Shown here: in pieces, positions 1-63,067 of the stretch
How the letters are laid out: every line of letters starts with the position of its first letter
Position numbering within the stretch: position 1 is the stretch's first letter
NCBI GenBank assembly: GCA_012839805.1
Contig: DUMU01000032.1
Coordinates: 1-63,067 of the forward strand
Reading direction: 5' to 3'
Source: Bacillota bacterium
GTDB taxonomy: Bacteria; Bacillota; Limnochordia; Limnochordales; DUMU01
DNA length: 63,067 bases
Made by a program: the position numbers and the translations under genes
The notes under the pieces: generated by a model
Seen by the model: the letters and a program-made list of their open reading frames with translations, nothing else
Databases searched by the model: none
Told to the model about the DNA's origin: nothing

Positions 1-144
1 AGTCACCCGCCCATCCTTGACGCAGGTCGTGGACGGTCTGGAGGTCTCTCTCGCGTGCTTTTCGATCTGGCACATGCTGCCAGCCTTTAGACGATCGGGG
101 GTTCGCCCACAGGTACTTGACAGACACGAGGCCATTTTGAACAC

Positions 145-174
145 TTGACGCGGTCGCTTGTTGCGATTTATCCT
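145..174 (+). promoter_or_regulatory. Candidate sigma-A promoter upstream of the Fur-family gene
   Basis: TTGACG at 145-150 and TATCCT at 169-174 are separated by 18 bp, close to the -35/-10 consensus. The site lies about 130 bp upstream of the Fur-family start. The rest of the first 304 bases shows no gene I can recognise. Confidence 0.4.
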
Positions 175-304
175 AACTACGAGAAGTCTCCAATAGCAGG
201 AAGTTCAACCGAACTGGCGGCTAAGACGGCCCGCCTAACGGGGGTGGCCGGTCAGCCGGGCGGCGGGTCAGTGCTTTGCCCCCATCCCTTCGGAAAGTAG
301 GTGC

Positions 305-883
305 ATGATGAAAGTCGAGGAAGTGCTGCGCAAGCTCAGGTCGAGGGGTGGGCGGATTACGCCGCAGCGGCGGGCGGTGGTAGGGCTCCTGGCGGGCGCG
401 GGCAGGGCGCAAAGTGTTCCTGAACTGCACTCGGCGCTTCGGCAGACCTTCCCCGACATGTCGGCGGATACTGTCTACCGCATTGCTGAGTGCCTCGTGG
501 AGATCGGGGCGGTCGAGGTTTTTCACGATCCTTCGCAGCGGGCGGACCGTTACGAGTGGGTGGACCGTCGCCACCACCACTTCGTCTGTCTGAATTGCGG
601 TGAAGTGGTTTGCCTGCCCGAGTGCCCGGTTGATAAGGCAGCGGAGAGCATGCAGTTACCCGAAGGGTTCACCGTGGTCCGCCATGAGTACCAGGCGTTC
701 GGTTACTGCAAGACGTGTCAGGGGGCGCGGTCGGCAAAGGTTGCAGACTCCGCTGAAGCGAGCGATGTACAGGAGCGCCCGAGCTCGCTGAAGTCCGAAG
801 CGGCGGGGCCGAAGTCAAGGAGAGCGGCCCGAAAAGCCCCCGGGGTCGAGCGGAACGACGTCCGAAGGAGCAGCGTTCAGTAG
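305..883 (+). CDS. Fur-family metal-responsive repressor, probably Zur-like
   Basis: A 192-residue cytoplasmic regulator. An N-terminal winged helix (about residues 1-75, with RITPQRRAVV and SADTVYRI typical of Fur proteins) is followed by the metal-binding and dimerisation domain. HHHFVC with Cys95/Cys98 and Cys135/Cys138 form the two CxxC pairs of the structural zinc site. Family members repress metal-uptake genes when loaded with metal. The ABC ATPase and permease of a Zn/Mn transporter follow directly, so a zinc sensor is the best guess, but Fur, PerR or Mur cannot be excluded. The last ~50 residues are an Ala/Ser/Arg-rich tail not usual in the family, and the reading frame closes inside a repetitive stretch. 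ATG305 and ATG308 are both possible starts behind GGAAAG. Confidence 0.88.
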   Translation: MMKVEEVLRKLRSRGGRITPQRRAVVGLLAGAGRAQSVPELHSALRQTFPDMSADTVYRIAECLVEIGAVEVFHDPSQRADRYEWVDRRHHHFVCLNCGEVVCLPECPVDKAAESMQLPEGFTVVRHEYQAFGYCKTCQGARSAKVADSAEASDVQERPSSLKSEAAGPKSRRAARKAPGVERNDVRRSSVQ

Positions 884-899
884 AACGGTCTCCAATGCG

Positions 900-1043
900 A
901 CGGTGCCGGGTGAAACAGCGCCCGGCGGAGCTGCGCCAGGCGGAGCTGCGTCAGGCGAACCTGCGTCAGGCAGAGCGGCGCCCGGTGCAGCTGCGTCTGG
1001 TGAACCGGCGTCTGGAAGAGCCGCACCGACGGGAGCCGGCTCC
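900..1043. repeat. Degenerate short tandem repeats between fur and the znuA remnant
   Basis: Repeated variants of GGCGGAGCTGCGYCAGGC, about 18 nt per unit. Read in the frame one base off the Fur frame, it encodes an Ala/Gly/Pro/Ser-rich chain that stays open from 792 to a TGA at 1047-1049. It could be a displaced low-complexity tail of the Fur protein after a frameshift, or non-coding repeat. Confidence 0.55.
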
Positions 1044-1060
1044 AAGTGAGGAGAGCCGAA

Positions 1061-1306
1061 ATGAAGATACCTTCCATAGTGACGAGGCTGAACCGAAAGA
1101 GATTGATAGCCATCGTTGCCGCCTCGGCAGTACAGCAAGTGGTCCGCATGCTGGCCGAGGCGGTCGGCGGGAAGCTGGTCACCCTCGACCCGCTGGGAGG
1201 GGCGGGGCTGGCCGGCCGTTCAACTTATGTCGAGTTGATGCGGTGGAACGCGCGCCGGCTGGCGCAAGCTGCTGCTCGCCTGCAACCCGTTCCACCCGGG
1301 AAATAG
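1061..1306 (+). pseudogene. C-terminal remnant of a ZnuA/TroA-like metal-binding protein
   Basis: An 81-codon open frame with its own ATG and a GAGGAG ribosome-binding site. Residues from VRMLAEAVGGKLVTLDPLGG through STYVELMRWNARRL match the C-terminal end of zinc-binding SBPs of the cluster A-I family (the LDPLGG turn and the final Tyr...MRxN helix). Such proteins are normally about 300 residues. The signal peptide, the histidine loop and the N-terminal lobe are missing, so it cannot bind metal or be exported as it stands. It occupies the expected place of znuA between regulator and ATPase, 17 bp before the ATPase start. I read it as a truncated gene whose frame and start survived, or were re-created after the deletion. 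Whether it is still translated is unknown. Confidence 0.68.
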
Positions 1307-1323
1307 GCCAGGAGTTGACCTTC

Positions 1324-2184
1324 ATGATCGATCTTGGACTCGAGTTACCGCGCTACTCCCACGATCGCTGCCCCGAGCCCCACCGGCCCATCCTCACGGT
1401 GGATCACGTCAGCCTGGTGCTGGGGGGACGCACGATCCTGGACGACGTTTCGTTCAAGCTCTGCCCGGGGGAGTTCGTGGCGGTGATCGGGCCGAACGGG
1501 GCCGGCAAGACCAGCTTGCTGCGGGTGATCGCAGGGCTGGAGAAGCGTTTCACCGGGCGGGTGGACCGGGGGGGCCTCCCGCCCGGCAGCATCAGCTACC
1601 TCCCGCAAATCCAGGCCTTTCATCGGGAACTCCCGATCACCGTGGCCGACCTCTTGTCCACCCGCCTGAGAGGCTCCCGGTCGCGGCGGCCCGTGCGGTC
1701 GCCTGCTCGCCCGCCGGCCGATTCGCCAGCTCATTCGCCTGCTCCTTCGGCGGCTCCTTCCCCTGCTCCTTCGCCATCTTCGCCCCCCCTCTCCTCGGCC
1801 CTTTTCGCCCCTGTGCGAGGGGAGGCGGCCCGGCTGATCTCGGCCGCCCTCGACCGGGTCGGCATGGCCGGGTTCGAACGCCGCCTATTCGGTGAACTCT
1901 CCGGCGGCCAGCAACAGCGGGTGCTGCTCGCCCGGGCCTTGCTCGGGCCGGTGCGCTTGCTCCTGCTCGATGAACCGGAAAGCGGCCTCGACCCCGATGC
2001 CCAGCACCAGTTCTACCAGCTGGTTCGCCAGGTGACCCGTGATGAACACCTCGCCTGCCTCGCAGTCTCTCACCAGCTGCACACCACCGCCCGCGCGGCC
2101 GACACCTGTTTGCTGCTGGACCGCAAGGTGCTGGCGGCCGGGCCGGCCGCGCAGATACTAGCACGTTTCGAGGAGCGTGGCTGA
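1324..2184 (+). CDS. Zn/Mn-type ABC transporter ATPase with Pro/Ser-rich insert
   Basis: A 286-residue ATP-binding subunit that powers metal import with the permease encoded next. Walker A GPNGAGKT is at residues 57-63, the Q-loop glutamine near 95, LSGGQ at 192-196, Walker B LLLLDE at about 212-217, and a switch histidine in SHQLHT. ATG1324 is chosen because AGGAG stands about 11 bp upstream; the frame stays open further 5' but only through repeats. Residues ~118-165, between the Q-loop and the signature motif, are a Pro/Ser/Ala-rich stretch with SPA repeats where homologues have a short helical loop. The DNA there (about 1675-1810) is repetitive. The stop codon is immediately followed by the GTG start of the permease. 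Confidence 0.88.
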   Translation: MIDLGLELPRYSHDRCPEPHRPILTVDHVSLVLGGRTILDDVSFKLCPGEFVAVIGPNGAGKTSLLRVIAGLEKRFTGRVDRGGLPPGSISYLPQIQAFHRELPITVADLLSTRLRGSRSRRPVRSPARPPADSPAHSPAPSAAPSPAPSPSSPPLSSALFAPVRGEAARLISAALDRVGMAGFERRLFGELSGGQQQRVLLARALLGPVRLLLLDEPESGLDPDAQHQFYQLVRQVTRDEHLACLAVSHQLHTTARAADTCLLLDRKVLAAGPAAQILARFEERG

Positions 2185-3030
2185 GTGACGAGCACGACGA
2201 TTTTCAGGTTCCTCGTTGAACCGTTCAGTTATCCCTTTATGCTGCGGGCGCTCCTCGCGTCGCTGGGCATCGGCCTGCTCACCTCGATGGCCGGTTTTTT
2301 CGTCATCTACCGGCGTCTTGCCTTCGCCGGGCAGGGCATCGCCCACGCCATCTTCGGGGGTGTGGCCCTGGCCTTCGCCCTGGGTTTTTCGCCCTTACTT
2401 GGCGGTGCAGCCTTTGCCATTGCCATCGCCGTCGCCATTGCCGCCATCAGCCGCCACGGTTCGCTTTCCGAAGATGCTGCCATCGGCATCTTCTTCTCCG
2501 CGGCCATGGCCCTGGGCACGGTGCTGGTCGCCCGAACGCCCGGCTACGTCGACCTCTTCGGCTATCTTTTCGGCAACATCCTGGCCGTCACCCCGGCCGA
2601 CCTTTGGACGCTCGTCGTCGCCGGCGGCCTCACCCTCGCCTTCTTCGTGCACTACTTCCACGACCTCGTGGCCGTCGCCTTCTCCCCTGAACTGGCCCAG
2701 GTCGACGGCAAGCCGGTCGCTTTCCTCGAGTACGGCCTTTTGATCGCCATCGCCGCCGTCGTCGTCCTCGCCGTTCGCATGGTGGGCATCGTCCTGGTCT
2801 CGGCTTTGCTCGTCATCCCGCCGGCCACGGCCCGGCTCCGGGCTCGGCACTACCCCGCTTTCCTCGCCCTCACGCTGGCCCTCAACCTCACGAGCAGCCT
2901 CGGCGGCCTCTTGCTTTCTTACTGGTTCGACTTACCCTCCGGCGGCACGATCGTGCTCCTCGCCACCACCCTCTTCCTCGCCGCCTTCGCCCGGCAGCAC
3001 CTCACGTTCCGGCGGCACACCCGCACCTAG
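2185..3030 (+). CDS. Zn/Mn-type ABC transporter permease (ZnuB/MntB family)
   Basis: A 281-residue integral membrane protein of the ABC-3 family with about eight hydrophobic segments. Typical family stretches include FAGQGIAHAIFGG near residue 50 and MVGIVLVSALLVIPPATA near 200. It forms the membrane channel for metal import and pairs with the preceding ATPase, from which it is separated by no spacer. The GTG at 2185 directly follows the TGA of the ATPase, so translational coupling is likely. With the binding-protein gene reduced to a remnant, the transporter would need an SBP encoded elsewhere. Confidence 0.9.
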   Translation: MTSTTIFRFLVEPFSYPFMLRALLASLGIGLLTSMAGFFVIYRRLAFAGQGIAHAIFGGVALAFALGFSPLLGGAAFAIAIAVAIAAISRHGSLSEDAAIGIFFSAAMALGTVLVARTPGYVDLFGYLFGNILAVTPADLWTLVVAGGLTLAFFVHYFHDLVAVAFSPELAQVDGKPVAFLEYGLLIAIAAVVVLAVRMVGIVLVSALLVIPPATARLRARHYPAFLALTLALNLTSSLGGLLLSYWFDLPSGGTIVLLATTLFLAAFARQHLTFRRHTRT

Positions 3031-3099
3031 CGCCGCCGCGCGCCGGGAAGTGCGGGGCTTCATCGGTCGGATCCGGGAATCATAGAGGTTAAGGAGGCA

Positions 3100-3121
3100 T
3101 GCGGGAGTTTTGAGTCCCGCA
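3100..3121 (+). terminator. Short hairpin after the metal-transport genes
   Basis: TGCGGGA (3100-3106) pairs perfectly with TCCCGCA (3115-3121) around an 8-base loop. There is no long T-run after it. A strong AAGGAGG followed by a four-codon ORF (M-R-E-F, 3099-3113) overlaps the hairpin, so it could be a leader of the next gene instead of a terminator. Confidence 0.35.
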
Positions 3122-3161
3122 CCTTTGAACCGTAAACCGGGCCACGGAGAGAGAAGCGCGA

Positions 3162-4877
3162 GTGCCAAGACGAACGGGCATGGATGGATCGGTAACGGGC
3201 ACCGCCAGCGACCCGGAGCGAGCCGGCGAGGCGGCAAAAGCCGGCGAGCGTAAGGCGGCTATCGAGCCTGGAAGAGCCGGCAACCCGGCCGCGGTGGTCG
3301 CCCTCACCTACGTCGGAACTGTCGTCGGCGCCGGCTTCGCCTCGGGCCAGGAGGTATTGCAGTTCTTCACGGCCCAGGGCCGGCCCGGGCTCCTGGCCAT
3401 GGTCCTCGCGGCCGGCCTCTTCGGCTGGGTCGGGGCGTCGATCATGCTGTACGGCCGCCGTTTCGGGGCTGAGTCACACCTTCCCGTAGTTCAGCACGTG
3501 GCCGGGGAGCGGACGAGGGCCGCGAGCCTCCTCGACGGGATCATAACCTTCTTCCTGCTGGGGACGACGGCGGCGATGGTGTCCGGCGCGGGTTCCATCG
3601 CCTCCGAACAGTTCGGGATCTCCCGGTGGCTGGGGGGCGGGCTGCTCGCCGCGGCGGCGGTACTGACGGTGCTGGCGGGAGTTCACCGGGTGATCGAGTC
3701 GATAAGTATCGTTGCCCCTTTCCTGCTCCTCTCCGTGCTGGGGCTGGCAGCCGCCGCCGTGGCTTTGAACCCCGACCCGCCCGCCGCCGTGTCGAGGATG
3801 TTTACCGTTTCGCCGCTTTCGGCCCCGGCCGCTCCCGATCGTGCCGGATTGCCTGCGGCCGACACCCCCCCCGGCGGACCGGTAGACGGGCCAGATGGGC
3901 CCGGCGGGATAACAGGGTCAGGCCTGACGGATAGGCCAGATAGGCTGGAACAGGGCGGCGGCCCGGGTGGTTCGGGCGGGTCGCCCACACTTCGTGAACT
4001 GTCTGCCATCAGTTCACTATTGCCCTATCTCGGAAGATGCGGGTGGCTGGTGGCGGGGCTCCTTTATGTCGCCTACAACCTGGTACTTTCGGTTTCGGTC
4101 CTCGCCCCGCTGGGCAAGGAGGCGCGCAGCCGGAACGCGGTGGTCGCCGGGGGATATCTGGGCGGCGCCGCCCTGATGCTGGGCGTTTTTGCCATCCAGA
4201 GCGCAATGCTCGCCCTGTTACCGGCAGGTGAACTCAGGGCGCTGGACATCCCAATGCTGGGCGTAGCGCGGCGGCTTTCGCCCGTCCTCGGCATCGCCTA
4301 CTCCGCGGTGGTAATGGCCGAGGTGTACACCACGGCCGTGGCCAACCTGTACGGCTTTGCCGCCCGCCTCGTCGAAAGATCGTGGTCATGGCCGTGGCCA
4401 CGGCCGTGGTCTCAGTCCCAGTCTTCACCATCGCCCGTTTCCCCGCCTTCGTCCCGCGCTGCGTCCCTGCCTTCGGCCTCCCCCGCGTCCCGGTCTTCGT
4501 CATCCCCACTCTCCCCCGTACCCCCGTCGAGGTTCTCACCCCCAACCCGGTTGGAGTCGTCATCCCGTTCCCGGTCGTCGTTGTCACACCGCTCCGGATC
4601 GTGGTCGTCAGACCACGCCGCGCCGTGGCTGTCAGACCGCTCCGCGTCGGGGCTGTCACGCCGATCCCGGTCGTCGCCCGGGCCGGTGTCAAGCCGCGGC
4701 GAAACTGCCCCGACCAGGCCATTTCGCCTGGTCGTGGCCGCGAGCGGCGTGGCCGCCGGCCTCGCCGCCGGTTTTGGATTCGCGCAGGTGGTCGGCACGC
4801 TCTACCCGCTCATGGGCCTCGCCGGCCTCGCCCTCGTGGCCCTCGTCATCCGGGCCCGGGTTCGGGAGGCCCTCTAG
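3162..4877 (+). CDS. YkvI-like membrane protein with two large low-complexity insertions
   Basis: A 571-residue polytopic membrane protein. The opening VGTVVGAGFASGQEVLQFFT and the repeated glycine-rich helices match the YkvI family of putative transporters in the APC superfamily; substrate unknown. About ten membrane segments are visible, the last two around residues 530-565. A Gly/Pro/Asp-rich insert occupies roughly residues 223-278. A Ser/Arg/Pro-rich insert of about 110 residues occupies roughly 407-515, just before the final two helices; homologues are about 350 residues without them. GTG3162 and ATG3180 are both plausible starts, and the first ~35 residues are also low-complexity. Function is inferred from family resemblance only. 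Confidence 0.75.
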   Translation: MPRRTGMDGSVTGTASDPERAGEAAKAGERKAAIEPGRAGNPAAVVALTYVGTVVGAGFASGQEVLQFFTAQGRPGLLAMVLAAGLFGWVGASIMLYGRRFGAESHLPVVQHVAGERTRAASLLDGIITFFLLGTTAAMVSGAGSIASEQFGISRWLGGGLLAAAAVLTVLAGVHRVIESISIVAPFLLLSVLGLAAAAVALNPDPPAAVSRMFTVSPLSAPAAPDRAGLPAADTPPGGPVDGPDGPGGITGSGLTDRPDRLEQGGGPGGSGGSPTLRELSAISSLLPYLGRCGWLVAGLLYVAYNLVLSVSVLAPLGKEARSRNAVVAGGYLGGAALMLGVFAIQSAMLALLPAGELRALDIPMLGVARRLSPVLGIAYSAVVMAEVYTTAVANLYGFAARLVERSWSWPWPRPWSQSQSSPSPVSPPSSRAASLPSASPASRSSSSPLSPVPPSRFSPPTRLESSSRSRSSLSHRSGSWSSDHAAPWLSDRSASGLSRRSRSSPGPVSSRGETAPTRPFRLVVAASGVAAGLAAGFGFAQVVGTLYPLMGLAGLALVALVIRARVREAL

Positions 4878-5020
4878 CTCCCCGTCCGCCCTGCCGGCAG
4901 GAGCAAGGGGGATCAAGTAAAACAGGACGAAGTAACGAGGAAGCAAGCGCAGGCAGGAGGAAGACGGTGGGCGGCGTAGAATCATGAAGGGTTGATATAA
5001 CAATAGAAGGAGGGAGTGGC

Positions 5021-6376
5021 GTGTATAGCAAGACGATACGGGCACAGGCAGTGGTTGTGGCGATGACAATGGCCATGGTGGTCACGGCACCCATCATGGC
5101 CGACACACTTGCCCTGACCGTGACGCTCATCACCCCGCAGGCACAAGCGGCAGCGGCCCCGGTCAAGCTAGTTCTCTTTTCCCATTACGAGAAAGTACCG
5201 CCCATGATTGGGCTGTCCCAGGCCATCGACGAATGGAACAAGCTCCATCCTGATATCCGCGTTGAACATCAAATAGTTTCTTTTGATGGCACGTGGTACC
5301 AAAAACTGGCTACTCAGATCGCGGCCGGGCAGACGCCGGATATTCTCCACATCCCCAGCATCTACCTGGCGGATCTGGTGGGGCAGAACGTGCTCTCCCC
5401 GGTACCGGATTCGATCATCGAAAACGTCATCGAGCCCCATTACGTGCCGGGATCACTGGCCTTCACTCGCTACAAGGGAAAGACTTGGGGCATCCCCACC
5501 GAGTTCCAGCCGCGAGCGCTCGCCTACAACCTGGGCCTCTTCGAGAAGGCGGCCTTGCCGGATCGTTCACCTAAGGATTGGCAGGAACTCGTCACTTTCG
5601 CCCGCAAGCTAACCAGGCGGACCGCGGACGGCAACCTCGAGGTAGCCGGTTTTGGCCTTTGGACCGCCACCTGGGCCATCAACGGGTTCATGGGGGCGTA
5701 CTTCGCCTTTGCCTGGTCCAACGGCGCCGACCCCTTTGCCGGCCCCGACAACACGCAGCTCAGCCTGACCTCCACCGCGTCGCAGGAGGCCGTCGAATTC
5801 CTGGCCGGGCTCAATCTCCGGGAAAAGGTTATGAGCCTCGCCACGACCGACTTTATCCGCGACAAGCTGGGGATGTACATCGCCTTCGGCCCCTGGGAGC
5901 GAGGCAACATGCTGGTACAAGAGGCAGGGGCCTGGTACCAGCAGAACGCCCGTAGCGGCTTGATCCCGCCCGGTAAGACCGGCAAGCCGGTAGCTCCCAC
6001 CTTCGGGTGGATGTTCTCGGTCAGCTCCACCACCAAGGCCGCCAAGCAGGCCTGGGAGTTTCTCACCTGGCTGAACACGGAGGCGATCAACGGGACGACC
6101 CGCATGGGCACCGTCCTGGCCCAGCAGGGTTCGATCCCGGTTACGAGGAAGGACATGGAAGGGCAGGCGGTGGCCAAAGAGCCGTTTATGAAAGGGTTCA
6201 TCCAGGCGCTGCTGGGGGGATTCGTGCGGCCCGACCCCATCCTTCCGCAACAGGATGCGACCATGGCCGTGGTGCACAAACACCTGATGCAAGCCCTGCG
6301 AGGGGAAAAGCCGGTGGGCAACGCCCTGGCCGATGCTGAGCAAGAAGTCAAGACACTCTGGCGGTCGAAGAAGTAA
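5021..6376 (+). CDS. Family 1 extracellular sugar-binding protein (orphan)
   Basis: A 451-residue secreted periplasmic-binding-type protein. A long hydrophobic leader (residues ~8-45, ending in alanine-rich sequence) precedes a typical family 1 SBP fold: VKLVLFSHYEK at the start of the mature protein, GQTPDILHIPSIYLADL in the first lobe, then YKGKTWGIPTEFQPRALAYN. Proteins of this family bind oligosaccharides or glycerol-3-phosphate and deliver them to ABC permeases. GTG5021 is preceded by AAGGAGGG. No permease or ATPase gene adjoins it; the neighbours are a YkvI-like gene and a convergent propeller gene, so the ligand cannot be named. Confidence 0.87.
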   Translation: MYSKTIRAQAVVVAMTMAMVVTAPIMADTLALTVTLITPQAQAAAAPVKLVLFSHYEKVPPMIGLSQAIDEWNKLHPDIRVEHQIVSFDGTWYQKLATQIAAGQTPDILHIPSIYLADLVGQNVLSPVPDSIIENVIEPHYVPGSLAFTRYKGKTWGIPTEFQPRALAYNLGLFEKAALPDRSPKDWQELVTFARKLTRRTADGNLEVAGFGLWTATWAINGFMGAYFAFAWSNGADPFAGPDNTQLSLTSTASQEAVEFLAGLNLREKVMSLATTDFIRDKLGMYIAFGPWERGNMLVQEAGAWYQQNARSGLIPPGKTGKPVAPTFGWMFSVSSTTKAAKQAWEFLTWLNTEAINGTTRMGTVLAQQGSIPVTRKDMEGQAVAKEPFMKGFIQALLGGFVRPDPILPQQDATMAVVHKHLMQALRGEKPVGNALADAEQEVKTLWRSKK

Positions 6377-6412
6377 GCCCGTGCCCGGCCCGGGTGGTAA
6401 CCGGGGTCTGAT

Positions 6413-6451
6413 CCGGCCGGAGCCCGCCCGATCCGGGCCGGCTCCGGCCGG
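6413..6451. terminator. Strong inverted repeat between convergent genes
   Basis: A perfect 12-bp inverted repeat (6413-6424 and 6440-6451, CCGGCCGGAGCC and its complement) with a 15-base loop. It lies 36 bp after the SBP stop and about 110 bp from the stop of the convergent propeller gene. There is no T-tract, so if it terminates it would be a bidirectional, hairpin-dominated site. Confidence 0.45.
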
Positions 6452-6562
6452 CGTCGCGAGCGGCCTCCCGCCGTGGCCGCCAAGCACCTCCACCGGGCGG
6501 GCGGGCCCGGCGCCAGAGCCGGTCGCCGGACCGGCCGCATAGCCGCTCTCGCCAGGGCAGCT

Positions 6563-7609
6563 TCAGAGCCTAAGTCGGAAGACGCGTACGTTTACGCCGT
6601 CGGCCGGCCGCTGGTCGAGAACCACCAGGGTTACCTCGCTCGTTCCGGCCCCCGCGGCCGTTGCCCGTGCCGTCACGACCGCCACTCCGGACGCTTCCGT
6701 GCGCACGCCGAGTTCACTGCGGGTGTAGGTAGCCAGGATCTCGCCCCCCGGCGAGAGGATGGTGAGCGCCGGTTCACCGTCATAGTGAACCACATACACC
6801 CGCCCCGCTTCATCCGCGGCCACGTGGAAAGGATGAGCGGGCAGATCAGCTAAAGGCACCGGCCGCCCGGAACAAGGGCAAATGGTGTATACCTTCGTTG
6901 AACCGAAATCCCCGACCACGATCCCGGCCCGGCTGCTGCTGGCCGGCTGCCGCAGGTCGCTACCCAGGGCTACGTACCCGCTTTCCCCCCAGGTCTCGTC
7001 CAAGACAAGCTCGCCCGGGGCAGTGAGCAGAAACCGGTATATGCCTACCCGCCCCTTGCGGTCGGTTACGTAGACGCGTCCTTCCTGGTCAAAGGTGATA
7101 CCTTCCGGATCAACCAGCCCAAACGGCCGCAGGTCGTACTGCGCCACGGGTTTCAGCTCAGGATCGAAGACGTATAGCTCAGGAACTGTCCCCGGCGCCC
7201 ATACCATGCCCCTGGCGTCGACCGCCACCGCCTTTCCCCAGGCGTCCGGGTTGAGGGCGGCCAGATCCGCTCGAGCCAGGATCTTTCCGGTAGAGAGATC
7301 CACTTTCCAGAGCGCCTTGTCCTGAATCCCGGCCACGTACAGGACCAGGCCCTGGTAAGGCCCACCGGCCGCCCCGGGCCGGCCGGGCGTTCCGGACTCG
7401 CCCATGGACGCCGCCACCAGGCAAACTCCCCGGGCGCTCGCCCCCGGCGAGGCTACCGCATAGGCGGCCACCGGCTCGAGCTGCGGGCTCGCCACCACCT
7501 CCGCCGCCGGTGCGGCGAGTAGGCCGGCCAATGCGATCCCCCAGGTCAGTGCGGCCACCACCAGCTCCGCCTTGGAGGTGTTCGTCCTCAGTATCGCTTT
7601 CGTCTTCAC
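6563..7609 (-). CDS. Secreted NHL/beta-propeller repeat protein
   Basis: A 348-residue exported protein of unknown role. An N-terminal hydrophobic signal (ELVVAALTWGIALAGLLAAP) is followed by repeated propeller-type strands such as GLVLYVAGIQDKALWKVDL, DPEGITFDQEGRVYVTD and AADEAGRVYVVHYDG, resembling NHL or SMP-30-like blades. GTG at 7609 is chosen because GGGGG stands about 8 bp upstream and the signal peptide begins shortly after; the open frame continues to 7705 without a better site. Convergent with the SBP gene and divergent from mtnA. No catalytic motif is apparent. Confidence 0.72.
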   Translation of the reverse strand: MKTKAILRTNTSKAELVVAALTWGIALAGLLAAPAAEVVASPQLEPVAAYAVASPGASARGVCLVAASMGESGTPGRPGAAGGPYQGLVLYVAGIQDKALWKVDLSTGKILARADLAALNPDAWGKAVAVDARGMVWAPGTVPELYVFDPELKPVAQYDLRPFGLVDPEGITFDQEGRVYVTDRKGRVGIYRFLLTAPGELVLDETWGESGYVALGSDLRQPASSSRAGIVVGDFGSTKVYTICPCSGRPVPLADLPAHPFHVAADEAGRVYVVHYDGEPALTILSPGGEILATYTRSELGVRTEASGVAVVTARATAAGAGTSEVTLVVLDQRPADGVNVRVFRLRL

Positions 7610-7945
7610 CTGCAAGCCCCCTTTCGAATGAGCACCTTCTACTTCCCTGCTTCCCGGGCAATTCCTCCCTTGCCAGCACCGGGTGGCCGACCCGGCCTGA
7701 ACCACCAGCCCTGCCGGCTATTTCCCCGCTTCTCTTACCGGTGCGCCCGGCCGCCGGGTAACCGGCAAGACCGGCGGGAGTGACCGCCCTCGGTGGCGCT
7801 GGGAGCGGGGTTGCTCAGCAGGAAGTCCACGGGAAAACATAGTAAGCTGGAACCGGGCTGGAGCTGGTAAAGCACCGAGCTGGAGCTGCCAGGCGCAGGC
7901 GAGGTGACAGCCAGGCAAAATCCGGCGGACGGGTGAAGAACGAGA
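7610..7945. other. Intergenic region between divergent propeller gene and mtnA
   Basis: A G+C-rich stretch of 336 bases with several CCGGC-type short inverted repeats. I looked for a SAM riboswitch ahead of mtnA and did not find its conserved core. No gene or clear promoter was recognised. Confidence 0.4.
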
Positions 7946-9259
7946 ATGGAGATGGGTGAAAGACGAATGCCAACAGGTGAAGAAGAACTACGCCTGCCTC
8001 CGTCCCCCGGCGAGCTCCCGCGGCCACGACCCATTCTGCTGAGGGAAGATGCGCTGGTCATCCTGGACCAGACGGCTTTGCCACTGGTGGAACGGTATTT
8101 GGAACTGCGTACCCCGCAGGAGGTTCACCGGGCGATCCGGGAGCTCAAGGTGCGGGGTGCGCCCGCCATCGGCATCGCGGCGGCATACGGGCTCTACCTG
8201 GGGCTAAGGGGATGGATCGGGGAAACGGCACCGGGCGGGCAGGAGGTACCCTTCCCCGGCCAAGGGCCGGCATCGGACCGGCAGCCCGGCCGCGCGGACG
8301 AAGTGCTGGCCAGGGCCGAGGCGATTGCCGCGTTCCTGCGCACGGCCCGCCCCACCGCCGTGAACCCGGCCTGGGCTCTCGACCAGGTGCTCGGGGCCAT
8401 GCGCCAAGCGGCAACGGAAGCCGCGGCGGCCGGTCCGGCCGGCGGTGACGCGGTGGACCGTGACCCGGCCGTTCGCGCCCTCGTCGCGGCCGCCCGTCGC
8501 CGGGCCGAGGAACTCCTGGCCGAGGACGACGCCGTCTGCCTTGCCATCGGCCGTTATGGCCTCGAACTATTACGGCAGCGGCTGCAACCGCGGCTACATC
8601 ATCAGCCCGGCGCTACCGGCGAAGGGCGACCACGCCCGCTCGGGGTTCTCACGCACTGCAACGCCGGGGGGCTCGCCACGGCCGGATGGGGAACTGCCCT
8701 GGCCGTCATTTACCTGGCCCATGCCGCCGGCCTTCCCGTCCACGTGTACGCTGACGAGACCCGCCCGGTGCTCCAGGGCGCCCGCCTGACCGCCTGGGAA
8801 CTGCAACAGGCCGGCGTCCCGGTCACGCTCATCTGTGACAACATGGCCGCCGCCCTCATGGCCCAGAGCAAAGTGGACGTGGTGATCGTCGGCGCGGACC
8901 GGGTCGCGGCCAACGGCGATGTGGCGAACAAGATCGGCACTTACGGCGTCGCCGTCCTCGCGCGCCACCACGACATCCCCTTTTACGTCGCCGCCCCCAC
9001 CTCTTCTATCGATCTTTCGCTTCCGAACGGTGCCGCGATCCCGATCGAAGAACGTTCACCCGAAGAAGTGACCACGATCCAGGGGCATCCCATCGCCCCG
9101 CCCGGAATCGACGTCTGGAATCCCGCCTTCGACGTCACCCCGGCCGAACTGGTCTCCGCTTTCATTACCGAGCACGGCGTCGTCTATCCGCCGTTCCCCG
9201 GCGGCCTGCAGAAGGTGGTGGCAGCTGCAGGTTCGGGTCCGGCTCGCTTGCGCCCGTAG
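7946..9259 (+). CDS. mtnA: S-methyl-5-thioribose-1-phosphate isomerase
   Basis: Isomerises methylthioribose-1-phosphate to methylthioribulose-1-phosphate in the methionine salvage pathway. Family motifs are clear: VRGAPAIGIAAAYGLYLG near residue 70, HCNAGGLATAGWGTAL with the catalytic cysteine near 238, and GADRVAANGDVANKIGTYG with the catalytic aspartate near 318. At 437 residues it is about 90 longer than usual. The excess is in two Gly/Pro/Ala-rich inserts, roughly residues 90-112 and 155-172, in surface-loop positions. ATG7946 or ATG7952 could start it; the ribosome-binding site is weak. No other salvage gene adjoins it, although metH occurs 15 kb away. Confidence 0.92.
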   Translation: MEMGERRMPTGEEELRLPPSPGELPRPRPILLREDALVILDQTALPLVERYLELRTPQEVHRAIRELKVRGAPAIGIAAAYGLYLGLRGWIGETAPGGQEVPFPGQGPASDRQPGRADEVLARAEAIAAFLRTARPTAVNPAWALDQVLGAMRQAATEAAAAGPAGGDAVDRDPAVRALVAAARRRAEELLAEDDAVCLAIGRYGLELLRQRLQPRLHHQPGATGEGRPRPLGVLTHCNAGGLATAGWGTALAVIYLAHAAGLPVHVYADETRPVLQGARLTAWELQQAGVPVTLICDNMAAALMAQSKVDVVIVGADRVAANGDVANKIGTYGVAVLARHHDIPFYVAAPTSSIDLSLPNGAAIPIEERSPEEVTTIQGHPIAPPGIDVWNPAFDVTPAELVSAFITEHGVVYPPFPGGLQKVVAAAGSGPARLRP

Positions 9260-9376
9260 CACATGTAGTGTATGCTACCCTACAGCAACTGCAGCAGCTC
9301 GGGCCGCGGGAGAAACGGAAGGACAGGTTCCGCCGCGGCGCAGCGTTGGCGTCGAAACACCGTGGCGAGGAAAGGG

Positions 9377-11326
9377 ATGGCCGGGAAGAACTCTACCCCT
9401 AATCCTCCTGGTAGCTTTGGGGAATGGCTGCGACAGGCGCGTCGTTCACGGGGGCTCAGCTTGCGGGCGCTGGGGGCAGCGCTGCAGGTACATTACGTGT
9501 ACCTCAGCCAACTGGAACGAGGGGTGGAGCGCCCTTCGGAGCAGATGGTTCACCGGCTGGCCGCCTTTTTCGGTCACCCCGATCCTCACCAGTTGCTGCT
9601 CCTGGCCGGCAAGCTGCCCGGCCCGGTGCGGGAAGCACTCCAGCGCCTGCTGCAGGAGAACTCGGGCGGAGCACAGGCCGTGCTTCGCCGGCTCATGGGG
9701 GGAGAACCTGCGGCCATGTCACGAGAGACGGTGCTGGCAGCCTGGCGGGAAGAGGCCCGCCGCCAGTGGATGTTCCACATTCACGACACGGTAAGGGCTT
9801 TGCAGGAACTCGAAAGCTACAAAGATGGCGGCTCGGACCGTCCCGGCTCGCCCGATCGGGGCCCGGCCGAGCAGGGCCCGGCCCAGCGGGTCTCGGCAGC
9901 ACCCGGCCTGGCCGAACGGGGCTCGGCCGCGCCGGCTCTAGCCGAGATGGAAGCGATGGTCCGGGAAGGGCAACGCTACTTCGATGCCGATGAACCCGGG
10001 AAGCTTTGGCGGCAGATCGCCCGGATCCGGCATGCCCTGCGCCAGCACTTCGGCTATGCCACCTTCGCCCCCCTGCTAGGCCAGGGAGTGGCCGAAGACG
10101 ATGCCTCCCTCATTGAACGGATGGAACGGCTGGACGAGGTGCAAAACCCCGAGCGGCCCAGTTCGTGGGAGGGTTTGCGCCGCGTGGTCCCGGCCTGGCC
10201 CGCGGACGAAGAGCAGGCCGTCGGCCGGCCGGCGGCGGCGCCGCCCGGCCTGGACCTTGCCGAATACCGGGACCGGACTCTTGCCGGCTGGCTTGGCAAG
10301 CTGATCGGGGGCGCGCTGGGCACGCCGGTGGAAGGCTGGCCTGCCGGCAAGATCGCCGCCGAATACGCTGAGATCCGCGGCTACCTGCGGCCCCCCGACA
10401 CGTTCAACGACGATACCACTTACGAACTGGCCTTCCTGGCCGCCATGGAACGGACCGGAGGCAACCCGACCAGCATCGACCTGGGACTCGAGTGGGTGGA
10501 GCGGATACCCGTGGCCTGTACCGCCGAAGAGATGGCACTCCGGAACCTCCAGCAGGGAATCCTGCCGCCTCTCTCCGCCTGGCTGAACAACCCCTACGCC
10601 GAATGGATCGGCGCCCAAATGCGGGGAGAGGTCATGGGCTTCGTCGCCCCGAACCAGCCCGAGCGGGCCGCAGCACTGGCCTGGCGGGACGCCCGCATCT
10701 CGCACCTGCGGGAGGGCATGTACGGAGAGGTGTTCAACGCCGTAATGGTCAGCCTGGCTTACGCCAGAAAGCCCCTGCGTGAACTGATTGAAGAAGCGCT
10801 CCGTTTCGTACCCCCCCGGAGTCTCTTCGCCCGGGCGGTCCGGGAGACGATGGCAGCCTGCGAAGAGGCCCGGGCACAAGCCCACGCGCAGCCACCGGCC
10901 CAGGCGGACCAGGCGTGGAGGCAAGCGCTGGCAGCCGTCGAGGATCGATGGGTGAAGCGGTACCACTGGGTTCACACTCTCGCCAGCATCCCGGCGGTGA
11001 TCATCGGGCTGTGGTTTGGCGTCGGCCCCGGGTATTACGATAGTACCGCTCCGAGACCCAGCCCCGGCCCTGACGCCCGGGAGGCTTTCACCCGGACCAT
11101 CACCATTACCACCATGTGCGGCGGCGACGCTGACTGCACCGCCGGCCAGGCGGGAGCCATCGCGGGGGTGATGCTGGGCTCGCAGGCCATCGGGCCGGAA
11201 TGGCGCGACCCCCTGGGCGACGTTATGGAAAGCTGGGTATGGGGAATGGAACGGCTCCGCCTCGAAGAACTGGTCGAACGCACCTGCCGTTGGGGCTGGC
11301 CTGCCCGGGCTGCCGACAAGACTTGA
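9377..11326 (+). CDS. XRE-type DNA-binding domain fused to an ADP-ribosylglycohydrolase
   Basis: A 649-residue two-domain protein. Residues 13-70 form an XRE helix-turn-helix (FGEWLRQARRSRGLSLRALG, then YLSQLERGVERPS). Residues ~295-640 match the ADP-ribosylglycohydrolase (DraG/ARH) family: AGWLGKLIGGALGTPVEG, the metal-binding FNDDTTYELAF (DDT 345-347) and a second metal motif GGDADC (582-587) followed by TAGQAGAIAG. The paired Asp motifs suggest the two-metal site is intact, so it may remove ADP-ribose from protein or nucleic acid. A Pro/Ala/Ser-rich stretch at ~150-192 and a helical linker join the domains. ATG9377 is chosen because GAGGAAAG precedes it; the open frame begins at 9272. It lies 117 bp after mtnA in the same direction; operon membership is uncertain. 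Confidence 0.85.
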   Translation: MAGKNSTPNPPGSFGEWLRQARRSRGLSLRALGAALQVHYVYLSQLERGVERPSEQMVHRLAAFFGHPDPHQLLLLAGKLPGPVREALQRLLQENSGGAQAVLRRLMGGEPAAMSRETVLAAWREEARRQWMFHIHDTVRALQELESYKDGGSDRPGSPDRGPAEQGPAQRVSAAPGLAERGSAAPALAEMEAMVREGQRYFDADEPGKLWRQIARIRHALRQHFGYATFAPLLGQGVAEDDASLIERMERLDEVQNPERPSSWEGLRRVVPAWPADEEQAVGRPAAAPPGLDLAEYRDRTLAGWLGKLIGGALGTPVEGWPAGKIAAEYAEIRGYLRPPDTFNDDTTYELAFLAAMERTGGNPTSIDLGLEWVERIPVACTAEEMALRNLQQGILPPLSAWLNNPYAEWIGAQMRGEVMGFVAPNQPERAAALAWRDARISHLREGMYGEVFNAVMVSLAYARKPLRELIEEALRFVPPRSLFARAVRETMAACEEARAQAHAQPPAQADQAWRQALAAVEDRWVKRYHWVHTLASIPAVIIGLWFGVGPGYYDSTAPRPSPGPDAREAFTRTITITTMCGGDADCTAGQAGAIAGVMLGSQAIGPEWRDPLGDVMESWVWGMERLRLEELVERTCRWGWPARAADKT

Positions 11327-11508
11327 TGCCCGAGCGGCCTGGCCGGCCGGACTGCCAGGCTGGCCGGGCCGTCCCAGCAGGCGGCCGGCAAGGCTTGAAG
11401 GCTTGACGCCGAGCCCGGCGGGACATATCATCCGGGCGTATCATCCCGGAGCGCCGTCGTACTGAACGGGCCGGCCCTACGGGGCATCAAAGAAAGGAGC
11501 CATACCTT

Positions 11509-12381
11509 TTGCGGCGGATCGAAGCGGCAACGGTAACCGAGACGGTGGCCAGACTCTGCCGCGAAGCCAATCTGCACCTGGGATCGGACATGCTCGAGGC
11601 GCTGAGACGTGCCGCCGGCGAACGGGAAGAGTCCCCCATCGGCCGCAGCATCCTCGACCAGATCGTTGCCAACGCCGAACTTGCTCCGGTCGAAGGGCTG
11701 CCCATCTGCCAGGACACCGGTATCGCCGTAGTGATGGTGGAAATCGGGCAGGATGTTCACATAGAAGACAGTTGTGCTTCGACCGCCAGCCTCAGCTCTC
11801 TGGAACGGGCCATCCAGGAAGGAGTGCGCCGGGGATACACCGGGGGCTACTTGCGGGCCTCTGTGGTCGATGATCCTTTTTTGCGCCGTAACACGGCGGA
11901 CAACACACCGGCCGTAGTTCATTACCGGATCGTGCCGGGGGACCGGCTGCGCATCGTGGTGCTGCCGAAGGGGGCCGGAGCCGAGAACATGAGCGCGGTG
12001 CGCATGCTGGCGCCGTCGGACGGCCTGGACGGTGTGCTCGACTTCGTGGTCGAGGTGGTCGACCGGGCCGGGCCCAATGCCTGCCCGCCCCTGGTGGTGG
12101 GCGTCGGCGTGGGCGGCACCATGGAGAAGGCGGCTCTCCTCGCCAAAGAGGCGTTGCTGCGCCAGCCCGTCGGGCGGCCCAACCCCAAGCCGCATCTGGC
12201 AGCCGTCGAGGCCGAGCTCTTGCGGCGCATCAACGATCTGGGAATCGGCCCGCAGGGACTGGGGGGAAGGGTGACGGCGCTGGCCGTTCACCTGGAAACG
12301 TATCCGTGCCATATCGCCAGCTTGCCGGTGGCGGTCAATTTGCAGTGTCATGCCAACCGGCACCGGGAGGCCGTCTTATGA
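11509..12381 (+). CDS. Class I fumarate hydratase, alpha subunit
   Basis: A 290-residue subunit of the [4Fe-4S] two-subunit fumarase/tartrate dehydratase family, which interconverts fumarate and malate. LPICQDTGIAVVMVEIGQ carries one cluster cysteine, and the fold continues through GAGAENMSAVRML and VVGVGVGGTMEKAALLAKEA. NPKPHLAAVEAELLRRIN and the later cysteine in ETYPCHIASLPVAVNLQCHA complete the family pattern. The start is TTG11509, nine bases after AAAGGAG. The stop overlaps the ATG of the beta subunit (ATGA), showing translational coupling. Fumarase and L(+)-tartrate dehydratase cannot be separated by motif, but the malic enzyme downstream favours fumarase. Confidence 0.9.
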   Translation: MRRIEAATVTETVARLCREANLHLGSDMLEALRRAAGEREESPIGRSILDQIVANAELAPVEGLPICQDTGIAVVMVEIGQDVHIEDSCASTASLSSLERAIQEGVRRGYTGGYLRASVVDDPFLRRNTADNTPAVVHYRIVPGDRLRIVVLPKGAGAENMSAVRMLAPSDGLDGVLDFVVEVVDRAGPNACPPLVVGVGVGGTMEKAALLAKEALLRQPVGRPNPKPHLAAVEAELLRRINDLGIGPQGLGGRVTALAVHLETYPCHIASLPVAVNLQCHANRHREAVL

Positions 12382-13133
12382 ACGACCGGCGGGACGACCG
12401 GCCCCCATTCATGCTTGCTCCGCCCGTTCCGCCCACTCCGCCAGCTCCCCCCGCGCCGCCAGCTCCGCCCGCGCCGCCAGCTCCGCTCGCTGCGCGCGCC
12501 GGCCCTGCCGTGGAGCCAGCCGGCGAAGTGGTCGAGCTGCATGCGCCGCTGCGGCCGGAAGATGTCGACCGGCTGCGTGCCGGCATGCGGGTGCTGCTCA
12601 CGGGTGAACTGTATGCGGCCCGTGACGCCGCCCATGCCCGCCTGTACGAGCTGCTGACCGCTGCGCCGCCGGGGGCCGGCACCCCCACCCCTGCCACCCC
12701 CGGCCTGCCTTTTGACCTGCGGGGAGCGGTAGTTTACTACGTGGGCCCGACGCCGCCACCACCCGGGCGGGTGATCGGCTCCGCCGGCCCGACCACGGCC
12801 GGGCGCATGGACCGTTTCACGCCGGCGCTAATCCGGGCCGGAATACGGGGGATGATCGGAAAGGGTTCACGATCGGCAGCGGTAAAGCAGGCGATGCAGC
12901 AGTACGGGGCGGTTTATTTCGCCGCGGTGGGTGGCGCGGGAGTGCTCCTCGCCCGGCACATCAAGGAAGTAGAGACGATCGCTTATGAGGACCTCGGCCC
13001 TGAGGCCATTCGACGCCTGTGGGTAGAAAAGTTCCCGGTGATAGTGGCCATCGACCGCTACGGCAGCGACCTCTACGCGATGGCCCGCTCTGCATGGCGT
13101 TCACGTGGTGAAAACCGGGCCGGAGGATCATGA
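12378..13133 (+). CDS. Class I fumarate hydratase, beta subunit, with Pro/Ala repeat near the N-terminus
   Basis: A 251-residue partner of the preceding alpha subunit. After ~55 residues come the family landmarks: LHAPLRPEDVDRLRAGMRVLLTGELY, GSAGPTTAGRMDRFTP, GMIGKGSRS and GAVYFAAVGGAGVLLA. The last part (VEKFPVIVAIDRYG) is typical for the C-terminal domain. Residues ~15-41 are a proline/alanine run with repeated PPA units that homologues (about 185 residues) lack, and a second Pro/Thr-rich loop lies near residue 98. The ATG overlaps the alpha stop by four bases, so the Pro-rich leader is genuinely at the N-terminus unless translation restarts later. Confidence 0.9.
   Translation: MNDRRDDRPPFMLAPPVPPTPPAPPAPPAPPAPPAPLAARAGPAVEPAGEVVELHAPLRPEDVDRLRAGMRVLLTGELYAARDAAHARLYELLTAAPPGAGTPTPATPGLPFDLRGAVVYYVGPTPPPPGRVIGSAGPTTAGRMDRFTPALIRAGIRGMIGKGSRSAAVKQAMQQYGAVYFAAVGGAGVLLARHIKEVETIAYEDLGPEAIRRLWVEKFPVIVAIDRYGSDLYAMARSAWRSRGENRAGGS
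12420..12500 (+). repeat. 18-nt tandem repeat encoding a Pro-Pro-Ala run
   Basis: Imperfect copies of GCGCCGCCAGCTCCGCCC follow each other in frame inside the fumarase beta gene. The copies are very similar at the nucleotide level, as expected if the run grew by slippage or duplication. Confidence 0.75.
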
Positions 13134-13170
13134 CTCCACTCGGAATGGATCGCAGGAGGGCTTAGGCACG

Positions 13171-14517
13171 ATGAAGGGACAGGATGAGAAGAACCAGACG
13201 AAACCCGACGTATCCCGCCCCGGTCAACTGGCACTTCAGCTGCACCCGTACTACCGTGGCAAGATCGAGGTCAACCCGCGCTGCGTGGTCCGCGATATGG
13301 ACGATTTCTCCATCTGGTACACTCCAGGAGTCGCCGAGCCCTGTCTGGAAATCCAAAAGGACAAAGGCAAAGTTTATGACTATACCTGGAAATGGAATGC
13401 CATCGCGGTAGTATCGGACGGCACTCGCGTCCTCGGCCTGGGCGACATCGGCCCGGAGGCGGCGCTGCCGGTCATGGAGGGCAAGGCCCTGCTCTTCAAG
13501 TACCTGGGCGGGGTGGACGCCGTGCCCATCTGCCTGGGTACGAAGGATCCGGACGAGTTCATCCGCACGGTCAAGCTGCTCGAGCCCTCCTTTGGCGGCA
13601 TCAATCTCGAGGATATCGCCCAGCCCAAATGCTTCCGGATCCTCGACACCCTGCGGGCGGAGATGGAGATTCCGGTCTGGCATGATGACCAGCAGGGAAC
13701 CGCTACCGTTACCCTGGCCGGCCTGATGGGAGCCCTCCGGGTCACCGGCCGCCAGCTTCCTGATGTACGCATCGCGATCATAGGGGCGGGCGCGGCCAGC
13801 CTTGCCTGTGCCCGCCTGATCCTGGCCGCCGGCGCCGACCCGGGCCGGATGGTGCTATGCGATTCGCAAGGGATCCTCAACCGTGACCGCGAGGAGCTCG
13901 CCGCGACCCACCCTCAGAAATGGGAGATGGCCCGGAAAACCAACGCCGATGGACGCCAGGGCCATATTCCGGAGGCCATGGCCGGTGCCGACGTCGTTAT
14001 CGCCTTGTCAAAGCAAGGCCCGGGGACAATCCTACCCGAATGGGTGCGGGCCATGGCCGCCGACCCCATTGTCTTCGCCTGCGCCAACCCCGTCCCGGAG
14101 ATCTGGCCGTGGGAGGCCAAAGCGGCCGGAGCAGCAGTGGTCGCCACCGCCCGTTCCGACTTTCCCAACCAGGTGAACAATTCGCTCGGTTTCCCCAGCA
14201 TCTTCCGGGGCGCGCTCGATGTGCGGGCCCGCACCATCACTGACGAGATGTGCATCGCCGCCGCCGCTGAACTTGCTGCTTACGCGGCCGAGAAGGGTCT
14301 TTCCGCAGATTACATCCTGCCGACCATGGAAGAGTGGGACGTATACCCGCGGGTCGCGGCCGCCGTCGGGATCAAGGCCGTCCAGCAGGGCATAGCCCGG
14401 CTCAACCGCACCCGGGAGGAACTCCTCCAGAGCGCCAGGCAGCTGATCGGCAAAGCCCGCCAGGCGACCCGGTTGCTAATGCAGGAGCACATCATCCCGC
14501 CCGTGCCCACGGCCTGA
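13171..14517 (+). CDS. Malic enzyme (malate dehydrogenase, oxaloacetate-decarboxylating)
   Basis: A 448-residue cytosolic enzyme that converts malate to pyruvate and CO2 with NAD(P) reduction. VVRDMDDFSIWYTPGVAEPC, VVSDGTRVLGLGDIGPEAALPVMEGK, the metal-binding FGGINLEDI and PVWHDDQQGTATVTLAGL are family signatures. The nucleotide-binding segment IAIIGAGAASLACARLI follows at about residue 200. ATG13171 is preceded by GGAGGG 11 bp upstream, and is chosen over the frame's earlier start at 13105, which would overlap the fumarase beta gene. With the fumarase genes it forms a fumarate-malate-pyruvate module, 37 bp apart. Cofactor preference (NAD or NADP) is not decided. Confidence 0.93.
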   Translation: MKGQDEKNQTKPDVSRPGQLALQLHPYYRGKIEVNPRCVVRDMDDFSIWYTPGVAEPCLEIQKDKGKVYDYTWKWNAIAVVSDGTRVLGLGDIGPEAALPVMEGKALLFKYLGGVDAVPICLGTKDPDEFIRTVKLLEPSFGGINLEDIAQPKCFRILDTLRAEMEIPVWHDDQQGTATVTLAGLMGALRVTGRQLPDVRIAIIGAGAASLACARLILAAGADPGRMVLCDSQGILNRDREELAATHPQKWEMARKTNADGRQGHIPEAMAGADVVIALSKQGPGTILPEWVRAMAADPIVFACANPVPEIWPWEAKAAGAAVVATARSDFPNQVNNSLGFPSIFRGALDVRARTITDEMCIAAAAELAAYAAEKGLSADYILPTMEEWDVYPRVAAAVGIKAVQQGIARLNRTREELLQSARQLIGKARQATRLLMQEHIIPPVPTA

Positions 14518-14542
14518 ACCGCTACTAAGGCGTCAGCATCAA

Positions 14543-14580
14543 GGCGTCAGGCCACGCCGCCACTGGCGTGGCCTGACGCC
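14543..14580. terminator. Perfect 16-bp hairpin between convergent operons
   Basis: Arms 14543-14558 and 14565-14580 (GGCGTCAGGCCACGCC and its exact complement) enclose a six-base loop. It sits between the stop of the malic enzyme and the stop of the last gene of the convergent glycan operon, so it probably ends transcription from both sides, although T-runs are weak. Confidence 0.75.
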
Positions 14581-14618
14581 GCCCGAACCCCGCCGTGACT
14601 TCTTTTCAGCTCCGGCGA

Positions 14619-15218
14619 TTACTTCTCAACACGTACATTGTCTATGGCGAACATATAGTCGCCAACGTCGCCCACGACGAACATGAAGTTAAGCCCGTTC
14701 ACTTCCCCTTTGTCGACCAGAACCGAGGTGTACGCCCATCCCGTAGCCGCCGACTTCCAGAAAGGTTTGTTGAACGGAATGTACACGTCACGATTCCAGC
14801 CCGGGTCGAGGGTAATGGCAGCATACTCCTTCCAATCCCAGTTGGCAGTCTGAATGGCCACGATCAGGTCGACGCTATCCTCGAGGGGGTTGTAGACGTC
14901 GACATACAGCCCGGTCAGATCCGACCAGTTGGCCCCCCGGGTTAAGAACTGCACCATGACCCGCTTTTGCTCCTTGGTAGCGGTCATGAACACCTGCAAT
15001 GCCCTCTGTCCCTGGCTGACCAGTTGCGGATCAGAAGTGAGCGCTAACTTAGTGCCGGCCTCCTTCACCACCCAGTCCGGTAGCGACCCATCGGCTGCCA
15101 CACCCAGCTGCTCGAAGTCGGCCAGTACTACCTGTTCGGCCCGGGCCGTCCCCGCTACTGCCACTACGAGAAACAGCCCTGTCACTGCCAGCGACGCCAG
15201 TTTCGCCAGTCTTAGCAT
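14619..15218 (-). CDS. Secreted carbohydrate-binding-like beta-sandwich protein
   Basis: A 199-residue exported protein. A clear signal peptide (LASLAVTGLFLVVAVAGTARA) is followed by a single domain beginning VVLADFEQLG and ending FAIDNVRVEK. This pattern of opening DFE and closing DNV(R/Y) is typical of CBM-like galactose-binding-fold domains of extracellular glycoside hydrolases. It has no catalytic domain. It is the last gene of the operon, 31 bp after the SBP gene, and probably binds glycan at the cell surface. The specific CBM family and ligand are not determined. Confidence 0.7.
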   Translation of the reverse strand: MLRLAKLASLAVTGLFLVVAVAGTARAEQVVLADFEQLGVAADGSLPDWVVKEAGTKLALTSDPQLVSQGQRALQVFMTATKEQKRVMVQFLTRGANWSDLTGLYVDVYNPLEDSVDLIVAIQTANWDWKEYAAITLDPGWNRDVYIPFNKPFWKSAATGWAYTSVLVDKGEVNGLNFMFVVGDVGDYMFAIDNVRVEK

Positions 15219-15249
15219 TTTGATTCTCTCCTTTCTTGGCTTGGTGCGA

Positions 15250-16587
15250 TCAGTCCGGACCGCCCTGGGAGGCGATGAAAGCTTCCAGAACCTGCTGAGC
15301 CTTGTTCAGCACGTTCTCAGGCGTGTCCTTCTGGTGGATTCCGTTCCAAAAGGCATCGTGAACTTCTTGTTGAATCCTTGCCAGGTACTTCGAGGTGAAA
15401 TTGGTGCCTGCGCCCGGCGAACCTACCTGCTGGATGGCCACCCGGAAGCGCCGATCACTGAGGAGCTTCTGGCTCTGAGCCGCTTTGATCACAGGCGAGA
15501 TGTTCCATACCTTATCGGCGACGTCCCGGGAGAGTTCCGCCTGGTTGAACCAGGCCACGAACTTCAGCGCCGCCAGCGGCTGCTTGGCACCGAAGGGTAC
15601 GTACCACGTGTTGCCGAAAACCCAGGCCGGACGGGGACGGGAGGGATCGGCAGTAGGAGCAGGAGCAACGGCAAAACTGACTTTGCCCTGCGTCTCCTGC
15701 AGGTAGAACCTGATCTTCCACTCGCCGTCGATCCGCATCACCAGCCGGCCGTCGGCAAAATAGTCGACGTTCCCGCCGTTTTCGGCGTCCCCCGACAGAA
15801 AGGACTCCACGTTCGCGAGGCCGTAACGGTTCATGTAGTTGGCTTGCCAGCGCAGGGCAGCCAGGACTTGCGGGCTGTTTACGGCCAGTTTGCCGTTCTG
15901 ATAGATGTTGGCCCCAAATGCCCAGCTCCAGAAGAACTCGTGCCCTTGCCACGACCAGGGAACCCACCCCATGCGTGTTAGCTTGCGATCCCCGCCAAAC
16001 TGAGTGAGCTTGTAGGCGACTTCGTCGATTTCCGCGATGGTCGAAGGAGGCTTAGTGGAGTCAAGGCCTGCCTCGTCAAAGAGACGATCGTTGTAGAAGA
16101 GAAGGTTAACATTGAGCATCTCCGGGATGCCGTACACCTTGCCCTGGTACATGTTAGCCCGCCAGGCCGCCGGGAAATAGTCGCTGGGATCGATTCCGGC
16201 CTCCTTCAGCCAACGATCGATTGGTTGGATCACGTTCGCTGCTCCCAGGGAGCCCGCTTGCTCTGATCCCCAGTAGAGTACAAGATCGGGTGCTTTACCG
16301 GTAGCTACGGCAATGGCCAACTTTCCGTTGGGTATTCCTCCTCCTTCCACATATACCGGCTTGATCTCTATTTCGTTCTGGAGCTGGTTGAACTCCTTGG
16401 TACGCGCCACGAGCAATTCCCCGTCGAAATCCTGCCACGGGTACCAGACGGTAACGACAGTCTTGGCTTCCAGTATCTGTCCGGTCGGAACCAACCAGCT
16501 AACCAACAGCACCGCACCGAAACAAAGCATCATCTTCTGTAAGATAGTCCTGGCTGACGTCTTATCCGAGAAAGACCGTAAACCCAC
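15250..16587 (-). CDS. Family 1 extracellular sugar-binding protein of the mannoside operon
   Basis: A 445-residue secreted SBP. A hydrophobic leader (MMLCFGAVLLVSWLVPTG, residues ~19-36) precedes TVVTVWYPWQDFDGELL. GKAPDLVLYWGSEQAGSL and YQGKVYGIPEMLNVNLLFYN are the usual family 1 landmarks. It sits between the DUF5060 hydrolase and the CBM-like protein in one operon, so it probably captures the oligosaccharides they release, perhaps mannosides. No permease gene is present in the operon, so it must use permeases encoded elsewhere or act in sensing. Confidence 0.87.
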   Translation of the reverse strand: MGLRSFSDKTSARTILQKMMLCFGAVLLVSWLVPTGQILEAKTVVTVWYPWQDFDGELLVARTKEFNQLQNEIEIKPVYVEGGGIPNGKLAIAVATGKAPDLVLYWGSEQAGSLGAANVIQPIDRWLKEAGIDPSDYFPAAWRANMYQGKVYGIPEMLNVNLLFYNDRLFDEAGLDSTKPPSTIAEIDEVAYKLTQFGGDRKLTRMGWVPWSWQGHEFFWSWAFGANIYQNGKLAVNSPQVLAALRWQANYMNRYGLANVESFLSGDAENGGNVDYFADGRLVMRIDGEWKIRFYLQETQGKVSFAVAPAPTADPSRPRPAWVFGNTWYVPFGAKQPLAALKFVAWFNQAELSRDVADKVWNISPVIKAAQSQKLLSDRRFRVAIQQVGSPGAGTNFTSKYLARIQQEVHDAFWNGIHQKDTPENVLNKAQQVLEAFIASQGGPD

Positions 16588-16691
16588 TATGTTCTACCCC
16601 CTCTCTCAACTGTTTTTTCCGAGACTTACTGACCAGATGACCTTGCAGCAGCGTCCCTCACCCCCCCCTTCCGGCCGAGCGTGGTGCCGTG

Positions 16692-18530
16692 CTACTCAGG
16701 CCGGATGGCGGCAGCCACATCCCGGCCGAAGCTCGGAAGCTCAAGGATAAGAGTCCCGGCCCCCCCTTCGACCGTCACCGTCGTCTCTCGAATCGGCCGC
16801 CCTTCGACGGTGTCCCACCACAGAACCCGGTAGCGGCCGGGGGCCAGTCCGCCCAGCTCAAGCCAGAGCCCGCTTACCGGCTGCGGCTCGTATCCTTGCT
16901 TCATCTCGGCCCACGTGGCACGGGCATCCCGCACCCAAAGTACTGTCACCCCGTTTTGCCCCTTCTCCCCGTACGCCTCGATCCGCCGCCCGGCCGGCAC
17001 GCCGTTCACACGGGCCGTGAAAGGTTCTCCGGCCAGCGAACCCGCCCCGATACGGGCCACGAACTCGCTTACCGGCCGGAAATGATAGTAGAGGTCATTC
17101 GGGTGAACGTAATTGTCCCACCACCACGTCATGGCGGAAGCAGCGGCTCCGCTGACCGTGCTGGCCCAGAGGATATCGTGCAGATGAAAACCCCGGGGAT
17201 CCTGTGCCGAAGGTGCCGACCAATCGAGCCCGTATTCGGCAGTGAAGGTTGGTTTGGCAAACTTGCGCTTCTCCCGGTCCCTCTGCAGGATGGACTTGGC
17301 CGGGTCCTGGTCGCCCCAGGGCGGTTGACCATAGAAATGGGTCATGGTGAAGTCCATCCCGGGTAGACTCCAAATTGAAGCTTCCCGCCGGTAGTTGGAG
17401 AAACTGGTCGAAATCAGATGGTCGAAGGGATCGAGTGCCCGCAAGACTTCGGCCATCTCACGATGCCAGGCCGTCACCGCGTCTTGATCGTAGTCGTCGG
17501 TCAGATCCACCTCGTTCCAGAACTCCCAAGCCAGGAGGTTCGTCGCATAACCCCAGCGTGCCACTATGTACCGCAGGCGTTGAACGAAGAGGTCCTTGGC
17601 CTGGGCATCGGTAAAGAAGCCGGCCGGCCGCGCCAGCGGACCACCGTTGCGGGCGTTGTAAGGATTCTTGTCCCATTCCGGGTTCACCCGGGCGCTCAGC
17701 TGGCCGTGGTTGTTGAGAACCAGAATGATCTTGATACCCATCTCGTCGGCCTTTTCAAACAGCCAGTCGAGCTGGTAGGCACGATCCTGCCGGAAAAGAT
17801 AGTTGCCCAGCCCGTCAGGGCCGTCCCACTCAATCCCGAATGCCCACGAACACATCCAGACCCGAATTAGGTTCCCGCCGTTCTCCGCCAAGCGGGTCAA
17901 CCAGCCGTCATAATCTCCGGTCTTCCGGCTTCCGTACCAGCCCATGTTTTCGCCAATGCCCCAGAAAGGCTCGCCATTGTCGAAAGCAAATCCCCGCGGG
18001 TTATCTTTGCTTACCCGGATGAACCCGGGACGGTCGCTGGTCGTCACCTCAAACTGGCCCGGACTGCTCGTGGCCTCACCGCCGACCGTCTTCACCGAAA
18101 CGACGTAGCGCCAGCTTCCGACCTCGTCGGGCGTGAACCGGATCTCCCAGCGGGCGCGGCCGGGAAGGGAGAGCCACTCAACCTCCCCGGGGGCACTTTG
18201 GCGACTGTAGGGGAGCATAAAGAAGCCGGGCACACGAATCTCGCGCCCGGAGGGGGCGGTGAATACACCCTGCAGATCAACCTGGTCGGGATCGAAGGGG
18301 TTGTCATACTCGGCCTCAAGGTCTACATCAAGCTTTAGCAGCGAATAGAGGGGAACGGAGGTAGAATTCGGTTTTACGGATCGGAGCTGCGGGCGCAACG
18401 CTTCTGCAGCCTGAACTCTGGAAGCGGTGAATGGCAGAGAGATTGCCACTACCGCCAGGAAGACCGAAAGCACAGATCCAAACCCATTCGGCAGCCACGC
18501 ACCCACCAAACGCTCCACGGCTAACCTCAC
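16692..18530 (-). CDS. Secreted glycoside hydrolase with DUF5060 domain, (beta/alpha)8 type
   Basis: A 612-residue exported enzyme. An N-terminal hydrophobic stretch (VLSVFLAVVAISLPFTASRVQA) leads to a DUF5060-type beta domain (~residues 50-165, with YDNPFDPDQVDLQGVFTAPS). A GH5/clan-A-like barrel follows: FWGIGENMGWYG, LIRVWMCSWAFG, LLAWEFWNEVDLT with the probable acid/base Glu, and KPTFTAEYGLDWS with the probable nucleophile Glu. A C-terminal beta domain ends the protein. Substrate is likely a mannan or related beta-glycan given the beta-mannosidase in the same operon, but is not proven by sequence. Its start overlaps the LacI stop by four bases, indicating translational coupling. Confidence 0.82.
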   Translation of the reverse strand: MRLAVERLVGAWLPNGFGSVLSVFLAVVAISLPFTASRVQAAEALRPQLRSVKPNSTSVPLYSLLKLDVDLEAEYDNPFDPDQVDLQGVFTAPSGREIRVPGFFMLPYSRQSAPGEVEWLSLPGRARWEIRFTPDEVGSWRYVVSVKTVGGEATSSPGQFEVTTSDRPGFIRVSKDNPRGFAFDNGEPFWGIGENMGWYGSRKTGDYDGWLTRLAENGGNLIRVWMCSWAFGIEWDGPDGLGNYLFRQDRAYQLDWLFEKADEMGIKIILVLNNHGQLSARVNPEWDKNPYNARNGGPLARPAGFFTDAQAKDLFVQRLRYIVARWGYATNLLAWEFWNEVDLTDDYDQDAVTAWHREMAEVLRALDPFDHLISTSFSNYRREASIWSLPGMDFTMTHFYGQPPWGDQDPAKSILQRDREKRKFAKPTFTAEYGLDWSAPSAQDPRGFHLHDILWASTVSGAAASAMTWWWDNYVHPNDLYYHFRPVSEFVARIGAGSLAGEPFTARVNGVPAGRRIEAYGEKGQNGVTVLWVRDARATWAEMKQGYEPQPVSGLWLELGGLAPGRYRVLWWDTVEGRPIRETTVTVEGGAGTLILELPSFGRDVAAAIRPE

Positions 18531-19861
18531 TCCTCCCGATCGGCAGCCACTGCCGAAGCAGCAACCACCGGCATTCCCGGGGCGTGCCCCGTCGTTTCCC
18601 GCACTACGAGCCGTACCGGCACGACCACCCTGCTGCCAGCCCAGCTCCCCAGTGCCCCGTCCTCCTCACCGTCCGGTCCTTCCCCCGTCAACCGTGCCAG
18701 CGCCAGCTGGCTGAGAGCCCAGATGCGGTGCAGCGCCTCCCTACCGATCGCCCGCCGGTCCACCCTGGCCGTGGTGAGGGCCGGAGTCAGCCGCCCGCTG
18801 GTCGTGATGTCATCAAAGCCCGAGACCGACAAAGATTCGGGTATCCTTACCCCGAGCTCCGCGGCCCGGCGGAGAACTCCCATGGCCATCATGTCATTGC
18901 CGCAGAGAATGGCGGTCGCTCCGCTCGCCAGGGCCTGGGGTAGGGTCTCGTAACCACCTTCGAAGGTCGGGGCCGCGTCGATGATGTGAATATCATTAGT
19001 TGCAAGACCCGCTTCGTAGAGCGCCGCTTGGAATCCCAGCGTGCGTTCCCAGGAAGCGGCCGAAGGCAGCGCCTGGCGCAAGATACAGACCCGCCGGTGA
19101 CCCAAACCGGCCACGTGCACTCCGAGTTCCCGCGCCCCACCGATGTTGTCGCTGACGACTGCGTCACAGGGAAGATCGTTGACGTAATGGTCGCACAAGA
19201 CAACCGGAACGCCCAGGCGGGCAAGGACCGGAATCCAGGGAATGTAGCCGTCACGGGGTTGATACCCAAGCCAGACGATTCCCCGGCCGAACAGGCGGGG
19301 TAGCGCGCGACGGCGATCAGCCCGAACGATCTCCCCCGAGGTGGTCCGCTTCCAGTCAATCCCCGGAACGATGTGGTGAAGGAGTGCCGGAAGATCGTCG
19401 TCTGACGCGATGATTTCGATCGAGAGACGGTAGCTCAGAACCTGGCTAGCCTCCGAGATCCCCGCTATCAACTCCAAATAGAACGGGTTGTCCGCCAGGT
19501 TCTGCAGGAACGGATTGTTGCGAGCATCAATGATGAGCGTGATTGCTAATCCGGACCCCGGCGGCCGTTTCATTTCGTTCACCTGTTGCAGCTGAGCCGG
19601 GATGTTCAGCTGCTGCCCGGCGCGCCCGGGCGGGACGGCGCCTGTCTGCCGCCCGGCTTCTCCCGACAGCCGGACTCCCGGCTGCCCCGGAGTACCGGCC
19701 GGCGGCACGAAGCCCAGCTGTTGCGCCAGGTGGACGATGCGTTCCCGGGTCTGCTCGCTCACCCCTTCCTTGCCCGCGAGCGCCCGGTAGACGGTGGAAG
19801 GTGCCACCCCGGCGATGGCCGCTATATTCCGCAACGTGACCCGATCGGCTATTTTCTCCAA
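18527..19861 (-). CDS. LacI-family transcriptional regulator
   Basis: A 444-residue sugar-responsive regulator, about 100 longer than the family norm. The DNA-binding domain is at residues ~8-55 (VTLRNIAAIAGVAPSTVYRALA, then VSEQTRERI). The ligand-binding part resembles periplasmic sugar-binding proteins (ITLIIDARNNPFLQNLADNPF, ILCGNDMMAMGVLRRAAELG, LSVSGFDDITTSGRLTPALT). Residues ~54-100, the hinge between the domains, are Gly/Pro/Gln-rich and unusually long, which could change how ligand binding is passed to DNA. Another Gly/Glu-rich loop lies near 400. It lies inside the operon, 4 bp after the beta-mannosidase, and is the likely regulator of it. Confidence 0.9.
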   Translation of the reverse strand: MEKIADRVTLRNIAAIAGVAPSTVYRALAGKEGVSEQTRERIVHLAQQLGFVPPAGTPGQPGVRLSGEAGRQTGAVPPGRAGQQLNIPAQLQQVNEMKRPPGSGLAITLIIDARNNPFLQNLADNPFYLELIAGISEASQVLSYRLSIEIIASDDDLPALLHHIVPGIDWKRTTSGEIVRADRRRALPRLFGRGIVWLGYQPRDGYIPWIPVLARLGVPVVLCDHYVNDLPCDAVVSDNIGGARELGVHVAGLGHRRVCILRQALPSAASWERTLGFQAALYEAGLATNDIHIIDAAPTFEGGYETLPQALASGATAILCGNDMMAMGVLRRAAELGVRIPESLSVSGFDDITTSGRLTPALTTARVDRRAIGREALHRIWALSQLALARLTGEGPDGEEDGALGSWAGSRVVVPVRLVVRETTGHAPGMPVVAASAVAADREE

Positions 19862-19865
19862 CCCG

Positions 19866-22800
19866 CTAACTCCTCCCGCCTGCCAACATTTCTTGAACCG
19901 TCCGCACCAGCCGGTTGATGGCCGTCCCCTTCAAATCGTGTCCGCGCCCTCCGGCCCGCTCCAGAACCTTTACCGGCACCACCCAGTGCACCCTTCCCGG
20001 AAAGAGGTCGAAATGGTCGTCGTAGGGAAGCCGGGCGGGACCGTTTATCCCTGCACCCCACAGCGCTGGTAGACCGTCCACCTTCACATCCCAGGCAAAG
20101 CTGTCACTTACCATCCCCACCCGGTCGTTGTGCACCACCGGCCGGATTTCCGGTGCGGCCGGCAGTTGAAGCTCGCCCCACGGGACCGCAAACTCCCGAG
20201 CCTGCAAGCCCCAACGGGGCTGCCCACCGGCCCCGGCACCGATCTCGTCGTCCATCCCGGTGCCGATCCCGATTCCGCTGTTGATGTCGCTACCGAGACC
20301 CATATCCAGCTCTGCGTATACGGCCCCGGCCGCTGCCTGCACCGGATCGGCGGGCGGCGTTACCGGGTCGCCCAGGCGCCGGCTGCTCAAGGGCGCGATC
20401 TCCACCGTCTCTTCCACCAGCTGCGGCTCCCGATCATGGAATCCCCACCAGCCGTAACGTAGCCGGCCCCGTACCGGCCGGCGCAGCAGGTTCACGCCGT
20501 ATAGTTCGAACCAATCTACCCGGTCATAAGTGCCCCCTCCGCCGCGGCGACGGACCTTGCGCCACACCAGCGACACCGGCTGGAAAAGGCGGCGAAGCAC
20601 GAAAAAGAGTGCCTTCGGGCGGCCGTAATAATCCACCGGCGTCCAGCCCGTCTCCGGCCAAGCGTCGTCCCACATCCACATTAGCGAACCGCTGCAATCC
20701 CAAAGCCGCCGGCGGTAGTGGCCGAACGCATAGCGTAGCACTTCCGCCTGCATTAACTGCCCGAGGCGCACCCAGTCCGCGAGCGCCAGCCGGTCCAAAG
20801 CCTCACCGGCCACCCGCAACTCAGTCTCGCCCGTGCCTTTATCACCCGCCTTACCGTCGAGCAGAGCGGCGCGAACCCCCGGTCCGAAGAAGTGCGCCAG
20901 GAGTCTCCGGCGTACCATTGCATCTTCCGATGGATGGACGTGCTCCCGCAGCTCTGGAACCCGACTCAGCAGTTCACCGTAGGCAAGGTCGGCCGGCGGC
21001 CGTTGGCCCGCCAGCAACCGCAAGGCCGGCACCGCCTGGCACAGGGTCTCCACATCTGCCGGTCCGATCGAGCCAAATTCGCTGCAGAACCCGCCCGGAT
21101 CGCGGCCGTAATCCTTCTCGTAGTCCACCCGCGGATACCAGCTATGGGTATCACCCTGCCAGGGGTTATCCGGTTCAACACCGGGCAGGGACATGGGAGA
21201 GGAGGCAAGATACGGCCGGCCGGGATCGAGACGTGCGCATACTCCCGCCAGCACCTCCTCGAACAACCGCTGCCCGGGGTATGAACGGACGTCCGCCGCC
21301 GGCAAGCCGGGCAAACCTTCTGAGCCGTGGGAAACGGTCGCCTCCGGGTCGACGGGCCTGCCATGCTTCCAGTGCCCCCAGGCCATGGTCGCAATCTCGT
21401 TGTTGCCCGCCCAGACGGCGATGCACGGATGGTGGCGTAACCTCCGGACGACCTCCTCGGCTTCGGCTTCCACCTCCGCCCGGAACTCTGCATCGAAGTC
21501 GGGGTAGTAGCCACACGCGAACATGAATTCCTGCCAAACCAGGACTCCCAGTTCATCACAGAGGTCGTAGAAGATGGGATGTTCGTAGATCCCGCCGCCC
21601 CAGACTCGCAGCATGTTGCAACCGGCATCCACCGCCCGTTCCAGCAAGAACCGGTACTTCTCGGGCGTGACCCGGGCGGGCAGGCAGTCGGCCGGTACCC
21701 AGTTGCCCCCCTGGGCAAAGACCGGGACGCCATTTACGAAGAAGGTGAACGTAGTCGCTTCGTCCGCCGGCCCGCCCTGGACCTCCTCATCCGTGTCGGG
21801 CATCACCATGGGCCGGGGCGTCTGCCACAACTCGATGCGGCGGAAACCGTAGCGGAGGCGCACTTCGTCAAGGATGGTGGCAGAGCCACTCGTAGCCTCT
21901 CCGTCACCGGCGGCCTGCGGCATCGTCACGGTCAGCTTCAGTTCATAAAGGAAGGGAGTACCCAGCGGGCGGGGCCACCAGGGCCAAACTTGGGGCAACT
22001 GCATACGGATGCCCAGGCGATTGCGGCCTGGAAAAAGTCGCCGGCGAAACACCTGCGACCGTCCCGAACCGTCCCCGTTCCCGTCTCCGTCCCCGTCCCC
22101 GGCACCCGGGCGCCCGGCCGCCGAACTTTCAGAGCTCCCCGGCATTCCGGGCTTCGCGAGCAGAGTCCAGCTGGCAGTCACGAGGACATCGGTAAAGCCG
22201 GGCAGGGTGGAGTCCACCTCTGCCTCAAGATAGACGGTAGCAGGTACGGGGCGGTCGGCCGGCAACGGGCCGGGTGGCAGAACCTCTTGCACGTGAACGT
22301 TGCGCAACACGATAGGTTCTAGCAGTTCCAACCGGACGGGCCGCCAGATTCCACAGCTGGCGAGGCGAGGCGCCCAGTCCCATCCGAACCCGAACTGCGC
22401 CCGGCGCAGCCATAACCGCCTCAAGTCCTCCTGGTTCCAAGAACGGGCCAGTCGCCGGAGAGATTTGTCATGCACACCCTCCAGGCCGGCACTCACCTGC
22501 ACCGCCAGGGTGTTCTCGCCGGTTTTCAGCTTGTCCGTTACGAGGAAGCGGAACGTACGGAACATATTGGCGACCCGGCCTAGCGGCTGGCCGTTCAACC
22601 AGATACGGGCCTCCGTATCGATGCCTTCGAATACCAGTTCCGCACCGCCGGCCCGAGCAAGTTTCACCTCTTCCGCGGCGAGGTTGAAGGAGCACAGGTA
22701 CCACCATTCCTCCTGCTCCACCCACTCCAAGTCGGCGAAATTGCGCCCCTCCATCGGCTCAGGAATGATACCGGCCCGCAACAGGTCAAGGTGAACATCA

Positions 22801-23048
22801 CCCGGCACCCGAGCCTCGATCCACTTCTCCCGGGTCTTTACCCAACGACCGGAGGCGGTATCTACGGCCTCTTGGCCGGCCGCCGGGAAACCGGCCCAGC
22901 GCTGCTCCTGAGCTTGCCGCGCCGTCCACCGGGGAAAACCGGCAGTCTCCCCTCGCCCCGGACGACAGTGGGTGACCCACCAATCTGCAATTGGGCCCTC
23001 CGCCGCCGGGGCTACCGGATCGCTACCCAGATTCACGACCTTGCGCAT
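19866..23048 (-). CDS. GH2-family beta-mannosidase
   Basis: A 1060-residue enzyme that removes terminal beta-mannose from mannooligosaccharides, probably in the cytoplasm because no signal peptide is seen. ARVPGDVHLDLLRAGIIPEP, DLEWVEQEEWWYLCSF and the barrel regions FAQGGNWVPADCLPAR, LRVWGGGIYEHPIFYDLCDELG, AVWAGNNEIA (acid/base Glu) and FCSEFGSIG (nucleophile Glu) match GH2 beta-mannosidases. It is about 200 residues longer than usual. The surplus includes Gly/Asp-repeat loops near residue 310-325 and a Gly-rich loop near 920-945. ATG23048 follows AGGAGAGGAACG. It is the first gene of the five-gene operon running down to 14619. Confidence 0.9.
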   Translation of the reverse strand: MRKVVNLGSDPVAPAAEGPIADWWVTHCRPGRGETAGFPRWTARQAQEQRWAGFPAAGQEAVDTASGRWVKTREKWIEARVPGDVHLDLLRAGIIPEPMEGRNFADLEWVEQEEWWYLCSFNLAAEEVKLARAGGAELVFEGIDTEARIWLNGQPLGRVANMFRTFRFLVTDKLKTGENTLAVQVSAGLEGVHDKSLRRLARSWNQEDLRRLWLRRAQFGFGWDWAPRLASCGIWRPVRLELLEPIVLRNVHVQEVLPPGPLPADRPVPATVYLEAEVDSTLPGFTDVLVTASWTLLAKPGMPGSSESSAAGRPGAGDGDGDGNGDGSGRSQVFRRRLFPGRNRLGIRMQLPQVWPWWPRPLGTPFLYELKLTVTMPQAAGDGEATSGSATILDEVRLRYGFRRIELWQTPRPMVMPDTDEEVQGGPADEATTFTFFVNGVPVFAQGGNWVPADCLPARVTPEKYRFLLERAVDAGCNMLRVWGGGIYEHPIFYDLCDELGVLVWQEFMFACGYYPDFDAEFRAEVEAEAEEVVRRLRHHPCIAVWAGNNEIATMAWGHWKHGRPVDPEATVSHGSEGLPGLPAADVRSYPGQRLFEEVLAGVCARLDPGRPYLASSPMSLPGVEPDNPWQGDTHSWYPRVDYEKDYGRDPGGFCSEFGSIGPADVETLCQAVPALRLLAGQRPPADLAYGELLSRVPELREHVHPSEDAMVRRRLLAHFFGPGVRAALLDGKAGDKGTGETELRVAGEALDRLALADWVRLGQLMQAEVLRYAFGHYRRRLWDCSGSLMWMWDDAWPETGWTPVDYYGRPKALFFVLRRLFQPVSLVWRKVRRRGGGGTYDRVDWFELYGVNLLRRPVRGRLRYGWWGFHDREPQLVEETVEIAPLSSRRLGDPVTPPADPVQAAAGAVYAELDMGLGSDINSGIGIGTGMDDEIGAGAGGQPRWGLQAREFAVPWGELQLPAAPEIRPVVHNDRVGMVSDSFAWDVKVDGLPALWGAGINGPARLPYDDHFDLFPGRVHWVVPVKVLERAGGRGHDLKGTAINRLVRTVQEMLAGGRS

Positions 23049-23099
23049 CGTTCCTCTCCTTACTCACTTGGCTTGGCGGATTGAGCCTACCGCGGTTGC

Positions 23100-23109
23100 A
23101 TTGCGCAAT
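23100..23109. promoter_or_regulatory. Palindrome upstream of the mannoside operon, candidate LacI-type operator
   Basis: ATTGCGCAAT is a perfect 10-bp palindrome 52 bp upstream of the beta-mannosidase start. LacI-family operators are short palindromes, but most have a central CG and this one is centred on GC. No second copy was found in the operon. Confidence 0.3.
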
Positions 23110-23318
23110 CACTCTACTCTTGTTTCGCTACCGGCCCCCGACTTCCTCCCCGAATCAACGCGATTCCTAACAGGAAATTGCTGCCATCAGCTTTGGAGCT
23201 AGGGCGCGATGAGGCCATCAGCGTGCCGGGCCGGCCGGTTCAGGTCTCCGGAGAGCCCGGAGGATTCGAAAGGCGTTCGGTGTATCTGGTCAAACCACGA
23301 CCGGACTCACAGCCCCGG

Positions 23319-23738
23319 TCACAGTCCTGCCTCCGGGATCACCTTGCGCGCCACGGACACAACAAAGATAGCCGACTCAATGGCTTGCTTAGCATCCTCT
23401 TCGGTGTACTCTTCCGTCGGGATGAAGTCGATGTCGCCATAGAATGAGAACTCCCGTTCCTTGCGGAGCTTTTTCGATATTTCGGCCAGGCGATCGACAT
23501 CGGCAGCCACGTCAGGGTCAAAGCGGTCGCGGAACTCCTGTAGCAATCCACCTACGTCATGTTGCTTTGGAGGGTCAACTCCAACCTGTCTCAGCATACC
23601 CTTGAGGGCCAACTCAACGATCTCCTGGGCCTCTCTGACTACGTCCGAGTAATCCTCTTCGGCCAAAAGCAGGTCGAGCACTTTCAGTCGCTTCATGGCC
23701 TTGATGAGATAGCTTTGGGCCAAAGATCGCTTTACCAC
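23319..23738 (-). CDS. HEPN-domain protein of an MNT-HEPN pair
   Basis: A 139-residue, mostly helical protein. SLAQSYLIKAMKRLKVLDLL, VVREAQEIVELALKGMLRQ and PPKQHDVGGLLQEF follow the HEPN (PF05168-like) pattern. The RX4-6H ribonuclease motif of HEPN toxins is not evident, since only K-Q-H-D is seen at that place. GTG23738 is chosen because GGAGGAGG stands just upstream; it overlaps the end of the MNT gene by seven bases. In MNT-HEPN pairs one protein is commonly a toxin that the nucleotidyltransferase silences. With the RNase motif unclear, a non-toxic role of the pair is possible. Confidence 0.8.
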   Translation of the reverse strand: MVKRSLAQSYLIKAMKRLKVLDLLLAEEDYSDVVREAQEIVELALKGMLRQVGVDPPKQHDVGGLLQEFRDRFDPDVAADVDRLAEISKKLRKEREFSFYGDIDFIPTEEYTEEDAKQAIESAIFVVSVARKVIPEAGL

Positions 23739-24382
23739 AGATTGACCTCCTCCCCCGGCCGGAAGTCTGGTTTGAGGTCCCAAAACCAAGCGTTACCCCG
23801 GACGACTTTGCGGGCCCCCAATTGTTGCAGCCGCTCGGTAAGCTTGCGGAGCAACTCAGCCAAGAAACCTGCCCGGTCGTACACCAAAACAGCGTCCGTG
23901 GTCATGTCCAAGAAGAGCAACGAGCCTTGCTCTGCCTCTTCAGGCGTCTTGATCACAGGAGAAAGAGCAACATTGATACCCTCTTCTTCGAGAGCTTGCA
24001 AAAGGGGACCCAGTTCTTCTTCCACCCGGGCAAACTGGGCCATACGTCCCATCCGCCCTGGCGGAAGATCGCGGGCCACGATTAGCAAGTCCAAATCGGA
24101 GTCAGGCCGGGCCGTACCTCGGGCGACAGAGCCGTAGATTGCCAGGGTTACCAAAGATGGCCCGTATACCTTCTTGCACGCCTCTAGAAGTTCGGTAACC
24201 AGACCCTGATAGCGCCGCTGAGGAGGAAGCACCGGGCGAGAGGACTCCTCCGGGGCCGGACCGGCTCGTTGACGGGCACCGGCCGGATCGGACGGCCCGG
24301 ATGGGGGGGCCGGGACATCCTTATCCGGTAGCACGGGTTCTTCCCCCTTTCTCTCGCCAAGGCCCAGATGTAGCATCGCCAC
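23732..24382 (-). CDS. Minimal nucleotidyltransferase (MNT) of an MNT-HEPN pair
   Basis: A 216-residue protein. The polymerase-beta-type core is at residues ~60-180: LAIYGSVARGTARPDSDLDL has the GS...DxD catalytic pattern, with a further acidic strand in GINVALSPV. Partner nucleotidyltransferases in HepT-MntA systems AMPylate the HEPN toxin. The N-terminal ~58 residues are Pro/Ala/Gly/Arg-rich and not part of the domain, one more low-complexity extension in this genome, or a start that is called too far upstream. It starts 25 bp after metH in the same direction and overlaps the HEPN gene by seven bases. Confidence 0.82.
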   Translation of the reverse strand: MAMLHLGLGERKGEEPVLPDKDVPAPPSGPSDPAGARQRAGPAPEESSRPVLPPQRRYQGLVTELLEACKKVYGPSLVTLAIYGSVARGTARPDSDLDLLIVARDLPPGRMGRMAQFARVEEELGPLLQALEEEGINVALSPVIKTPEEAEQGSLLFLDMTTDAVLVYDRAGFLAELLRKLTERLQQLGARKVVRGNAWFWDLKPDFRPGEEVNLW

Positions 24383-24407
24383 CCGCGTTCAAGTCAGCCA
24401 CGGGTGG

Positions 24408-27400
24408 TCAGCCACGGGCCTCAACCGGAGGCGAACGGCGGGCGTCGAAATAGCGGCAGGAAGGATGGTGGAAGACCAGAGCGCTCACCGAAGCCTCAGG
24501 GTCCATCATGTAGCCGTCGCTTTTGTCATGGCCCCCGCCCTCGGATCCATTACCTCCATGGTCACCAGCTCCCCGACCGTCAACCCCCTGAATGCCGGCC
24601 CGTTGACCACCATCACCTTGCTCACTGCCCGTTCGCTCACCATCAGCTTCGTAGCTGCCGGGTCCGACTAAGGTCACGCCGATTTCCTCGGGGCGGAGCA
24701 ACAGAAAGAGCTCGCGTTGTTGCGAGAGATCCGGGCAGGCAGGATAACCGAAGGAGTACCGCCGCCCGCGGTATCTGGCTTGGAACCGGTCTTTCATGGT
24801 CAGGGCCGGGTCATCGGGAAAGCCCCAGGCGGCACGAATTCTGGCGTGAAGCCATTCGGCAGCGGCTTCGGCGGCCTCCAGGGCAAGGGCCTGCAGAGCG
24901 TAGCTGCGCAAAAGCTCCCCCTGCTCCCGGAAATGCTCGGCCGCTTCTCGCACTCCCTCCCCGGCCGTAACCACGAACAGGCAGATGCTGTCCCGAACCC
25001 GGGCGCCCGCCGCCGGGGCGGCAGATCCGGTGGCAGCTGCGGCTGGAGCTCCGGCCGCAGCCCCGGCCGGAACTTCGCCCAAGGGGGCAACGTAGTCCGC
25101 CAGGCACAGGCCGTCCGGATAGGGCTGGCGGGGGAAGGTGAAGACGGCTACCGGTTCACCAGCCTCTAGCGGTTCACCAGCCTCCACGGGCTCGCCCGCC
25201 GCCGGCCGGGCGGGCGGTAGCCGCCGAATGGGGTCGAACAGATAGATCCGGTTGCCGCTGCTCGCCGCCCGGAAGAACTGCCAAACCGCATGAACACGCA
25301 GGAAACCCTCCCGCCGGCACCGGTCCTTAAGCTCCTCGACCAGTTGCTTAAGGCTTGCAGCTTTGATGTCTCCCTCGGCCAGAGCACGGTCGAAGTTGCG
25401 ACGCAGGCCCAGATGGCGGTTATATAGCATCACCGGGTTGATAAATGCCCAGATCTCGTCCAAATCGATATTGCGGAGAACGTGGCGCTCAAAGTCCGGC
25501 GGTTCTGGCAGCTCTTCGGGCGGCAGAATTGGAACCAATCGCGATCGTGATTCCGTAACGGTACCGGACGTGTCGGACGTGACGGAAGTAGCGGAAGTGA
25601 CCGAAGTGGCGGAAGTAGCGGAAGCACAACCTGCAGGTTCACTCACCGGGGCAGTGATAATGGTGTTTGTGGCCGGTGCCGAGGAGCGGGCCTTGCTCAA
25701 TAGCCGGCTGGCAATCTCCAGGCCCTTCATAGCGTCCTCGGCATAGGCCACCACTCCCCGGTACACCGGGGCGATCCGCCGCCGGACAAAACTTTCGTTC
25801 AACGCTGCTCCGCCCACCAGCAGCGGTACATCGATTCCCGCCCGGGCTAGCTCTTCGGCGGTGACAACCATCTGTTCGGCGGACTTGACGAGCAGCCCCG
25901 AAAGGCCGATCAGGTCGGGCCGGTGTTCCCGCACCGCCTCGATCAGCCGGGCAGGGGCAACTTTCGTCCCCAGGTCGATCACCTGGTAGCCGTTGTTGCT
26001 GAAGATGATGCTGACCAGGTTCTTGCCGATATCGTGAACATCCCCCTTCACCGTGGCCAGCACTATCTTCCCTCGCACCGCCAGGCCGGCGGGCCGGGCA
26101 ACGCTTGTTGCCGCCGTGCCGCCGCCGGCACGGTATTCCTCAGCGCCGGCGCCCGCTTCCCCGCCCTGCTCTATGAACGGCCGCAAGTAAGCGACCGCCG
26201 CCTTCATCACTTCCGCGCTCTGCAGCACCTCGGCCACGATCAGCTGGTTCTGGGCGAAGAGTTTCCCTACTCGCGACATCCCCTCCATGAGAGGTCCGTT
26301 GATAATGTCAAGGGGCCTTGCCCCTGTCTTCAGCTTGCGTTCCAGATCCTCGATCAGCCCGTCTTTGGTGCCTTCCACCACGTAGCGGGTTAACCGTTCA
26401 TCCAGCAAATCCGGTAAACCCGGCGAATCTGCTGAACTTGTTGAACTCGCCACCTTCGCCGAACCTGCCGAACTTGCCAAACTCGCCGAACTTGCCGCAC
26501 CGCCGGGTAATCTGGCTGCCACCGTCCGTGATTCTCCGGCCTGCCGGCGGAAGTAATCGGCAAAGCGGGCGATGGCGGCGGACAGCCGTTCCCCATCGGT
26601 TTCGAACAAAACTTCCTCGGCAAGCTTCCTTTCCGCTTCCGAAAGGCTGGGAAAGCGCGGCAGGCGTTCGGTATTCACGATGGCAAAGTCCAGGCCGGCC
26701 TGAACGGCGTGATACAGGAAGACCGAGTTTACTACCTCCCGCCCGGCCGGCGGTAACCCGAAGGAGACGTTACTTATCCCCAGGATGGTCTTACTGAACG
26801 GAAATTCGCTCTTCAGCAACCTGATGGCCTCGATAGTCTCCCGCGCCGCACCGCTGTACTCGGGATCGCCACTCGCGCAAGGGAAAGTCAGAGGATCGAA
26901 GATGATATCTTGCGGAGCAACGCCGTATCGGTGAGTAAGCAGTTCATATGAACGGCGAGCCACGGCTAGCTTCCGCTCCCGAGTTATCGCCATCCCTTGC
27001 TCGTCGATAGTGCCCACCACTAAAGCCGCGCCGAAGCGGCGGGCCAGGGGAACAATCTCCCGGAAACGTTCCTCGCCGTTCTCCAGGTTGATCGAATTGA
27101 TGATGGACTTGCCCTGGCAGTAGGTGAGCGCTCGTTCGATGACCCGAGGATTGGTAGAATCGATCATGAGCGGGACACGAACCCGGTTTACCACCTCGGC
27201 GAGAAAGCGTTCCATGTCGGCCAGCTCGTCGCGGTCCGGGTCAGAACCGGCCAGGCAAATGTCGATCACCTGTGCCCCCCCGCGCACCTGGCGGCGGGCG
27301 ATATCGGCCGCCTCTTCGAACTTGCCGGCCTTGATCAGTTCACGGAATTCACGGGAGCCGACCACGTTCGTCCGTTCACCCACCAGGATGGGACGGGTCG

Positions 27401-28574
27401 TCTCGTCGACCTCCAGGGGTTCGATACCCGAGAGGCGGGTAACGGCCGCGGCCGCGGCCGTCGCCCCTGCGGCAGTCACTGCCGCCGCCGGCGCCAGTAC
27501 CCGGTGCTCCCGATCCGGCCTGCGGGGCAGGCGTTCCCCCGGCCTGCGGGGCAAGCGGCCCGGCACGAGGGCGGCCAGCGCCCGGATGTGGGCCGGGTTC
27601 GTTCCGCAGCAGCCGCCGATCAGGTTGACCCAGCCCTCGTCGATGAACCGGTTCATCACCCGGGCCATCATCTCCGGCGTCTCCCGGTACTCGCCGTGCT
27701 CGTCGGGGAGGCCGGCGTTGGGCACGCACGCCACCGGCACTCTTGCCATCTCGGCCATGGTCCGCAGATGGTCGGTCATGAGTTCCGGGCCGGTCCCGCA
27801 GTTTAAGCCGATGTAGAGCAGGTCGGCATGCTCGAGGCTGATGACGAAGGCTTCGACGTTCTGGCCGGCGAGCATCGTTCCCCGCGGCTCGACGGTGGCC
27901 GAGACGGCCACCGGAATCGGTTCGCCCAGCTCCCGGGCGAGGCGGTCGATGGCGACGAGTCCGGCCTTGACGTTGCGGGTGTCATGGGCTGTCTCCAGGA
28001 GCAGGTAGTCAACGCCCCCCTCGACCAGGGCCTTCGCCTGCTCGTAGTAGTTGGCGACCAGTTCGTCGAAGGTAATGTCCCCGATCACCGAGAGGGAACG
28101 GGTGGTCGGCCCCATCGACCCGGCTACGAAGCGGGGCTTGTCCGGCGTACGAGCTGTAAAGGCATCGGCCGCCTCCCGGGCGAGGCGCGCGGCCGCGTAG
28201 TTTATGGCGGGTGCCTGTTCACCCAGGCCGTATTCGCTCAGCACGAGACGAGTTCCACCGAAGCTGTTCGTCTCGATGATGTCCGCCCCGGCCTCGAGGT
28301 AACTCACATGGATCTCCCGGATCACCTCCGGCCGGAACAGGTTAACCGCCTCGTTACACCCCTCGAACTGCTTACCCCCGAAGGCCTCGGGCGGCAGACG
28401 GCGGCGCTGGATCTCGGTCCCCATCGCCCCGTCGATGATGAGGAGGCGCTCGCGCAAGGCGCTCTCAAGCTGCTCCCGCCGGGCTTGCCGCACCAGCGGC
28501 AACTGCTCGCCCGGCTGCGTAAGGTGCGGCGCCTGGTCCACCTGCTCGCTTCTTCCGCCCGGTGTCGTTTCCAT
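24408..28574 (-). CDS. metH: Cobalamin-dependent methionine synthase with five low-complexity inserts
   Basis: A 1388-residue enzyme that transfers a methyl group from methyltetrahydrofolate to homocysteine. Domains in order: homocysteine-binding (DGAMGTEIQ; zinc cysteines in GLNCGTGPEL and GGCCGTNPAHIRAL), pterin-binding (ILVGERTNVVGSREF), cobalamin cap and binding (GDVHDIGKNLV with the cobalt-ligand His), and the reactivation domain (RRYSFGYPACPDLSQQREL). Ala/Thr/Ser- or Gly-rich insertions separate the domains (about residues 340-390, 685-720 and 965-1010). Two more fall inside the reactivation domain, near 1165-1190 and 1300-1350. The last splits the final strand region just before MMDPEASVSALVFHHP. 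ATG28574 follows GGAGG by eight bases. No cobalamin or SAM riboswitch was seen upstream. Confidence 0.94.
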   Translation of the reverse strand: METTPGGRSEQVDQAPHLTQPGEQLPLVRQARREQLESALRERLLIIDGAMGTEIQRRRLPPEAFGGKQFEGCNEAVNLFRPEVIREIHVSYLEAGADIIETNSFGGTRLVLSEYGLGEQAPAINYAAARLAREAADAFTARTPDKPRFVAGSMGPTTRSLSVIGDITFDELVANYYEQAKALVEGGVDYLLLETAHDTRNVKAGLVAIDRLARELGEPIPVAVSATVEPRGTMLAGQNVEAFVISLEHADLLYIGLNCGTGPELMTDHLRTMAEMARVPVACVPNAGLPDEHGEYRETPEMMARVMNRFIDEGWVNLIGGCCGTNPAHIRALAALVPGRLPRRPGERLPRRPDREHRVLAPAAAVTAAGATAAAAAVTRLSGIEPLEVDETTRPILVGERTNVVGSREFRELIKAGKFEEAADIARRQVRGGAQVIDICLAGSDPDRDELADMERFLAEVVNRVRVPLMIDSTNPRVIERALTYCQGKSIINSINLENGEERFREIVPLARRFGAALVVGTIDEQGMAITRERKLAVARRSYELLTHRYGVAPQDIIFDPLTFPCASGDPEYSGAARETIEAIRLLKSEFPFSKTILGISNVSFGLPPAGREVVNSVFLYHAVQAGLDFAIVNTERLPRFPSLSEAERKLAEEVLFETDGERLSAAIARFADYFRRQAGESRTVAARLPGGAASSASLASSAGSAKVASSTSSADSPGLPDLLDERLTRYVVEGTKDGLIEDLERKLKTGARPLDIINGPLMEGMSRVGKLFAQNQLIVAEVLQSAEVMKAAVAYLRPFIEQGGEAGAGAEEYRAGGGTAATSVARPAGLAVRGKIVLATVKGDVHDIGKNLVSIIFSNNGYQVIDLGTKVAPARLIEAVREHRPDLIGLSGLLVKSAEQMVVTAEELARAGIDVPLLVGGAALNESFVRRRIAPVYRGVVAYAEDAMKGLEIASRLLSKARSSAPATNTIITAPVSEPAGCASATSATSVTSATSVTSDTSGTVTESRSRLVPILPPEELPEPPDFERHVLRNIDLDEIWAFINPVMLYNRHLGLRRNFDRALAEGDIKAASLKQLVEELKDRCRREGFLRVHAVWQFFRAASSGNRIYLFDPIRRLPPARPAAGEPVEAGEPLEAGEPVAVFTFPRQPYPDGLCLADYVAPLGEVPAGAAAGAPAAAATGSAAPAAGARVRDSICLFVVTAGEGVREAAEHFREQGELLRSYALQALALEAAEAAAEWLHARIRAAWGFPDDPALTMKDRFQARYRGRRYSFGYPACPDLSQQRELFLLLRPEEIGVTLVGPGSYEADGERTGSEQGDGGQRAGIQGVDGRGAGDHGGNGSEGGGHDKSDGYMMDPEASVSALVFHHPSCRYFDARRSPPVEARG
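25561..25623 (-). repeat. Seven 9-nt tandem units inside metH
   Basis: Consecutive 9-mers of the form GTGNCGGAA (top strand), such as GTAGCGGAA and GTGGCGGAA, stand head to tail. On the coding strand they give a three-residue (A/V)-T-S run between the cobalamin-binding and reactivation domains. Confidence 0.85.
26419..26499 (-). repeat. Nine 9-nt tandem units inside metH
   Basis: Nine consecutive 9-mers of the form CTTGCCGAA (top strand) without interruption. They encode a Ser/Ala-rich linker between the pterin-binding and cobalamin-cap domains. The nucleotide similarity is higher than the protein needs, which points to tandem duplication. Confidence 0.85.
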
Positions 28575-28792
28575 GTCCACTGCCTCCACTCTGTTGCCTC
28601 CGCTCTGCTGCCGGTTGCTGCCCTCGGTGGCTGGGAGTCGTTTGAATAGTCACTCATACCCAGCGTAGACCAAACGCCTGAGCCCGGCAAGCGTAGGACT
28701 ACCTGCGGCGCCGCGACCCCTGCGCCTCCCTGCCGGCTGCGAGCTGGCCTTTTGCTGCAAGAAATCCACCCGGGTCTATGATTGGACTGAGT

Positions 28793-30427
28793 CTATGTGG
28801 ACCCCGATGTATTGGACGAACCATGCGCACCATGCACGAACGCCGGCATAGCACGTTCAGTCCGAGCAGCACGGACGGCGGGGGCAGCACGTTCAGCACG
28901 GGCCGTTGCCGCCGAGCCATGTTTACCATTGGCCGATGCCGGCTGCCAGGCCCACTCGATGCCAATGGCTTCGGCGAGTCCACGGTCGAGGGCGAAGAGG
29001 TCGGCCCGGGAGAGCTGCCGGAGCGAGTCCTTGCCGAGGCTTCGTAAACCCTGAGCCATTTCTTCCGTGGCAGACTTGAGATAGAGGTAGAGGGAACGGG
29101 CTCCTTCTTCGATGTCGAACTTGCTCTTCTGCTCGCCGGTATAGTAGCTCACCCCGGTAGGAGGTTCCCAGGGCAGCGAATGCATCACCTGCAGATGGGT
29201 GACGGCGAAAACCGGAATGGTGCCGAGGTAGCAAGCGTCGGCCCCCAGGGCGAGTGCCTTCAGGAAGTGGCCGGGGGTGAAGAGGCCACCCCCTATGATC
29301 AGCGAAACTCGATCCCGAATCCCGTGGCGCTCGAGGTGGCGTACCGCCCGGACCAGGGCCGGCAGGGTAGGTAAGCCAAAGTCATCCTGCAGCAGCGGAG
29401 GTGACGTGGCGGTTCCGGCTTCGGCCCCATCCAGGGCGATGACATCGACCCCCGCCTGAAGCACAAAATCCAGGTCCGACTCGAGGTCCTGGCACGCAGC
29501 GAGTTTGACACCGACGGGCACGCCGCCGGTAACCCGGCGGAGCCAGTTCACCCAGCTGCGAAAACGCTCGACCGACTCGGTCTCCGGGCGACGCGCGTAG
29601 ATCGTGGCGGGGGTCCCCGGCGCTTGTCTCATCAAATACGCCACCTCCGGGCCAATCCGGTTGGCCGGATCGGTGAACCCGGTACCGCCTCCCCATGCCC
29701 CCTGACCCAGCGCGATTTCCACCATGTCCGCCTGGCGCAGCGTGGCCGGATCATCGTTCCAAAAGCCCCGGCTCACCTGAACGATGAGCTGCCGGGCAGC
29801 TCGCCGTTCCTCCGGAAGTAGCGGGCCGGCCCCGGTGTTGGTAGCGGTACCCGCCATACTCGCCCCCCGGGCCAGGGCAATCTTTACCTGCCGGCTCAAG
29901 CCGATGCCGTAGGCCATACCCGAGATGATGAGTGGAATCTGCAGGCGCAACGGACGGACCGCGGCCGGCCCGATGGTAACGCTGAGATCGACGGGGACGG
30001 CCGCATCGAGGGGACGGTGGCGCGGGGCTCCCGCTCCGCCGTACCGGCCTGCCTCGCCCCAGCCGAGCTGGCGGCCCCGGAAAAGCAGCCGGTCAAAGTC
30101 GGAAAAGCGCCGGGCTGAACCGAACGGGCGTTCCAGGGGCTTACCCGTCTGCGCCCGCAAGGTGGTTTCCACGATCGTCTCCGGCCCGACTCGCTTGATG
30201 GCGGTCAGCATGTACCCGAGGTTATGCGGGTAAGGTTCAGAAAGAAGGGTGCGCAACAACTTGTTGAACTGCCGGCGAACCAGCTCTCTCCCCGCCCACC
30301 CCGCTCCCCGGGCCGTAAGGTAAAAGACGGCCGGAAGGGCGATGAGGCCGGCCGGTACCCACCCGGAAAAAGCATTCCAAAAGGAGCGCTGCCGCGAGCG
30401 CCGGTTGAAAGGCCAGATCGTGGCCAC
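28793..30427 (-). CDS. FMN-binding glutamate synthase-like protein
   Basis: A 544-residue protein of the GltS FMN-barrel family that stands alone, without glutaminase or GltD domains. After a hydrophobic N-terminal segment (GWVPAGLIALPAVFYLTARG, probably a membrane anchor) come PLIISGMAYGIGLSRQVKIA, NTGAGPLLPEER, GVKLAACQDLESDLDF, VIALDGAEAGTATSPPLLQD and IIGGGLFTPGHFLKALALGA. Standalone members are annotated as glutamate synthase, but the reaction is mostly unproven. The C-terminal ~45 residues are an Ala/Arg/Gly-rich tail. It lies 126 bp after the E2 gene. Confidence 0.8.
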   Translation of the reverse strand: MATIWPFNRRSRQRSFWNAFSGWVPAGLIALPAVFYLTARGAGWAGRELVRRQFNKLLRTLLSEPYPHNLGYMLTAIKRVGPETIVETTLRAQTGKPLERPFGSARRFSDFDRLLFRGRQLGWGEAGRYGGAGAPRHRPLDAAVPVDLSVTIGPAAVRPLRLQIPLIISGMAYGIGLSRQVKIALARGASMAGTATNTGAGPLLPEERRAARQLIVQVSRGFWNDDPATLRQADMVEIALGQGAWGGGTGFTDPANRIGPEVAYLMRQAPGTPATIYARRPETESVERFRSWVNWLRRVTGGVPVGVKLAACQDLESDLDFVLQAGVDVIALDGAEAGTATSPPLLQDDFGLPTLPALVRAVRHLERHGIRDRVSLIIGGGLFTPGHFLKALALGADACYLGTIPVFAVTHLQVMHSLPWEPPTGVSYYTGEQKSKFDIEEGARSLYLYLKSATEEMAQGLRSLGKDSLRQLSRADLFALDRGLAEAIGIEWAWQPASANGKHGSAATARAERAAPAVRAARTERAMPAFVHGAHGSSNTSGST

Positions 30428-30553
30428 CGGAGACCCTCCTGCCGGCAGCAGCCAACCTCCGTCTCGCCGGCGACGCCTCGCCGGCCGACCCCGGCCTGCC
30501 CGCTACGGCGGGTTGCCTGCGCCACCGCCTGCTGCCCGCAGCTAGTATGCCCT

Positions 30554-31777
30554 TTAGCTACCCGTTCCGACGAAGAGCAGGGCTGGGTGTTCGAGGTAAC
30601 GGGTTAGATCCTGCAGGAAACGCAAGGCGTCTGCACCGTCGACGACCCGGTGATCGAAGGTAAGCACCAGGTTGAGCACCTGACCCACCACGACCTGGTC
30701 GGCCCGGACGATCGGGCGCTTTTCGATCCGGTGAGCGGCCAGTATGGCCACCTCCGGGTGGCGGATAATGGGAACGGACCAGACGCCGCCCAGGGGGCCG
30801 ACATTGGAAATGGTAAAGGTCCCGCCCTGCATTTCCTGGTATTCTAGCCGCTGCTCCCGGGCGGAGCCGGCCAAGCGGTCGATCTCCCGGGCCAGGCCAA
30901 AGAGGTCGAAACGGTCGGCCGCCTTGATCACGGGGACGAGGAGCCCCGCCGGGGTGTCCGTGGCAATGCCGATGTTGAACTCGTTGTGGATCACGATTTC
31001 CTGGTTCTCGTCATCCAGGCTCGAGTTGAGGTAGGGGTGGGCCTGCAAAGCCTTGACGGTGGCCATGACGATGAAAGGCAGGTAGGTGAGGCGCATGCCC
31101 AGGGCCTGGGCCTGAGGCTTGAGCAGTTCACGCAGGTCGACGAGCTCGCTGACCTCGACCTCGTCCATGACGGCGGCGTGGGGCGCGGTGTAGAAGGAAC
31201 GGGCCATGTTGAGAGCCGTGGCCCGGCGGATGCCCCGCAAAGGTACCCGGTCCGGAACGATGCCCCGGGCCTCGGCGGCGCGCAGGACGTCGGGCTGCGT
31301 GACGCGGCCCTCCGGCCCCGAACCCCGGACCGAGCCCAACTCGACGCCCAGGCCACGGGCCAACCGCCGGACATACGGCAATGCTCCGGCCCCCGGGCCA
31401 GGCTGATCCCCCGACGCCGCACGCCCCGGATCGGCCGCCGGAGGCTCCGAAAGTCCTCGCCCAGACGCGGCAAGTTGCGGACCTGGCGGGGCGGGCGCCG
31501 GGGCGGCCGCATCGTCCTCGATTTCGAAGGCGATTAGGACCGCTCCGACCGGAACGACGTCGCCCTCCTCGACCAACCGTTCTACCACCCGCCCCGACAC
31601 CGGAGAAGGGATCTCGGCAATCGCCTTGTCCGTCTCCACCTCAGCTACCACCTGGTCTTCCTTGACCCGGTCTCCCACCTCGACCCGCCAGGAAACCAGT
31701 TCGGCCTCTTGAATGCCTTCGCCGAGATCCGGAAGACGCAGTTCAAACCGCCTCCGGTCTGAGCCTGAAGTTACCAA
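30554..31777 (-). CDS. Dihydrolipoamide acyltransferase, E2 of a 2-oxoacid dehydrogenase complex
   Basis: A 407-residue E2 core subunit. One lipoyl domain (~residues 8-80, with the lipoylated Lys in VETDKAIAEIPSP), a peripheral-subunit-binding domain (~125-165, PYVRRLARGLGVELGSVRG) and the catalytic acyltransferase domain ending in DHRVVDGADALRFLQDL (His and Asp of the active site). An Ala/Pro/Gly linker joins lipoyl and binding domains. TTG31777 is chosen because AAAGGA stands nine bases upstream and the lipoyl domain begins soon after. It follows the fused E1 gene by 43 bp. Pyruvate is the likely substrate of the complex because E1 resembles pyruvate dehydrogenases, but branched-chain acids are possible. 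Confidence 0.92.
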   Translation of the reverse strand: MVTSGSDRRRFELRLPDLGEGIQEAELVSWRVEVGDRVKEDQVVAEVETDKAIAEIPSPVSGRVVERLVEEGDVVPVGAVLIAFEIEDDAAAPAPAPPGPQLAASGRGLSEPPAADPGRAASGDQPGPGAGALPYVRRLARGLGVELGSVRGSGPEGRVTQPDVLRAAEARGIVPDRVPLRGIRRATALNMARSFYTAPHAAVMDEVEVSELVDLRELLKPQAQALGMRLTYLPFIVMATVKALQAHPYLNSSLDDENQEIVIHNEFNIGIATDTPAGLLVPVIKAADRFDLFGLAREIDRLAGSAREQRLEYQEMQGGTFTISNVGPLGGVWSVPIIRHPEVAILAAHRIEKRPIVRADQVVVGQVLNLVLTFDHRVVDGADALRFLQDLTRYLEHPALLFVGTGS

Positions 31778-31820
31778 GTGTACCAGTCCTTTCCGCCGAT
31801 CACGATCCGTACCGCTCCAG

Positions 31821-34337
31821 TTAGCCCCGCATGGCCTGCTGCAGCGCGGCGAGCACACGGTTCACCGAAGGAAGCTGCTCCTCTTCCCGAGCCGCAAGCG
31901 GCACGGGGATATCCCAACCTGCTACCAGCACCGGCGGTGCTTCCAGGAAATACAGAACCTCCTGGGCGGCCCGGCTGATGATCTCGCTGCCCAAGCCGGC
32001 GGTTCGCCAGGCCTCCTGAACCACCACCAGCCGCCCGGTCCTGCGCACCGACCCGAGCACCGTCTCCTCGTCCCAGGGTTTCAGGCTGCGAAGATCGATG
32101 ACTTCAGGCAGCGCCCAGCCTGCCCCGGCGGCCTGTTCGGCCGCCGCCAGCGCCGTATGGAGGGCTGCACCCCAGCTCACCACGGTAACGTCCGTGCCCG
32201 CCCGCACGATCCGTGCCTTGCCAATGGGCACGGTATACCACTCATCGGGAACTAACTGCTTCACCGCCCGGTAGACCCGCTTGGGTTCAAAGAAGATTAC
32301 CGGGTCGTCTTGTTCCAGCGCTGCCAGGAGCAGTCCTTTAGCGTCGTAGGGGGTGGCCGGTATCACGACCTGCAGCCCCGGCATGTGGGCGAAAAGGGCT
32401 TCGGGGGCTTCGGAATGGTGTTCAGGAGCACGCACCCCGCCGCCGTGGGGAATGCGGAGTACCACCGGCGCGCGGAAGCGACCTCGTGACCGGTTACGTA
32501 TCCGGGCCAGCTGGGTTACGATCTGGTCGAAAGCGAGATAGGCAAACCCCTCGAACTGGATCTCGGCCACGGGGCGCAGGGCCGCGCCCGCCGCCATGCC
32601 CAGCGCCGCACCGACGATCCCGGACTCGGCAAGCGGGGTATCGAGCACCCGGTTGGCCCCGAACTCCTGCCACAGCCCTTCCGTCACCCGGAATACCCCG
32701 CCGTTCCTGCCCACGTCCTGGCCCAAGATCACAACCCGGGGGTCACGGCGCATGGCCAAGCGCAGCGCGTCGTTGATCGCCTCCACCAGCGTCCGCTCCC
32801 GTGCGGGGCCGGGCCGGTCGCCTGCCCTGCCGTTTAGCCGGCCGTTTAGCCTGCTGCGGGAGTTTGCCGGTACCGGTCGCTCCGGTAGTCCCGTATGCCC
32901 CAGGAACCTGGAAGAGCCGGGCTGCTCAGCCTGGCGGGAGAGCCCGGGTCGCCCCCCGGCGTGCTCTTCCTGCTGTCGTACCAGGTAATCGGGCTTCCGG
33001 GCAAAAACGAAGTCGAAGATGTCCCGGCCGGCCTCCCGGCGAGCCTCCTCAGCAGCCTGTTCACCAGGCTCTTTCGGTGGGGCGACGCGACGCGCATACT
33101 CTTCGGCCGCTGCCACCTCTCTCTGAACCTCCCGCTGCGCCTCCTCCCTCGCTGCTTCTTCGTCGGCGTCGGACCAGAGCTTCTGGGCTTCAAGGAAGCG
33201 CCGCAACCGCAGGATCGGATCCCGCTCTTCCCGCCATACCCGTTCCTCTTCTGAACTGCGGTATCGCCGGGGATCATCCGCGGTCGTATGCGGCCCCAGG
33301 CGGTAGGTCACCGCCTCGATCAGGGTCGGGCCCTGGCCGGCCCGAGCCCGTTCCAGCGCCCGGCGGACGGCGGCATAGACTGCGAAAACGTCGTTGCCGT
33401 CTACCAGTTCGCCGGGGAAACCGTAGGCCAGCGCTTTCTGGGCCAGGGTGGGGCTCGCGGTTTGGCGGGAGCAGGCCATGCTGATGGCGTATTGGTTGTT
33501 CTGGCAAAAGAACACCACCGGAGCGCGGTAGACACCGGCGAAGTTCAGCGCCTCGTGGAAGTCGCCCTCCGAAGTCGCTCCGTCGCCGAAGTAGACCAGG
33601 ACCACCGGTGACCCGAACTCCGACTCACGCTCACGCCGCCCCCCCTGCTCCTGGCCGAGCTCTAACTCGTGCCCGGCCCCCAGCTCCCGCCCGAGCTCGA
33701 GCCCGCGCCCCACGTCCAGCCCCAGCTCCCGCCGGAGTTTAAGCCCGATGGCGGCACCAACCGCGTGGGGGATCTGGTCGCCGATGGAGACCGCCATGCT
33801 GAAGACGTTCACTCCTGATGGAATGCGGTTACCCTCTTCGTGGCCCATCCAATAAAGCAGGTTGTATCTCAAAGGCAGCCCGTGGATGCGAACGGCCAGC
33901 GGTTCACGAAAAGAAGGAAAGAGCCAGTCATCCCGGCGGAGCGCGTAGGCGCTCCCGGCCTGCGCCGCTTCCTGCCCGAGCAGCGGTGGATACGTCCCCA
34001 TTCTACCCTGGCGCTGCAGGTTGATCGCCTTCTGGTCGAAAAGCCGCCCGAGCAACATGAACCGGTAAAGCTGCCGCCAGTCCTCGGGCTCGAGTTCCTC
34101 AGGCAGCTGCCCTACGAGCTCCCCCGCCGGGCTCAGCACTTGCCCGAATCCCCGGCCTGCGAAGTGCCCTGCTTCCGCACCGTTCATCCAGCCGGTGCCA
34201 GCCTCATTCCCGGCGGCGGCCGCACTCCCCGCATCCGCTGCTACACTCCTGGTGCTGAGCGTACTTCCACCGTGTCCGGCCTGACCGGTTGACGCGCGTG
34301 TTCCATCCCCGCCCGGCCCCACGCTATCCGTCGCCAT
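31821..34337 (-). CDS. Fused E1 alpha-beta subunit of a pyruvate/2-oxoacid dehydrogenase
   Basis: An 838-residue thiamine-diphosphate enzyme. The alpha part (residues ~65-440) has GTYPPLLGQEAAQAGSAYAL, the ThDP motif GDGATSEGDFHEALNFAG...NN, and GPHTTADDPRRYRS. The beta part (~500-838) has LVEAINDALRLAMRRDPRV, ILGQDVGRNGGVFRVTEGL, LAESGIVGAALGMAAG and PHGGGVRAPEHHSEAPEALF. A charged/Arg-rich linker at ~440-500 joins them. A Gly/Leu/Glu-repeat insert at ~205-240 precedes the ThDP motif. An Ala/Gly-rich leader covers the first ~55 residues. ATG34337 is the start nearest to GGGGGTGAGAGA, but the frame is open to 34598, so the true start is unsure. E1 alpha and beta are usually separate; no E3 gene lies nearby. 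Confidence 0.9.
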   Translation of the reverse strand: MATDSVGPGGDGTRASTGQAGHGGSTLSTRSVAADAGSAAAAGNEAGTGWMNGAEAGHFAGRGFGQVLSPAGELVGQLPEELEPEDWRQLYRFMLLGRLFDQKAINLQRQGRMGTYPPLLGQEAAQAGSAYALRRDDWLFPSFREPLAVRIHGLPLRYNLLYWMGHEEGNRIPSGVNVFSMAVSIGDQIPHAVGAAIGLKLRRELGLDVGRGLELGRELGAGHELELGQEQGGRRERESEFGSPVVLVYFGDGATSEGDFHEALNFAGVYRAPVVFFCQNNQYAISMACSRQTASPTLAQKALAYGFPGELVDGNDVFAVYAAVRRALERARAGQGPTLIEAVTYRLGPHTTADDPRRYRSSEEERVWREERDPILRLRRFLEAQKLWSDADEEAAREEAQREVQREVAAAEEYARRVAPPKEPGEQAAEEARREAGRDIFDFVFARKPDYLVRQQEEHAGGRPGLSRQAEQPGSSRFLGHTGLPERPVPANSRSRLNGRLNGRAGDRPGPARERTLVEAINDALRLAMRRDPRVVILGQDVGRNGGVFRVTEGLWQEFGANRVLDTPLAESGIVGAALGMAAGAALRPVAEIQFEGFAYLAFDQIVTQLARIRNRSRGRFRAPVVLRIPHGGGVRAPEHHSEAPEALFAHMPGLQVVIPATPYDAKGLLLAALEQDDPVIFFEPKRVYRAVKQLVPDEWYTVPIGKARIVRAGTDVTVVSWGAALHTALAAAEQAAGAGWALPEVIDLRSLKPWDEETVLGSVRRTGRLVVVQEAWRTAGLGSEIISRAAQEVLYFLEAPPVLVAGWDIPVPLAAREEEQLPSVNRVLAALQQAMRG

Positions 34338-34478
34338 TCTCTCACCCCCGGCCTTTATGACCAGGTAATAAACCCAGCTGCCAACTTGCTCCGCCATCAT
34401 TCTACTGCTCCCGACGCCGGGGGAAGAAGACCTGATCACATTCTCGCTAATTTTTTGTCTCTTTGGCCGGCACTCCTC

Positions 34479-34508
34479 GTTGAGGTATGCCACGTTGAGG
34501 TATGCCAC
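34479..34508. repeat. Direct repeat of 15 bp
   Basis: GTTGAGGTATGCCAC occurs twice head to tail in the leader of the E1 gene. It may be a regulator site or a simple duplication. Confidence 0.6.
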
Positions 34509-34650
34509 GCGCTCTTCTTCGCCCTCTTCTCCGCACCGGGGCTCGCTGGTGCATTTTGCACCATCACCTGGCGGTTTCGATGGTGAAACATGCGCCATCG
34601 ACCTGACCGCGGCCCCCGCGACCTCCGCAGCGCATGCCCACCGGCGAAGC

Positions 34651-36105
34651 TCACTTCATCTTCCGGATGATGGCCGACCAGGCCTCGTCAATGTCGGCTA
34701 GTGCCTGCGGCACGCTCTTGCGGTTGCCCCACATATCGGCGAAGATCGGGATCATCACCCGGTCAAAGTCCGGCCAGCCGTGGATCACGTGGTCCACCGA
34801 CTCCCGGCCGTACCGCTGTGCTCCCTCCATGGCAGCCAGTACCTGCTGAGCCGTCATCGTACCCGACAGAGTCGCCAGTTTGCGGATATAGTTCACCAGC
34901 GCCGATTTGCGCGCCGGCGGCAGGAAGATCATGTCGGAAAAGCTCGTCATCACTTCTTTACTGGTTACGAACTTGACGAACTTCCAGGCCGCCTCTTTGT
35001 TCTTAGTCGCGCTGGAGATCATCCACGGGTCGGTGTAAATGATGGTGGCCGGGTCGACCGATGCTCCTCGCGGTACCGGCGCCATACCCCAGCTGAAGCT
35101 CCTTTTCTCTTCCCGCCCGAGCAGCCCCCAGGGCCCTGCCCCCAGCATCAGCCCTGCCTGCCCGTTGTAGAAGTATTGCGACGGGCTGATAGCCCCTTCG
35201 GGGTTGGGAGCTACCTTATGCTTCCATACGAGGTCCACCGCACTCTGGTAGGCCTTAACGTTTTCCGGCGAGTTGATGGTGGTCCGGTTGGGCTTCCCGG
35301 TCCGGTAGGTTTCTTCGTCGAACCAGTCGCCACCGAACATCCAGGGGTAAGCCACATCCATAATGCTCCAGTGAACGGCGCTCACTCCCGCCTGCTTGAG
35401 CTGCCCGTCCGCCCCCGGAATCGTCATCTTCTGGGCGAACTGGAGCATCCTGTCCCACGTCCAGGAACGATCATCCCAGCTCAGCGGCGGCCTCGGCAAC
35501 CCTGCCTGGTCGATTAGCCCGGTGTTATAGAAAACGAAACTCCCCGCGCTTATGAACGGAATTCCCCAGATATGCTTGCCGTCCTGGTACGCCCGCCAGG
35601 CAGCCGGCATGAAGTCCTCAATCTGGAGTTCTTCCTTGTCTCGAGCCACCAGGGGAGCGAGGTCGAGCAGCCATCCGTTCTCCACGTAAGTACGCACTGC
35701 TCCGCCCTCGTCCCAGACATCAGGAGGGTTACCCGTGGCCCACAAGGTGAACAGTTTGTCCCGATAGGTACTTCCGGCACTGGTGATAACCTCGACGTCA
35801 ATGTCGGGGTTTTTCCGTTCAAAGTCCTGAACCACCTGTTCATACCACTTGACCTTCATGGGGTTGCCGGCGTCGACATACAGGGTGATCTTGGTCTTCG
35901 CCGCCACCGTTGCGCCCGCCCCCGGAATCCCCATCGCCGGCCCCAAGAGACTCGATATAACGGCGGTGGCCACGGCTACGACTACGGCAACTCCCCGCCC
36001 TGCAAACCCCACGCCACGCTTTCGATGACCCGCCCGGCATCTTAGCACCCTTTCGCCGCCGGCCGCTTCCAGCACCATGTTGCCATCCGCTCCTTCCAGT
36101 ACCAT
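34651..36105 (-). CDS. Family 1 extracellular sugar-binding protein (orphan)
   Basis: A 484-residue secreted SBP. A hydrophobic leader at residues ~35-65 (GRGVAVVVAVATAVISSLLG) precedes the mature start KTKITLYVDAGNPMKVKWYE. WATGNPPDVWDEGGAVRTYV, HIWGIPFISAGSFVFYN and YNGQAGLMLGAGPWG are family 1 landmarks. The annotated ATG36105 has no obvious ribosome-binding site; ATG36078 lies behind GGAAGGAG and may be the real start. No transporter partner is adjacent. A 678-bp gap precedes it, longer than any other inter-gene space inside the window. Confidence 0.87.
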   Translation of the reverse strand: MVLEGADGNMVLEAAGGERVLRCRAGHRKRGVGFAGRGVAVVVAVATAVISSLLGPAMGIPGAGATVAAKTKITLYVDAGNPMKVKWYEQVVQDFERKNPDIDVEVITSAGSTYRDKLFTLWATGNPPDVWDEGGAVRTYVENGWLLDLAPLVARDKEELQIEDFMPAAWRAYQDGKHIWGIPFISAGSFVFYNTGLIDQAGLPRPPLSWDDRSWTWDRMLQFAQKMTIPGADGQLKQAGVSAVHWSIMDVAYPWMFGGDWFDEETYRTGKPNRTTINSPENVKAYQSAVDLVWKHKVAPNPEGAISPSQYFYNGQAGLMLGAGPWGLLGREEKRSFSWGMAPVPRGASVDPATIIYTDPWMISSATKNKEAAWKFVKFVTSKEVMTSFSDMIFLPPARKSALVNYIRKLATLSGTMTAQQVLAAMEGAQRYGRESVDHVIHGWPDFDRVMIPIFADMWGNRKSVPQALADIDEAWSAIIRKMK

Positions 36106-36783
36106 CTCGACGTTGGCCCCTTTCCCCCGTTACGGCCGCAGAGTGCCCGCACCCTCCTCCTCGCTTTCCCCGCCGGCCCGCCGGCGCGGCCTGCCGAACC
36201 CGTGACGGGGGATCGGAACTATGCTCCACCATTCTTTTCGCCGCGCCCTCCCGATCTCCTGTTCCGCCTCCATCTTCCCGTGGTGGCACGGGCGGTCGAC
36301 GGCCCGTTTCCGGTCCCCTGGCACAGGTCATACGAGCCGTGCAGCGCGGGTCCTCCGCTGTGTACGCCGGCAGATCGAGGGACATCCAACGAACAGCGAA
36401 CGGCCGGCACCTGCGCAGCATCATCAAAACCGCGCAGACGTGCCGGCCCGGGTAGGTGGGGCGACCGTGGGTGTTGGCCCTGTCCGGGCCAGGTTGGGGT
36501 GAGCGACCGGTGCCGGGCTGGTAGCACCTGCTGCTACACGCCCCCTAATTGCTTCTCGGCCGTGTTGGGGGGAGGCCGACGGTTCGCCCCGGCCATTCTA
36601 TGCTTCCACCCAGGAGAGGGGATTCCTGCCTGCTTCGCTACCGGTGCGTTTCGAAGGCGGCGAGTCGTTCCGGCCCCAACCGGGGCCGGGCAAGTCCAGG
36701 ATCATTCACGTTCAATTTGGGTCGAAATTCCTCGTTTTTCGTACCACCGCGCCACCAGTGATTCGGCAACCCCTTAACCACCC
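36106..36783. other. Long gene-free interval ahead of the orphan SBP gene
   Basis: No recognised gene in 678 bases. Open frames on both strands (for example 36202-36777 +) have compositions unlike proteins and no recognisable motif. The interval includes one perfect hairpin (36670-36689). It could be a regulatory leader of the minus-strand SBP or a decayed gene. Confidence 0.45.
36670..36689. terminator. Perfect 8-bp hairpin after dUTPase
   Basis: CCGGCCCC and GGGGCCGG enclose a four-base loop, about 95 bp beyond the dUTPase stop. It may end the dUTPase operon; no T-run is present. Confidence 0.35.
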
Positions 36784-37293
36784 CTACCGGCCGGTGCTGC
36801 CGATTCCGCCCTGGCGCCGGCTCAGGGTGGACGCCTTCTCGGCTGCCAACTCTGCTTCCGCATCAACTCGCCGGAAAGGCTGGAAGATCGCCTGCGCGAC
36901 CCGTTCACCCTTTTGAACCGTGAACGCCTTTTTCCCCGTATTCACGACTCCAATCATGATGTGACCGTCGTTTTCCGGATTGCCATAGTAGTCGGAGTCG
37001 ATGATGCCGACGCCATTTACCAGCGCGAGCCCGTGGCGAAAGGCCAGGCTGCTACGGATGTAGATGCCGAGGAATTCATCCTCCGGCATGAACGCCTTAA
37101 GACCCGTGGGGATAACCGCCCGTTCCCCCGGGGGTATGGTCACCGTCTCGGCCGCCTCCAGGTCATACCCGGCCGACCCCGGTGTCCGGCGCTCGGGCAA
37201 CCGGATCCCCTTCCCCTCCCAGCCCTTAGCGATGGCGAAGCCCCGCCGGCCCTCGCCGGAATAGCCCGCTCCCTGCTCCGCTCCCTGCTGCAT
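36784..37293 (-). CDS. dut: dUTP diphosphatase
   Basis: A 169-residue enzyme that hydrolyses dUTP to dUMP and pyrophosphate, keeping uracil out of DNA. LPERRTPGSAGYDLEA (motif 1), IYIRSSLAFRHGLAL (motif 2), VNGVGIIDSDYYGN (motif 3) and KGERVAQAIFQP (motif 4) are in the normal order. The start ATG37293 is chosen because AGAGGAGG stands just upstream; the frame is open to 37491, but that part overlaps the DUF134 gene. Length fits the trimeric family. It lies 23 bp after DUF134 and is probably cotranscribed with it. Confidence 0.92.
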   Translation of the reverse strand: MQQGAEQGAGYSGEGRRGFAIAKGWEGKGIRLPERRTPGSAGYDLEAAETVTIPPGERAVIPTGLKAFMPEDEFLGIYIRSSLAFRHGLALVNGVGIIDSDYYGNPENDGHIMIGVVNTGKKAFTVQKGERVAQAIFQPFRRVDAEAELAAEKASTLSRRQGGIGSTGR

Positions 37294-37316
37294 GCTTGTC
37301 CTCCTCTGAATCATGC

Positions 37317-37862
37317 TCAACCGTCCTGTCGATCCCCGTCGCCCTTCACTAAGTCCTCGCCCGCTGCCGCCCCTCCCAGTTCCCTGGCGCCCGCCGGTTC
37401 GATCCGCCGGCTGCCACAGTGGCGGCAACGGCGAACTTCGCTCCAGCCTGCGCCCATCTTTCCCAAGCCACCGCCCCTGCCCCGTCCCCAACCCGGCCCC
37501 CTGCCTCCAGGCCGGGCCTCATCGGAAACGGCGAAAAGGTGGCCACACTCACGACACCGGAAAGCTTCCTCTCGTCGAACGAAAGGCCCACCACCGATCC
37601 GGATGGCTTTCCCCTGCACCAGCGCCTCGGCCACCTTGGCCCGCGCCGCCACCAGCACCCGCCGGAAGGTGGTCCTGGCCACCCCCATGCGGGCCGCCGC
37701 CTCTTCCTGCTCGAGCCCCTCCAGATCCTTGAGACGGATGGCTTCCAGTTCATCCAGGCTCAGCTCTATCTCCTCCAGGTTGGGACGGGGCACGCCGGCC
37801 GGTTTGAAGAAGGTAACGGCCGGAACGTAGTCCACGATGCGGCGAATCGGCGGACGGGGCAT
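37317..37862 (-). CDS. DUF134-family predicted DNA-binding protein with zinc ribbon
   Basis: A 181-residue protein. The first ~90 residues match the DUF134 family: VPAVTFFKPAGVPRPNLEEI, then the helix-turn-helix LDELEAIRLKDLEGLEQEEAAARMGVARTTFRRVL. Residues ~105-155 carry two Cys pairs (CRECG and CRHCG), which look like a zinc ribbon, interrupted by a Gly/Arg-rich stretch (GRGPGWGRGRGGGLGKMGAG). ATG37862 follows AGGAGGCGAC. DUF134 proteins are common in anaerobic bacteria and archaea and their targets are unknown. It heads a short operon with dUTPase. Confidence 0.85.
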   Translation of the reverse strand: MPRPPIRRIVDYVPAVTFFKPAGVPRPNLEEIELSLDELEAIRLKDLEGLEQEEAAARMGVARTTFRRVLVAARAKVAEALVQGKAIRIGGGPFVRREEAFRCRECGHLFAVSDEARPGGRGPGWGRGRGGGLGKMGAGWSEVRRCRHCGSRRIEPAGARELGGAAAGEDLVKGDGDRQDG

Positions 37863-37934
37863 GGGCGTCGCCTCCTGTCGGAATCATACGGAATCATACG
37901 CCATGGTGCCCCGCCCGCCAAGCGGCGGGTGGGC

Positions 37935-38399
37935 TCAGCGGCCCAGCTCGCTTAGCATGGTGATCAGGGTCCGGGCATGGCCATATTCGTCACCCAGGAT
38001 AGAGAGGAGGATAAGTCTCTTCTCCGTGCTAGGTGAAAGTCGCGCTAGCACCGCGTAATCGCAGACGGCGTCCAGTTCGTCACGCACGGCCTCTTCGGCC
38101 ATGCGCCGGAAGCGTGACGGGTCGGCCTGGGGTGGCGGCGCCGTTCGCCTCCACCACGTACCCGTTGCCCGGCTGTGCAGCTCCTCCCCCAGTTCCTCGA
38201 GATCCTCCCATCCTCCCTCTTCCTCTGCCAGGATGGTCGCCAGAATCCGGGCATGGTTGTACTCGTCCTCGGCGATACTGGCTACTATCAGACTGAGCTC
38301 TCTACTGGGAGCAATGCCCGCCATCTGGTTATACATTGCGTTTGCCTGTAACTCGTCTTGCCGGGCCGCCGCCACCCTATCCAAAAACTCGTTTGCCAT
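37935..38399 (-). CDS. Ferritin-like di-iron domain protein
   Basis: A 154-residue helical protein with two similar halves. Each half has a carboxylate helix and an ExxH-type iron motif: EDEYNHARILATIL near residue 45 and GDEYGHARTLITML near 140. Earlier helix glutamates include those in AARQDELQANAMYNQM and AVRDELDAVCDYAVL. This agrees with a rubrerythrin/ferritin-like fold, possibly for iron or peroxide handling; no rubredoxin domain is present. It precedes the DUF134 gene by 72 bp, where two GGAATCATAC copies and a CCCGCC/GGCGGG hairpin (37914-37929) occur. Confidence 0.75.
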   Translation of the reverse strand: MANEFLDRVAAARQDELQANAMYNQMAGIAPSRELSLIVASIAEDEYNHARILATILAEEEGGWEDLEELGEELHSRATGTWWRRTAPPPQADPSRFRRMAEEAVRDELDAVCDYAVLARLSPSTEKRLILLSILGDEYGHARTLITMLSELGR

Positions 38400-38580
38400 G
38401 CCATCACCCCCGTAACTTAGAAGGCAGTTCAGCCGTACGTCTTTGCGTGCCCCCTTCCGTACATCCTATGGAAGCCGCCCCCTGGCGGAGCAGGAACGCG
38501 TTCCTGTTGGATGGCGGTCACTTGGCGGCCCAACGTTCGCCGCCTGGCACGGTGCAAGGCTGGTCCGCGGGCAGCCGGAC

Positions 38581-38588
38581 TGCTATAC
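38581..38588 (+). promoter_or_regulatory. Extended -10 promoter element upstream of proS
   Basis: TGCTATACT is an extended -10 match about 90 bp before the proS start, with no good -35. No T-box leader motif was found in this 280-bp interval. Confidence 0.4.
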
Positions 38589-38615
38589 TACGGCAAGAAA
38601 CCGCACGCCGGAAGC

Positions 38616-38672
38616 TTCGAACCGAAAGCTGAAGGCTGAAAGGTGAAAGCTGAAAGGCGAAAGGTGAGAGGT
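38616..38672 (+). repeat. Purine-rich short repeats in the proS leader
   Basis: Seven or so variants of GAAAGSTGAAGG stand in tandem immediately upstream of the proS start. The final AGGTGAGAGG serves as ribosome-binding site. Confidence 0.7.
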
Positions 38673-38679
38673 GCGCGAG

Positions 38680-40212
38680 ATGGCCAAAGAGGCGGTCTTG
38701 GAGATAACGCCGCAATCCCGGGACTTTTCCCGCTGGTATATCGACGTCATCCGCAAGGCGGACCTGATGGACTACGCGCCCGTGCGGGGCTGCATCGTCT
38801 TCAAACCTGACGGCTTCGAGCTGTGGGAGCGGTGTCAAGCGGGGTTGGACCGGCGGTTCAAGGAAACGGGGCACCGGAACGCGTACTTCCCTACCTTGAT
38901 TCCCGCCAGCTTCTTCGAAAAGGAAAAAGAGCACGTAGAGGGCTTCAACCCGGAGCTTCCCTGGGTAACGGAAGTGGGGGGCGAAAGGCTCGAGGAACCA
39001 CTGGCGCTCCGTCCGACCTCGGAGACGGTCATCGGGTACATGTATTCGCAGTGGATTCATTCCTACCGCGACCTGCCGGTTCTCATCAACCAGTGGGCCA
39101 ACGTTTTCCGCTGGGAGAAGCGCACGCTGCCGTTCTTGCGCACCTCGGAGTTCCTCTGGCAGGAAGGGCATACCGCTCACGCCACCGAGGAGGAGGCCAG
39201 GGCGGAAGTGATGCGCATGCTCGACGTTTATACGGACTTCGTTGAGAACGACCTGTCGATCCCGGTATACCGGGGCCAGAAGACGCCGAGCGAGAAGTTC
39301 GCCGGGGCGGTGGAGACCTACTCCCTCGAAGCGATGATGAAGGACGGCAAGGCCGTTCAGGCGGCTACCTCCCACTACCTCGGCACCAATTTCGCAGCCG
39401 GTTTCAACATCCGCTTCCTCGACCGGGACAACGAGTTGAAGCTGGTTCACACGACGTCGTGGGGCGCCTCCACGCGCCTTCTCGGCTGTATCGTTATGGT
39501 GCATGGTGACGACCGGGGACTCGCGCTGCCGCCGCTCATCGCCCCCACGCAGGTGATCCTGATCCCCATTGGAGGGCCGAAGGATAGAGAGCGGGTGGTA
39601 GCAGAAGCCCGCATGATCTTGGCTGAACTGCAGGCAGCCGGTATCCGCGCCCGCCTCGACGATCGGGAGGAGTTTCGGCCGGGGTGGAAGTTCAACGAGT
39701 ATGAGATGAGGGGCATACCGCTGCGGGTGGAGATCGGGCCCCGGGATCTAGATGCCGGCCAGGTCGTGCTCGCCCGGCGAGACACCCTGGAGAAGATGGC
39801 GGTCGCCCGGCCAGGGGTCGCCGGAGTGGTTAGGGAACTGCTTTCTGCCATCCAGCAGAATATGTTCCGCAAAGCCCAGACCTTCCAGGCAGAGCACAGC
39901 TTTAGTGCGGAGGACATGAAGGAGCTCGCCGAGATCGTCGGCACGACCGAGGCAGGCACGGAAGAGGAGACAGCAGGCGCCGGGGCGGGCGGCGAAGCGG
40001 GCGGTGAAGCGCGGAGCCGGATCGGCGGTTTTGCCCTGGCCGGCTGGTGCGGGCGGGGTGAGTGCGAAGCGAGGGTGAAGGAGGAGACCAAAGCGACGGC
40101 CCGGGTTATCCCCTTCGAGATCCCCTCCCACCTGCACCTGACACCACCCAAACGATGCGTTGCTTGCGGAGAGCCGGCCCGCTTCCCGGTCTGGTTCGCC
40201 CGGGCGTACTGA
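38680..40212 (+). CDS. proS: Prolyl-tRNA synthetase, archaeal/eukaryotic type
   Basis: A 510-residue class II enzyme that charges tRNA(Pro). Motif 1 and 2 regions (FKPDGFELWERCQAGLDRRF, ALRPTSETVIGYMYSQWIHS, VFRWEKRTLPFLRTSEFLWQ) and motif 3 (HTTSWGASTRLLGCIVMVHG) are followed by an anticodon-binding domain (QVILIPI onward). A C-terminal zinc-binding extension has Cys pairs in WCGRGEC and CVACGE, with the characteristic FARAY end. It lacks the bacterial editing insertion, as expected for this type. An Ala/Gly/Glu-rich insert (~residues 425-447) lies in the extension. ATG38680 is chosen nine bases after GAGAGG; GTG38671 is the alternative. Confidence 0.95.
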   Translation: MAKEAVLEITPQSRDFSRWYIDVIRKADLMDYAPVRGCIVFKPDGFELWERCQAGLDRRFKETGHRNAYFPTLIPASFFEKEKEHVEGFNPELPWVTEVGGERLEEPLALRPTSETVIGYMYSQWIHSYRDLPVLINQWANVFRWEKRTLPFLRTSEFLWQEGHTAHATEEEARAEVMRMLDVYTDFVENDLSIPVYRGQKTPSEKFAGAVETYSLEAMMKDGKAVQAATSHYLGTNFAAGFNIRFLDRDNELKLVHTTSWGASTRLLGCIVMVHGDDRGLALPPLIAPTQVILIPIGGPKDRERVVAEARMILAELQAAGIRARLDDREEFRPGWKFNEYEMRGIPLRVEIGPRDLDAGQVVLARRDTLEKMAVARPGVAGVVRELLSAIQQNMFRKAQTFQAEHSFSAEDMKELAEIVGTTEAGTEEETAGAGAGGEAGGEARSRIGGFALAGWCGRGECEARVKEETKATARVIPFEIPSHLHLTPPKRCVACGEPARFPVWFARAY

Positions 40213-40237
40213 TTGACCTTTCGGGCCCGGGGCAGGG

Positions 40238-41110
40238 TCATCCGGCCCGTTCGGGCCGGGCAAGCCCGAGCCGCAGGAAAACCCAGGGGGCTCCCAGCGT
40301 AACCCAGGCCGAAAGCACCGCGTAACCGAAAAGGGCAGCCCAGCCCCCCGGCAAGAGCGTGCGGCGAAGCACGTACAGGGGGACGAAGACGGCTATGCCT
40401 AGTAGCCCCTTCACAAGCTGCGCCCAAAGCGGGGCCCGCGGTGAGTAATCGAGCTTTTCGAGCGCATAGAGGTCGGTGACGAGAAGCCCCAGAAGAAAGC
40501 CCAGGACCTGTTCGTCGCCGGAACGACGGGAAATAGCATAGAGGGCGAGGGGAACGGCCACCGCAAGAACCAGCTTGACCGAACGCGGCCAGCTGCCTCC
40601 CCACCCCTGTCGAAACCCGGTCACGAAGACGGCCAGCAAAACCAGGCCGATTCCGTAACCCCCCAGCACGTCTCCGAGGAAGTGAGCGCCCAGGTAAAGA
40701 CGGGAAAGGCCGATGAGAAAAATCAAGAAGGCGGCGGCCGTCCATGCCGCCCGCCGCCCCCGGTACTGCCAGCCTAAATACCCCCAAAGGGTCATCGCCC
40801 CCTGGGCATGGCCGGAGGGAAAGCCGGGCGAGGTTTCGTGGACGAGCACCCTTACCCCCTGCGCTGCCGCGGGCCGGGGCAGGCCGAACCATTCTTTAGC
40901 GAAACCGTTGATCCACATGGAGGTGAGGAAGAGAAACATCAGGTTGTGTCCCTGGCGCCGGTCTATACACCAGTAGACCGCCGGGATGATCAGCATGTAA
41001 AATGCTGCCGTTCCCAGACTGGTGACCAGTCCCATGAAACGATCGAGAAAGGGGCTCGAAAAACCCTGTAACCAGATATTCACGCCCGGGTCAAATAGGA
41101 CCCCGTCCAC
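40238..41110 (-). CDS. PAP2-family membrane phosphatase
   Basis: A 290-residue membrane protein with about six to seven hydrophobic segments. The three phosphatase motifs are complete: KEWFGLPRP (KX6RP), PSGH, and SRLYLGAHFLGD (SRX5HX3D). Such proteins dephosphorylate lipid phosphates such as undecaprenyl pyrophosphate or phosphatidic acid at the membrane surface. Its GTG start directly abuts the stop of the upstream Smr-like gene, so they are an operon. The 3' end includes a CCGGCCCG/CGGGCCGG hairpin (40242-40259) facing the proS stop, which may be a shared terminator. Confidence 0.88.
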   Translation of the reverse strand: MDGVLFDPGVNIWLQGFSSPFLDRFMGLVTSLGTAAFYMLIIPAVYWCIDRRQGHNLMFLFLTSMWINGFAKEWFGLPRPAAAQGVRVLVHETSPGFPSGHAQGAMTLWGYLGWQYRGRRAAWTAAAFLIFLIGLSRLYLGAHFLGDVLGGYGIGLVLLAVFVTGFRQGWGGSWPRSVKLVLAVAVPLALYAISRRSGDEQVLGFLLGLLVTDLYALEKLDYSPRAPLWAQLVKGLLGIAVFVPLYVLRRTLLPGGWAALFGYAVLSAWVTLGAPWVFLRLGLARPERAG

Positions 41111-41695
41111 TTACTCATCCCAACCTCTCCGGCGGCTACTTTTGTGCCTGCGAACCGCTTTCCGGTCAAGACGCGCCAGCCGTTCTTCCTCTTCGTCCTC
41201 TATTTCATCATACTTACCGTACTCACCGTATTTTTCCTCTAGCATCCGGCGTTCTTCGTCATCGTCATTGTCCATGTCCGGGCGCCCACGGTCCCCATGA
41301 CCGTAAGGAGACGGGCCACCTTTTGTCCCGCTCGGGCGGCGAGCCCCATGCATCATACCCTCAAGGATGCTCTTGGTATCACCACTCATCGACTTCAGTA
41401 CCACCACCGTCTCTCCTGGGTTCACGGAAGTAAAAGGACTACCGGTTTCCCCCGGGTAAACCCGGAAGACGTACTGCCGGGCAAAATCCGAAGAACGCAC
41501 GAAACTTCGCACGAATTCTTTTATGAGCGGGGCCCCTGCACTCCCCAATCCCTGCCCGTGAACGATCACGTTGATGAGTTCACCATTCTGATACGAACGG
41601 GTCAGTTCGCGCACCAGTTTCTCCCTGGCTTCCTGGAGCGGCAGGTGGCGCAGGTAGATATGCCGCATGGGGACCGATGGCCGGTTCATTCTCAC
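41111..41695 (-). CDS. Smr-like domain protein with an acidic tail
   Basis: A 194-residue protein. Residues ~12-100 resemble a Smr domain: YLRHLPLQEAREKLVRELTR, then VIVHGQGLGSAGAPLIKEFV, which has the HGxG motif, and ending in NPGETVVVL. Smr domains bind or cut nucleic acids. The remainder (~115-194) is disordered, with a Gly/Pro-rich stretch, an acidic run and a basic end (RKAVRRHKSSRRR). The start is uncertain since no strong ribosome-binding site stands before 41695. It is coupled to a PAP2 phosphatase, and I know of no functional link between the two. Confidence 0.6.
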   Translation of the reverse strand: MRMNRPSVPMRHIYLRHLPLQEAREKLVRELTRSYQNGELINVIVHGQGLGSAGAPLIKEFVRSFVRSSDFARQYVFRVYPGETGSPFTSVNPGETVVVLKSMSGDTKSILEGMMHGARRPSGTKGGPSPYGHGDRGRPDMDNDDDEERRMLEEKYGEYGKYDEIEDEEEERLARLDRKAVRRHKSSRRRGWDE

Positions 41696-41842
41696 TCACC
41701 CGAATCGGCAATATGCCTCATACTCTGATACGGCCGATTTTCCGTTTTCCCTGCCGGTCGCGGCGACAAACTGCGCCTATCGCCAGCGCAGGAAAGCCCG
41801 TCGCCAAAGCGAAGTCCTCTGGCGAAGGGAGAGAGCCACCTC

Positions 41843-42925
41843 ATGTCCAGCACTTCCCAGGTGCGGTTGATCGAAGCCGGACCGGTAAGCCCGGTAACCC
41901 TGGTCGTCATGTCCGACCCCGCCCACGGCATCGAGGCTACCGTTGCCCCTGCCGCAGGAGGGGAGATCAGCAGCCTCAAGTGGCAGGGGCAGGAGTTGCT
42001 CTATCGGGCCAACCTCTTCGAGGATCCGGGCGCCGGCGGCTGGAGGGGTCGTGCCCCCCTGCTCTGGCCGGCCGTAGGGCGCGGCTACGGCCCGAACCGG
42101 CGTCATCAGGTCCTGGTCGGAGGAGCCGATCCCAACCAGGGATCGTTCTGGTATAAGGGCGTCGAGTGGCCCATGCCGATCCACGGCTTTGCTTTCCGGA
42201 GGTCGTGGGCCGTGATCGAGCTGGGTGGCGAGCCCCGCCCCTGGGTTTGGCTGCGCCTTCGTTCCGACGAGGAAACCCGGCGTTATTACCCCTTCGACTT
42301 CGTCCTCGAAGTCGTTCACGAACTCCGGCCGGGGGCTTTGCGGTCCACTTACCGGGTGCAAGCCCGAAGCGACGGGTTGATCTGTTCGTTTGGCAATCAT
42401 CTGACCCTGGCTCTACCAGGAGACGAGAATGCTTTCGATCAAACTACCGTGAAGGTCAGCTCTCCCGCCGCCCACCTGCTCGAGCTGTACCCCCCCGGGT
42501 TGGTAACCGGCATCTCTCGCCCCATTCCCGACCTCAGCCGGGGTGGCGTCCGGTTGGCCGATCCGGCCTACCTCGACGCGGTGGTAGGCGGGTTCACTTC
42601 CGCCCCGGCCCGTCTGGAAGTGCGGCACCCTGAGCTCCCGCCCATCGTTGTCTCCCAGTGGGGAAGACGGCTGGCCGAGCCTGCCCCGCGGCCGCCGGCT
42701 TACGAGTCCGGGCCGGTCGAAGATGACCCCTTCGGCCTGAGCCCCGCCCACTACCACTTCGTACTCTGGGGTAGCCGGACGCAGCGCTTTTTCTGCCCCG
42801 AACCCTGGTACGGCCTGCCCGACTCGCTGAACCGCCGGGACGGCATCATCCTTCTCGGCGCCGGCGAGAGTGCCGAATGGGTGATGGAAGTCCGGGTCGG
42901 CGGAGAGATGGAGCTGCCATCCTAG
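41843..42925 (+). CDS. Aldose 1-epimerase (galactose mutarotase-like) family protein
   Basis: A 360-residue protein with the beta-sandwich pattern of aldose epimerases. AHGIEATVAPAAGGEISSLK opens the fold. GRAPLLWPAVGRGYGPN, the conserved HGFAFRRSW with a catalytic-type His, and a late acidic GESAEWVMEV follow. The family interconverts alpha and beta anomers of hexoses or related sugars. ATG41843 is preceded by GGGAGAG. It is convergent with the SBP gene and is not in an operon. Confidence 0.82.
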   Translation: MSSTSQVRLIEAGPVSPVTLVVMSDPAHGIEATVAPAAGGEISSLKWQGQELLYRANLFEDPGAGGWRGRAPLLWPAVGRGYGPNRRHQVLVGGADPNQGSFWYKGVEWPMPIHGFAFRRSWAVIELGGEPRPWVWLRLRSDEETRRYYPFDFVLEVVHELRPGALRSTYRVQARSDGLICSFGNHLTLALPGDENAFDQTTVKVSSPAAHLLELYPPGLVTGISRPIPDLSRGGVRLADPAYLDAVVGGFTSAPARLEVRHPELPPIVVSQWGRRLAEPAPRPPAYESGPVEDDPFGLSPAHYHFVLWGSRTQRFFCPEPWYGLPDSLNRRDGIILLGAGESAEWVMEVRVGGEMELPS

Positions 42926-42995
42926 GTTTGGAGATGCCGTCCCAGGTTTTGCCCGGCCAGTTTCAGGTGCTCCGAGAGCCGGAAGTAAGCAACGA

Positions 42996-43023
42996 GCGGG
43001 GCTCCGGTAGAAGGGAGCCCCGC
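42996..43023. terminator. Perfect 10-bp hairpin between convergent genes
   Basis: GCGGGGCTCC (42996-43005) and its exact complement (43014-43023) enclose an eight-base loop. It sits between the epimerase stop (42925) and the SBP stop (43113), so it can serve both directions, but there is no T-run. Confidence 0.5.
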
Positions 43024-43112
43024 CCGGCTCGGGCCGTCGCCTGCAGCCACCAAGGTCTTACCCGCGTGAACCAACCACTCGGGAGAAACCCAGGCCCAGG
43101 TAAAGGGCACGA

Positions 43113-44498
43113 TCACCGTTTGGTCTGCTGCGCACGGGTCCTCCAGTACTGATCGAGCTGGTTTTGAACTGCCGTCCCCACCCGGTTGGCGGCATCGGTC
43201 GGAGATACCGTGCCCGAGCACAGTCCCCATAACCCGTTCATCACCGCGTCGGTCAGCTGGCGAACGATCGGCAAAGCGGGTAGCGGCCGATCAGTCTCCA
43301 TCGCCCGCAGGATCTTGTCGAAGTTGGGGTTTAGTTTTCGGTAATCAGGATTCTCGTTGAACTTGCGTACCGGTGAAGGACGACCCTGAAGGAAAGAGAA
43401 CACACCCGTGCCCCGCACGTCCGTGGTCAGGAACTTGATCCAAAGCCAGGCTGCTTCTTCCTTCTCCTTGGGGAGCCCTTTGGGTATCACGTATCCCCAG
43501 CCGAAACCCCGGGCCGCCACCCCGGTCGAGCGGGCCTTGGGGTTTCTGTCGTTATACGGAATCAGACCGACACCCCACCGCAACGCCCTTTTCTGCTTCA
43601 TCGCGTCGATGATCAGGTTGAGCACGCTGACGTTCTCAAAGAGGACGATCTCCTTACCGCTCATCCAGGCCGCCCCTACCGTGGGGTTATGCCGGCTGAC
43701 GAACGCGTCCGCCTTCCCGCCCTGGTTTATCTTGGTGGCATACTCGTGTATGAAGTTCATGGCCTGCAGAGACTCCTGGCTGTCGATCGCCTGCCGGCGC
43801 AAATCCTTGCTGACGATGTCCCCGTTGTTGCTGAAAAGGAAGTCCAGATAGATATGGGGGGCCATGCGGCTGAAGAGCTGGGTGATCTCCCCCTGAGAGT
43901 CGGTACGAGTCAGTTTCTTGCCGATTTCCATGAAACTGGACCACGTTTCCGGTGGGTTTTCGGGGTCGAGCCCGGCCTCCTCGAACGCTTCTTTGTTGTA
44001 GAAGTAGAAGTCATCGTTGGCGGTTACCGTCGGCAAGGGCAAGGTCCACAATTCGCCTTCGTAGCGAAAAGCTTCGACCTCGGCCGGGTAGAACATGGAA
44101 AGGTCTACTTTATCCCGCTTTACGTACTCGGTGATGGGTATGATTGCTCCGAGGTCGGCCAGGGCCAGAACCTCGGCCCGTGGAGCCATGACTACCTCTG
44201 GAGCTATGCCCGCGGCGAAAGCAGAAATGATCCTGGCGGTGAAGCCCTCCCAGCCCTGGATCTTGCTATCGATCTTGATCCAGGGATACTCCTTCTCGAA
44301 GTTGGCAATGACCTGTTTCATGTACGCCTCTCGGACTCCATCCCACCAGTTCCAAAAGGTAATGGTCACCGGTTTGCGCTCACTCGTCGCCGCCGCTGCC
44401 GTCCCTCCCAACCAGACCTGGCCAAGGACAGCGAAAACCAGCAGTCCTGCCACAACCGTCAAACCCAACCCCGCGCGAACCCGGCGCGACTTGCTCAT
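43113..44498 (-). CDS. Family 1 extracellular sugar-binding protein downstream of the thiamine transporter
   Basis: A 461-residue secreted SBP. Signal (VRAGLGLTVVAGLLVFAVLG) and a start of the mature protein at KPVTITFWNWWDGVREAY. GIAPEVVMAPRAEVLALADL, FRYEGELWTLPLPTVTANDD and FYFYNKEAFEEAGLDPENPP are family landmarks. ATG44498 follows AAGGAGGCAAGAAAG. It is 61 bp after thiQ in the same direction, so it could be cotranscribed, yet it resembles sugar SBPs and not ThiB. No sugar permease is adjacent. Confidence 0.87.
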   Translation of the reverse strand: MSKSRRVRAGLGLTVVAGLLVFAVLGQVWLGGTAAAATSERKPVTITFWNWWDGVREAYMKQVIANFEKEYPWIKIDSKIQGWEGFTARIISAFAAGIAPEVVMAPRAEVLALADLGAIIPITEYVKRDKVDLSMFYPAEVEAFRYEGELWTLPLPTVTANDDFYFYNKEAFEEAGLDPENPPETWSSFMEIGKKLTRTDSQGEITQLFSRMAPHIYLDFLFSNNGDIVSKDLRRQAIDSQESLQAMNFIHEYATKINQGGKADAFVSRHNPTVGAAWMSGKEIVLFENVSVLNLIIDAMKQKRALRWGVGLIPYNDRNPKARSTGVAARGFGWGYVIPKGLPKEKEEAAWLWIKFLTTDVRGTGVFSFLQGRPSPVRKFNENPDYRKLNPNFDKILRAMETDRPLPALPIVRQLTDAVMNGLWGLCSGTVSPTDAANRVGTAVQNQLDQYWRTRAQQTKR

Positions 44499-44559
44499 CT
44501 TTCTTGCCTCCTTGGGGACTACCCCGCCTGGGTTATTCGTGCTGTAGGAGCTGCTTTCC

Positions 44560-45741
44560 CTAGTTCGCCGCCGGCGCGGTGTTTCCTTCCGATGGCCCGG
44601 CGGTGGTGCAGAAGTCTTCCGACGGCGTTCGGGCGGCCCCAAAGTTTTCCAACAGCCGGCCGGTGGCCGAAAAGAGTGGGGCCGGCGTGCTTGCAGACCG
44701 GTCGGCCAGTTCAACTACCACATGCTCCGCGGCCAATAGGCGTACCACTCTACCCGGGACGAGCTCCCGATTCCCGGGCAGAAGACTAAAAAGGATAACC
44801 CCCTGCCAGTCCAGGGCCACACGGGAAAAGGGCCCCATATACTCGCACCCGGCCACCGTGGCCACCAACCGTCCGGAGAGGAGCAGGTGGAGGGGCGGTC
44901 CGGGAACGCGGTTTTGGCTGAGATCGGGAGGCTGGCCAGGAGTAGTGCCGGAGGGCGAGCCAGGGGCGTCGATCTCCTCCAACACCAGGTTTTCCGGCCG
45001 CACCAGATAGACCCGGTCGGGGTCGGTCTCGTCCGAGAAAAAGTTGGCATCACCGACAAAGGTGGCCACGAAGATCGTCGCCGGGCGTTCGTAGATCTCC
45101 CGGGGTGTCCCTACCTGCTCGAGCCGCCCCGCGTTCATGACCGCGACCCGATCGGAGATGGACAGGGCCTCCGCCTGGTCGTGGGTCACGTAAACCATGG
45201 TAATGCCCAGTTGCTGCTGGAGGCGGCGGATTTCGGTGCGCAGCCGCTCCCGGAGCCTGGCATCCAGGGCGGAGAGCGGTTCGTCGAGCAGGAGCGCCCG
45301 CGGCTCCGGGGCGAGGGCCCGGGCGATGGCCACCCGCTGCTGTTCCCCGGCCGAGAGCTCGGCCGGCCACCGCCGCTCGTACCCGGGAAGGCCCACAAGT
45401 CTCAGGAGTTCTCCCACCCGGGTCCGGGCTTTCCGCCGGTCGCGCCAGCCGTAGGCGATATTCTGGTAAACATTCATGTGCGGAAACAGCGCGTAGTTCT
45501 GAAAGACGAGCCCGACCCGGCGCCGCTCCGGCGGCCAGCCGGTCACCTCCTCCCCATCGAAACGGACGGCCCCGGTATCGGGTGTCTCCAGCCCCGCCAC
45601 GATCCGCAGCAACGTGGTCTTACCGCAACCGGAGGGGCCCAGAAGGGTAAGCAGTTCACCATGGTGAACTTGCAGCCCTACCCGATCTAACGCAGCTGTC
45701 TCTCCGAAGTGCTTACTTATTCCCTCGAGCACGATCTCCAT
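44560..45741 (-). CDS. thiQ: ABC transporter ATPase of the thiamine/iron type
   Basis: A 393-residue ATPase for the permease and ThiB-like protein encoded upstream. Walker A GPSGCGKTT at ~35-43, the Q-loop in VFQNYALFPHMNV, signature LSAGEQQR, Walker B ALLLDEPLSALD, and switch His in VTHDQAEALS. A regulatory-type C-terminal domain follows, making it longer than the ~230-residue ThiQ of E. coli and more like Fbp/Pot ATPases. It has a Pro/Ser-rich loop (~PGSPSGTTPGQPPDLSQ). Thiamine assignment rests on the operon and riboswitch. A perfect palindrome GTTCACCATGGTGAAC occurs inside it at 45654-45669. Confidence 0.85.
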   Translation of the reverse strand: MEIVLEGISKHFGETAALDRVGLQVHHGELLTLLGPSGCGKTTLLRIVAGLETPDTGAVRFDGEEVTGWPPERRRVGLVFQNYALFPHMNVYQNIAYGWRDRRKARTRVGELLRLVGLPGYERRWPAELSAGEQQRVAIARALAPEPRALLLDEPLSALDARLRERLRTEIRRLQQQLGITMVYVTHDQAEALSISDRVAVMNAGRLEQVGTPREIYERPATIFVATFVGDANFFSDETDPDRVYLVRPENLVLEEIDAPGSPSGTTPGQPPDLSQNRVPGPPLHLLLSGRLVATVAGCEYMGPFSRVALDWQGVILFSLLPGNRELVPGRVVRLLAAEHVVVELADRSASTPAPLFSATGRLLENFGAARTPSEDFCTTAGPSEGNTAPAAN

Positions 45742-45787
45742 GACTTTCTATTCCTTTCCGAGTTTCGGGATCCCCGGTGGCCGGCCT

Positions 45788-47656
45788 TCACCACCGTCGC
45801 CCTCCCGCAGCCCCCGCCGCCCGCCTCAGCCAGTAGCGCCCGGCGGCTTCCAGCCCGGTAAAGGAGACGGCGGTGACGACCAGCAGCACTACGGCCATGG
45901 CGCTGGCCCCGCCGAAGTTACGGGCCGCCAGCAGGTGATACAGGGTGACGGGCATGGTGGCGAGCCCCGGGCCGGCCAGCAGGACGGTAGCGCTCACCTC
46001 GGCCAGGCTGAACCCGAAACTGAGCAAAGCGCCGGTGAGCAGTCCCGTGGCGGCGAGCGGCAGTTCCACCCGGAAGAAGGTACGGGCGGCCGAGGCCCCC
46101 AGGGTCCGCGAAACCTCGGGCAGCTGCCGGGAGATCGCCCCCAGGGCCGGGCGCACCGCCCGGATGACGAAAGGGTAGGCCAGCACGCTGTGGGCTGCCA
46201 CGATGGCCCAGCCGGTACCGGACAAAAGCAGCGGGGGGCGGTTAAACGCCTGCAGCACGCCGAAGCCGAAGGCCACCGGCGAGATGGCCAGCGGCAGCAT
46301 GGCCAGGGCTTCCAACGCTGCCAGGCCATGCCCCAACCCCCGCCCCTGACCCTTGCCGCCCGCGCGCCCGTGGCCCTGATCGCTGCCGCCGGCCAGAACC
46401 CGGCTGAGCGGGAGCGCCACCGCCATGGCCACGCCGGTCGTGGCCAGGGCAAAAAGGAGGCTGTTCCTGATTGAAGCGAGAGGAGTGTCGCCGAGGATCG
46501 CGTCGTATTCCGGTGCAAAGACGTAGCGATACCAGCGTAGAGTCCAGCCGCCTTCCCGGGGCAGCTGGAGTGAGTGATAGATGAGCGCTCCCAACGGGCC
46601 CGCATAGAGCACGGTCAGGACCGCGAAGACCAAACCGAGGCCGGCCGCCACCAGCCATTCCCGCCCGCGACGGGGCAAGCGCAGCGGCCGCAGTGGACGC
46701 GGCCGGACCGCGCCGGCAGGGCGCGCGAAGTGCCGCTCGAGCAAGAGGTACCCAAAGGAGAAAAGGAGCGAAACGGCCGTCTCCAGCAGCGCCAGCACCG
46801 TGCCCGTCCGATAGTTCAGCAGCAGTCGAACTTGGGTGTAGATTTCCACCTCGACGGTGGCAAGTCTACCGCCCCCCAGCGTGAGCACGAGAGGAAAACT
46901 CAAGAAACAAAAAATGAACGCCAGGGCTGCCCCCGTGGCCATGCCGGGCACGAGCGCCGGCAGCGTGACCGTCCAGAAGACGCGCCGGGGCGAGGCCCCC
47001 AAGGTGCGTGCTGCCTCCTCCAGCGAAGGGTCGATCGCCTCCCAGGCCGCATGAATGGTACGGACGAGCAGGGGGGCGTTATAGAACGCGTGGGCGAGGA
47101 GAACCCCCGTCAAGGAGTAAAGGATGGGCAATCGAAGACCGAAGAGGGCGTACAGGGCACGGTTCAGGAAACCGTTTTGGCCGAACATGAGCAAGAACCC
47201 GACGGCTACGCTGATGGTGGGCAGAACGAAGGGAACCAGGGTGAGGCTGCGCAGGAGCTCGCGCCCCGGAAAACGATAGGTGCTGAGCAGGTAGGCCAGG
47301 GGAAAGCCAACGGCGACTGAAAGCAGAGTAGAAAGCAGCGCCTGCCCTATGCTGAACTGGAAGACGTCGATGAAGTACGGGTCGGTCAGGACGGAAAGCA
47401 CGGCGGGAGGCAGTAAGGCCTCCCGCGCGATCGCCCAGAGCGGGTAGACGAAGAAGACCGCCAGGAACCCGAGGGGAAGTAGCAGAGCGAGGCGCAGCCA
47501 CGACGCTCGGCAGGGGCCCAACCGGCCCGCGGGCAACCGGCCGGCTACCGGCAGCCGCCTGCCCGCGGGCAGCAGGCCTCGGCCACCCGCCGGCGGTCGA
47601 TTACCCCCCGGCGCTGGTTCGCCCGTCAGCGGCCGGTCCGTATCAGGCTCGCCCAT
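45788..47656 (-). CDS. thiP: Two-domain ABC permease of the thiamine/iron type
   Basis: A 622-residue membrane protein with twelve or so hydrophobic segments in two homologous halves (ThiP/FbpB arrangement). Permease loop signatures: EAARTLGASPRRVFWTVTLP in the first half and EVSRTLGASAARTFFRVELP in the second. It carries substrate through the membrane together with the ATPase. A Gly/Arg/Pro-rich leader (~50 residues) and a Gly/Gln/His-rich loop (DQGHGRAGGKGQGRGLGHG, near 430) are additions to the family. ATG47656 is chosen behind GAGGTGG; it overlaps the end of thiB by 31 bases. The ATPase starts 46 bp after its stop. Confidence 0.87.
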   Translation of the reverse strand: MGEPDTDRPLTGEPAPGGNRPPAGGRGLLPAGRRLPVAGRLPAGRLGPCRASWLRLALLLPLGFLAVFFVYPLWAIAREALLPPAVLSVLTDPYFIDVFQFSIGQALLSTLLSVAVGFPLAYLLSTYRFPGRELLRSLTLVPFVLPTISVAVGFLLMFGQNGFLNRALYALFGLRLPILYSLTGVLLAHAFYNAPLLVRTIHAAWEAIDPSLEEAARTLGASPRRVFWTVTLPALVPGMATGAALAFIFCFLSFPLVLTLGGGRLATVEVEIYTQVRLLLNYRTGTVLALLETAVSLLFSFGYLLLERHFARPAGAVRPRPLRPLRLPRRGREWLVAAGLGLVFAVLTVLYAGPLGALIYHSLQLPREGGWTLRWYRYVFAPEYDAILGDTPLASIRNSLLFALATTGVAMAVALPLSRVLAGGSDQGHGRAGGKGQGRGLGHGLAALEALAMLPLAISPVAFGFGVLQAFNRPPLLLSGTGWAIVAAHSVLAYPFVIRAVRPALGAISRQLPEVSRTLGASAARTFFRVELPLAATGLLTGALLSFGFSLAEVSATVLLAGPGLATMPVTLYHLLAARNFGGASAMAVVLLVVTAVSFTGLEAAGRYWLRRAAGAAGGRRW

Positions 47657-48741
47657 TCCCGGAGCCACCTCTCTCGATTGGCGGCCACCTTATCGGCCGG
47701 AAGGCGCACCGGTTTTGCCGGCACGACCGCGTACCTGGCAAAGTCCGGCGGCAGCGGCGCCCGGCTGTTCGCCGGGAACATCCAGTTCGTGGTCGGGATC
47801 AACGCCTGTACCTCGGGCGAGAGCATCAAGTCTAAGAACGCGTAAGCGAGCCTCTCCTGGTCGGGCCGGCGCCCCCGCACGATGCCCATCAGCTCTATCT
47901 GCTCGTAGCCCTGGTCATCCAGGGTGATGATCCCGTAACGCCGGCTGCCGTAGTTGATCACGCCGTAGGCCAGGTCGGTGGAGTAGCTGACCACGATGGG
48001 GGCCTCGCCGTTCTCGAACATGGAGTAAGCTTCGCTCCAGCCGCCGGCGATGGTGAGGAGATTGGGCTCGAGCCGGCGCCAGTAGTCCAGGTAACCGTCT
48101 TCGCCAAAGCGAGCGATCGTCCAGAGCAGGAAGGCCATGCCCGGAGACGAGGTGACCGGATTGATGGCGATGATCTTGCGACGCCACTCGGGCCTGAGAA
48201 GGTCATCGAAAGTGCGGGGGGCGCGGTCGGGAGCAATCGCCTGGGTGTCGTAGACGAGGGTGATGAAGCCGTGGTCAAACGGGATCAGACACCGGCTCTC
48301 ATCGATGAGCAAGCGGGCCGGAACGTCCTTCAAATGAGGGAGCTTACTATACTCAAGAGGCTGGAACATCTGGTTGGAGAGGGCCAGGGGCAGATCGGAA
48401 TCGGCCAGCCCCACGAACACGTCGGCGGTGGAACGGCCGGCTTTGAGTTCACCCAGGAGCCGGGAGAGCATCTCACCCGAATCGCCGGGGGCGACCCAAA
48501 CGAGGTCGGCATCGTAGGCAGCCTCGAAGCGTTTCTCGATCTCCTTGGCCGGTCCCCAGGATACGAAGCTGTCATAGGTGTAAACCACAAGCCGCGGCCG
48601 TTCGGCCGCCCGGACCGGTTCGGCGTCCCGGCCGCGAAGGGTCACGACCGGCGCCACAACCGAAGCCACGACCAGCCCGAGCACGGCTACCAGCACAGCC
48701 CGGCGAAGCGACCGGCCGGGGCGGGGCCGTACGAACAGCAT
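47626..48741 (-). CDS. thiB: Thiamine-binding ABC transporter SBP (ThiB-like)
   Basis: A 371-residue secreted protein. Signal peptide (RRAVLVAVLGLVVASVVAPV) then RLVVYTYDSFVSWGPAKEIE, which matches the start of ThiB. ADVFVGLADSDLPLALSNQM, CLIPFDHGFITLVYDTQAI and RKIIAINPVTSSPGMAFLLW follow the family. Thiamine, TMP or TPP is the expected ligand. ATG48741 is chosen because AAAGGAGG stands upstream. It is the first gene of the operon and is preceded by a TPP riboswitch and an SD-pairing hairpin, so translation is expected to fall when TPP is abundant. Confidence 0.92.
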   Translation of the reverse strand: MLFVRPRPGRSLRRAVLVAVLGLVVASVVAPVVTLRGRDAEPVRAAERPRLVVYTYDSFVSWGPAKEIEKRFEAAYDADLVWVAPGDSGEMLSRLLGELKAGRSTADVFVGLADSDLPLALSNQMFQPLEYSKLPHLKDVPARLLIDESRCLIPFDHGFITLVYDTQAIAPDRAPRTFDDLLRPEWRRKIIAINPVTSSPGMAFLLWTIARFGEDGYLDYWRRLEPNLLTIAGGWSEAYSMFENGEAPIVVSYSTDLAYGVINYGSRRYGIITLDDQGYEQIELMGIVRGRRPDQERLAYAFLDLMLSPEVQALIPTTNWMFPANSRAPLPPDFARYAVVPAKPVRLPADKVAANRERWLREWASLIRTGR

Positions 48742-48749
48742 AAAAGAAA

Positions 48750-48772
48750 CCTCCTTTCCCGGAGGAAGGAGG
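48750..48772 (-). promoter_or_regulatory. Hairpin that pairs the thiB ribosome-binding site
   Basis: On the minus strand CCTCCTT (48772-48766) can pair with AAGGAGG (48756-48750), which is the thiB ribosome-binding site, across a nine-base loop. The stretch after it is T-rich (TTTCTTTT). This fits an expression platform in which the TPP riboswitch controls access to the ribosome-binding site or termination. Confidence 0.7.
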
Positions 48773-48904
48773 TACGAAGCTGAGCACGCAGGGCTTACCA
48801 CCGGGAACAGGAGCGAACAGGAGCGATGCCACCCGGCTTACGCCAGGTATGATCCGAAGCCGCCCCTGCCCGGCCCAGCCCGAAGCGAAGTCCTGGTCTT
48901 ATTG

Positions 48905-49037
48905 CCCTTTCCCTACGCCGGCATTACCCGGACGATCCCGGCCCGGCCTCTCTGCCTTCGGCCGGGATCACAGGTTCCAAGGGTCGACGGGCTACACCCG
49001 TCCTCTCAGCCCAGTACCTGAGCTCCCCCAGGTTTCT
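48905..49037 (-). promoter_or_regulatory. TPP riboswitch (THI element)
   Basis: Reading the minus strand gives GGGGGAGC, then the conserved CTGAGAGG, GACCCTTGGAACCTG and, after a long P3 stem, GGGTAATGCCGGCGTAGGGA. These are the TPP-binding core sequences in the right order and spacing. The extra arm CCCGGCC...GGCCGGGATC forms the variable P3 region. It lies about 165 bp upstream of thiB. TPP binding should reduce expression of thiBPQ. Confidence 0.95.
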
Positions 49038-49048
49038 TTTTCGCCCTG

Positions 49049-49077
49049 AACATACCAAAGTCGCCCCCGGCAGTCAA
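49049..49077 (-). promoter_or_regulatory. Sigma-A promoter of the thiBPQ operon
   Basis: On the minus strand TTGACT (49077-49072) and TATGTT (49054-49049) are 17 bp apart. The expected start point lies a few bases before the TPP riboswitch. Confidence 0.75.
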
Positions 49078-49194
49078 CAGCTGGCAAGAGAATCCAGGAG
49101 CCGCCGTCCGGGCGGCTTTCTGCTGCATAAGGAGACACCGTACTGAACACGTTAAGAACACCGTTCAGCAACTTTAACCGGAGGAGGAATGGAT

Positions 49195-49365
49195 GTGACG
49201 GCCGACGCAGACGAGAACCGGGAACGGCCAGATGTAGAAGGGACGGGAGCCTCGATGCAGCTCCCCAACCCCGCCGGCTCGGAGGCGATCAAATGGGGCG
49301 CCATCGTTGTCATAGTGCTGGCCATTCTCTATTTCCTGGCCCGATACGTGATCCCCCTTTTCTGA
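49195..49365 (+). CDS. Small single-pass membrane protein, unknown
   Basis: A 56-residue protein (58 if it starts at ATG49189). GGAGGAGGA precedes the start; GTG49195 has the better spacing. A polar N-terminal half (DENRERPDVEG) is followed by AIKWGAIVVIVLAILYFLA, a clear membrane helix near the C-terminus, ending RYVIPLF. The strong ribosome-binding site and one good membrane helix support a real gene. It is divergent from the thiamine operon and precedes a secreted protein gene by 249 bp. Small C-terminally anchored proteins of this shape occur in sporulating Firmicutes; its role is unknown. Confidence 0.6.
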   Translation: MTADADENRERPDVEGTGASMQLPNPAGSEAIKWGAIVVIVLAILYFLARYVIPLF

Positions 49366-49614
49366 TCGCGCTCTGCCGCGCTCCTGCCCCCTGACTCTCT
49401 GTTCGGGACTCGCGACGGTGGATCCTGCCATGGCAGGAACGGGCTACCCCGCGCCGAAGTAATACTCGGGAACTTCCTCCGACCGGTCCGGCGGTGCTCC
49501 CGGCGGCAGCGGTGTTCATTGCCGCACTGCCGGTGGTCCCGCCGCCGACGGTGGCAGCCGCCGGCGCGGCCGTAGCGAAGCCCATATCCATTCCAAACGG
49601 AAGGTGGGAGTATT

Positions 49615-50406
49615 ATGCCCTCGATCCGGCGTTTCGTCCTGATGTCCGGTCTCATGGTGGGATTCCTCGTGGCCTCTCTTGCCGTCGGCCTCTTCGCGGG
49701 TCTTGCACCGGCGACCGCCGGTTCACCCATCGCGGTAGTGAAAAGTTTGAAGACTTTGAATGCCAAAGCGAACTACCCCACGTATCAGGCCGAATACGAC
49801 CAGTTCACCGGCTGGCTCAAGCAGTTTTTCGCGTATGATGAACTGACCGATGACGACGTAGTCGCCGGGAAGCTCGCCGGCTACCAACTGGTGATCCTGC
49901 CCAACAACGCGGTGATGAGCCCGGCGGAGGTCGATGCGATTACCCAGTTCGCGAAGGGCGGCGGCAAGGTGTTCGCCGTCTTCTCCGTGGGACTGAGGAA
50001 CCCCGGTCTCCAGCTGGTTGGCTTGCAGCTCGGTCCGCTTTTCGGCGTCAAGTGGGTACAATGGATGGGTGACCAGAACTTCAAGCAGATCCAGATCGTT
50101 GAGGAGAGCCCGATCCTCAAGGATGCACCCCAGGTCATCCCGGTCGGTACGGGTTCGACTCAGATCATCGAGCTGGTGGGCGACGGCCGTATGCTGGGGG
50201 TGCGGGCGAGCGCCGACGGGACGCTGGCCATGAGCAACCCGGCGGTCATCGTGGAAAGTGACGCCGGCGTGTATTTTGCGAACCAGATCCTGGCAGGCGC
50301 CAACCTCCAGGCGCCCGAAGCCCAGCAACTCGTCTACTCCATCATCAAGGCTTACGCTCCAGGAGCCGTGATCCAGGCGTTCGCTCCGGTGGAAGTGAAG
50401 GCTTAG
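49615..50406 (+). CDS. Secreted protein with glutamine-amidotransferase-like fold
   Basis: A 263-residue exported protein. Signal peptide (VLMSGLMVGFLVASLAVGLF). The body has an alternating strand-helix pattern with GYQLVILPNNAVMSPAEVDA, ITQFAKGGGKVFAVFSVGLR and GTGSTQIIELVGDG. The style resembles class I amidotransferase-like or ThuA-like domains, but no catalytic Cys is present, so it may be a non-enzymatic sensor or binding domain. ATG49615 is preceded by GGAAGGTGGGAG. A strong terminator follows. Confidence 0.65.
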   Translation: MPSIRRFVLMSGLMVGFLVASLAVGLFAGLAPATAGSPIAVVKSLKTLNAKANYPTYQAEYDQFTGWLKQFFAYDELTDDDVVAGKLAGYQLVILPNNAVMSPAEVDAITQFAKGGGKVFAVFSVGLRNPGLQLVGLQLGPLFGVKWVQWMGDQNFKQIQIVEESPILKDAPQVIPVGTGSTQIIELVGDGRMLGVRASADGTLAMSNPAVIVESDAGVYFANQILAGANLQAPEAQQLVYSIIKAYAPGAVIQAFAPVEVKA

Positions 50407-50438
50407 GCTCAAGCTCGTGGACTTAGACTCTGCGACAT

Positions 50439-50470
50439 GGCCGGCGGGAAAGCCCGCCGGCCTGTCTTTA
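50439..50470 (+). terminator. Rho-independent terminator
   Basis: GGCCGGCGGG (50439-50448) and its exact complement (50453-50462) around AAAG, followed by TGTCTTT. It ends the 49615 gene and overlaps the 3' end of the convergent acetyltransferase gene. Confidence 0.8.
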
Positions 50471-51139
50471 CGCTTGCGACGCCCGGGCCACCCAGACGGC
50501 CGCCTCGGCGTCCCGGCCCGGGCCCGGTAAGGCCGGCGCCGGGGCCGGGTGAAAGCCGCTCTCTTCCAGGGCGGCCCTAAGCCAGGGAGCACGTTCCGCC
50601 CATGCAGGAGGAAACGGCAGCCGGATCTCGGTCAGGCCCAGGCTGGAGAAGGCGTAACGTTGCAGGGTTTTCAGGGCGTCTTGCTCGTAGCCCCTCGCCC
50701 AGAGGGTACGGTCGGCAAAAAGGAACTCCAGCCGGGCTTTCCGTTCACCTGAGGTCACGTCTCTACGCTCGAGGTCCGGCTCCGACGACGGCTCGGGAAG
50801 GTCGTAGAGGAGAAGGTACCCGAGCAGATGCCCGGTCCAGGTAGTCGCAGCAAAAAGCAGTGCCCGGCGGTCGTCCCGGACCGCCTGGAACCAACCCATC
50901 AGATCGGCCCACTCGATCACGGGCAGGCGGGCGGCCTCCTCGGCCCTGCGCCTCCGTCCCCGCCGAAGAACACCGCCAGCGGCGGCCGACCCGAGGTTCG
51001 GGGCATGATGGGGATGGAAAAGCCCTATTACCTCGGCGTCTTCGAGGTATCGCTTCAGCCAGGGAAGGTCCGTGACCGCGAAAGAGCGCAGGAGCACCAG
51101 TTCCCCTTGAACCTCCAGTGCGCTTTTCGGTACCGCCAC
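50468..51139 (-). CDS. GNAT-family N-acetyltransferase
   Basis: A 223-residue protein with a RimJ/RimL-type layout: LVLLRSFAVTDLPWLKRYL, then LLGYLLLYDL, ARLEFLFADRTLWARGYEQD and ALKTLQRYAFSSLGLTEIRL. The usual acetyl-CoA loop Q/RxxGxG/A corresponds to ...WARGYEQDALK and is weakly kept. An Arg/Ala-rich stretch near residues 50-70 is an insertion. It starts (GTG) 33 bp after the acyl-CoA synthetase gene, with GGGGGAAGG just before it. Substrate unknown. Confidence 0.7.
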   Translation of the reverse strand: MAVPKSALEVQGELVLLRSFAVTDLPWLKRYLEDAEVIGLFHPHHAPNLGSAAAGGVLRRGRRRRAEEAARLPVIEWADLMGWFQAVRDDRRALLFAATTWTGHLLGYLLLYDLPEPSSEPDLERRDVTSGERKARLEFLFADRTLWARGYEQDALKTLQRYAFSSLGLTEIRLPFPPAWAERAPWLRAALEESGFHPAPAPALPGPGRDAEAAVWVARASQA

Positions 51140-51172
51140 GGCCCTTCCCCCTTTCGCAGACCTTGCCTTTTC

Positions 51173-53398
51173 TCAGGCCTTTGCCCCGGGTTGAGCTTGC
51201 GGCTGACCCTGCACCTGCCCCGGCACCCGCACGCGGCCATCGTCGGAGTCGCCGGCCTGCTTACCGGACACGCTGGCGGGCTCGAGCTCGAGGCTGATCT
51301 TGACGTCCAGGGCCACCGCGCCCTTCCCTTCCTCGTAGGCAAAGAGCGGGTTGATATCCATCTCCTTGATCTCGGGGAAATCCCGTACCAGGCAGGCTAC
51401 CCGCAAGAGCATCTCTTCGATGGCGGCCACGTCGGCACGCTTTTCCCCCCGGAAGCCCTGAAGGAGGGTGTAAGCCCGTGTCTCCCGGACCATGGCCGGG
51501 ATGTCTCCCTCCCGGAGTCCCTCTACCAGGCGGAAGGAGACGTCCTTGAGCAGGTTGACGTAGATGCCGCCCAAACCGAACATGAGCATCGGTCCGAACA
51601 CCGGATCCCGGGCCATCCCCACGATGAGCTCCCGTCCGGCGGGCATCATCTTCTGGACTTCCACCCCGTAGCGGTCGTTCTCCCCGAGGTACGGAGCACA
51701 ATTGCGCATGATCTCCTCATAAGCCGCCCGTACTTTCTCGGCGGTGTCCAGCTTCAGCCGCACGCCCCCCACATCCGTCTTGTGAACGATCTTAGGAGAG
51801 GCGATCTTCAGCACTACCGGATACCCGAACTCCTCCGCGAGGGTAACGGCCTGTTCCGCCGAATGAGCGAGGGCTGCGGGCGCCACCTGCACCCCGTAGG
51901 CGGCCGCCACCCGGGCGGCCTCCACGCCCAGCAAGGTGCTCCGGCCGTCCGCCCGTACCTGCTCAAAGATCCTCGCCACCTGGGCGCGGTCGACCGGCAG
52001 GCGGGCAAAGTCGACCTTCTTCTCCGCCTCCCGGCGCGCTTCGCTGTAACGGACCATGCCGGAAACAGCCGCCACGGCCCGTTCCGGAAAGATGAAGCAG
52101 GGAATACCGGCGTCGAGGAGCCGCTTGATCCCCTCCGCTACTAAAGCGCCTCCGACCATAGAAGCAACTACCGGCAGGTCGGGGTGTTCGGCACGGAACT
52201 TCTTGGTGGCCTCCGCGATGCCCACCGGGTCCGTCCCTGCCTGCGGGGTCACCAGCACCATGACCGCGTCGACGTTGGGATCTTCAGCTACCGCCTGGAA
52301 AGCCGTTTCGTACCGCTCCGGCGAGGCATCGCCCAGCACGTCCACCGGGTTCTGAACCGCCGACTCGGCCGGGAGCTTGCTCCGTAGCTTCTCCACGGTC
52401 TCCGGGGCGAAACGAGCCATGGTAAGGCCCATGCGCTCGATGGCGTCGGTGGTGATGATTCCGGGGCCGCCGGCATTGGTAATGAGGGCCACCCGCCGGC
52501 CGCGCGGCAGCGGCTGGCTGACGAAGGTGGTGGCGAGATCGAAACACTCCTCCATGGTATCCAGCCGGACCACCCCGGTCTGGCGGAAAGCGAGGTCGTA
52601 GGCCCGGTCGTTACCGGCCAGCGCCCCGGTATGTGATGAGGCCGCCCTCGTCCCTGCCTCGCTCCGGCCGGCCTTGAGGATCAACACGGGCTTCTCCCGG
52701 CTGGCCGCGGCGGCTACGTCCAGGAAGCGGCGCCCGTCCTTGATGTCTTCCAGGTAGCAGAGGATGACCCGCGTGTTAGGGTCTTGCGCCGCGTCCTCAA
52801 TGAAGTCCACCTCGTTCAGATCCGCTTTGTTGCCCAAGCTGATGAACTTACTAAAGCCCACGTTGTTCTCGCTCGCCCAATCGAGGATGGCTGCCCCGAA
52901 CGCGCCGCTCTGGGAGACGAACGCGATACTGCCGCGGCCGGGAGAAATGGCAGCAAAAGAGCCGTTCATAGGCACATGAGTGTCGATGATGCCAAGACAG
53001 TTGGGACCCACAATGCGCAGACCGTACTGGCGGGCTACCCGGACCAGTTCTTCTTCTCTGGCCTTGCCCTCTCCGCCCAGTTCACGGAAGCCGGCGGTGA
53101 TCACGACCGCGTACCGGACTCCGGCCCGGCCGCACTCGTCGATCACCGGGACCACCGCCCTGGCCGGGATGGTCACCACTACGGTCTCGATGGGGCCGTC
53201 GGCCACCGCGGCGGTGATCGAGGGATAGGCCCGGTAACCGAGAATCTCGCTTTCCTTCGGGTTGATGGGAACGATCCGTCCTTGATACCCTGAGTTGATC
53301 AGGTTTTGCAAAACGCTGTGTCCGACTTTGCCCGGTGTACGTGACGCGCCGATCACCGCCATCGCTTCCGGCCGGAAAAGACCACTCAACGATGCCAT
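51173..53398 (-). CDS. ADP-forming acyl-CoA synthetase (NDP-forming), alpha-beta fused
   Basis: A 741-residue enzyme that makes an acid plus ATP from acyl-CoA, ADP and phosphate, or the reverse. The N-terminal CoA-binding part has VIGASRTPGKVGHSVLQN. The phosphohistidine site is SSHTGALAGND. The succinyl-CoA-synthetase-like domain is followed by an ATP-grasp domain with YPVVLKIASPKIVHKTDVGG and EMDINPLFAYEEGKG. Acetyl-CoA is the common substrate in this family; the exact acid is not determined. The C-terminal ~35 residues are a Gln/Gly/Pro-rich tail. ATG53398 is chosen with AAAGGTGAG upstream. Confidence 0.92.
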   Translation of the reverse strand: MASLSGLFRPEAMAVIGASRTPGKVGHSVLQNLINSGYQGRIVPINPKESEILGYRAYPSITAAVADGPIETVVVTIPARAVVPVIDECGRAGVRYAVVITAGFRELGGEGKAREEELVRVARQYGLRIVGPNCLGIIDTHVPMNGSFAAISPGRGSIAFVSQSGAFGAAILDWASENNVGFSKFISLGNKADLNEVDFIEDAAQDPNTRVILCYLEDIKDGRRFLDVAAAASREKPVLILKAGRSEAGTRAASSHTGALAGNDRAYDLAFRQTGVVRLDTMEECFDLATTFVSQPLPRGRRVALITNAGGPGIITTDAIERMGLTMARFAPETVEKLRSKLPAESAVQNPVDVLGDASPERYETAFQAVAEDPNVDAVMVLVTPQAGTDPVGIAEATKKFRAEHPDLPVVASMVGGALVAEGIKRLLDAGIPCFIFPERAVAAVSGMVRYSEARREAEKKVDFARLPVDRAQVARIFEQVRADGRSTLLGVEAARVAAAYGVQVAPAALAHSAEQAVTLAEEFGYPVVLKIASPKIVHKTDVGGVRLKLDTAEKVRAAYEEIMRNCAPYLGENDRYGVEVQKMMPAGRELIVGMARDPVFGPMLMFGLGGIYVNLLKDVSFRLVEGLREGDIPAMVRETRAYTLLQGFRGEKRADVAAIEEMLLRVACLVRDFPEIKEMDINPLFAYEEGKGAVALDVKISLELEPASVSGKQAGDSDDGRVRVPGQVQGQPQAQPGAKA

Positions 53399-53549
53399 TA
53401 CTCCACTCACCTTTGCTTGGTTGGTTTCGGGGCCTGCCCCACCCCGGTCTCCCCGGTCCGGCCCGGCCTCGCCGGCTCTCACCAGGCCCTGGCGTCGCAT
53501 CAGGCCCCCACGGCTAGGTTCACACCCAGCCGGGTCGGGATCCGCGAGC

Positions 53550-53583
53550 CCGGCGCGCCCGTGCAGCTCTCCGGGCGCGCCGG
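53550..53583. terminator. Strong inverted repeat downstream of the HAD gene
   Basis: CCGGCGCGCCCG (53550-53561) and its exact complement (53572-53583) around a ten-base loop, next to a second short hairpin (CCCGGCC/GGCCGGG). It lies about 105 bp beyond the HAD stop and may terminate that operon; no T-run. Confidence 0.45.
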
Positions 53584-53687
53584 AGGTCCCGGCCCTCCGG
53601 CCGGGTACCCTCTGGGGTTATGGCGGTTCCTTCCTCGCCGCCGGCGGCGAACAGCCCCTAATAAGGTAACGAAGCCCGGGGGGAAAT

Positions 53688-54488
53688 TCAAGTGCCGCCT
53701 AGCACGAGCCGGCGCAAGGCGTGGGCTACCCCTTCTACCCCCGGCGGTGCCACCAGGTCGGCCAGGGCCTTTACCTCCGGCACGGCAATGTCCATGGCGA
53801 CCGACGTGCCGGCCTGCCGCAGGAGTTCGAGGTCGACCGGCCCGTCGCCCATGGCCAGGGCTTCGTCGAGGCTGAGGCCCAGCTTCTCGCCGACCAACCG
53901 GGCCGCCTTCTCCTTGCCGGCCGCACCGTCGAGGATCAACAGCCGGCGGCGGCCGGTGGAACGGCTATCGATCGGGTAGAGCGTCAGCTGCCCGGCCAAC
54001 GGCTCAAGTAGCCGCAGCGCTACCTCCACCTGCCTTTCACCTTCCACTACCAGCTGGTAGGGGGCATGAGGCAGCCGTTCCACCAGAATGGGATCGACGC
54101 GGGGAGGACGCAAGCGGCGCGGGTAGGGAGGCTCGCGTGTCCAGCAACTCCCGTCCTCCAGGGAAACCCGCACCGGAAGGCCGGCTCCATCCAGCGTTCG
54201 TATGATCTCGAGGGCGAGAAATCCAGACAACCGGTGCTGCCGGAGCGGGACGCCGTCGGCGCGGCGTATGTCGGCCCCGCAAAAACAGATGGCAGGCGTC
54301 GAGAGTCCCAGGGCATAGTGATACGGTTCACATGCGCTCCAGCGGCGCCCGGTGGCGAGGACCACCGGCAGCCCCCGGGCCACCACCTCGGCCACCGCCT
54401 CGCGGTTGGCCTCGGGAAGCCGTCCTTCCCCGTCGAGCAGCGTGTCGTCCAGGTCCAGAATGATCCAGCGGATGGGATTCAAGGCCAT
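53688..54488 (-). CDS. HAD-superfamily phosphatase (Cof type)
   Basis: A 266-residue hydrolase. Motif I WIILDLDDTLLDGEGRL (DxD nucleophile), motif II in VVLATGRRW, a C2B-type cap, the Lys in AAGKEKAARLVGEKL, and motif IV ALAMGDGPVDLELLRQAG. Such enzymes dephosphorylate sugar phosphates or flavin/pyridoxal nucleotides. Its ATG lies inside the end of the oxidoreductase gene (10-base overlap), so it is in the same operon. Confidence 0.88.
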   Translation of the reverse strand: MALNPIRWIILDLDDTLLDGEGRLPEANREAVAEVVARGLPVVLATGRRWSACEPYHYALGLSTPAICFCGADIRRADGVPLRQHRLSGFLALEIIRTLDGAGLPVRVSLEDGSCWTREPPYPRRLRPPRVDPILVERLPHAPYQLVVEGERQVEVALRLLEPLAGQLTLYPIDSRSTGRRRLLILDGAAGKEKAARLVGEKLGLSLDEALAMGDGPVDLELLRQAGTSVAMDIAVPEVKALADLVAPPGVEGVAHALRRLVLGGT

Positions 54489-55651
54489 ATCCCCAGCGCT
54501 TCCTGTGCCTTGACGATGCTCTCCGCTTCCTCCGTGAGCGGCATTGTGACCGGCCGCCCCGTCTCCGCCGACCGGTAGATCGCGAGGACCAGCTCCACGG
54601 CCCGGCGTCCCTCCTCGCCCGTCACGAGCGGTTCCCGGTTCTCCCGGATGGCCTGGCAGAAGTCGGCCACCAGCGGCCGGTGTCCCGTCCCGTATACTGA
54701 ACGGATGGCCTGCTCCGTCTCGACCACGGTCCGGCCCTCCTCTTCCGGTGACATATCGGCGAAACGCCAGACCTCGAGCCGGTTGAGGGCCAGCCCGCCT
54801 ACCACTACTGAACCCCGTTCACCAAAGATGGAGAGGGTTTCCTCGAGGTCGGCCGGCTCGAGGGTGGTAGCCGCTTCTATGCTTCCCAGGGCTCCGCTGG
54901 TAAACCGGACTGCGGCCACTGCCACGTCCTCGGCCTCGATCGGCCGGTAACGGGTGGCAATCATGGCACTCACCTCGGCTACCGGCCCCATCATCCACTG
55001 GAGCAGGTCGATGTCGTGGATCGCCTGGTTCATCAGCACCCCGCCGTCCAGCGCCCACGTCCCCCGCCAGCTGTCCTCCTGGTAGTAAGCGGGAGTCCGG
55101 CGCCAGCGCACCGAGGCCACCCCGTGACTCAGCCGCCCGAAGCGGCCGCTCTCCAGCACCTGCCGCAAGCGGACGATCGTCGGGTTGAACCGGTTCTGGA
55201 AGGAAACGCCGAGCTTGACCCCGCTCTGGCGGGCGGCTTCGATCAGCCGGTCCGCTCCGCGCAAGGTGAGGCTCATGGGCTTTTCGACCAGCACGTGCTT
55301 ACCCGCCCGTGCCGCATCGATCCCGAGACGCGGGTGCAGGCCGCTGGGCGTACAGATGGTGACCGCGTCCACGTCCGGTCGGGCCAGCAATTCCCGGTAG
55401 TCCGTGTGAACAGCTACCTTCCCGCCCGGCCCCGCCGAGCCTCCCAATTCCAGCTGGCGGGAGAGCTCTTCTACTTGCGCCGCCAGCTGCTCGGCTTTGG
55501 CTTCCACGACGTCGGCGACCGCCGTGATGCGGACTCCGGGAACTCTCAACAACGCATCCACATGAAAAGGAGCGATCCTGCCACAACCGATGATCCCAAA
55601 CCGCAAGGGCTCTTGCTCTGCCATCTCCCTGGCCTGCACCTCACTTGGCAT
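54479..55651 (-). CDS. Gfo/Idh/MocA-family oxidoreductase
   Basis: A 390-residue NAD(P)-dependent sugar or inositol dehydrogenase-like protein. Rossmann start FGIIGCGRIAPFHVDALL, then VTICTPSGLHPRLGIDAARAG, HVLVEKPMSLTL with the conserved EKP, and the C-terminal domain VLMNQAIHDIDLLQWMMGP, with the conserved H-D pair. A Gly-rich loop (LELGGSAGPGG) near residue 75 is a small insertion. Substrate unknown. ATG55651 or the later ATG (residue 10) may be the start. It follows the DUF4340 gene by 26 bp. Confidence 0.88.
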   Translation of the reverse strand: MPSEVQAREMAEQEPLRFGIIGCGRIAPFHVDALLRVPGVRITAVADVVEAKAEQLAAQVEELSRQLELGGSAGPGGKVAVHTDYRELLARPDVDAVTICTPSGLHPRLGIDAARAGKHVLVEKPMSLTLRGADRLIEAARQSGVKLGVSFQNRFNPTIVRLRQVLESGRFGRLSHGVASVRWRRTPAYYQEDSWRGTWALDGGVLMNQAIHDIDLLQWMMGPVAEVSAMIATRYRPIEAEDVAVAAVRFTSGALGSIEAATTLEPADLEETLSIFGERGSVVVGGLALNRLEVWRFADMSPEEEGRTVVETEQAIRSVYGTGHRPLVADFCQAIRENREPLVTGEEGRRAVELVLAIYRSAETGRPVTMPLTEEAESIVKAQEALGIWP

Positions 55652-55677
55652 TCAACTATTGGCCTGTCGCCTGCGCA

Positions 55678-57480
55678 TCACCGCGATCCCGCGCCGCGTG
55701 CTTTGTCCAGCACTTCCTGCCAAGCGCCTTCCAGCTCCTGCCAGGTCGCCTCGGCCATCTCCCCGCGGCGCGTAAACCCTTCCCCATCGACTTCCAGCGT
55801 GATCATGCGGGTTCCCGATTCCTGGCTCCCCGTATCCAACCGGCGTATTTCCACCGGGAGCGAGGCGCTGGCGTCGCTGCTCGCGTTTTCGCCTTCTTTG
55901 CCGCTTTGGGGTCGCAGGATCAGCAGTTCTACAGTACCCGCGCGGCTGTCACGACCCAGCCCGGTCACCCGCTCGAACCGCAGCGAACTCAACGCGTTCC
56001 ACAGCCGCTGCAGCTCGGCGGCGTCGGCCCGCAGTACCCCCGCTTCTTGGCCGTTCTGCAGGACTCGCCACGATCCGTCCGGCCCCGGGAGCAGGGCATT
56101 CTCTACCTGGCCGCCGGTCGGACCTCCGGCTTTGTCCCCACCCCCGCCCGGGGTACCCGCCTCCTCGACCTGGCCCGGTTTCGTCCACCAGCGAATTTCG
56201 GCCAGCGATTTCGCCAGATCCTTGCTCCAGCCCCACATACCGGGCAAAATGGTACGCGACACCAATCCCAGCCAATCCCGGGCGTTCTGCCTCGTCGTCT
56301 CAAGCCGCCAGGCGTCCACCCGGTAGACCGTGGGATCATCGTCGGCCCGCACGTAGATGTAGTTACCGTCAGGTGTCCCCGTACCCAGGTAGAAAACCCG
56401 GGCGACCGGTAGATCGTCCCCGTCGGAGAGCCAAACCACTACTTCGCCGTGGGGGTTATCCAGCCCGTAGCGGGCAAGGTCCGCCCCCTCCACCGACGCC
56501 GCTTGCAAGCTCGCCAGGTCGGCGAGGAGACCCTGGATGCGGGCCGAGTCCGCCGGGACCTTCGCCGGGCTCAACACCTGCCACCGAACCTCGGGCTGCT
56601 CCGATAGCCGTTCCAACAGAACCGGCTGCACCCGGCCTGTCTGGCCGCCGGCGCCCGGCGAGGAACTGCTCCCATTCGATGAACTACTCCCAATCCACGT
56701 AATCCGTACCCGGTTGGCCTTGGCCGGGTCGAAAGGACCGACCCGCAGGTCGCGCAGGGAATCCGCTCCCTTGAGCAGCGGATCGAGCACGGAGGCGGCC
56801 AGCGTGTAAACTCCCCGGCGGGCGGGGGTGTACACGTAGTACCCTTCGGGGATGTCTCCCCAGGCGGTTATAGGAGTGGCGTCGCCCACCCGCAGTTCCT
56901 CCTGACGCCCGCCCTCGAACTCCAGGTGAACTATGGCCTGCGGCCGCTCCAGCCCGTAATCACCGAGGAGCTGTTGCTCTCGGCCGGTCGTCTCGGAGGC
57001 CAGTTCCGTGGCGGTGCGCACTTCGGCCTCGGGCACCGGCTTGGCAAGGTTGCGCACCAGCGACGTCATGACGTTGTCGTTCGCCGGCGCCTTCAGGGGA
57101 CCGGTGATCTGCCAGCTCGCGTCACGGCCGGGCGGGCGGTAGGTGACGAACGGAACCTGGGTCACCCGGCTGAACCTGGGAACGGGTGAATATCTGACCA
57201 CCGCCTGCCCTTCCTTCGCCGGCGCCCCTCCATTCCGGACCAGGACCAGCTCCGCCCGGGACGGGTCGCGGGGGTACTCCACCCGTATGGATTGCAGTTC
57301 AGAGACGTCCATTTCCCAGAAAGCAGCCAGAGACCCTGTTCCCCCGCCCGCCGGTGATTCCGCACTCCGTCGCTCCACCCAAGCATAGATGGCAAGTCCC
57401 AGGAAGAGGAGTACGAGACCCCCGGTGGTAAGCCACCGTTGCCGGTTACGCCGCCGTTCCCGTGCTTCCTCCGGTCTCAC
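55678..57480 (-). CDS. DUF4340-family protein of a Gld-type ABC system
   Basis: A 600-residue membrane-anchored protein. One N-terminal helix (TTGGLVLLFLGLAIYAWVE) follows a basic start. The remainder consists of repeated beta-rich modules typical of DUF4340 (EMDVSELQSIRVEY and APAKEGQAVVRYSPVPRF early, KVPADSARIQGLLADLASLQ in the middle and the same theme again near 490). DUF4340 proteins accompany the GldA-GldFG transport system and are thought to be outside the membrane. GTG57480 gives a four-base GTGA overlap with the GldFG stop and stands behind GGAGGAGG. A Pro/Gly-rich linker occurs near 275. Confidence 0.82.
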   Translation of the reverse strand: MRPEEARERRRNRQRWLTTGGLVLLFLGLAIYAWVERRSAESPAGGGTGSLAAFWEMDVSELQSIRVEYPRDPSRAELVLVRNGGAPAKEGQAVVRYSPVPRFSRVTQVPFVTYRPPGRDASWQITGPLKAPANDNVMTSLVRNLAKPVPEAEVRTATELASETTGREQQLLGDYGLERPQAIVHLEFEGGRQEELRVGDATPITAWGDIPEGYYVYTPARRGVYTLAASVLDPLLKGADSLRDLRVGPFDPAKANRVRITWIGSSSSNGSSSSPGAGGQTGRVQPVLLERLSEQPEVRWQVLSPAKVPADSARIQGLLADLASLQAASVEGADLARYGLDNPHGEVVVWLSDGDDLPVARVFYLGTGTPDGNYIYVRADDDPTVYRVDAWRLETTRQNARDWLGLVSRTILPGMWGWSKDLAKSLAEIRWWTKPGQVEEAGTPGGGGDKAGGPTGGQVENALLPGPDGSWRVLQNGQEAGVLRADAAELQRLWNALSSLRFERVTGLGRDSRAGTVELLILRPQSGKEGENASSDASASLPVEIRRLDTGSQESGTRMITLEVDGEGFTRRGEMAEATWQELEGAWQEVLDKARGAGSR

Positions 57481-59666
57481 AGGGCCCGCCTCCTCCACCA
57501 GATCAGGCCTCCCGACACGAGCAAGAGCAAAGGCAGGGCGACCACGAACCCGTAGAAGGAGTACCAGACCAGGTTCGGGGTCAGAGTGATCATCGGCGGG
57601 GCGAAGACTTTCGGGCGGATGCTGATCAGGCTCTTTTTGCCCGTCAGCCAGTTGATGGCATTCAGGAAAAAGTCTCGGTTACCCTGGAAGCCCAGGAAAT
57701 CGTCCTGGATGAACGCGGAGTTGCCCACCACCACGGCTACCGGCGCCGGTTCCCCCTCGGTAGCTGCCGGGTTCGCCCTCTCCACCGCCACCGCCAGGTC
57801 GAAAGGCCCGCCGGGATCGCCGGGATTCTTCTCGATCTTCACCCTTTCTCCGGTAAGCGGCTCGCCCCACGCTTCGGCGCTTGTCCGCAGCAAGGACGTG
57901 ACCACCGGCGGGCCGGCCACCGCTGCGGCCGATTCGCCCGGCGCACTAGCCGTCCCGGCGCCCGTCGTTGTGCCGGAGGCGGTGGCCGGCGCTGCCGCCG
58001 CGGCCGCGCCTGATGCGGTAGCCGGCAACGCGGCCCGGGCCAGGCTCCGGGCCCGAGGCAGCATCACCTGCATCCTCCGCTCCGAGAGCGGCGAAGTGAT
58101 CGGATGGTCCTCCATCACGGGCAGCGGCGAGAGTACGTCAAAGATGAAAGCCCGCACCGGGTCGACCACTACGTCCTGGCCCAGCTCTACGCCGAGCTCC
58201 CTGGCCAGGCTCGCCCAGCCGGAAAAGGAACGCTGGGACGGGTCGAGCAAGAGCACCACCCGTCCGCCCCCGTTCACGAACTTCCTCATTACTTCCAGCT
58301 CATCCGGGCTCAAGTCCGATTGCGGCCCGGCCACTACCACCACCGAGGTGTCGGCCGGGACCTTCCCGGTTTCCGCCAGGTTGAAAGTAACCGTGTCGTA
58401 CCCCTCGCCGCGCAGGTCACCCTCCAGCTGGGTGAGCCCCTCCTCCGGACTCGCCTCCCCGTGCCCGGTGAGGAAGGCCACTTTCAACTGTTGCTCTTGT
58501 CCGAGCTCAAGGATGGCCCGGGTGACCGCCTGTTCACCGTTGAACTCCGTTTTGTACTCCCCGGGCACGGTCGTGTAGAGACTGTCGGGGTCTATCTTTC
58601 GAGTTCTCGACCCCTGCTGTACGACGATGGTGTCATACTGCTGAACCCCTAGCTTCTGTGCCAGGGAAGGCTCCCGCAGCGGATCGACCACCCGGGCCTT
58701 CACCTGCCGTGAAGCCTTGCCGTATGCCTGGACCAGATCGGGTACGGGTGAATCAGACCCGGTACGCACGAAGGCCGTAATCTCTACCGGGCCGCGCAAG
58801 GCCGCCAGTACCTGCCTGGTTTGCCCGGAGAGCGTAAACCTCCCTTCCGGCGTCAGGTCGAGCTGCCAGGGCGCCCGCACCGCGAAGACGTTGGCCAGCA
58901 CCAGAATGCCGACCACGGCTACGGTCAAGATCGTGGACTGCGCGCCCCGCTCGGGCGAACGCCACAGCCGCCGTTCGAGGTTCCGGACCGCCAAAAAGAG
59001 GAAGCCCGCCACCACCGTCACATAGTAGACCGCATGCACGGTGGCAATGAGTCCCTCGTTGAAGCTGGCAAAGTGGTTGAGGGCCGAGATGCCGCCGAGT
59101 ATTGCCCCCGCCGTCCCGCCCAGGGCCTCGGCGGCCCACTGGAGGAGCCAGAGCAGGAGCAGGATCCCGAAGCCGCTTACCGCGGCGATCACCTGGTTGT
59201 CGGTGAGCGTCGAAGTGAACATGCCCACCGCCACGCACGCCGCTCCCAGCAGCAGGAATCCGAGGTAGCCGGCAACGACCGGGCCGGTATACGGTTCACC
59301 AAAGAGATAGAGGATGATGGGGTAACCCGCCGTCAGCAGGGTCATCCCGGCAAAGAGCGTGACGGCGGCCAGGTACTTCCCGACCACGATCTGGCCCAGG
59401 CTGACGGGCGAGGTCAGCAGCAACTCGCCCGTACCCCGGGATTCCTCATCCGCCCAAAGGCGCATGGTAAGGACCGGGATGAGGAAGATCAAGACGATGG
59501 TGGTGTTACCGAAAAAGCCGGCCAGGGATGCCACGCCGGATATGACCACCGTCGCCCAGAAGAAGTACCCGCCCAAGGCCAGGAACACCCCGGTCAGCAC
59601 GTAGGTCAGCGGGGCGACGAGGAAAGCCCGCAGTTCCTTGCGGTAGATGGTCCAGACTCCGCTCAC
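57477..59666 (-). CDS. ABC-2-type permease fused to a GldG-like auxiliary protein
   Basis: A 729-residue fusion. Residues ~1-240 form a six-helix ABC-2 permease (IYRKELRAFLVAPLTYVLTG, LTMRLWADEESRGTGELLLT) as in GldF/NosY. Residues ~245-690 match GldG (ALRGPVEITAFVRTG, KVAFLTGHGEASPEEGLTQL, VVVVAGPQSDLSPDELEVMR, GGRVVLLLDPSQ), with a final helix. The two parts are usually separate genes. An Ala/Thr/Gly-rich insert (~residues 545-590) interrupts the GldG part. GTG59666 overlaps the GldA stop by four bases. The system has been tied to gliding in Bacteroidetes, but homologues occur in non-gliding bacteria. Confidence 0.87.
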   Translation of the reverse strand: MSGVWTIYRKELRAFLVAPLTYVLTGVFLALGGYFFWATVVISGVASLAGFFGNTTIVLIFLIPVLTMRLWADEESRGTGELLLTSPVSLGQIVVGKYLAAVTLFAGMTLLTAGYPIILYLFGEPYTGPVVAGYLGFLLLGAACVAVGMFTSTLTDNQVIAAVSGFGILLLLWLLQWAAEALGGTAGAILGGISALNHFASFNEGLIATVHAVYYVTVVAGFLFLAVRNLERRLWRSPERGAQSTILTVAVVGILVLANVFAVRAPWQLDLTPEGRFTLSGQTRQVLAALRGPVEITAFVRTGSDSPVPDLVQAYGKASRQVKARVVDPLREPSLAQKLGVQQYDTIVVQQGSRTRKIDPDSLYTTVPGEYKTEFNGEQAVTRAILELGQEQQLKVAFLTGHGEASPEEGLTQLEGDLRGEGYDTVTFNLAETGKVPADTSVVVVAGPQSDLSPDELEVMRKFVNGGGRVVLLLDPSQRSFSGWASLARELGVELGQDVVVDPVRAFIFDVLSPLPVMEDHPITSPLSERRMQVMLPRARSLARAALPATASGAAAAAAPATASGTTTGAGTASAPGESAAAVAGPPVVTSLLRTSAEAWGEPLTGERVKIEKNPGDPGGPFDLAVAVERANPAATEGEPAPVAVVVGNSAFIQDDFLGFQGNRDFFLNAINWLTGKKSLISIRPKVFAPPMITLTPNLVWYSFYGFVVALPLLLLVSGGLIWWRRRAL

Positions 59667-60748
59667 GCGCCCTCACCCCCGGCTTGCTCTTCGGTTACGA
59701 GTTGCACGAACACATCCTCCAGGGAAACCCGGGCCGGGCTCAGCTCGATGATCGGGTAGCGGGCCCGCGCCAGTTCGTAGAAGACCCTCTCCCGCACCTC
59801 TTCGCTTTGCTCAACCGCGAGTCCCGGGTCGAGAATCAGCCGGAAAGCACCGGCCGCCCCTTCCGGGACTACATCTCGCACCCCGTTCACCTGCCGGAGG
59901 AGCCGGGCTACCCCAGCGGCTTCCTCGGCGGTCGCCTCCCCGGTCGCCTCCCCGGTCGCCTCCCCGGTAACCCCTGCGGCCGCCTCCCCGGTTGCTTCCC
60001 CGGCCGCTTCCGCAGTCGCCTGCCCGGCCGCCCCCGCTCCCCGGGGCATCCGCACCCGCAGGCGAAACTCCGCACCCGCGTGTAGCCGCTCCGCCAGGGC
60101 TTCCGGCCGGTCCTGCGCCACCAGCCTTCCTTTATTGATGATGATCACCCGCTGGCAGATGGCCTGAACTTCGGGCAGTATGTGCGAGCTCAGGAGCACC
60201 GTGTGTTCACCGGCCAGATTCTTGATGAGCTGCCGGATCTCCACGATCTGCTGGGGGTCGAGCCCGACGGTGGGTTCATCGAAAATGAGAACCGGCGGAT
60301 CACCGATCAATGCTTGTGCCAACCCCACCCGCTGCCGGAATCCCCGCGAGAGGTGCCCGACCAGCCGCCCGCTCACCTCCGTGAGGCCCGTCCGCTCGAT
60401 GGCTCGTGCCACCTCGGCACGGCGACGATCCCGGGAGACCCGCTTCAGTTCAGCCACGAAGTAAAGGTAGCCGCTTACCGTCATGTCCCCATACAAGGGC
60501 GGGTTTTCGGGCAGATAGCCGATACGTCGTTTGACCTCGAAAGGGTCCTCGATGGGGTCGAAGCCGGCCACCCGGATACGCCCGTCGGAAGGCGGCATAT
60601 AACCCGTAATCATCCGCATGGTGGTGGTTTTCCCCGCTCCGTTGGGGCCAAGGAAGCCCACCACTTCCCCTTCTTCGACGGTAAAGGTCAGGTCTTCTAC
60701 CGCCGTTCGCCCGGCATACTGTTTGCTGACATGCTCGAGCTGGATCAA
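59663..60748 (-). CDS. ABC transporter ATPase of the GldA type
   Basis: A 361-residue ATPase. Walker A GPNGAGKTTTMRM at ~35-47, Q-loop in IGYLPENPPLYG, signature LSRGFRQR, Walker B VLIFDEPTVGLDP, and switch His in LLSSHILPEVQ. It powers the fused permease next to it. TTG60748 is the start, ten bases after a G-run. Residues ~235-275 are an Ala/Thr/Gly/Glu tetrapeptide repeat (E-A-T-G units) between the ATPase and the small C-terminal domain. The DNA there repeats with a 12-nt period. Confidence 0.9.
   Translation of the reverse strand: MIQLEHVSKQYAGRTAVEDLTFTVEEGEVVGFLGPNGAGKTTTMRMITGYMPPSDGRIRVAGFDPIEDPFEVKRRIGYLPENPPLYGDMTVSGYLYFVAELKRVSRDRRRAEVARAIERTGLTEVSGRLVGHLSRGFRQRVGLAQALIGDPPVLIFDEPTVGLDPQQIVEIRQLIKNLAGEHTVLLSSHILPEVQAICQRVIIINKGRLVAQDRPEALAERLHAGAEFRLRVRMPRGAGAAGQATAEAAGEATGEAAAGVTGEATGEATGEATAEEAAGVARLLRQVNGVRDVVPEGAAGAFRLILDPGLAVEQSEEVRERVFYELARARYPIIELSPARVSLEDVFVQLVTEEQAGGEGA
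59931..60040 (-). repeat. 12-nt tandem repeat inside the GldA-type gene
   Basis: GTCGCCTCCCCG appears three times exactly (59931, 59943, 59955) and continues as diverged copies to about 60040. Each copy encodes four residues (E-A-T-G). It is the least diverged 12-nt array in the window. Confidence 0.85.
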
Positions 60749-60795
60749 GCGCTATGCCCCCCCTGGTAACGCCCGAATTCCCGCCTTTTCTTTTC

Positions 60796-60823
60796 ATAAT
60801 ACCTCAGCCATCCAGCTTGTCCT
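60796..60823 (-). promoter_or_regulatory. Weak promoter candidate for the Gld-type operon
   Basis: On the minus strand TATTAT (60801-60796) has a 16-bp spacer to AGGACA. The -35 match is poor. Confidence 0.3.
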
Positions 60824-60990
60824 GTCGGCGAAGCCTGGGAAGTACGCCACCTGCTACCGCCCCCGGCCGCGGGTTTTCACCCGTGCCGGCGCGGTCGGGA
60901 AGCACCCCAGGAGTACGAGAATAGGACCGATTTCCGGCGTCACCGATCATGCTACAGCGTATTTTGCCTGAAGAGGAAGGAGGGACTATA

Positions 60991-61632
60991 ATGCCTGAAC
61001 TTCGTTCACGCGGGTTCGGGTTCGGCTGGGGCCGGCGCCGTGACGAGAACGAAGAAGAGCCTGCAGGTGCCCCCGGTGAGCGGGCGGCGGCCGCCCGGCC
61101 GGACCGGCCGGCGTCCCACGGTAGAACGGCCGCCGGATCGGAAGCAGGGGCGCAGTCGGGGGAACCGAGGAGAGAACGGACGAGGGAGCAAGCAGAGCCG
61201 GCCGAACCCGGACCGGAATCAGAACCAGGGGAGCTCTCCTCGCCCGTTGAATCCGGCGAATCCTACGAATCGGAAGCACCCGAGCCGTCGTATCGACGCC
61301 GGCGCGGGGATCGCTGGGTCCGCCGTCCCCCGCCCGGCGGCCGGGAGCCGCGGCCGCGGGATAGGCGCCGCGAAGACGAACGCTATCCGGACCGGGAAGA
61401 GGCCGAGCTGCTCCTTGCCGTACAGGAGGCAGAATTCCGGGCGGTCGATTGGATGCTGGCCGCGGATCTCGAGCCCGACAACCGTGAGCTCATGGAACGC
61501 TACGACGAGGCGGCGCGGGAAGCTCACGAGCGCATGGAGGAGTACCGGGAGCGTTTCGGGGCACTGATGTGGATGGACGAGGGCTGGCCGGCCCGCCGGC
61601 ATACCGGCCCATTTTCGCTCGAGCGGAGGTGA
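60991..61632 (+). CDS. cotJB: CotJB-like spore coat protein with a long disordered N-terminus
   Basis: A 213-residue protein. Residues ~145-205 (EAELLLAVQEAEFRAVDWML...NRELMERYDE...EEYRERFGAL) follow the pattern of the ~90-residue CotJB proteins of the inner spore coat. The first ~140 residues are Arg/Glu/Pro/Ser-rich and without a fold, not found in the usual CotJB. ATG60991 is preceded by AAGGAGGG. Its stop lies seven bases before the cotJC start, as in cotJ operons. No cotJA was seen. Assignment rests on the helical pattern and on its neighbour. Confidence 0.65.
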   Translation: MPELRSRGFGFGWGRRRDENEEEPAGAPGERAAAARPDRPASHGRTAAGSEAGAQSGEPRRERTREQAEPAEPGPESEPGELSSPVESGESYESEAPEPSYRRRRGDRWVRRPPPGGREPRPRDRRREDERYPDREEAELLLAVQEAEFRAVDWMLAADLEPDNRELMERYDEAAREAHERMEEYRERFGALMWMDEGWPARRHTGPFSLERR

Positions 61633-61638
61633 GTGGCA

Positions 61639-62286
61639 GTGTGGTACTATGTCAAGAAACTGGAGCATCCCGCCCGGGTCTCCGGCACTGATCCCAGTAT
61701 GGCTCGCCTGATCCTCGCCCAGTACGGCGGACCCCAGGGTGAACTGGCTGCCGCCCTCCGCTACCAGGCGCAGCGTTACGCCATGCCCGATCCCCGCACC
61801 CGGGGCCTGCTGATCGACATCGCCACCGAGGAGATGGCCCACCTGGAAGTGCTGGGCGAGTGCTTCTACCGGCTCACCGACGGGGTGCCGGAGGAGGAGT
61901 TGCGCCGCTACGGCCTGGACGGCTACTACACCGAATTTGGACGCGACGTTTTTTACGTAAATGAGTCGGGACACCCCTTCACGGTCGCTTACATGGCGGC
62001 CGTAGGTGATCCCATCGCCAATCTGGCCGAAGATATCGCTGCCGAAGAGAAGGCCCGCACCGTATACGAGCACCTCATCTCCCAAACCGACGATGTCGAC
62101 TTGCAGGAGACGCTGCGCTTCTTGTGGAGCCGGGAGATTGTTCACTCGCAGCGGTTCAAAGAAGCCAAGGAACGCCTGGAGGATCTGCTGCAAGAACGGC
62201 GCATCATCGAACCCGGCGAGCGGATCGAGCGGATCACCACCGAAGGTCGCCTCGGCTGGAGCGTGGATGAACTCCGATCCGAGTAA
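61639..62286 (+). CDS. cotJC: CotJC-like spore coat protein, manganese-catalase family
   Basis: A 215-residue protein. It starts WYYVKKLEHPARV, as CotJC does. Metal-ligand motifs of Mn-catalase are present: GPQGELAAALRYQAQRY (Glu), DIATEEMAHLEVL (Glu-Glu-x-x-His), AEDIAAEEKARTVYEHLI, and SREIVHSQRFKEA (Glu-x-x-His). So the dimetal site appears complete. CotJC sits in the inner spore coat and may detoxify peroxide. GTG61639 is chosen because GGAGGTGA is six bases upstream; GTG61633 would be too close. Confidence 0.93.
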   Translation: MWYYVKKLEHPARVSGTDPSMARLILAQYGGPQGELAAALRYQAQRYAMPDPRTRGLLIDIATEEMAHLEVLGECFYRLTDGVPEEELRRYGLDGYYTEFGRDVFYVNESGHPFTVAYMAAVGDPIANLAEDIAAEEKARTVYEHLISQTDDVDLQETLRFLWSREIVHSQRFKEAKERLEDLLQERRIIEPGERIERITTEGRLGWSVDELRSE

Positions 62287-62372
62287 GGTCCGGAACTCCA
62301 GAGCTTGTTGGGCGGCCAAGAGACGATAGTTGGCGATGGTCGTAGTTAGCTTTGGTCGGCGCCGATGAGCCT

Positions 62373-62410
62373 AGCCGGGGCGTGTCTTCGTCTTGCGAAG
62401 GCCCCCGGCT
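62373..62410. terminator. Large hairpin after cotJC
   Basis: AGCCGGGG (62373-62380) pairs with CCCCGGCT (62403-62410), with an inner stem CTTCG/CGAAG. It is followed by TTTA. It lies 87 bp after cotJC and may terminate the coat operon. Confidence 0.45.
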
Positions 62411-63067
62411 TTACCACGCCCGGCTCCCATGCAACTGGGATAGCTCATCACGGTACTGCGCCCTGTGATCGCCAAAAGTCTATTTTTCTGTTCGCATTTT
62501 GCATTGACATAGGAGGAAGTCGCGGGTCTTCGTCGAATACAAGCATTGTAAGCTATGGCTTTTAGCAGTGCATTTACGTGGACGTTTTTGGCCGTGCTCG
62601 AGCCCAGCTTGGGGTAGTTAGCCTCGTTTGAGCAGGGATTCCTGCGGGACGGAGGTTCCAATGGCCATAGCGACACCATTAAGAAGCACTGAGCCGACCA
62701 GTCTTTATGCCGGAGCTTTCCGGCCCACGCTTGGTGGAGAGGCTTCAGCGGTTTCGCTCCGCTTCCGTGCCGCGGTGGCATCACCACTGAGGTCCTGGTG
62801 CTTGCCGTGCGTGCGAGGCAGCTTCGCGGCTGCTCTGGAGCCCGGTAAAGGGCGCAGCCGGAGCACAATCTTGACCTTATCCGGTTTACTCCTTTTCCTC
62901 TTGAGCTTGAGCTTTGAGCCGAACGTCGCCAGTTCGGCCACCGCAGGCAGCGCCAATCTTGGAGCTCCGGCTCAGCCCGGCTCGGCCGGTTTGCTTGATC
63001 CGGGATTGGTTGATCCGGGAGCAGATTTCCCCCGGGTGTCCCTTGAAGCCAGTTCACAGGACGTGCG
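62411..63067. other. Terminal region with no recognised gene; possible insertion-sequence debris
   Basis: Lower G+C than the rest and no convincing gene. The minus-strand open frame 62371-63057 has a protein composition unlike a folded protein, except KNVHVNALLKAIAYNACI, which faintly resembles the end of some transposases. A second minus-strand frame (62705-62956) is basic and unrecognised. Either a degenerate mobile element or plain non-coding DNA. Confidence 0.35.

Follow-up and report, generated by a model that had tools for sequence, protein, structure and literature searches.

Between the mtnA and fumarase genes of the window, the whole 63,067-nt stretch of DNA analysed here (contig C19 of genome G000), lies xre-arg (P0001), a gene whose product, XRE-ARG, carries an XRE-type HTH head and an ADP-ribosylglycohydrolase domain (Pfam ADP_ribosyl_GH, PF03747; hereafter ARG). 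The locus comprises the following features:

9264 to 9284: probable operator (predicted), the 21-bp palindrome TGTAGTGTATGCTACCCTACA, separated from the mtnA stop codon by 4 nt and from the xre-arg ATG by 92 nt
9377 to 11326, forward strand: xre-arg gene, encoding 649 amino acids, with homologues of the same architecture
9416 to 9583, forward strand: XRE/HTH_31 domain, residues 14-69 (Pfam; folds of P22 c2, HigA and ImmR, Z about 10)
9908 to 10231, forward strand: helical extension, residues 178-285, common to stand-alone ARGs of the same subfamily (alignment and AlphaFold model)
10250 to 11308, forward strand: ADP-ribosylglycohydrolase-fold domain, residues 292-644 (Pfam; ARH3 Z 32.5, MJ1187 31.5, DraG 29.8)
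10406 to 10417, forward strand: metal motif N344-D345-D346-T347, aligned with TDDT of DraG
11120 to 11137, forward strand: metal motif G582-G583-D584-A585-D586-C587, aligned with GGDADT of DraG

The ATG start of xre-arg is directly preceded by GAGGAAAGGG (9367-9376); a longer alternative reading frame from 9272 would overlap the putative operator, and a scan of positions 9150-9420 for sigma-70 promoters found none. The union of the two domains in one chain, proposed in the sequence-only reading, was borne out by Pfam: residues 14-69 match HTH_31 (E = 2.6e-10) and HTH_3 (4.2e-9), both above the gathering score, and residues 304-605 match ADP_ribosyl_GH (E = 5.1e-46; 158 bits against a cut-off of 26.2). 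An AlphaFold2 model built on an alignment of 24 relatives (mean pLDDT 85, pTM 0.81) shows two parts predicted with confidence, with helices and, around residues 150-175, a low-confidence linker between them. In this model, the N-terminal part superposes on the XRE-type DNA-binding proteins P22 c2, ImmR and HigA, and the C-terminal part on ARH3, MJ1187 and DraG, with ADP-ribose complexes among the matches. Two insertions in the window protein are absent from that of the congener (G001), one Gly/Pro/Ala-rich at about 150-178 and the other at about 551-569, in the loop before GGDADC.

The metal motifs are kept, as had also been proposed: D345, D346, D584 and D586 do not vary among the 24 ARGs that were aligned, and E319 shows conservation of 90% or more. 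XRE-ARG shares with DraG and ARH1/ARH3 (PF03747) the fold (Z 27-32), the four metal-binding Asp and the active-site Glu; it differs from them, however, in its NDD/DDD and DxDC motifs, IGAQxR loop, lack of D97, XRE head and helical extension. N344 and C587 stand where DraG has its Thr ligands, a Cys at the latter position being normal for the subfamily, and profile alignment places A380 at the position of R. rubrum DraG D97 and WIGAQMR at that of the DraG loop GNGAAMR. Against TIGR02662, the NCBIfam equivalog for DraG, XRE-ARG scores 25 bits, below the cut-off of 337. Judged from these profiles and alignments, XRE-ARG belongs to both the PF03747 fold family and the XRE family but lies outside DraG proper, its subfamily being distinct from that of classical DraG.

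A search for this architecture found it in four genomes of two classes. The protein of the congener, the one further genome of the genus that the analysis covered (L026, JADBKP010000014.1), is 58% identical over residues 8-639, and those of G363 and G072, both from another class, are 38-39% identical over the full length. This recurrence of the architecture in the congener and in G363 and G072 identifies a genuine fusion and no assembly artefact. Surveys of the class (72 genomes), the phylum (398) and the sister class (17) detected no further XRE-ARG, although the phylum survey scored three candidates per genome and a few may therefore have been missed. The architecture is rare, and no description of it was found in the open-access full-text literature; the possibility that it is common and already described was rejected. 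In the congener, the frame of the gene before the HTH (L026:5960-6010) contains no ATG, GTG or TTG, and the ATT after AGGAGAGGTAG is its likeliest start, unless there is a sequencing error.

An ARG of the same broad subfamily bears a GntR-family HTH in three Limnochordales genomes (L016/L032, L014/L033 and L052/L151), the domains being verified by Pfam for L032 and L033 and assigned by homology for L052/L151. Like most XRE-ARG genes, these genes stand with sugar-binding protein (SBP) genes, each heading an SBP-permease operon:

L032, 5048 to 6694: GntR-ARG gene
L033, 5665 to 7326: GntR-ARG gene
L151, 10348 to 11925: GntR-ARG gene

In a tree of ARG domains, the GntR fusions form one clade (support 100/99) apart from the XRE fusions, and an HTH of one or another family was therefore joined to an ARG at least twice.

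At the loci inspected, HTH-ARG genes are mostly the first genes of sugar ABC-importer operons, and XRE-ARG sits with sugar importers, as opposed to the DraT or nitrogenase company of DraG. GntR-ARG is followed by an SBP and two permeases in G005 and G007 (L151 and L033) and by at least an SBP and a permease in G004 (L032); XRE-ARG is followed by an SBP, a permease and a stand-alone ARG in G363 (L079), and by a VOC protein, an SBP and two permeases in G072 (L080). Compared with their counterparts behind GntR-ARG, the SBP and permease encoded after XRE-ARG in G363 show 45-57% identity, and the same importer type therefore carries an ARG sensor on two DNA-binding heads, GntR in three genomes and XRE in another. 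Stand-alone ARGs with the same metal motifs share operons with HTH-ARG genes. The G001 gene is divergent from one SBP gene and convergent with another (tandem repeats resembling a CRISPR array lie beside this locus, L081:12949-17000). In the window's genome, where xre-arg shares no operon with a transporter, the targets are predicted from the operator alone.

The operator half-site, TGTAGTGTA, was first noticed by reading upstream regions. A scan of five whole genomes for the 21-bp pattern TGTAGTGT-N5-ACMCTACA, allowing at most one mismatch, returned only four places:

G000, C19, 9264 to 9284: own promoter of xre-arg
G000, C1, 2642 to 2662: 25 nt before an SBP gene
G000, C22, 13568 to 13588: perfect site, 63 nt before the gene of an ARG paralogue
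G001, C6, 14566 to 14586: between the divergent xre-arg and SBP genes

The C1 SBP is 87% identical to the orthologous SBP divergent from xre-arg in G001. The C22 ARG paralogue has an N-terminal hydrophobic, signal-peptide-like stretch, and its gene is followed by genes for an SBP and then for a UroD-family protein and a GlpK-like kinase. Markov-simulated sequence totalling 238 Mb contained no such site, which puts the chance expectation below 0.012 per genome. The motif had first been recognised at promoters of these loci; the only sites found independently of that are those at C22 and C1 of G000 and at C4 of G072. G363 and G072 each show one clear half-site and one weak one, and a related site in G072, TGTAGTGTAAGG-TT-CCTTACGCTATA, stands before a gene set (L122:1137-4440) that encodes a Gfo/Idh/MocA oxidoreductase, a xylose-isomerase-like barrel and an epimerase. 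The confinement of the pattern to these promoters suggests that the 21-bp palindrome is probably the operator of XRE-ARG and that the gene is autoregulated; the own promoter had been proposed as a binding site, and the predicted site at 9264-9284 agrees with this.

The same reading had also named mtnA as a place to look for binding, but mtnA is an unlikely target. There is no operator site upstream of mtnA, the one at 9264-9284 lying downstream, and in the congener a beta-propeller gene, mtnA, fumarase alpha and fumarase beta are consecutive, with no xre-arg between them. Because mtnA and fumarase adjoin there without xre-arg, the link is incidental, and a functional tie to methionine salvage was rejected. 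This comparison places xre-arg at mtnA in the window's species only, with its own putative operator carried along. Transposase-like genes (L121:2311-2583 and L081:3479-4234; 91% identical over 76 residues) lie near the operator-bearing SBP gene in both species and are a possible means of relocation. The window's MtnA (7946-9259) has 437 amino acids against a 377-aa open frame in the congener, and its profile match is split in two, as if it contained internal insertions.

G000, G001 and G002 also encode proteins in which the XRE module (residues 10-130) is joined to an F5/8C and GHL10 glycosidase-like region (Pfam was run on the G000 protein), the modules of the two kinds of protein being 44-50% identical. 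A 25-bp palindrome, TGTAGTGTAG-N5-CTACACTACA, lies between each of the three genes and a divergent SBP gene:

L029, 3567 to 5906: XRE-F5/8C-GHL10 gene
L030, 3509 to 5803: XRE-F5/8C-GHL10 gene
L031, 2920 to 5589: XRE-F5/8C-GHL10 gene

Across 41 genomes, the 25-bp pattern occurs only at these three promoters and, with a spacer one base longer, at the xre-arg site of G001. The 25/26-bp form was rejected as the XRE-ARG site, as it misfits C19, whereas the 21-bp form fits all four G000 and G001 sites. XRE-F5/8C-GHL10 thus resembles XRE-ARG in its XRE module, its half-site and its divergence from SBP genes, but differs in having a glycosidase-like GHL10 region as putative sensor and an operator of 25 bp instead of 21 bp. 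In L029 and L030 (G000 and G001), the neighbouring gene encodes a stand-alone F5/8C-GHL10 paralogue. The most economical reading is that these proteins represent a second case of an XRE domain joined to a copy of the enzyme of the locus, and that the enzyme copies act as sensors.

We consider it likely, though not certain, that XRE-ARG is an autoregulated one-component regulator of the uptake of a sugar or sugar conjugate, probably a repressor, with a diverged copy of an ARG enzyme as its sensor. A dimer of XRE domains would bind the 21-bp palindrome at three targets, namely its own gene, the importer SBP gene and the gene of the secreted ARG paralogue that precedes another SBP gene. The ARG domain would bind, and may cleave, a glycosyl compound entering through the controlled importer, presumably in a metal-dependent manner, and transmission of this signal to the DNA-binding head would alter its affinity for DNA, coupling uptake to substrate. 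Because the sites that XRE-ARG appears to bind precede its own gene, a sugar-uptake gene and the gene of a related exported enzyme, an imported sugar compound is the likeliest ligand of the ARG part, rather than ADP-ribose on DNA or protein. Of the earlier idea of a regulator that senses ADP-ribosylated ligands, one half is therefore retained: the candidate operator, the predicted regulon and the independent HTH captures all speak for a ligand sensed by the ARG domain, and the ADP-ribosylated nature of that ligand finds no support in the annotated loci, whose context is one of sugar importers.

The C1 SBP (3e-40) and the SBP behind the C22 ARG (6e-30) both have as best match 6rjy, an arabino-oligosaccharide-binding protein, and the C1 SBP gene has GH127, alpha-L-arabinofuranosidase and AraD-type epimerase genes as neighbours. 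These matches are suggestive only of arabinose as the ligand, and this reading is weak because a window SBP without operator likewise matches 6rjy best and because the G363 and G072 SBPs match other sugar binders. A broader proposal, rather improbable in our view, is that "ADP-ribosylglycohydrolases" with DDD/DxDC motifs are hydrolases of imported conjugates, possibly pentofuranosyl (e.g., L-arabinofuranosyl), instead of ADP-ribose enzymes, and that XRE-ARG and GntR-ARG would both bind and cleave their own inducer.

Compatible with a regulator of sugar uptake is the possibility, on balance doubtful, that XRE-ARG is a trigger enzyme, in which the ARG domain would be an active hydrolase destroying the inducer that it senses. 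PutA, a catabolic enzyme and regulator, is an example of a trigger enzyme. The retention of the four metal Asp and E319 would favor such activity, as opposed to the broken Nudix motif of NrtR and AraR (PMC4666351), and so would the stand-alone ARGs with the same motifs in the same operons. The retained Asp would also fit a protein whose role is mainly enzymatic. The separate ARG enzymes are, however, themselves present for catalysis, the metal ligands of XRE-ARG may contribute to ligand binding alone, and Ala occupies the position of DraG D97. It is scarcely probable, on the other hand, that the ARG domain plays a passive part, for dimerisation or as a scaffold, with the signal coming from elsewhere, and that the fusion is a recent accident; the rarity of XRE-ARG and the presence of xre-arg at mtnA in one species only would fit this, but the fusion is conserved between classes with all metal ligands, an HTH was captured a second time independently, and the operons are linked to importers.

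A sensor or eraser of ADP-ribosylated protein, ADP-ribosylated DNA or ADP-ribose, acting at specific DNA sites, appears very unlikely. Its appeal lies in the fold and metal centre of ARH3 and DraG, including the ADP-ribose complexes, and in the existence of ARG-linked regulators of ADP-ribose responses, but these have separate Nudix or WYL sensors (PMC9503650). The inspected loci show a sugar-import context instead, and their annotated genes include no ADP-ribosyltransferase, NAD, Nudix, macro or NADAR gene; Nudix or WYL regulator, phosphatase and chaperone genes were likewise absent from the annotated neighbours. A search of four genomes with PF07357 (DraT) gave no match, the control search being silent too. 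Removal of ADP-ribose from DNA or a bound partner at specific sites, another suggestion of the initial reading, finds no contextual support, and the altered pocket loop and the Ala for D97 also speak against it. PADLOC returned generic HTHs only, a further point against an ADP-ribose role; an anti-phage or toxin-antitoxin role was rejected on the same matches.

The closest parallels to the proposed uptake regulator are found among other enzyme-derived or ARG-linked systems. NrtR and BtAraR have a sensor domain derived from a Nudix hydrolase, for ADP-ribose or L-arabinose, the latter being sensed by BtAraR (PMC4666351). Like XRE-ARG, they combine an HTH with an enzyme-derived ligand domain and reuse an ADP-ribose-type enzyme fold, but both folds are unrelated to those of XRE-ARG, and the Nudix catalytic motif is broken whereas the metal ligands of XRE-ARG are intact. 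In Escherichia coli, the GntR repressor GgaR (YegW) senses ADP-glucose and controls yegTUV, in which an ARG gene (yegU) accompanies genes for a putative sugar kinase and a nucleoside-type transporter (PMC10819704). A GntR repressor is thus tied to an ARG, as in the HTH-ARG fusions, but regulator and ARG are separate proteins there and the sensor is not the ARG domain, whereas XRE-ARG would unite both in one protein.

With a defined candidate operator and a small predicted regulon, the ligand of XRE-ARG is directly testable, and as the putative sensor is a paralogue of stand-alone enzymes, this ligand would point to their substrate. Its identity could thereby reveal the substrate of a large, perhaps misleadingly named subfamily (PF03747, DDD/DxDC) encoded beside sugar transporters. 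The occurrence of two unrelated heads on one sensor, and of one head on two enzyme-derived sensors, would illustrate the building of one-component regulators out of pathway enzymes.
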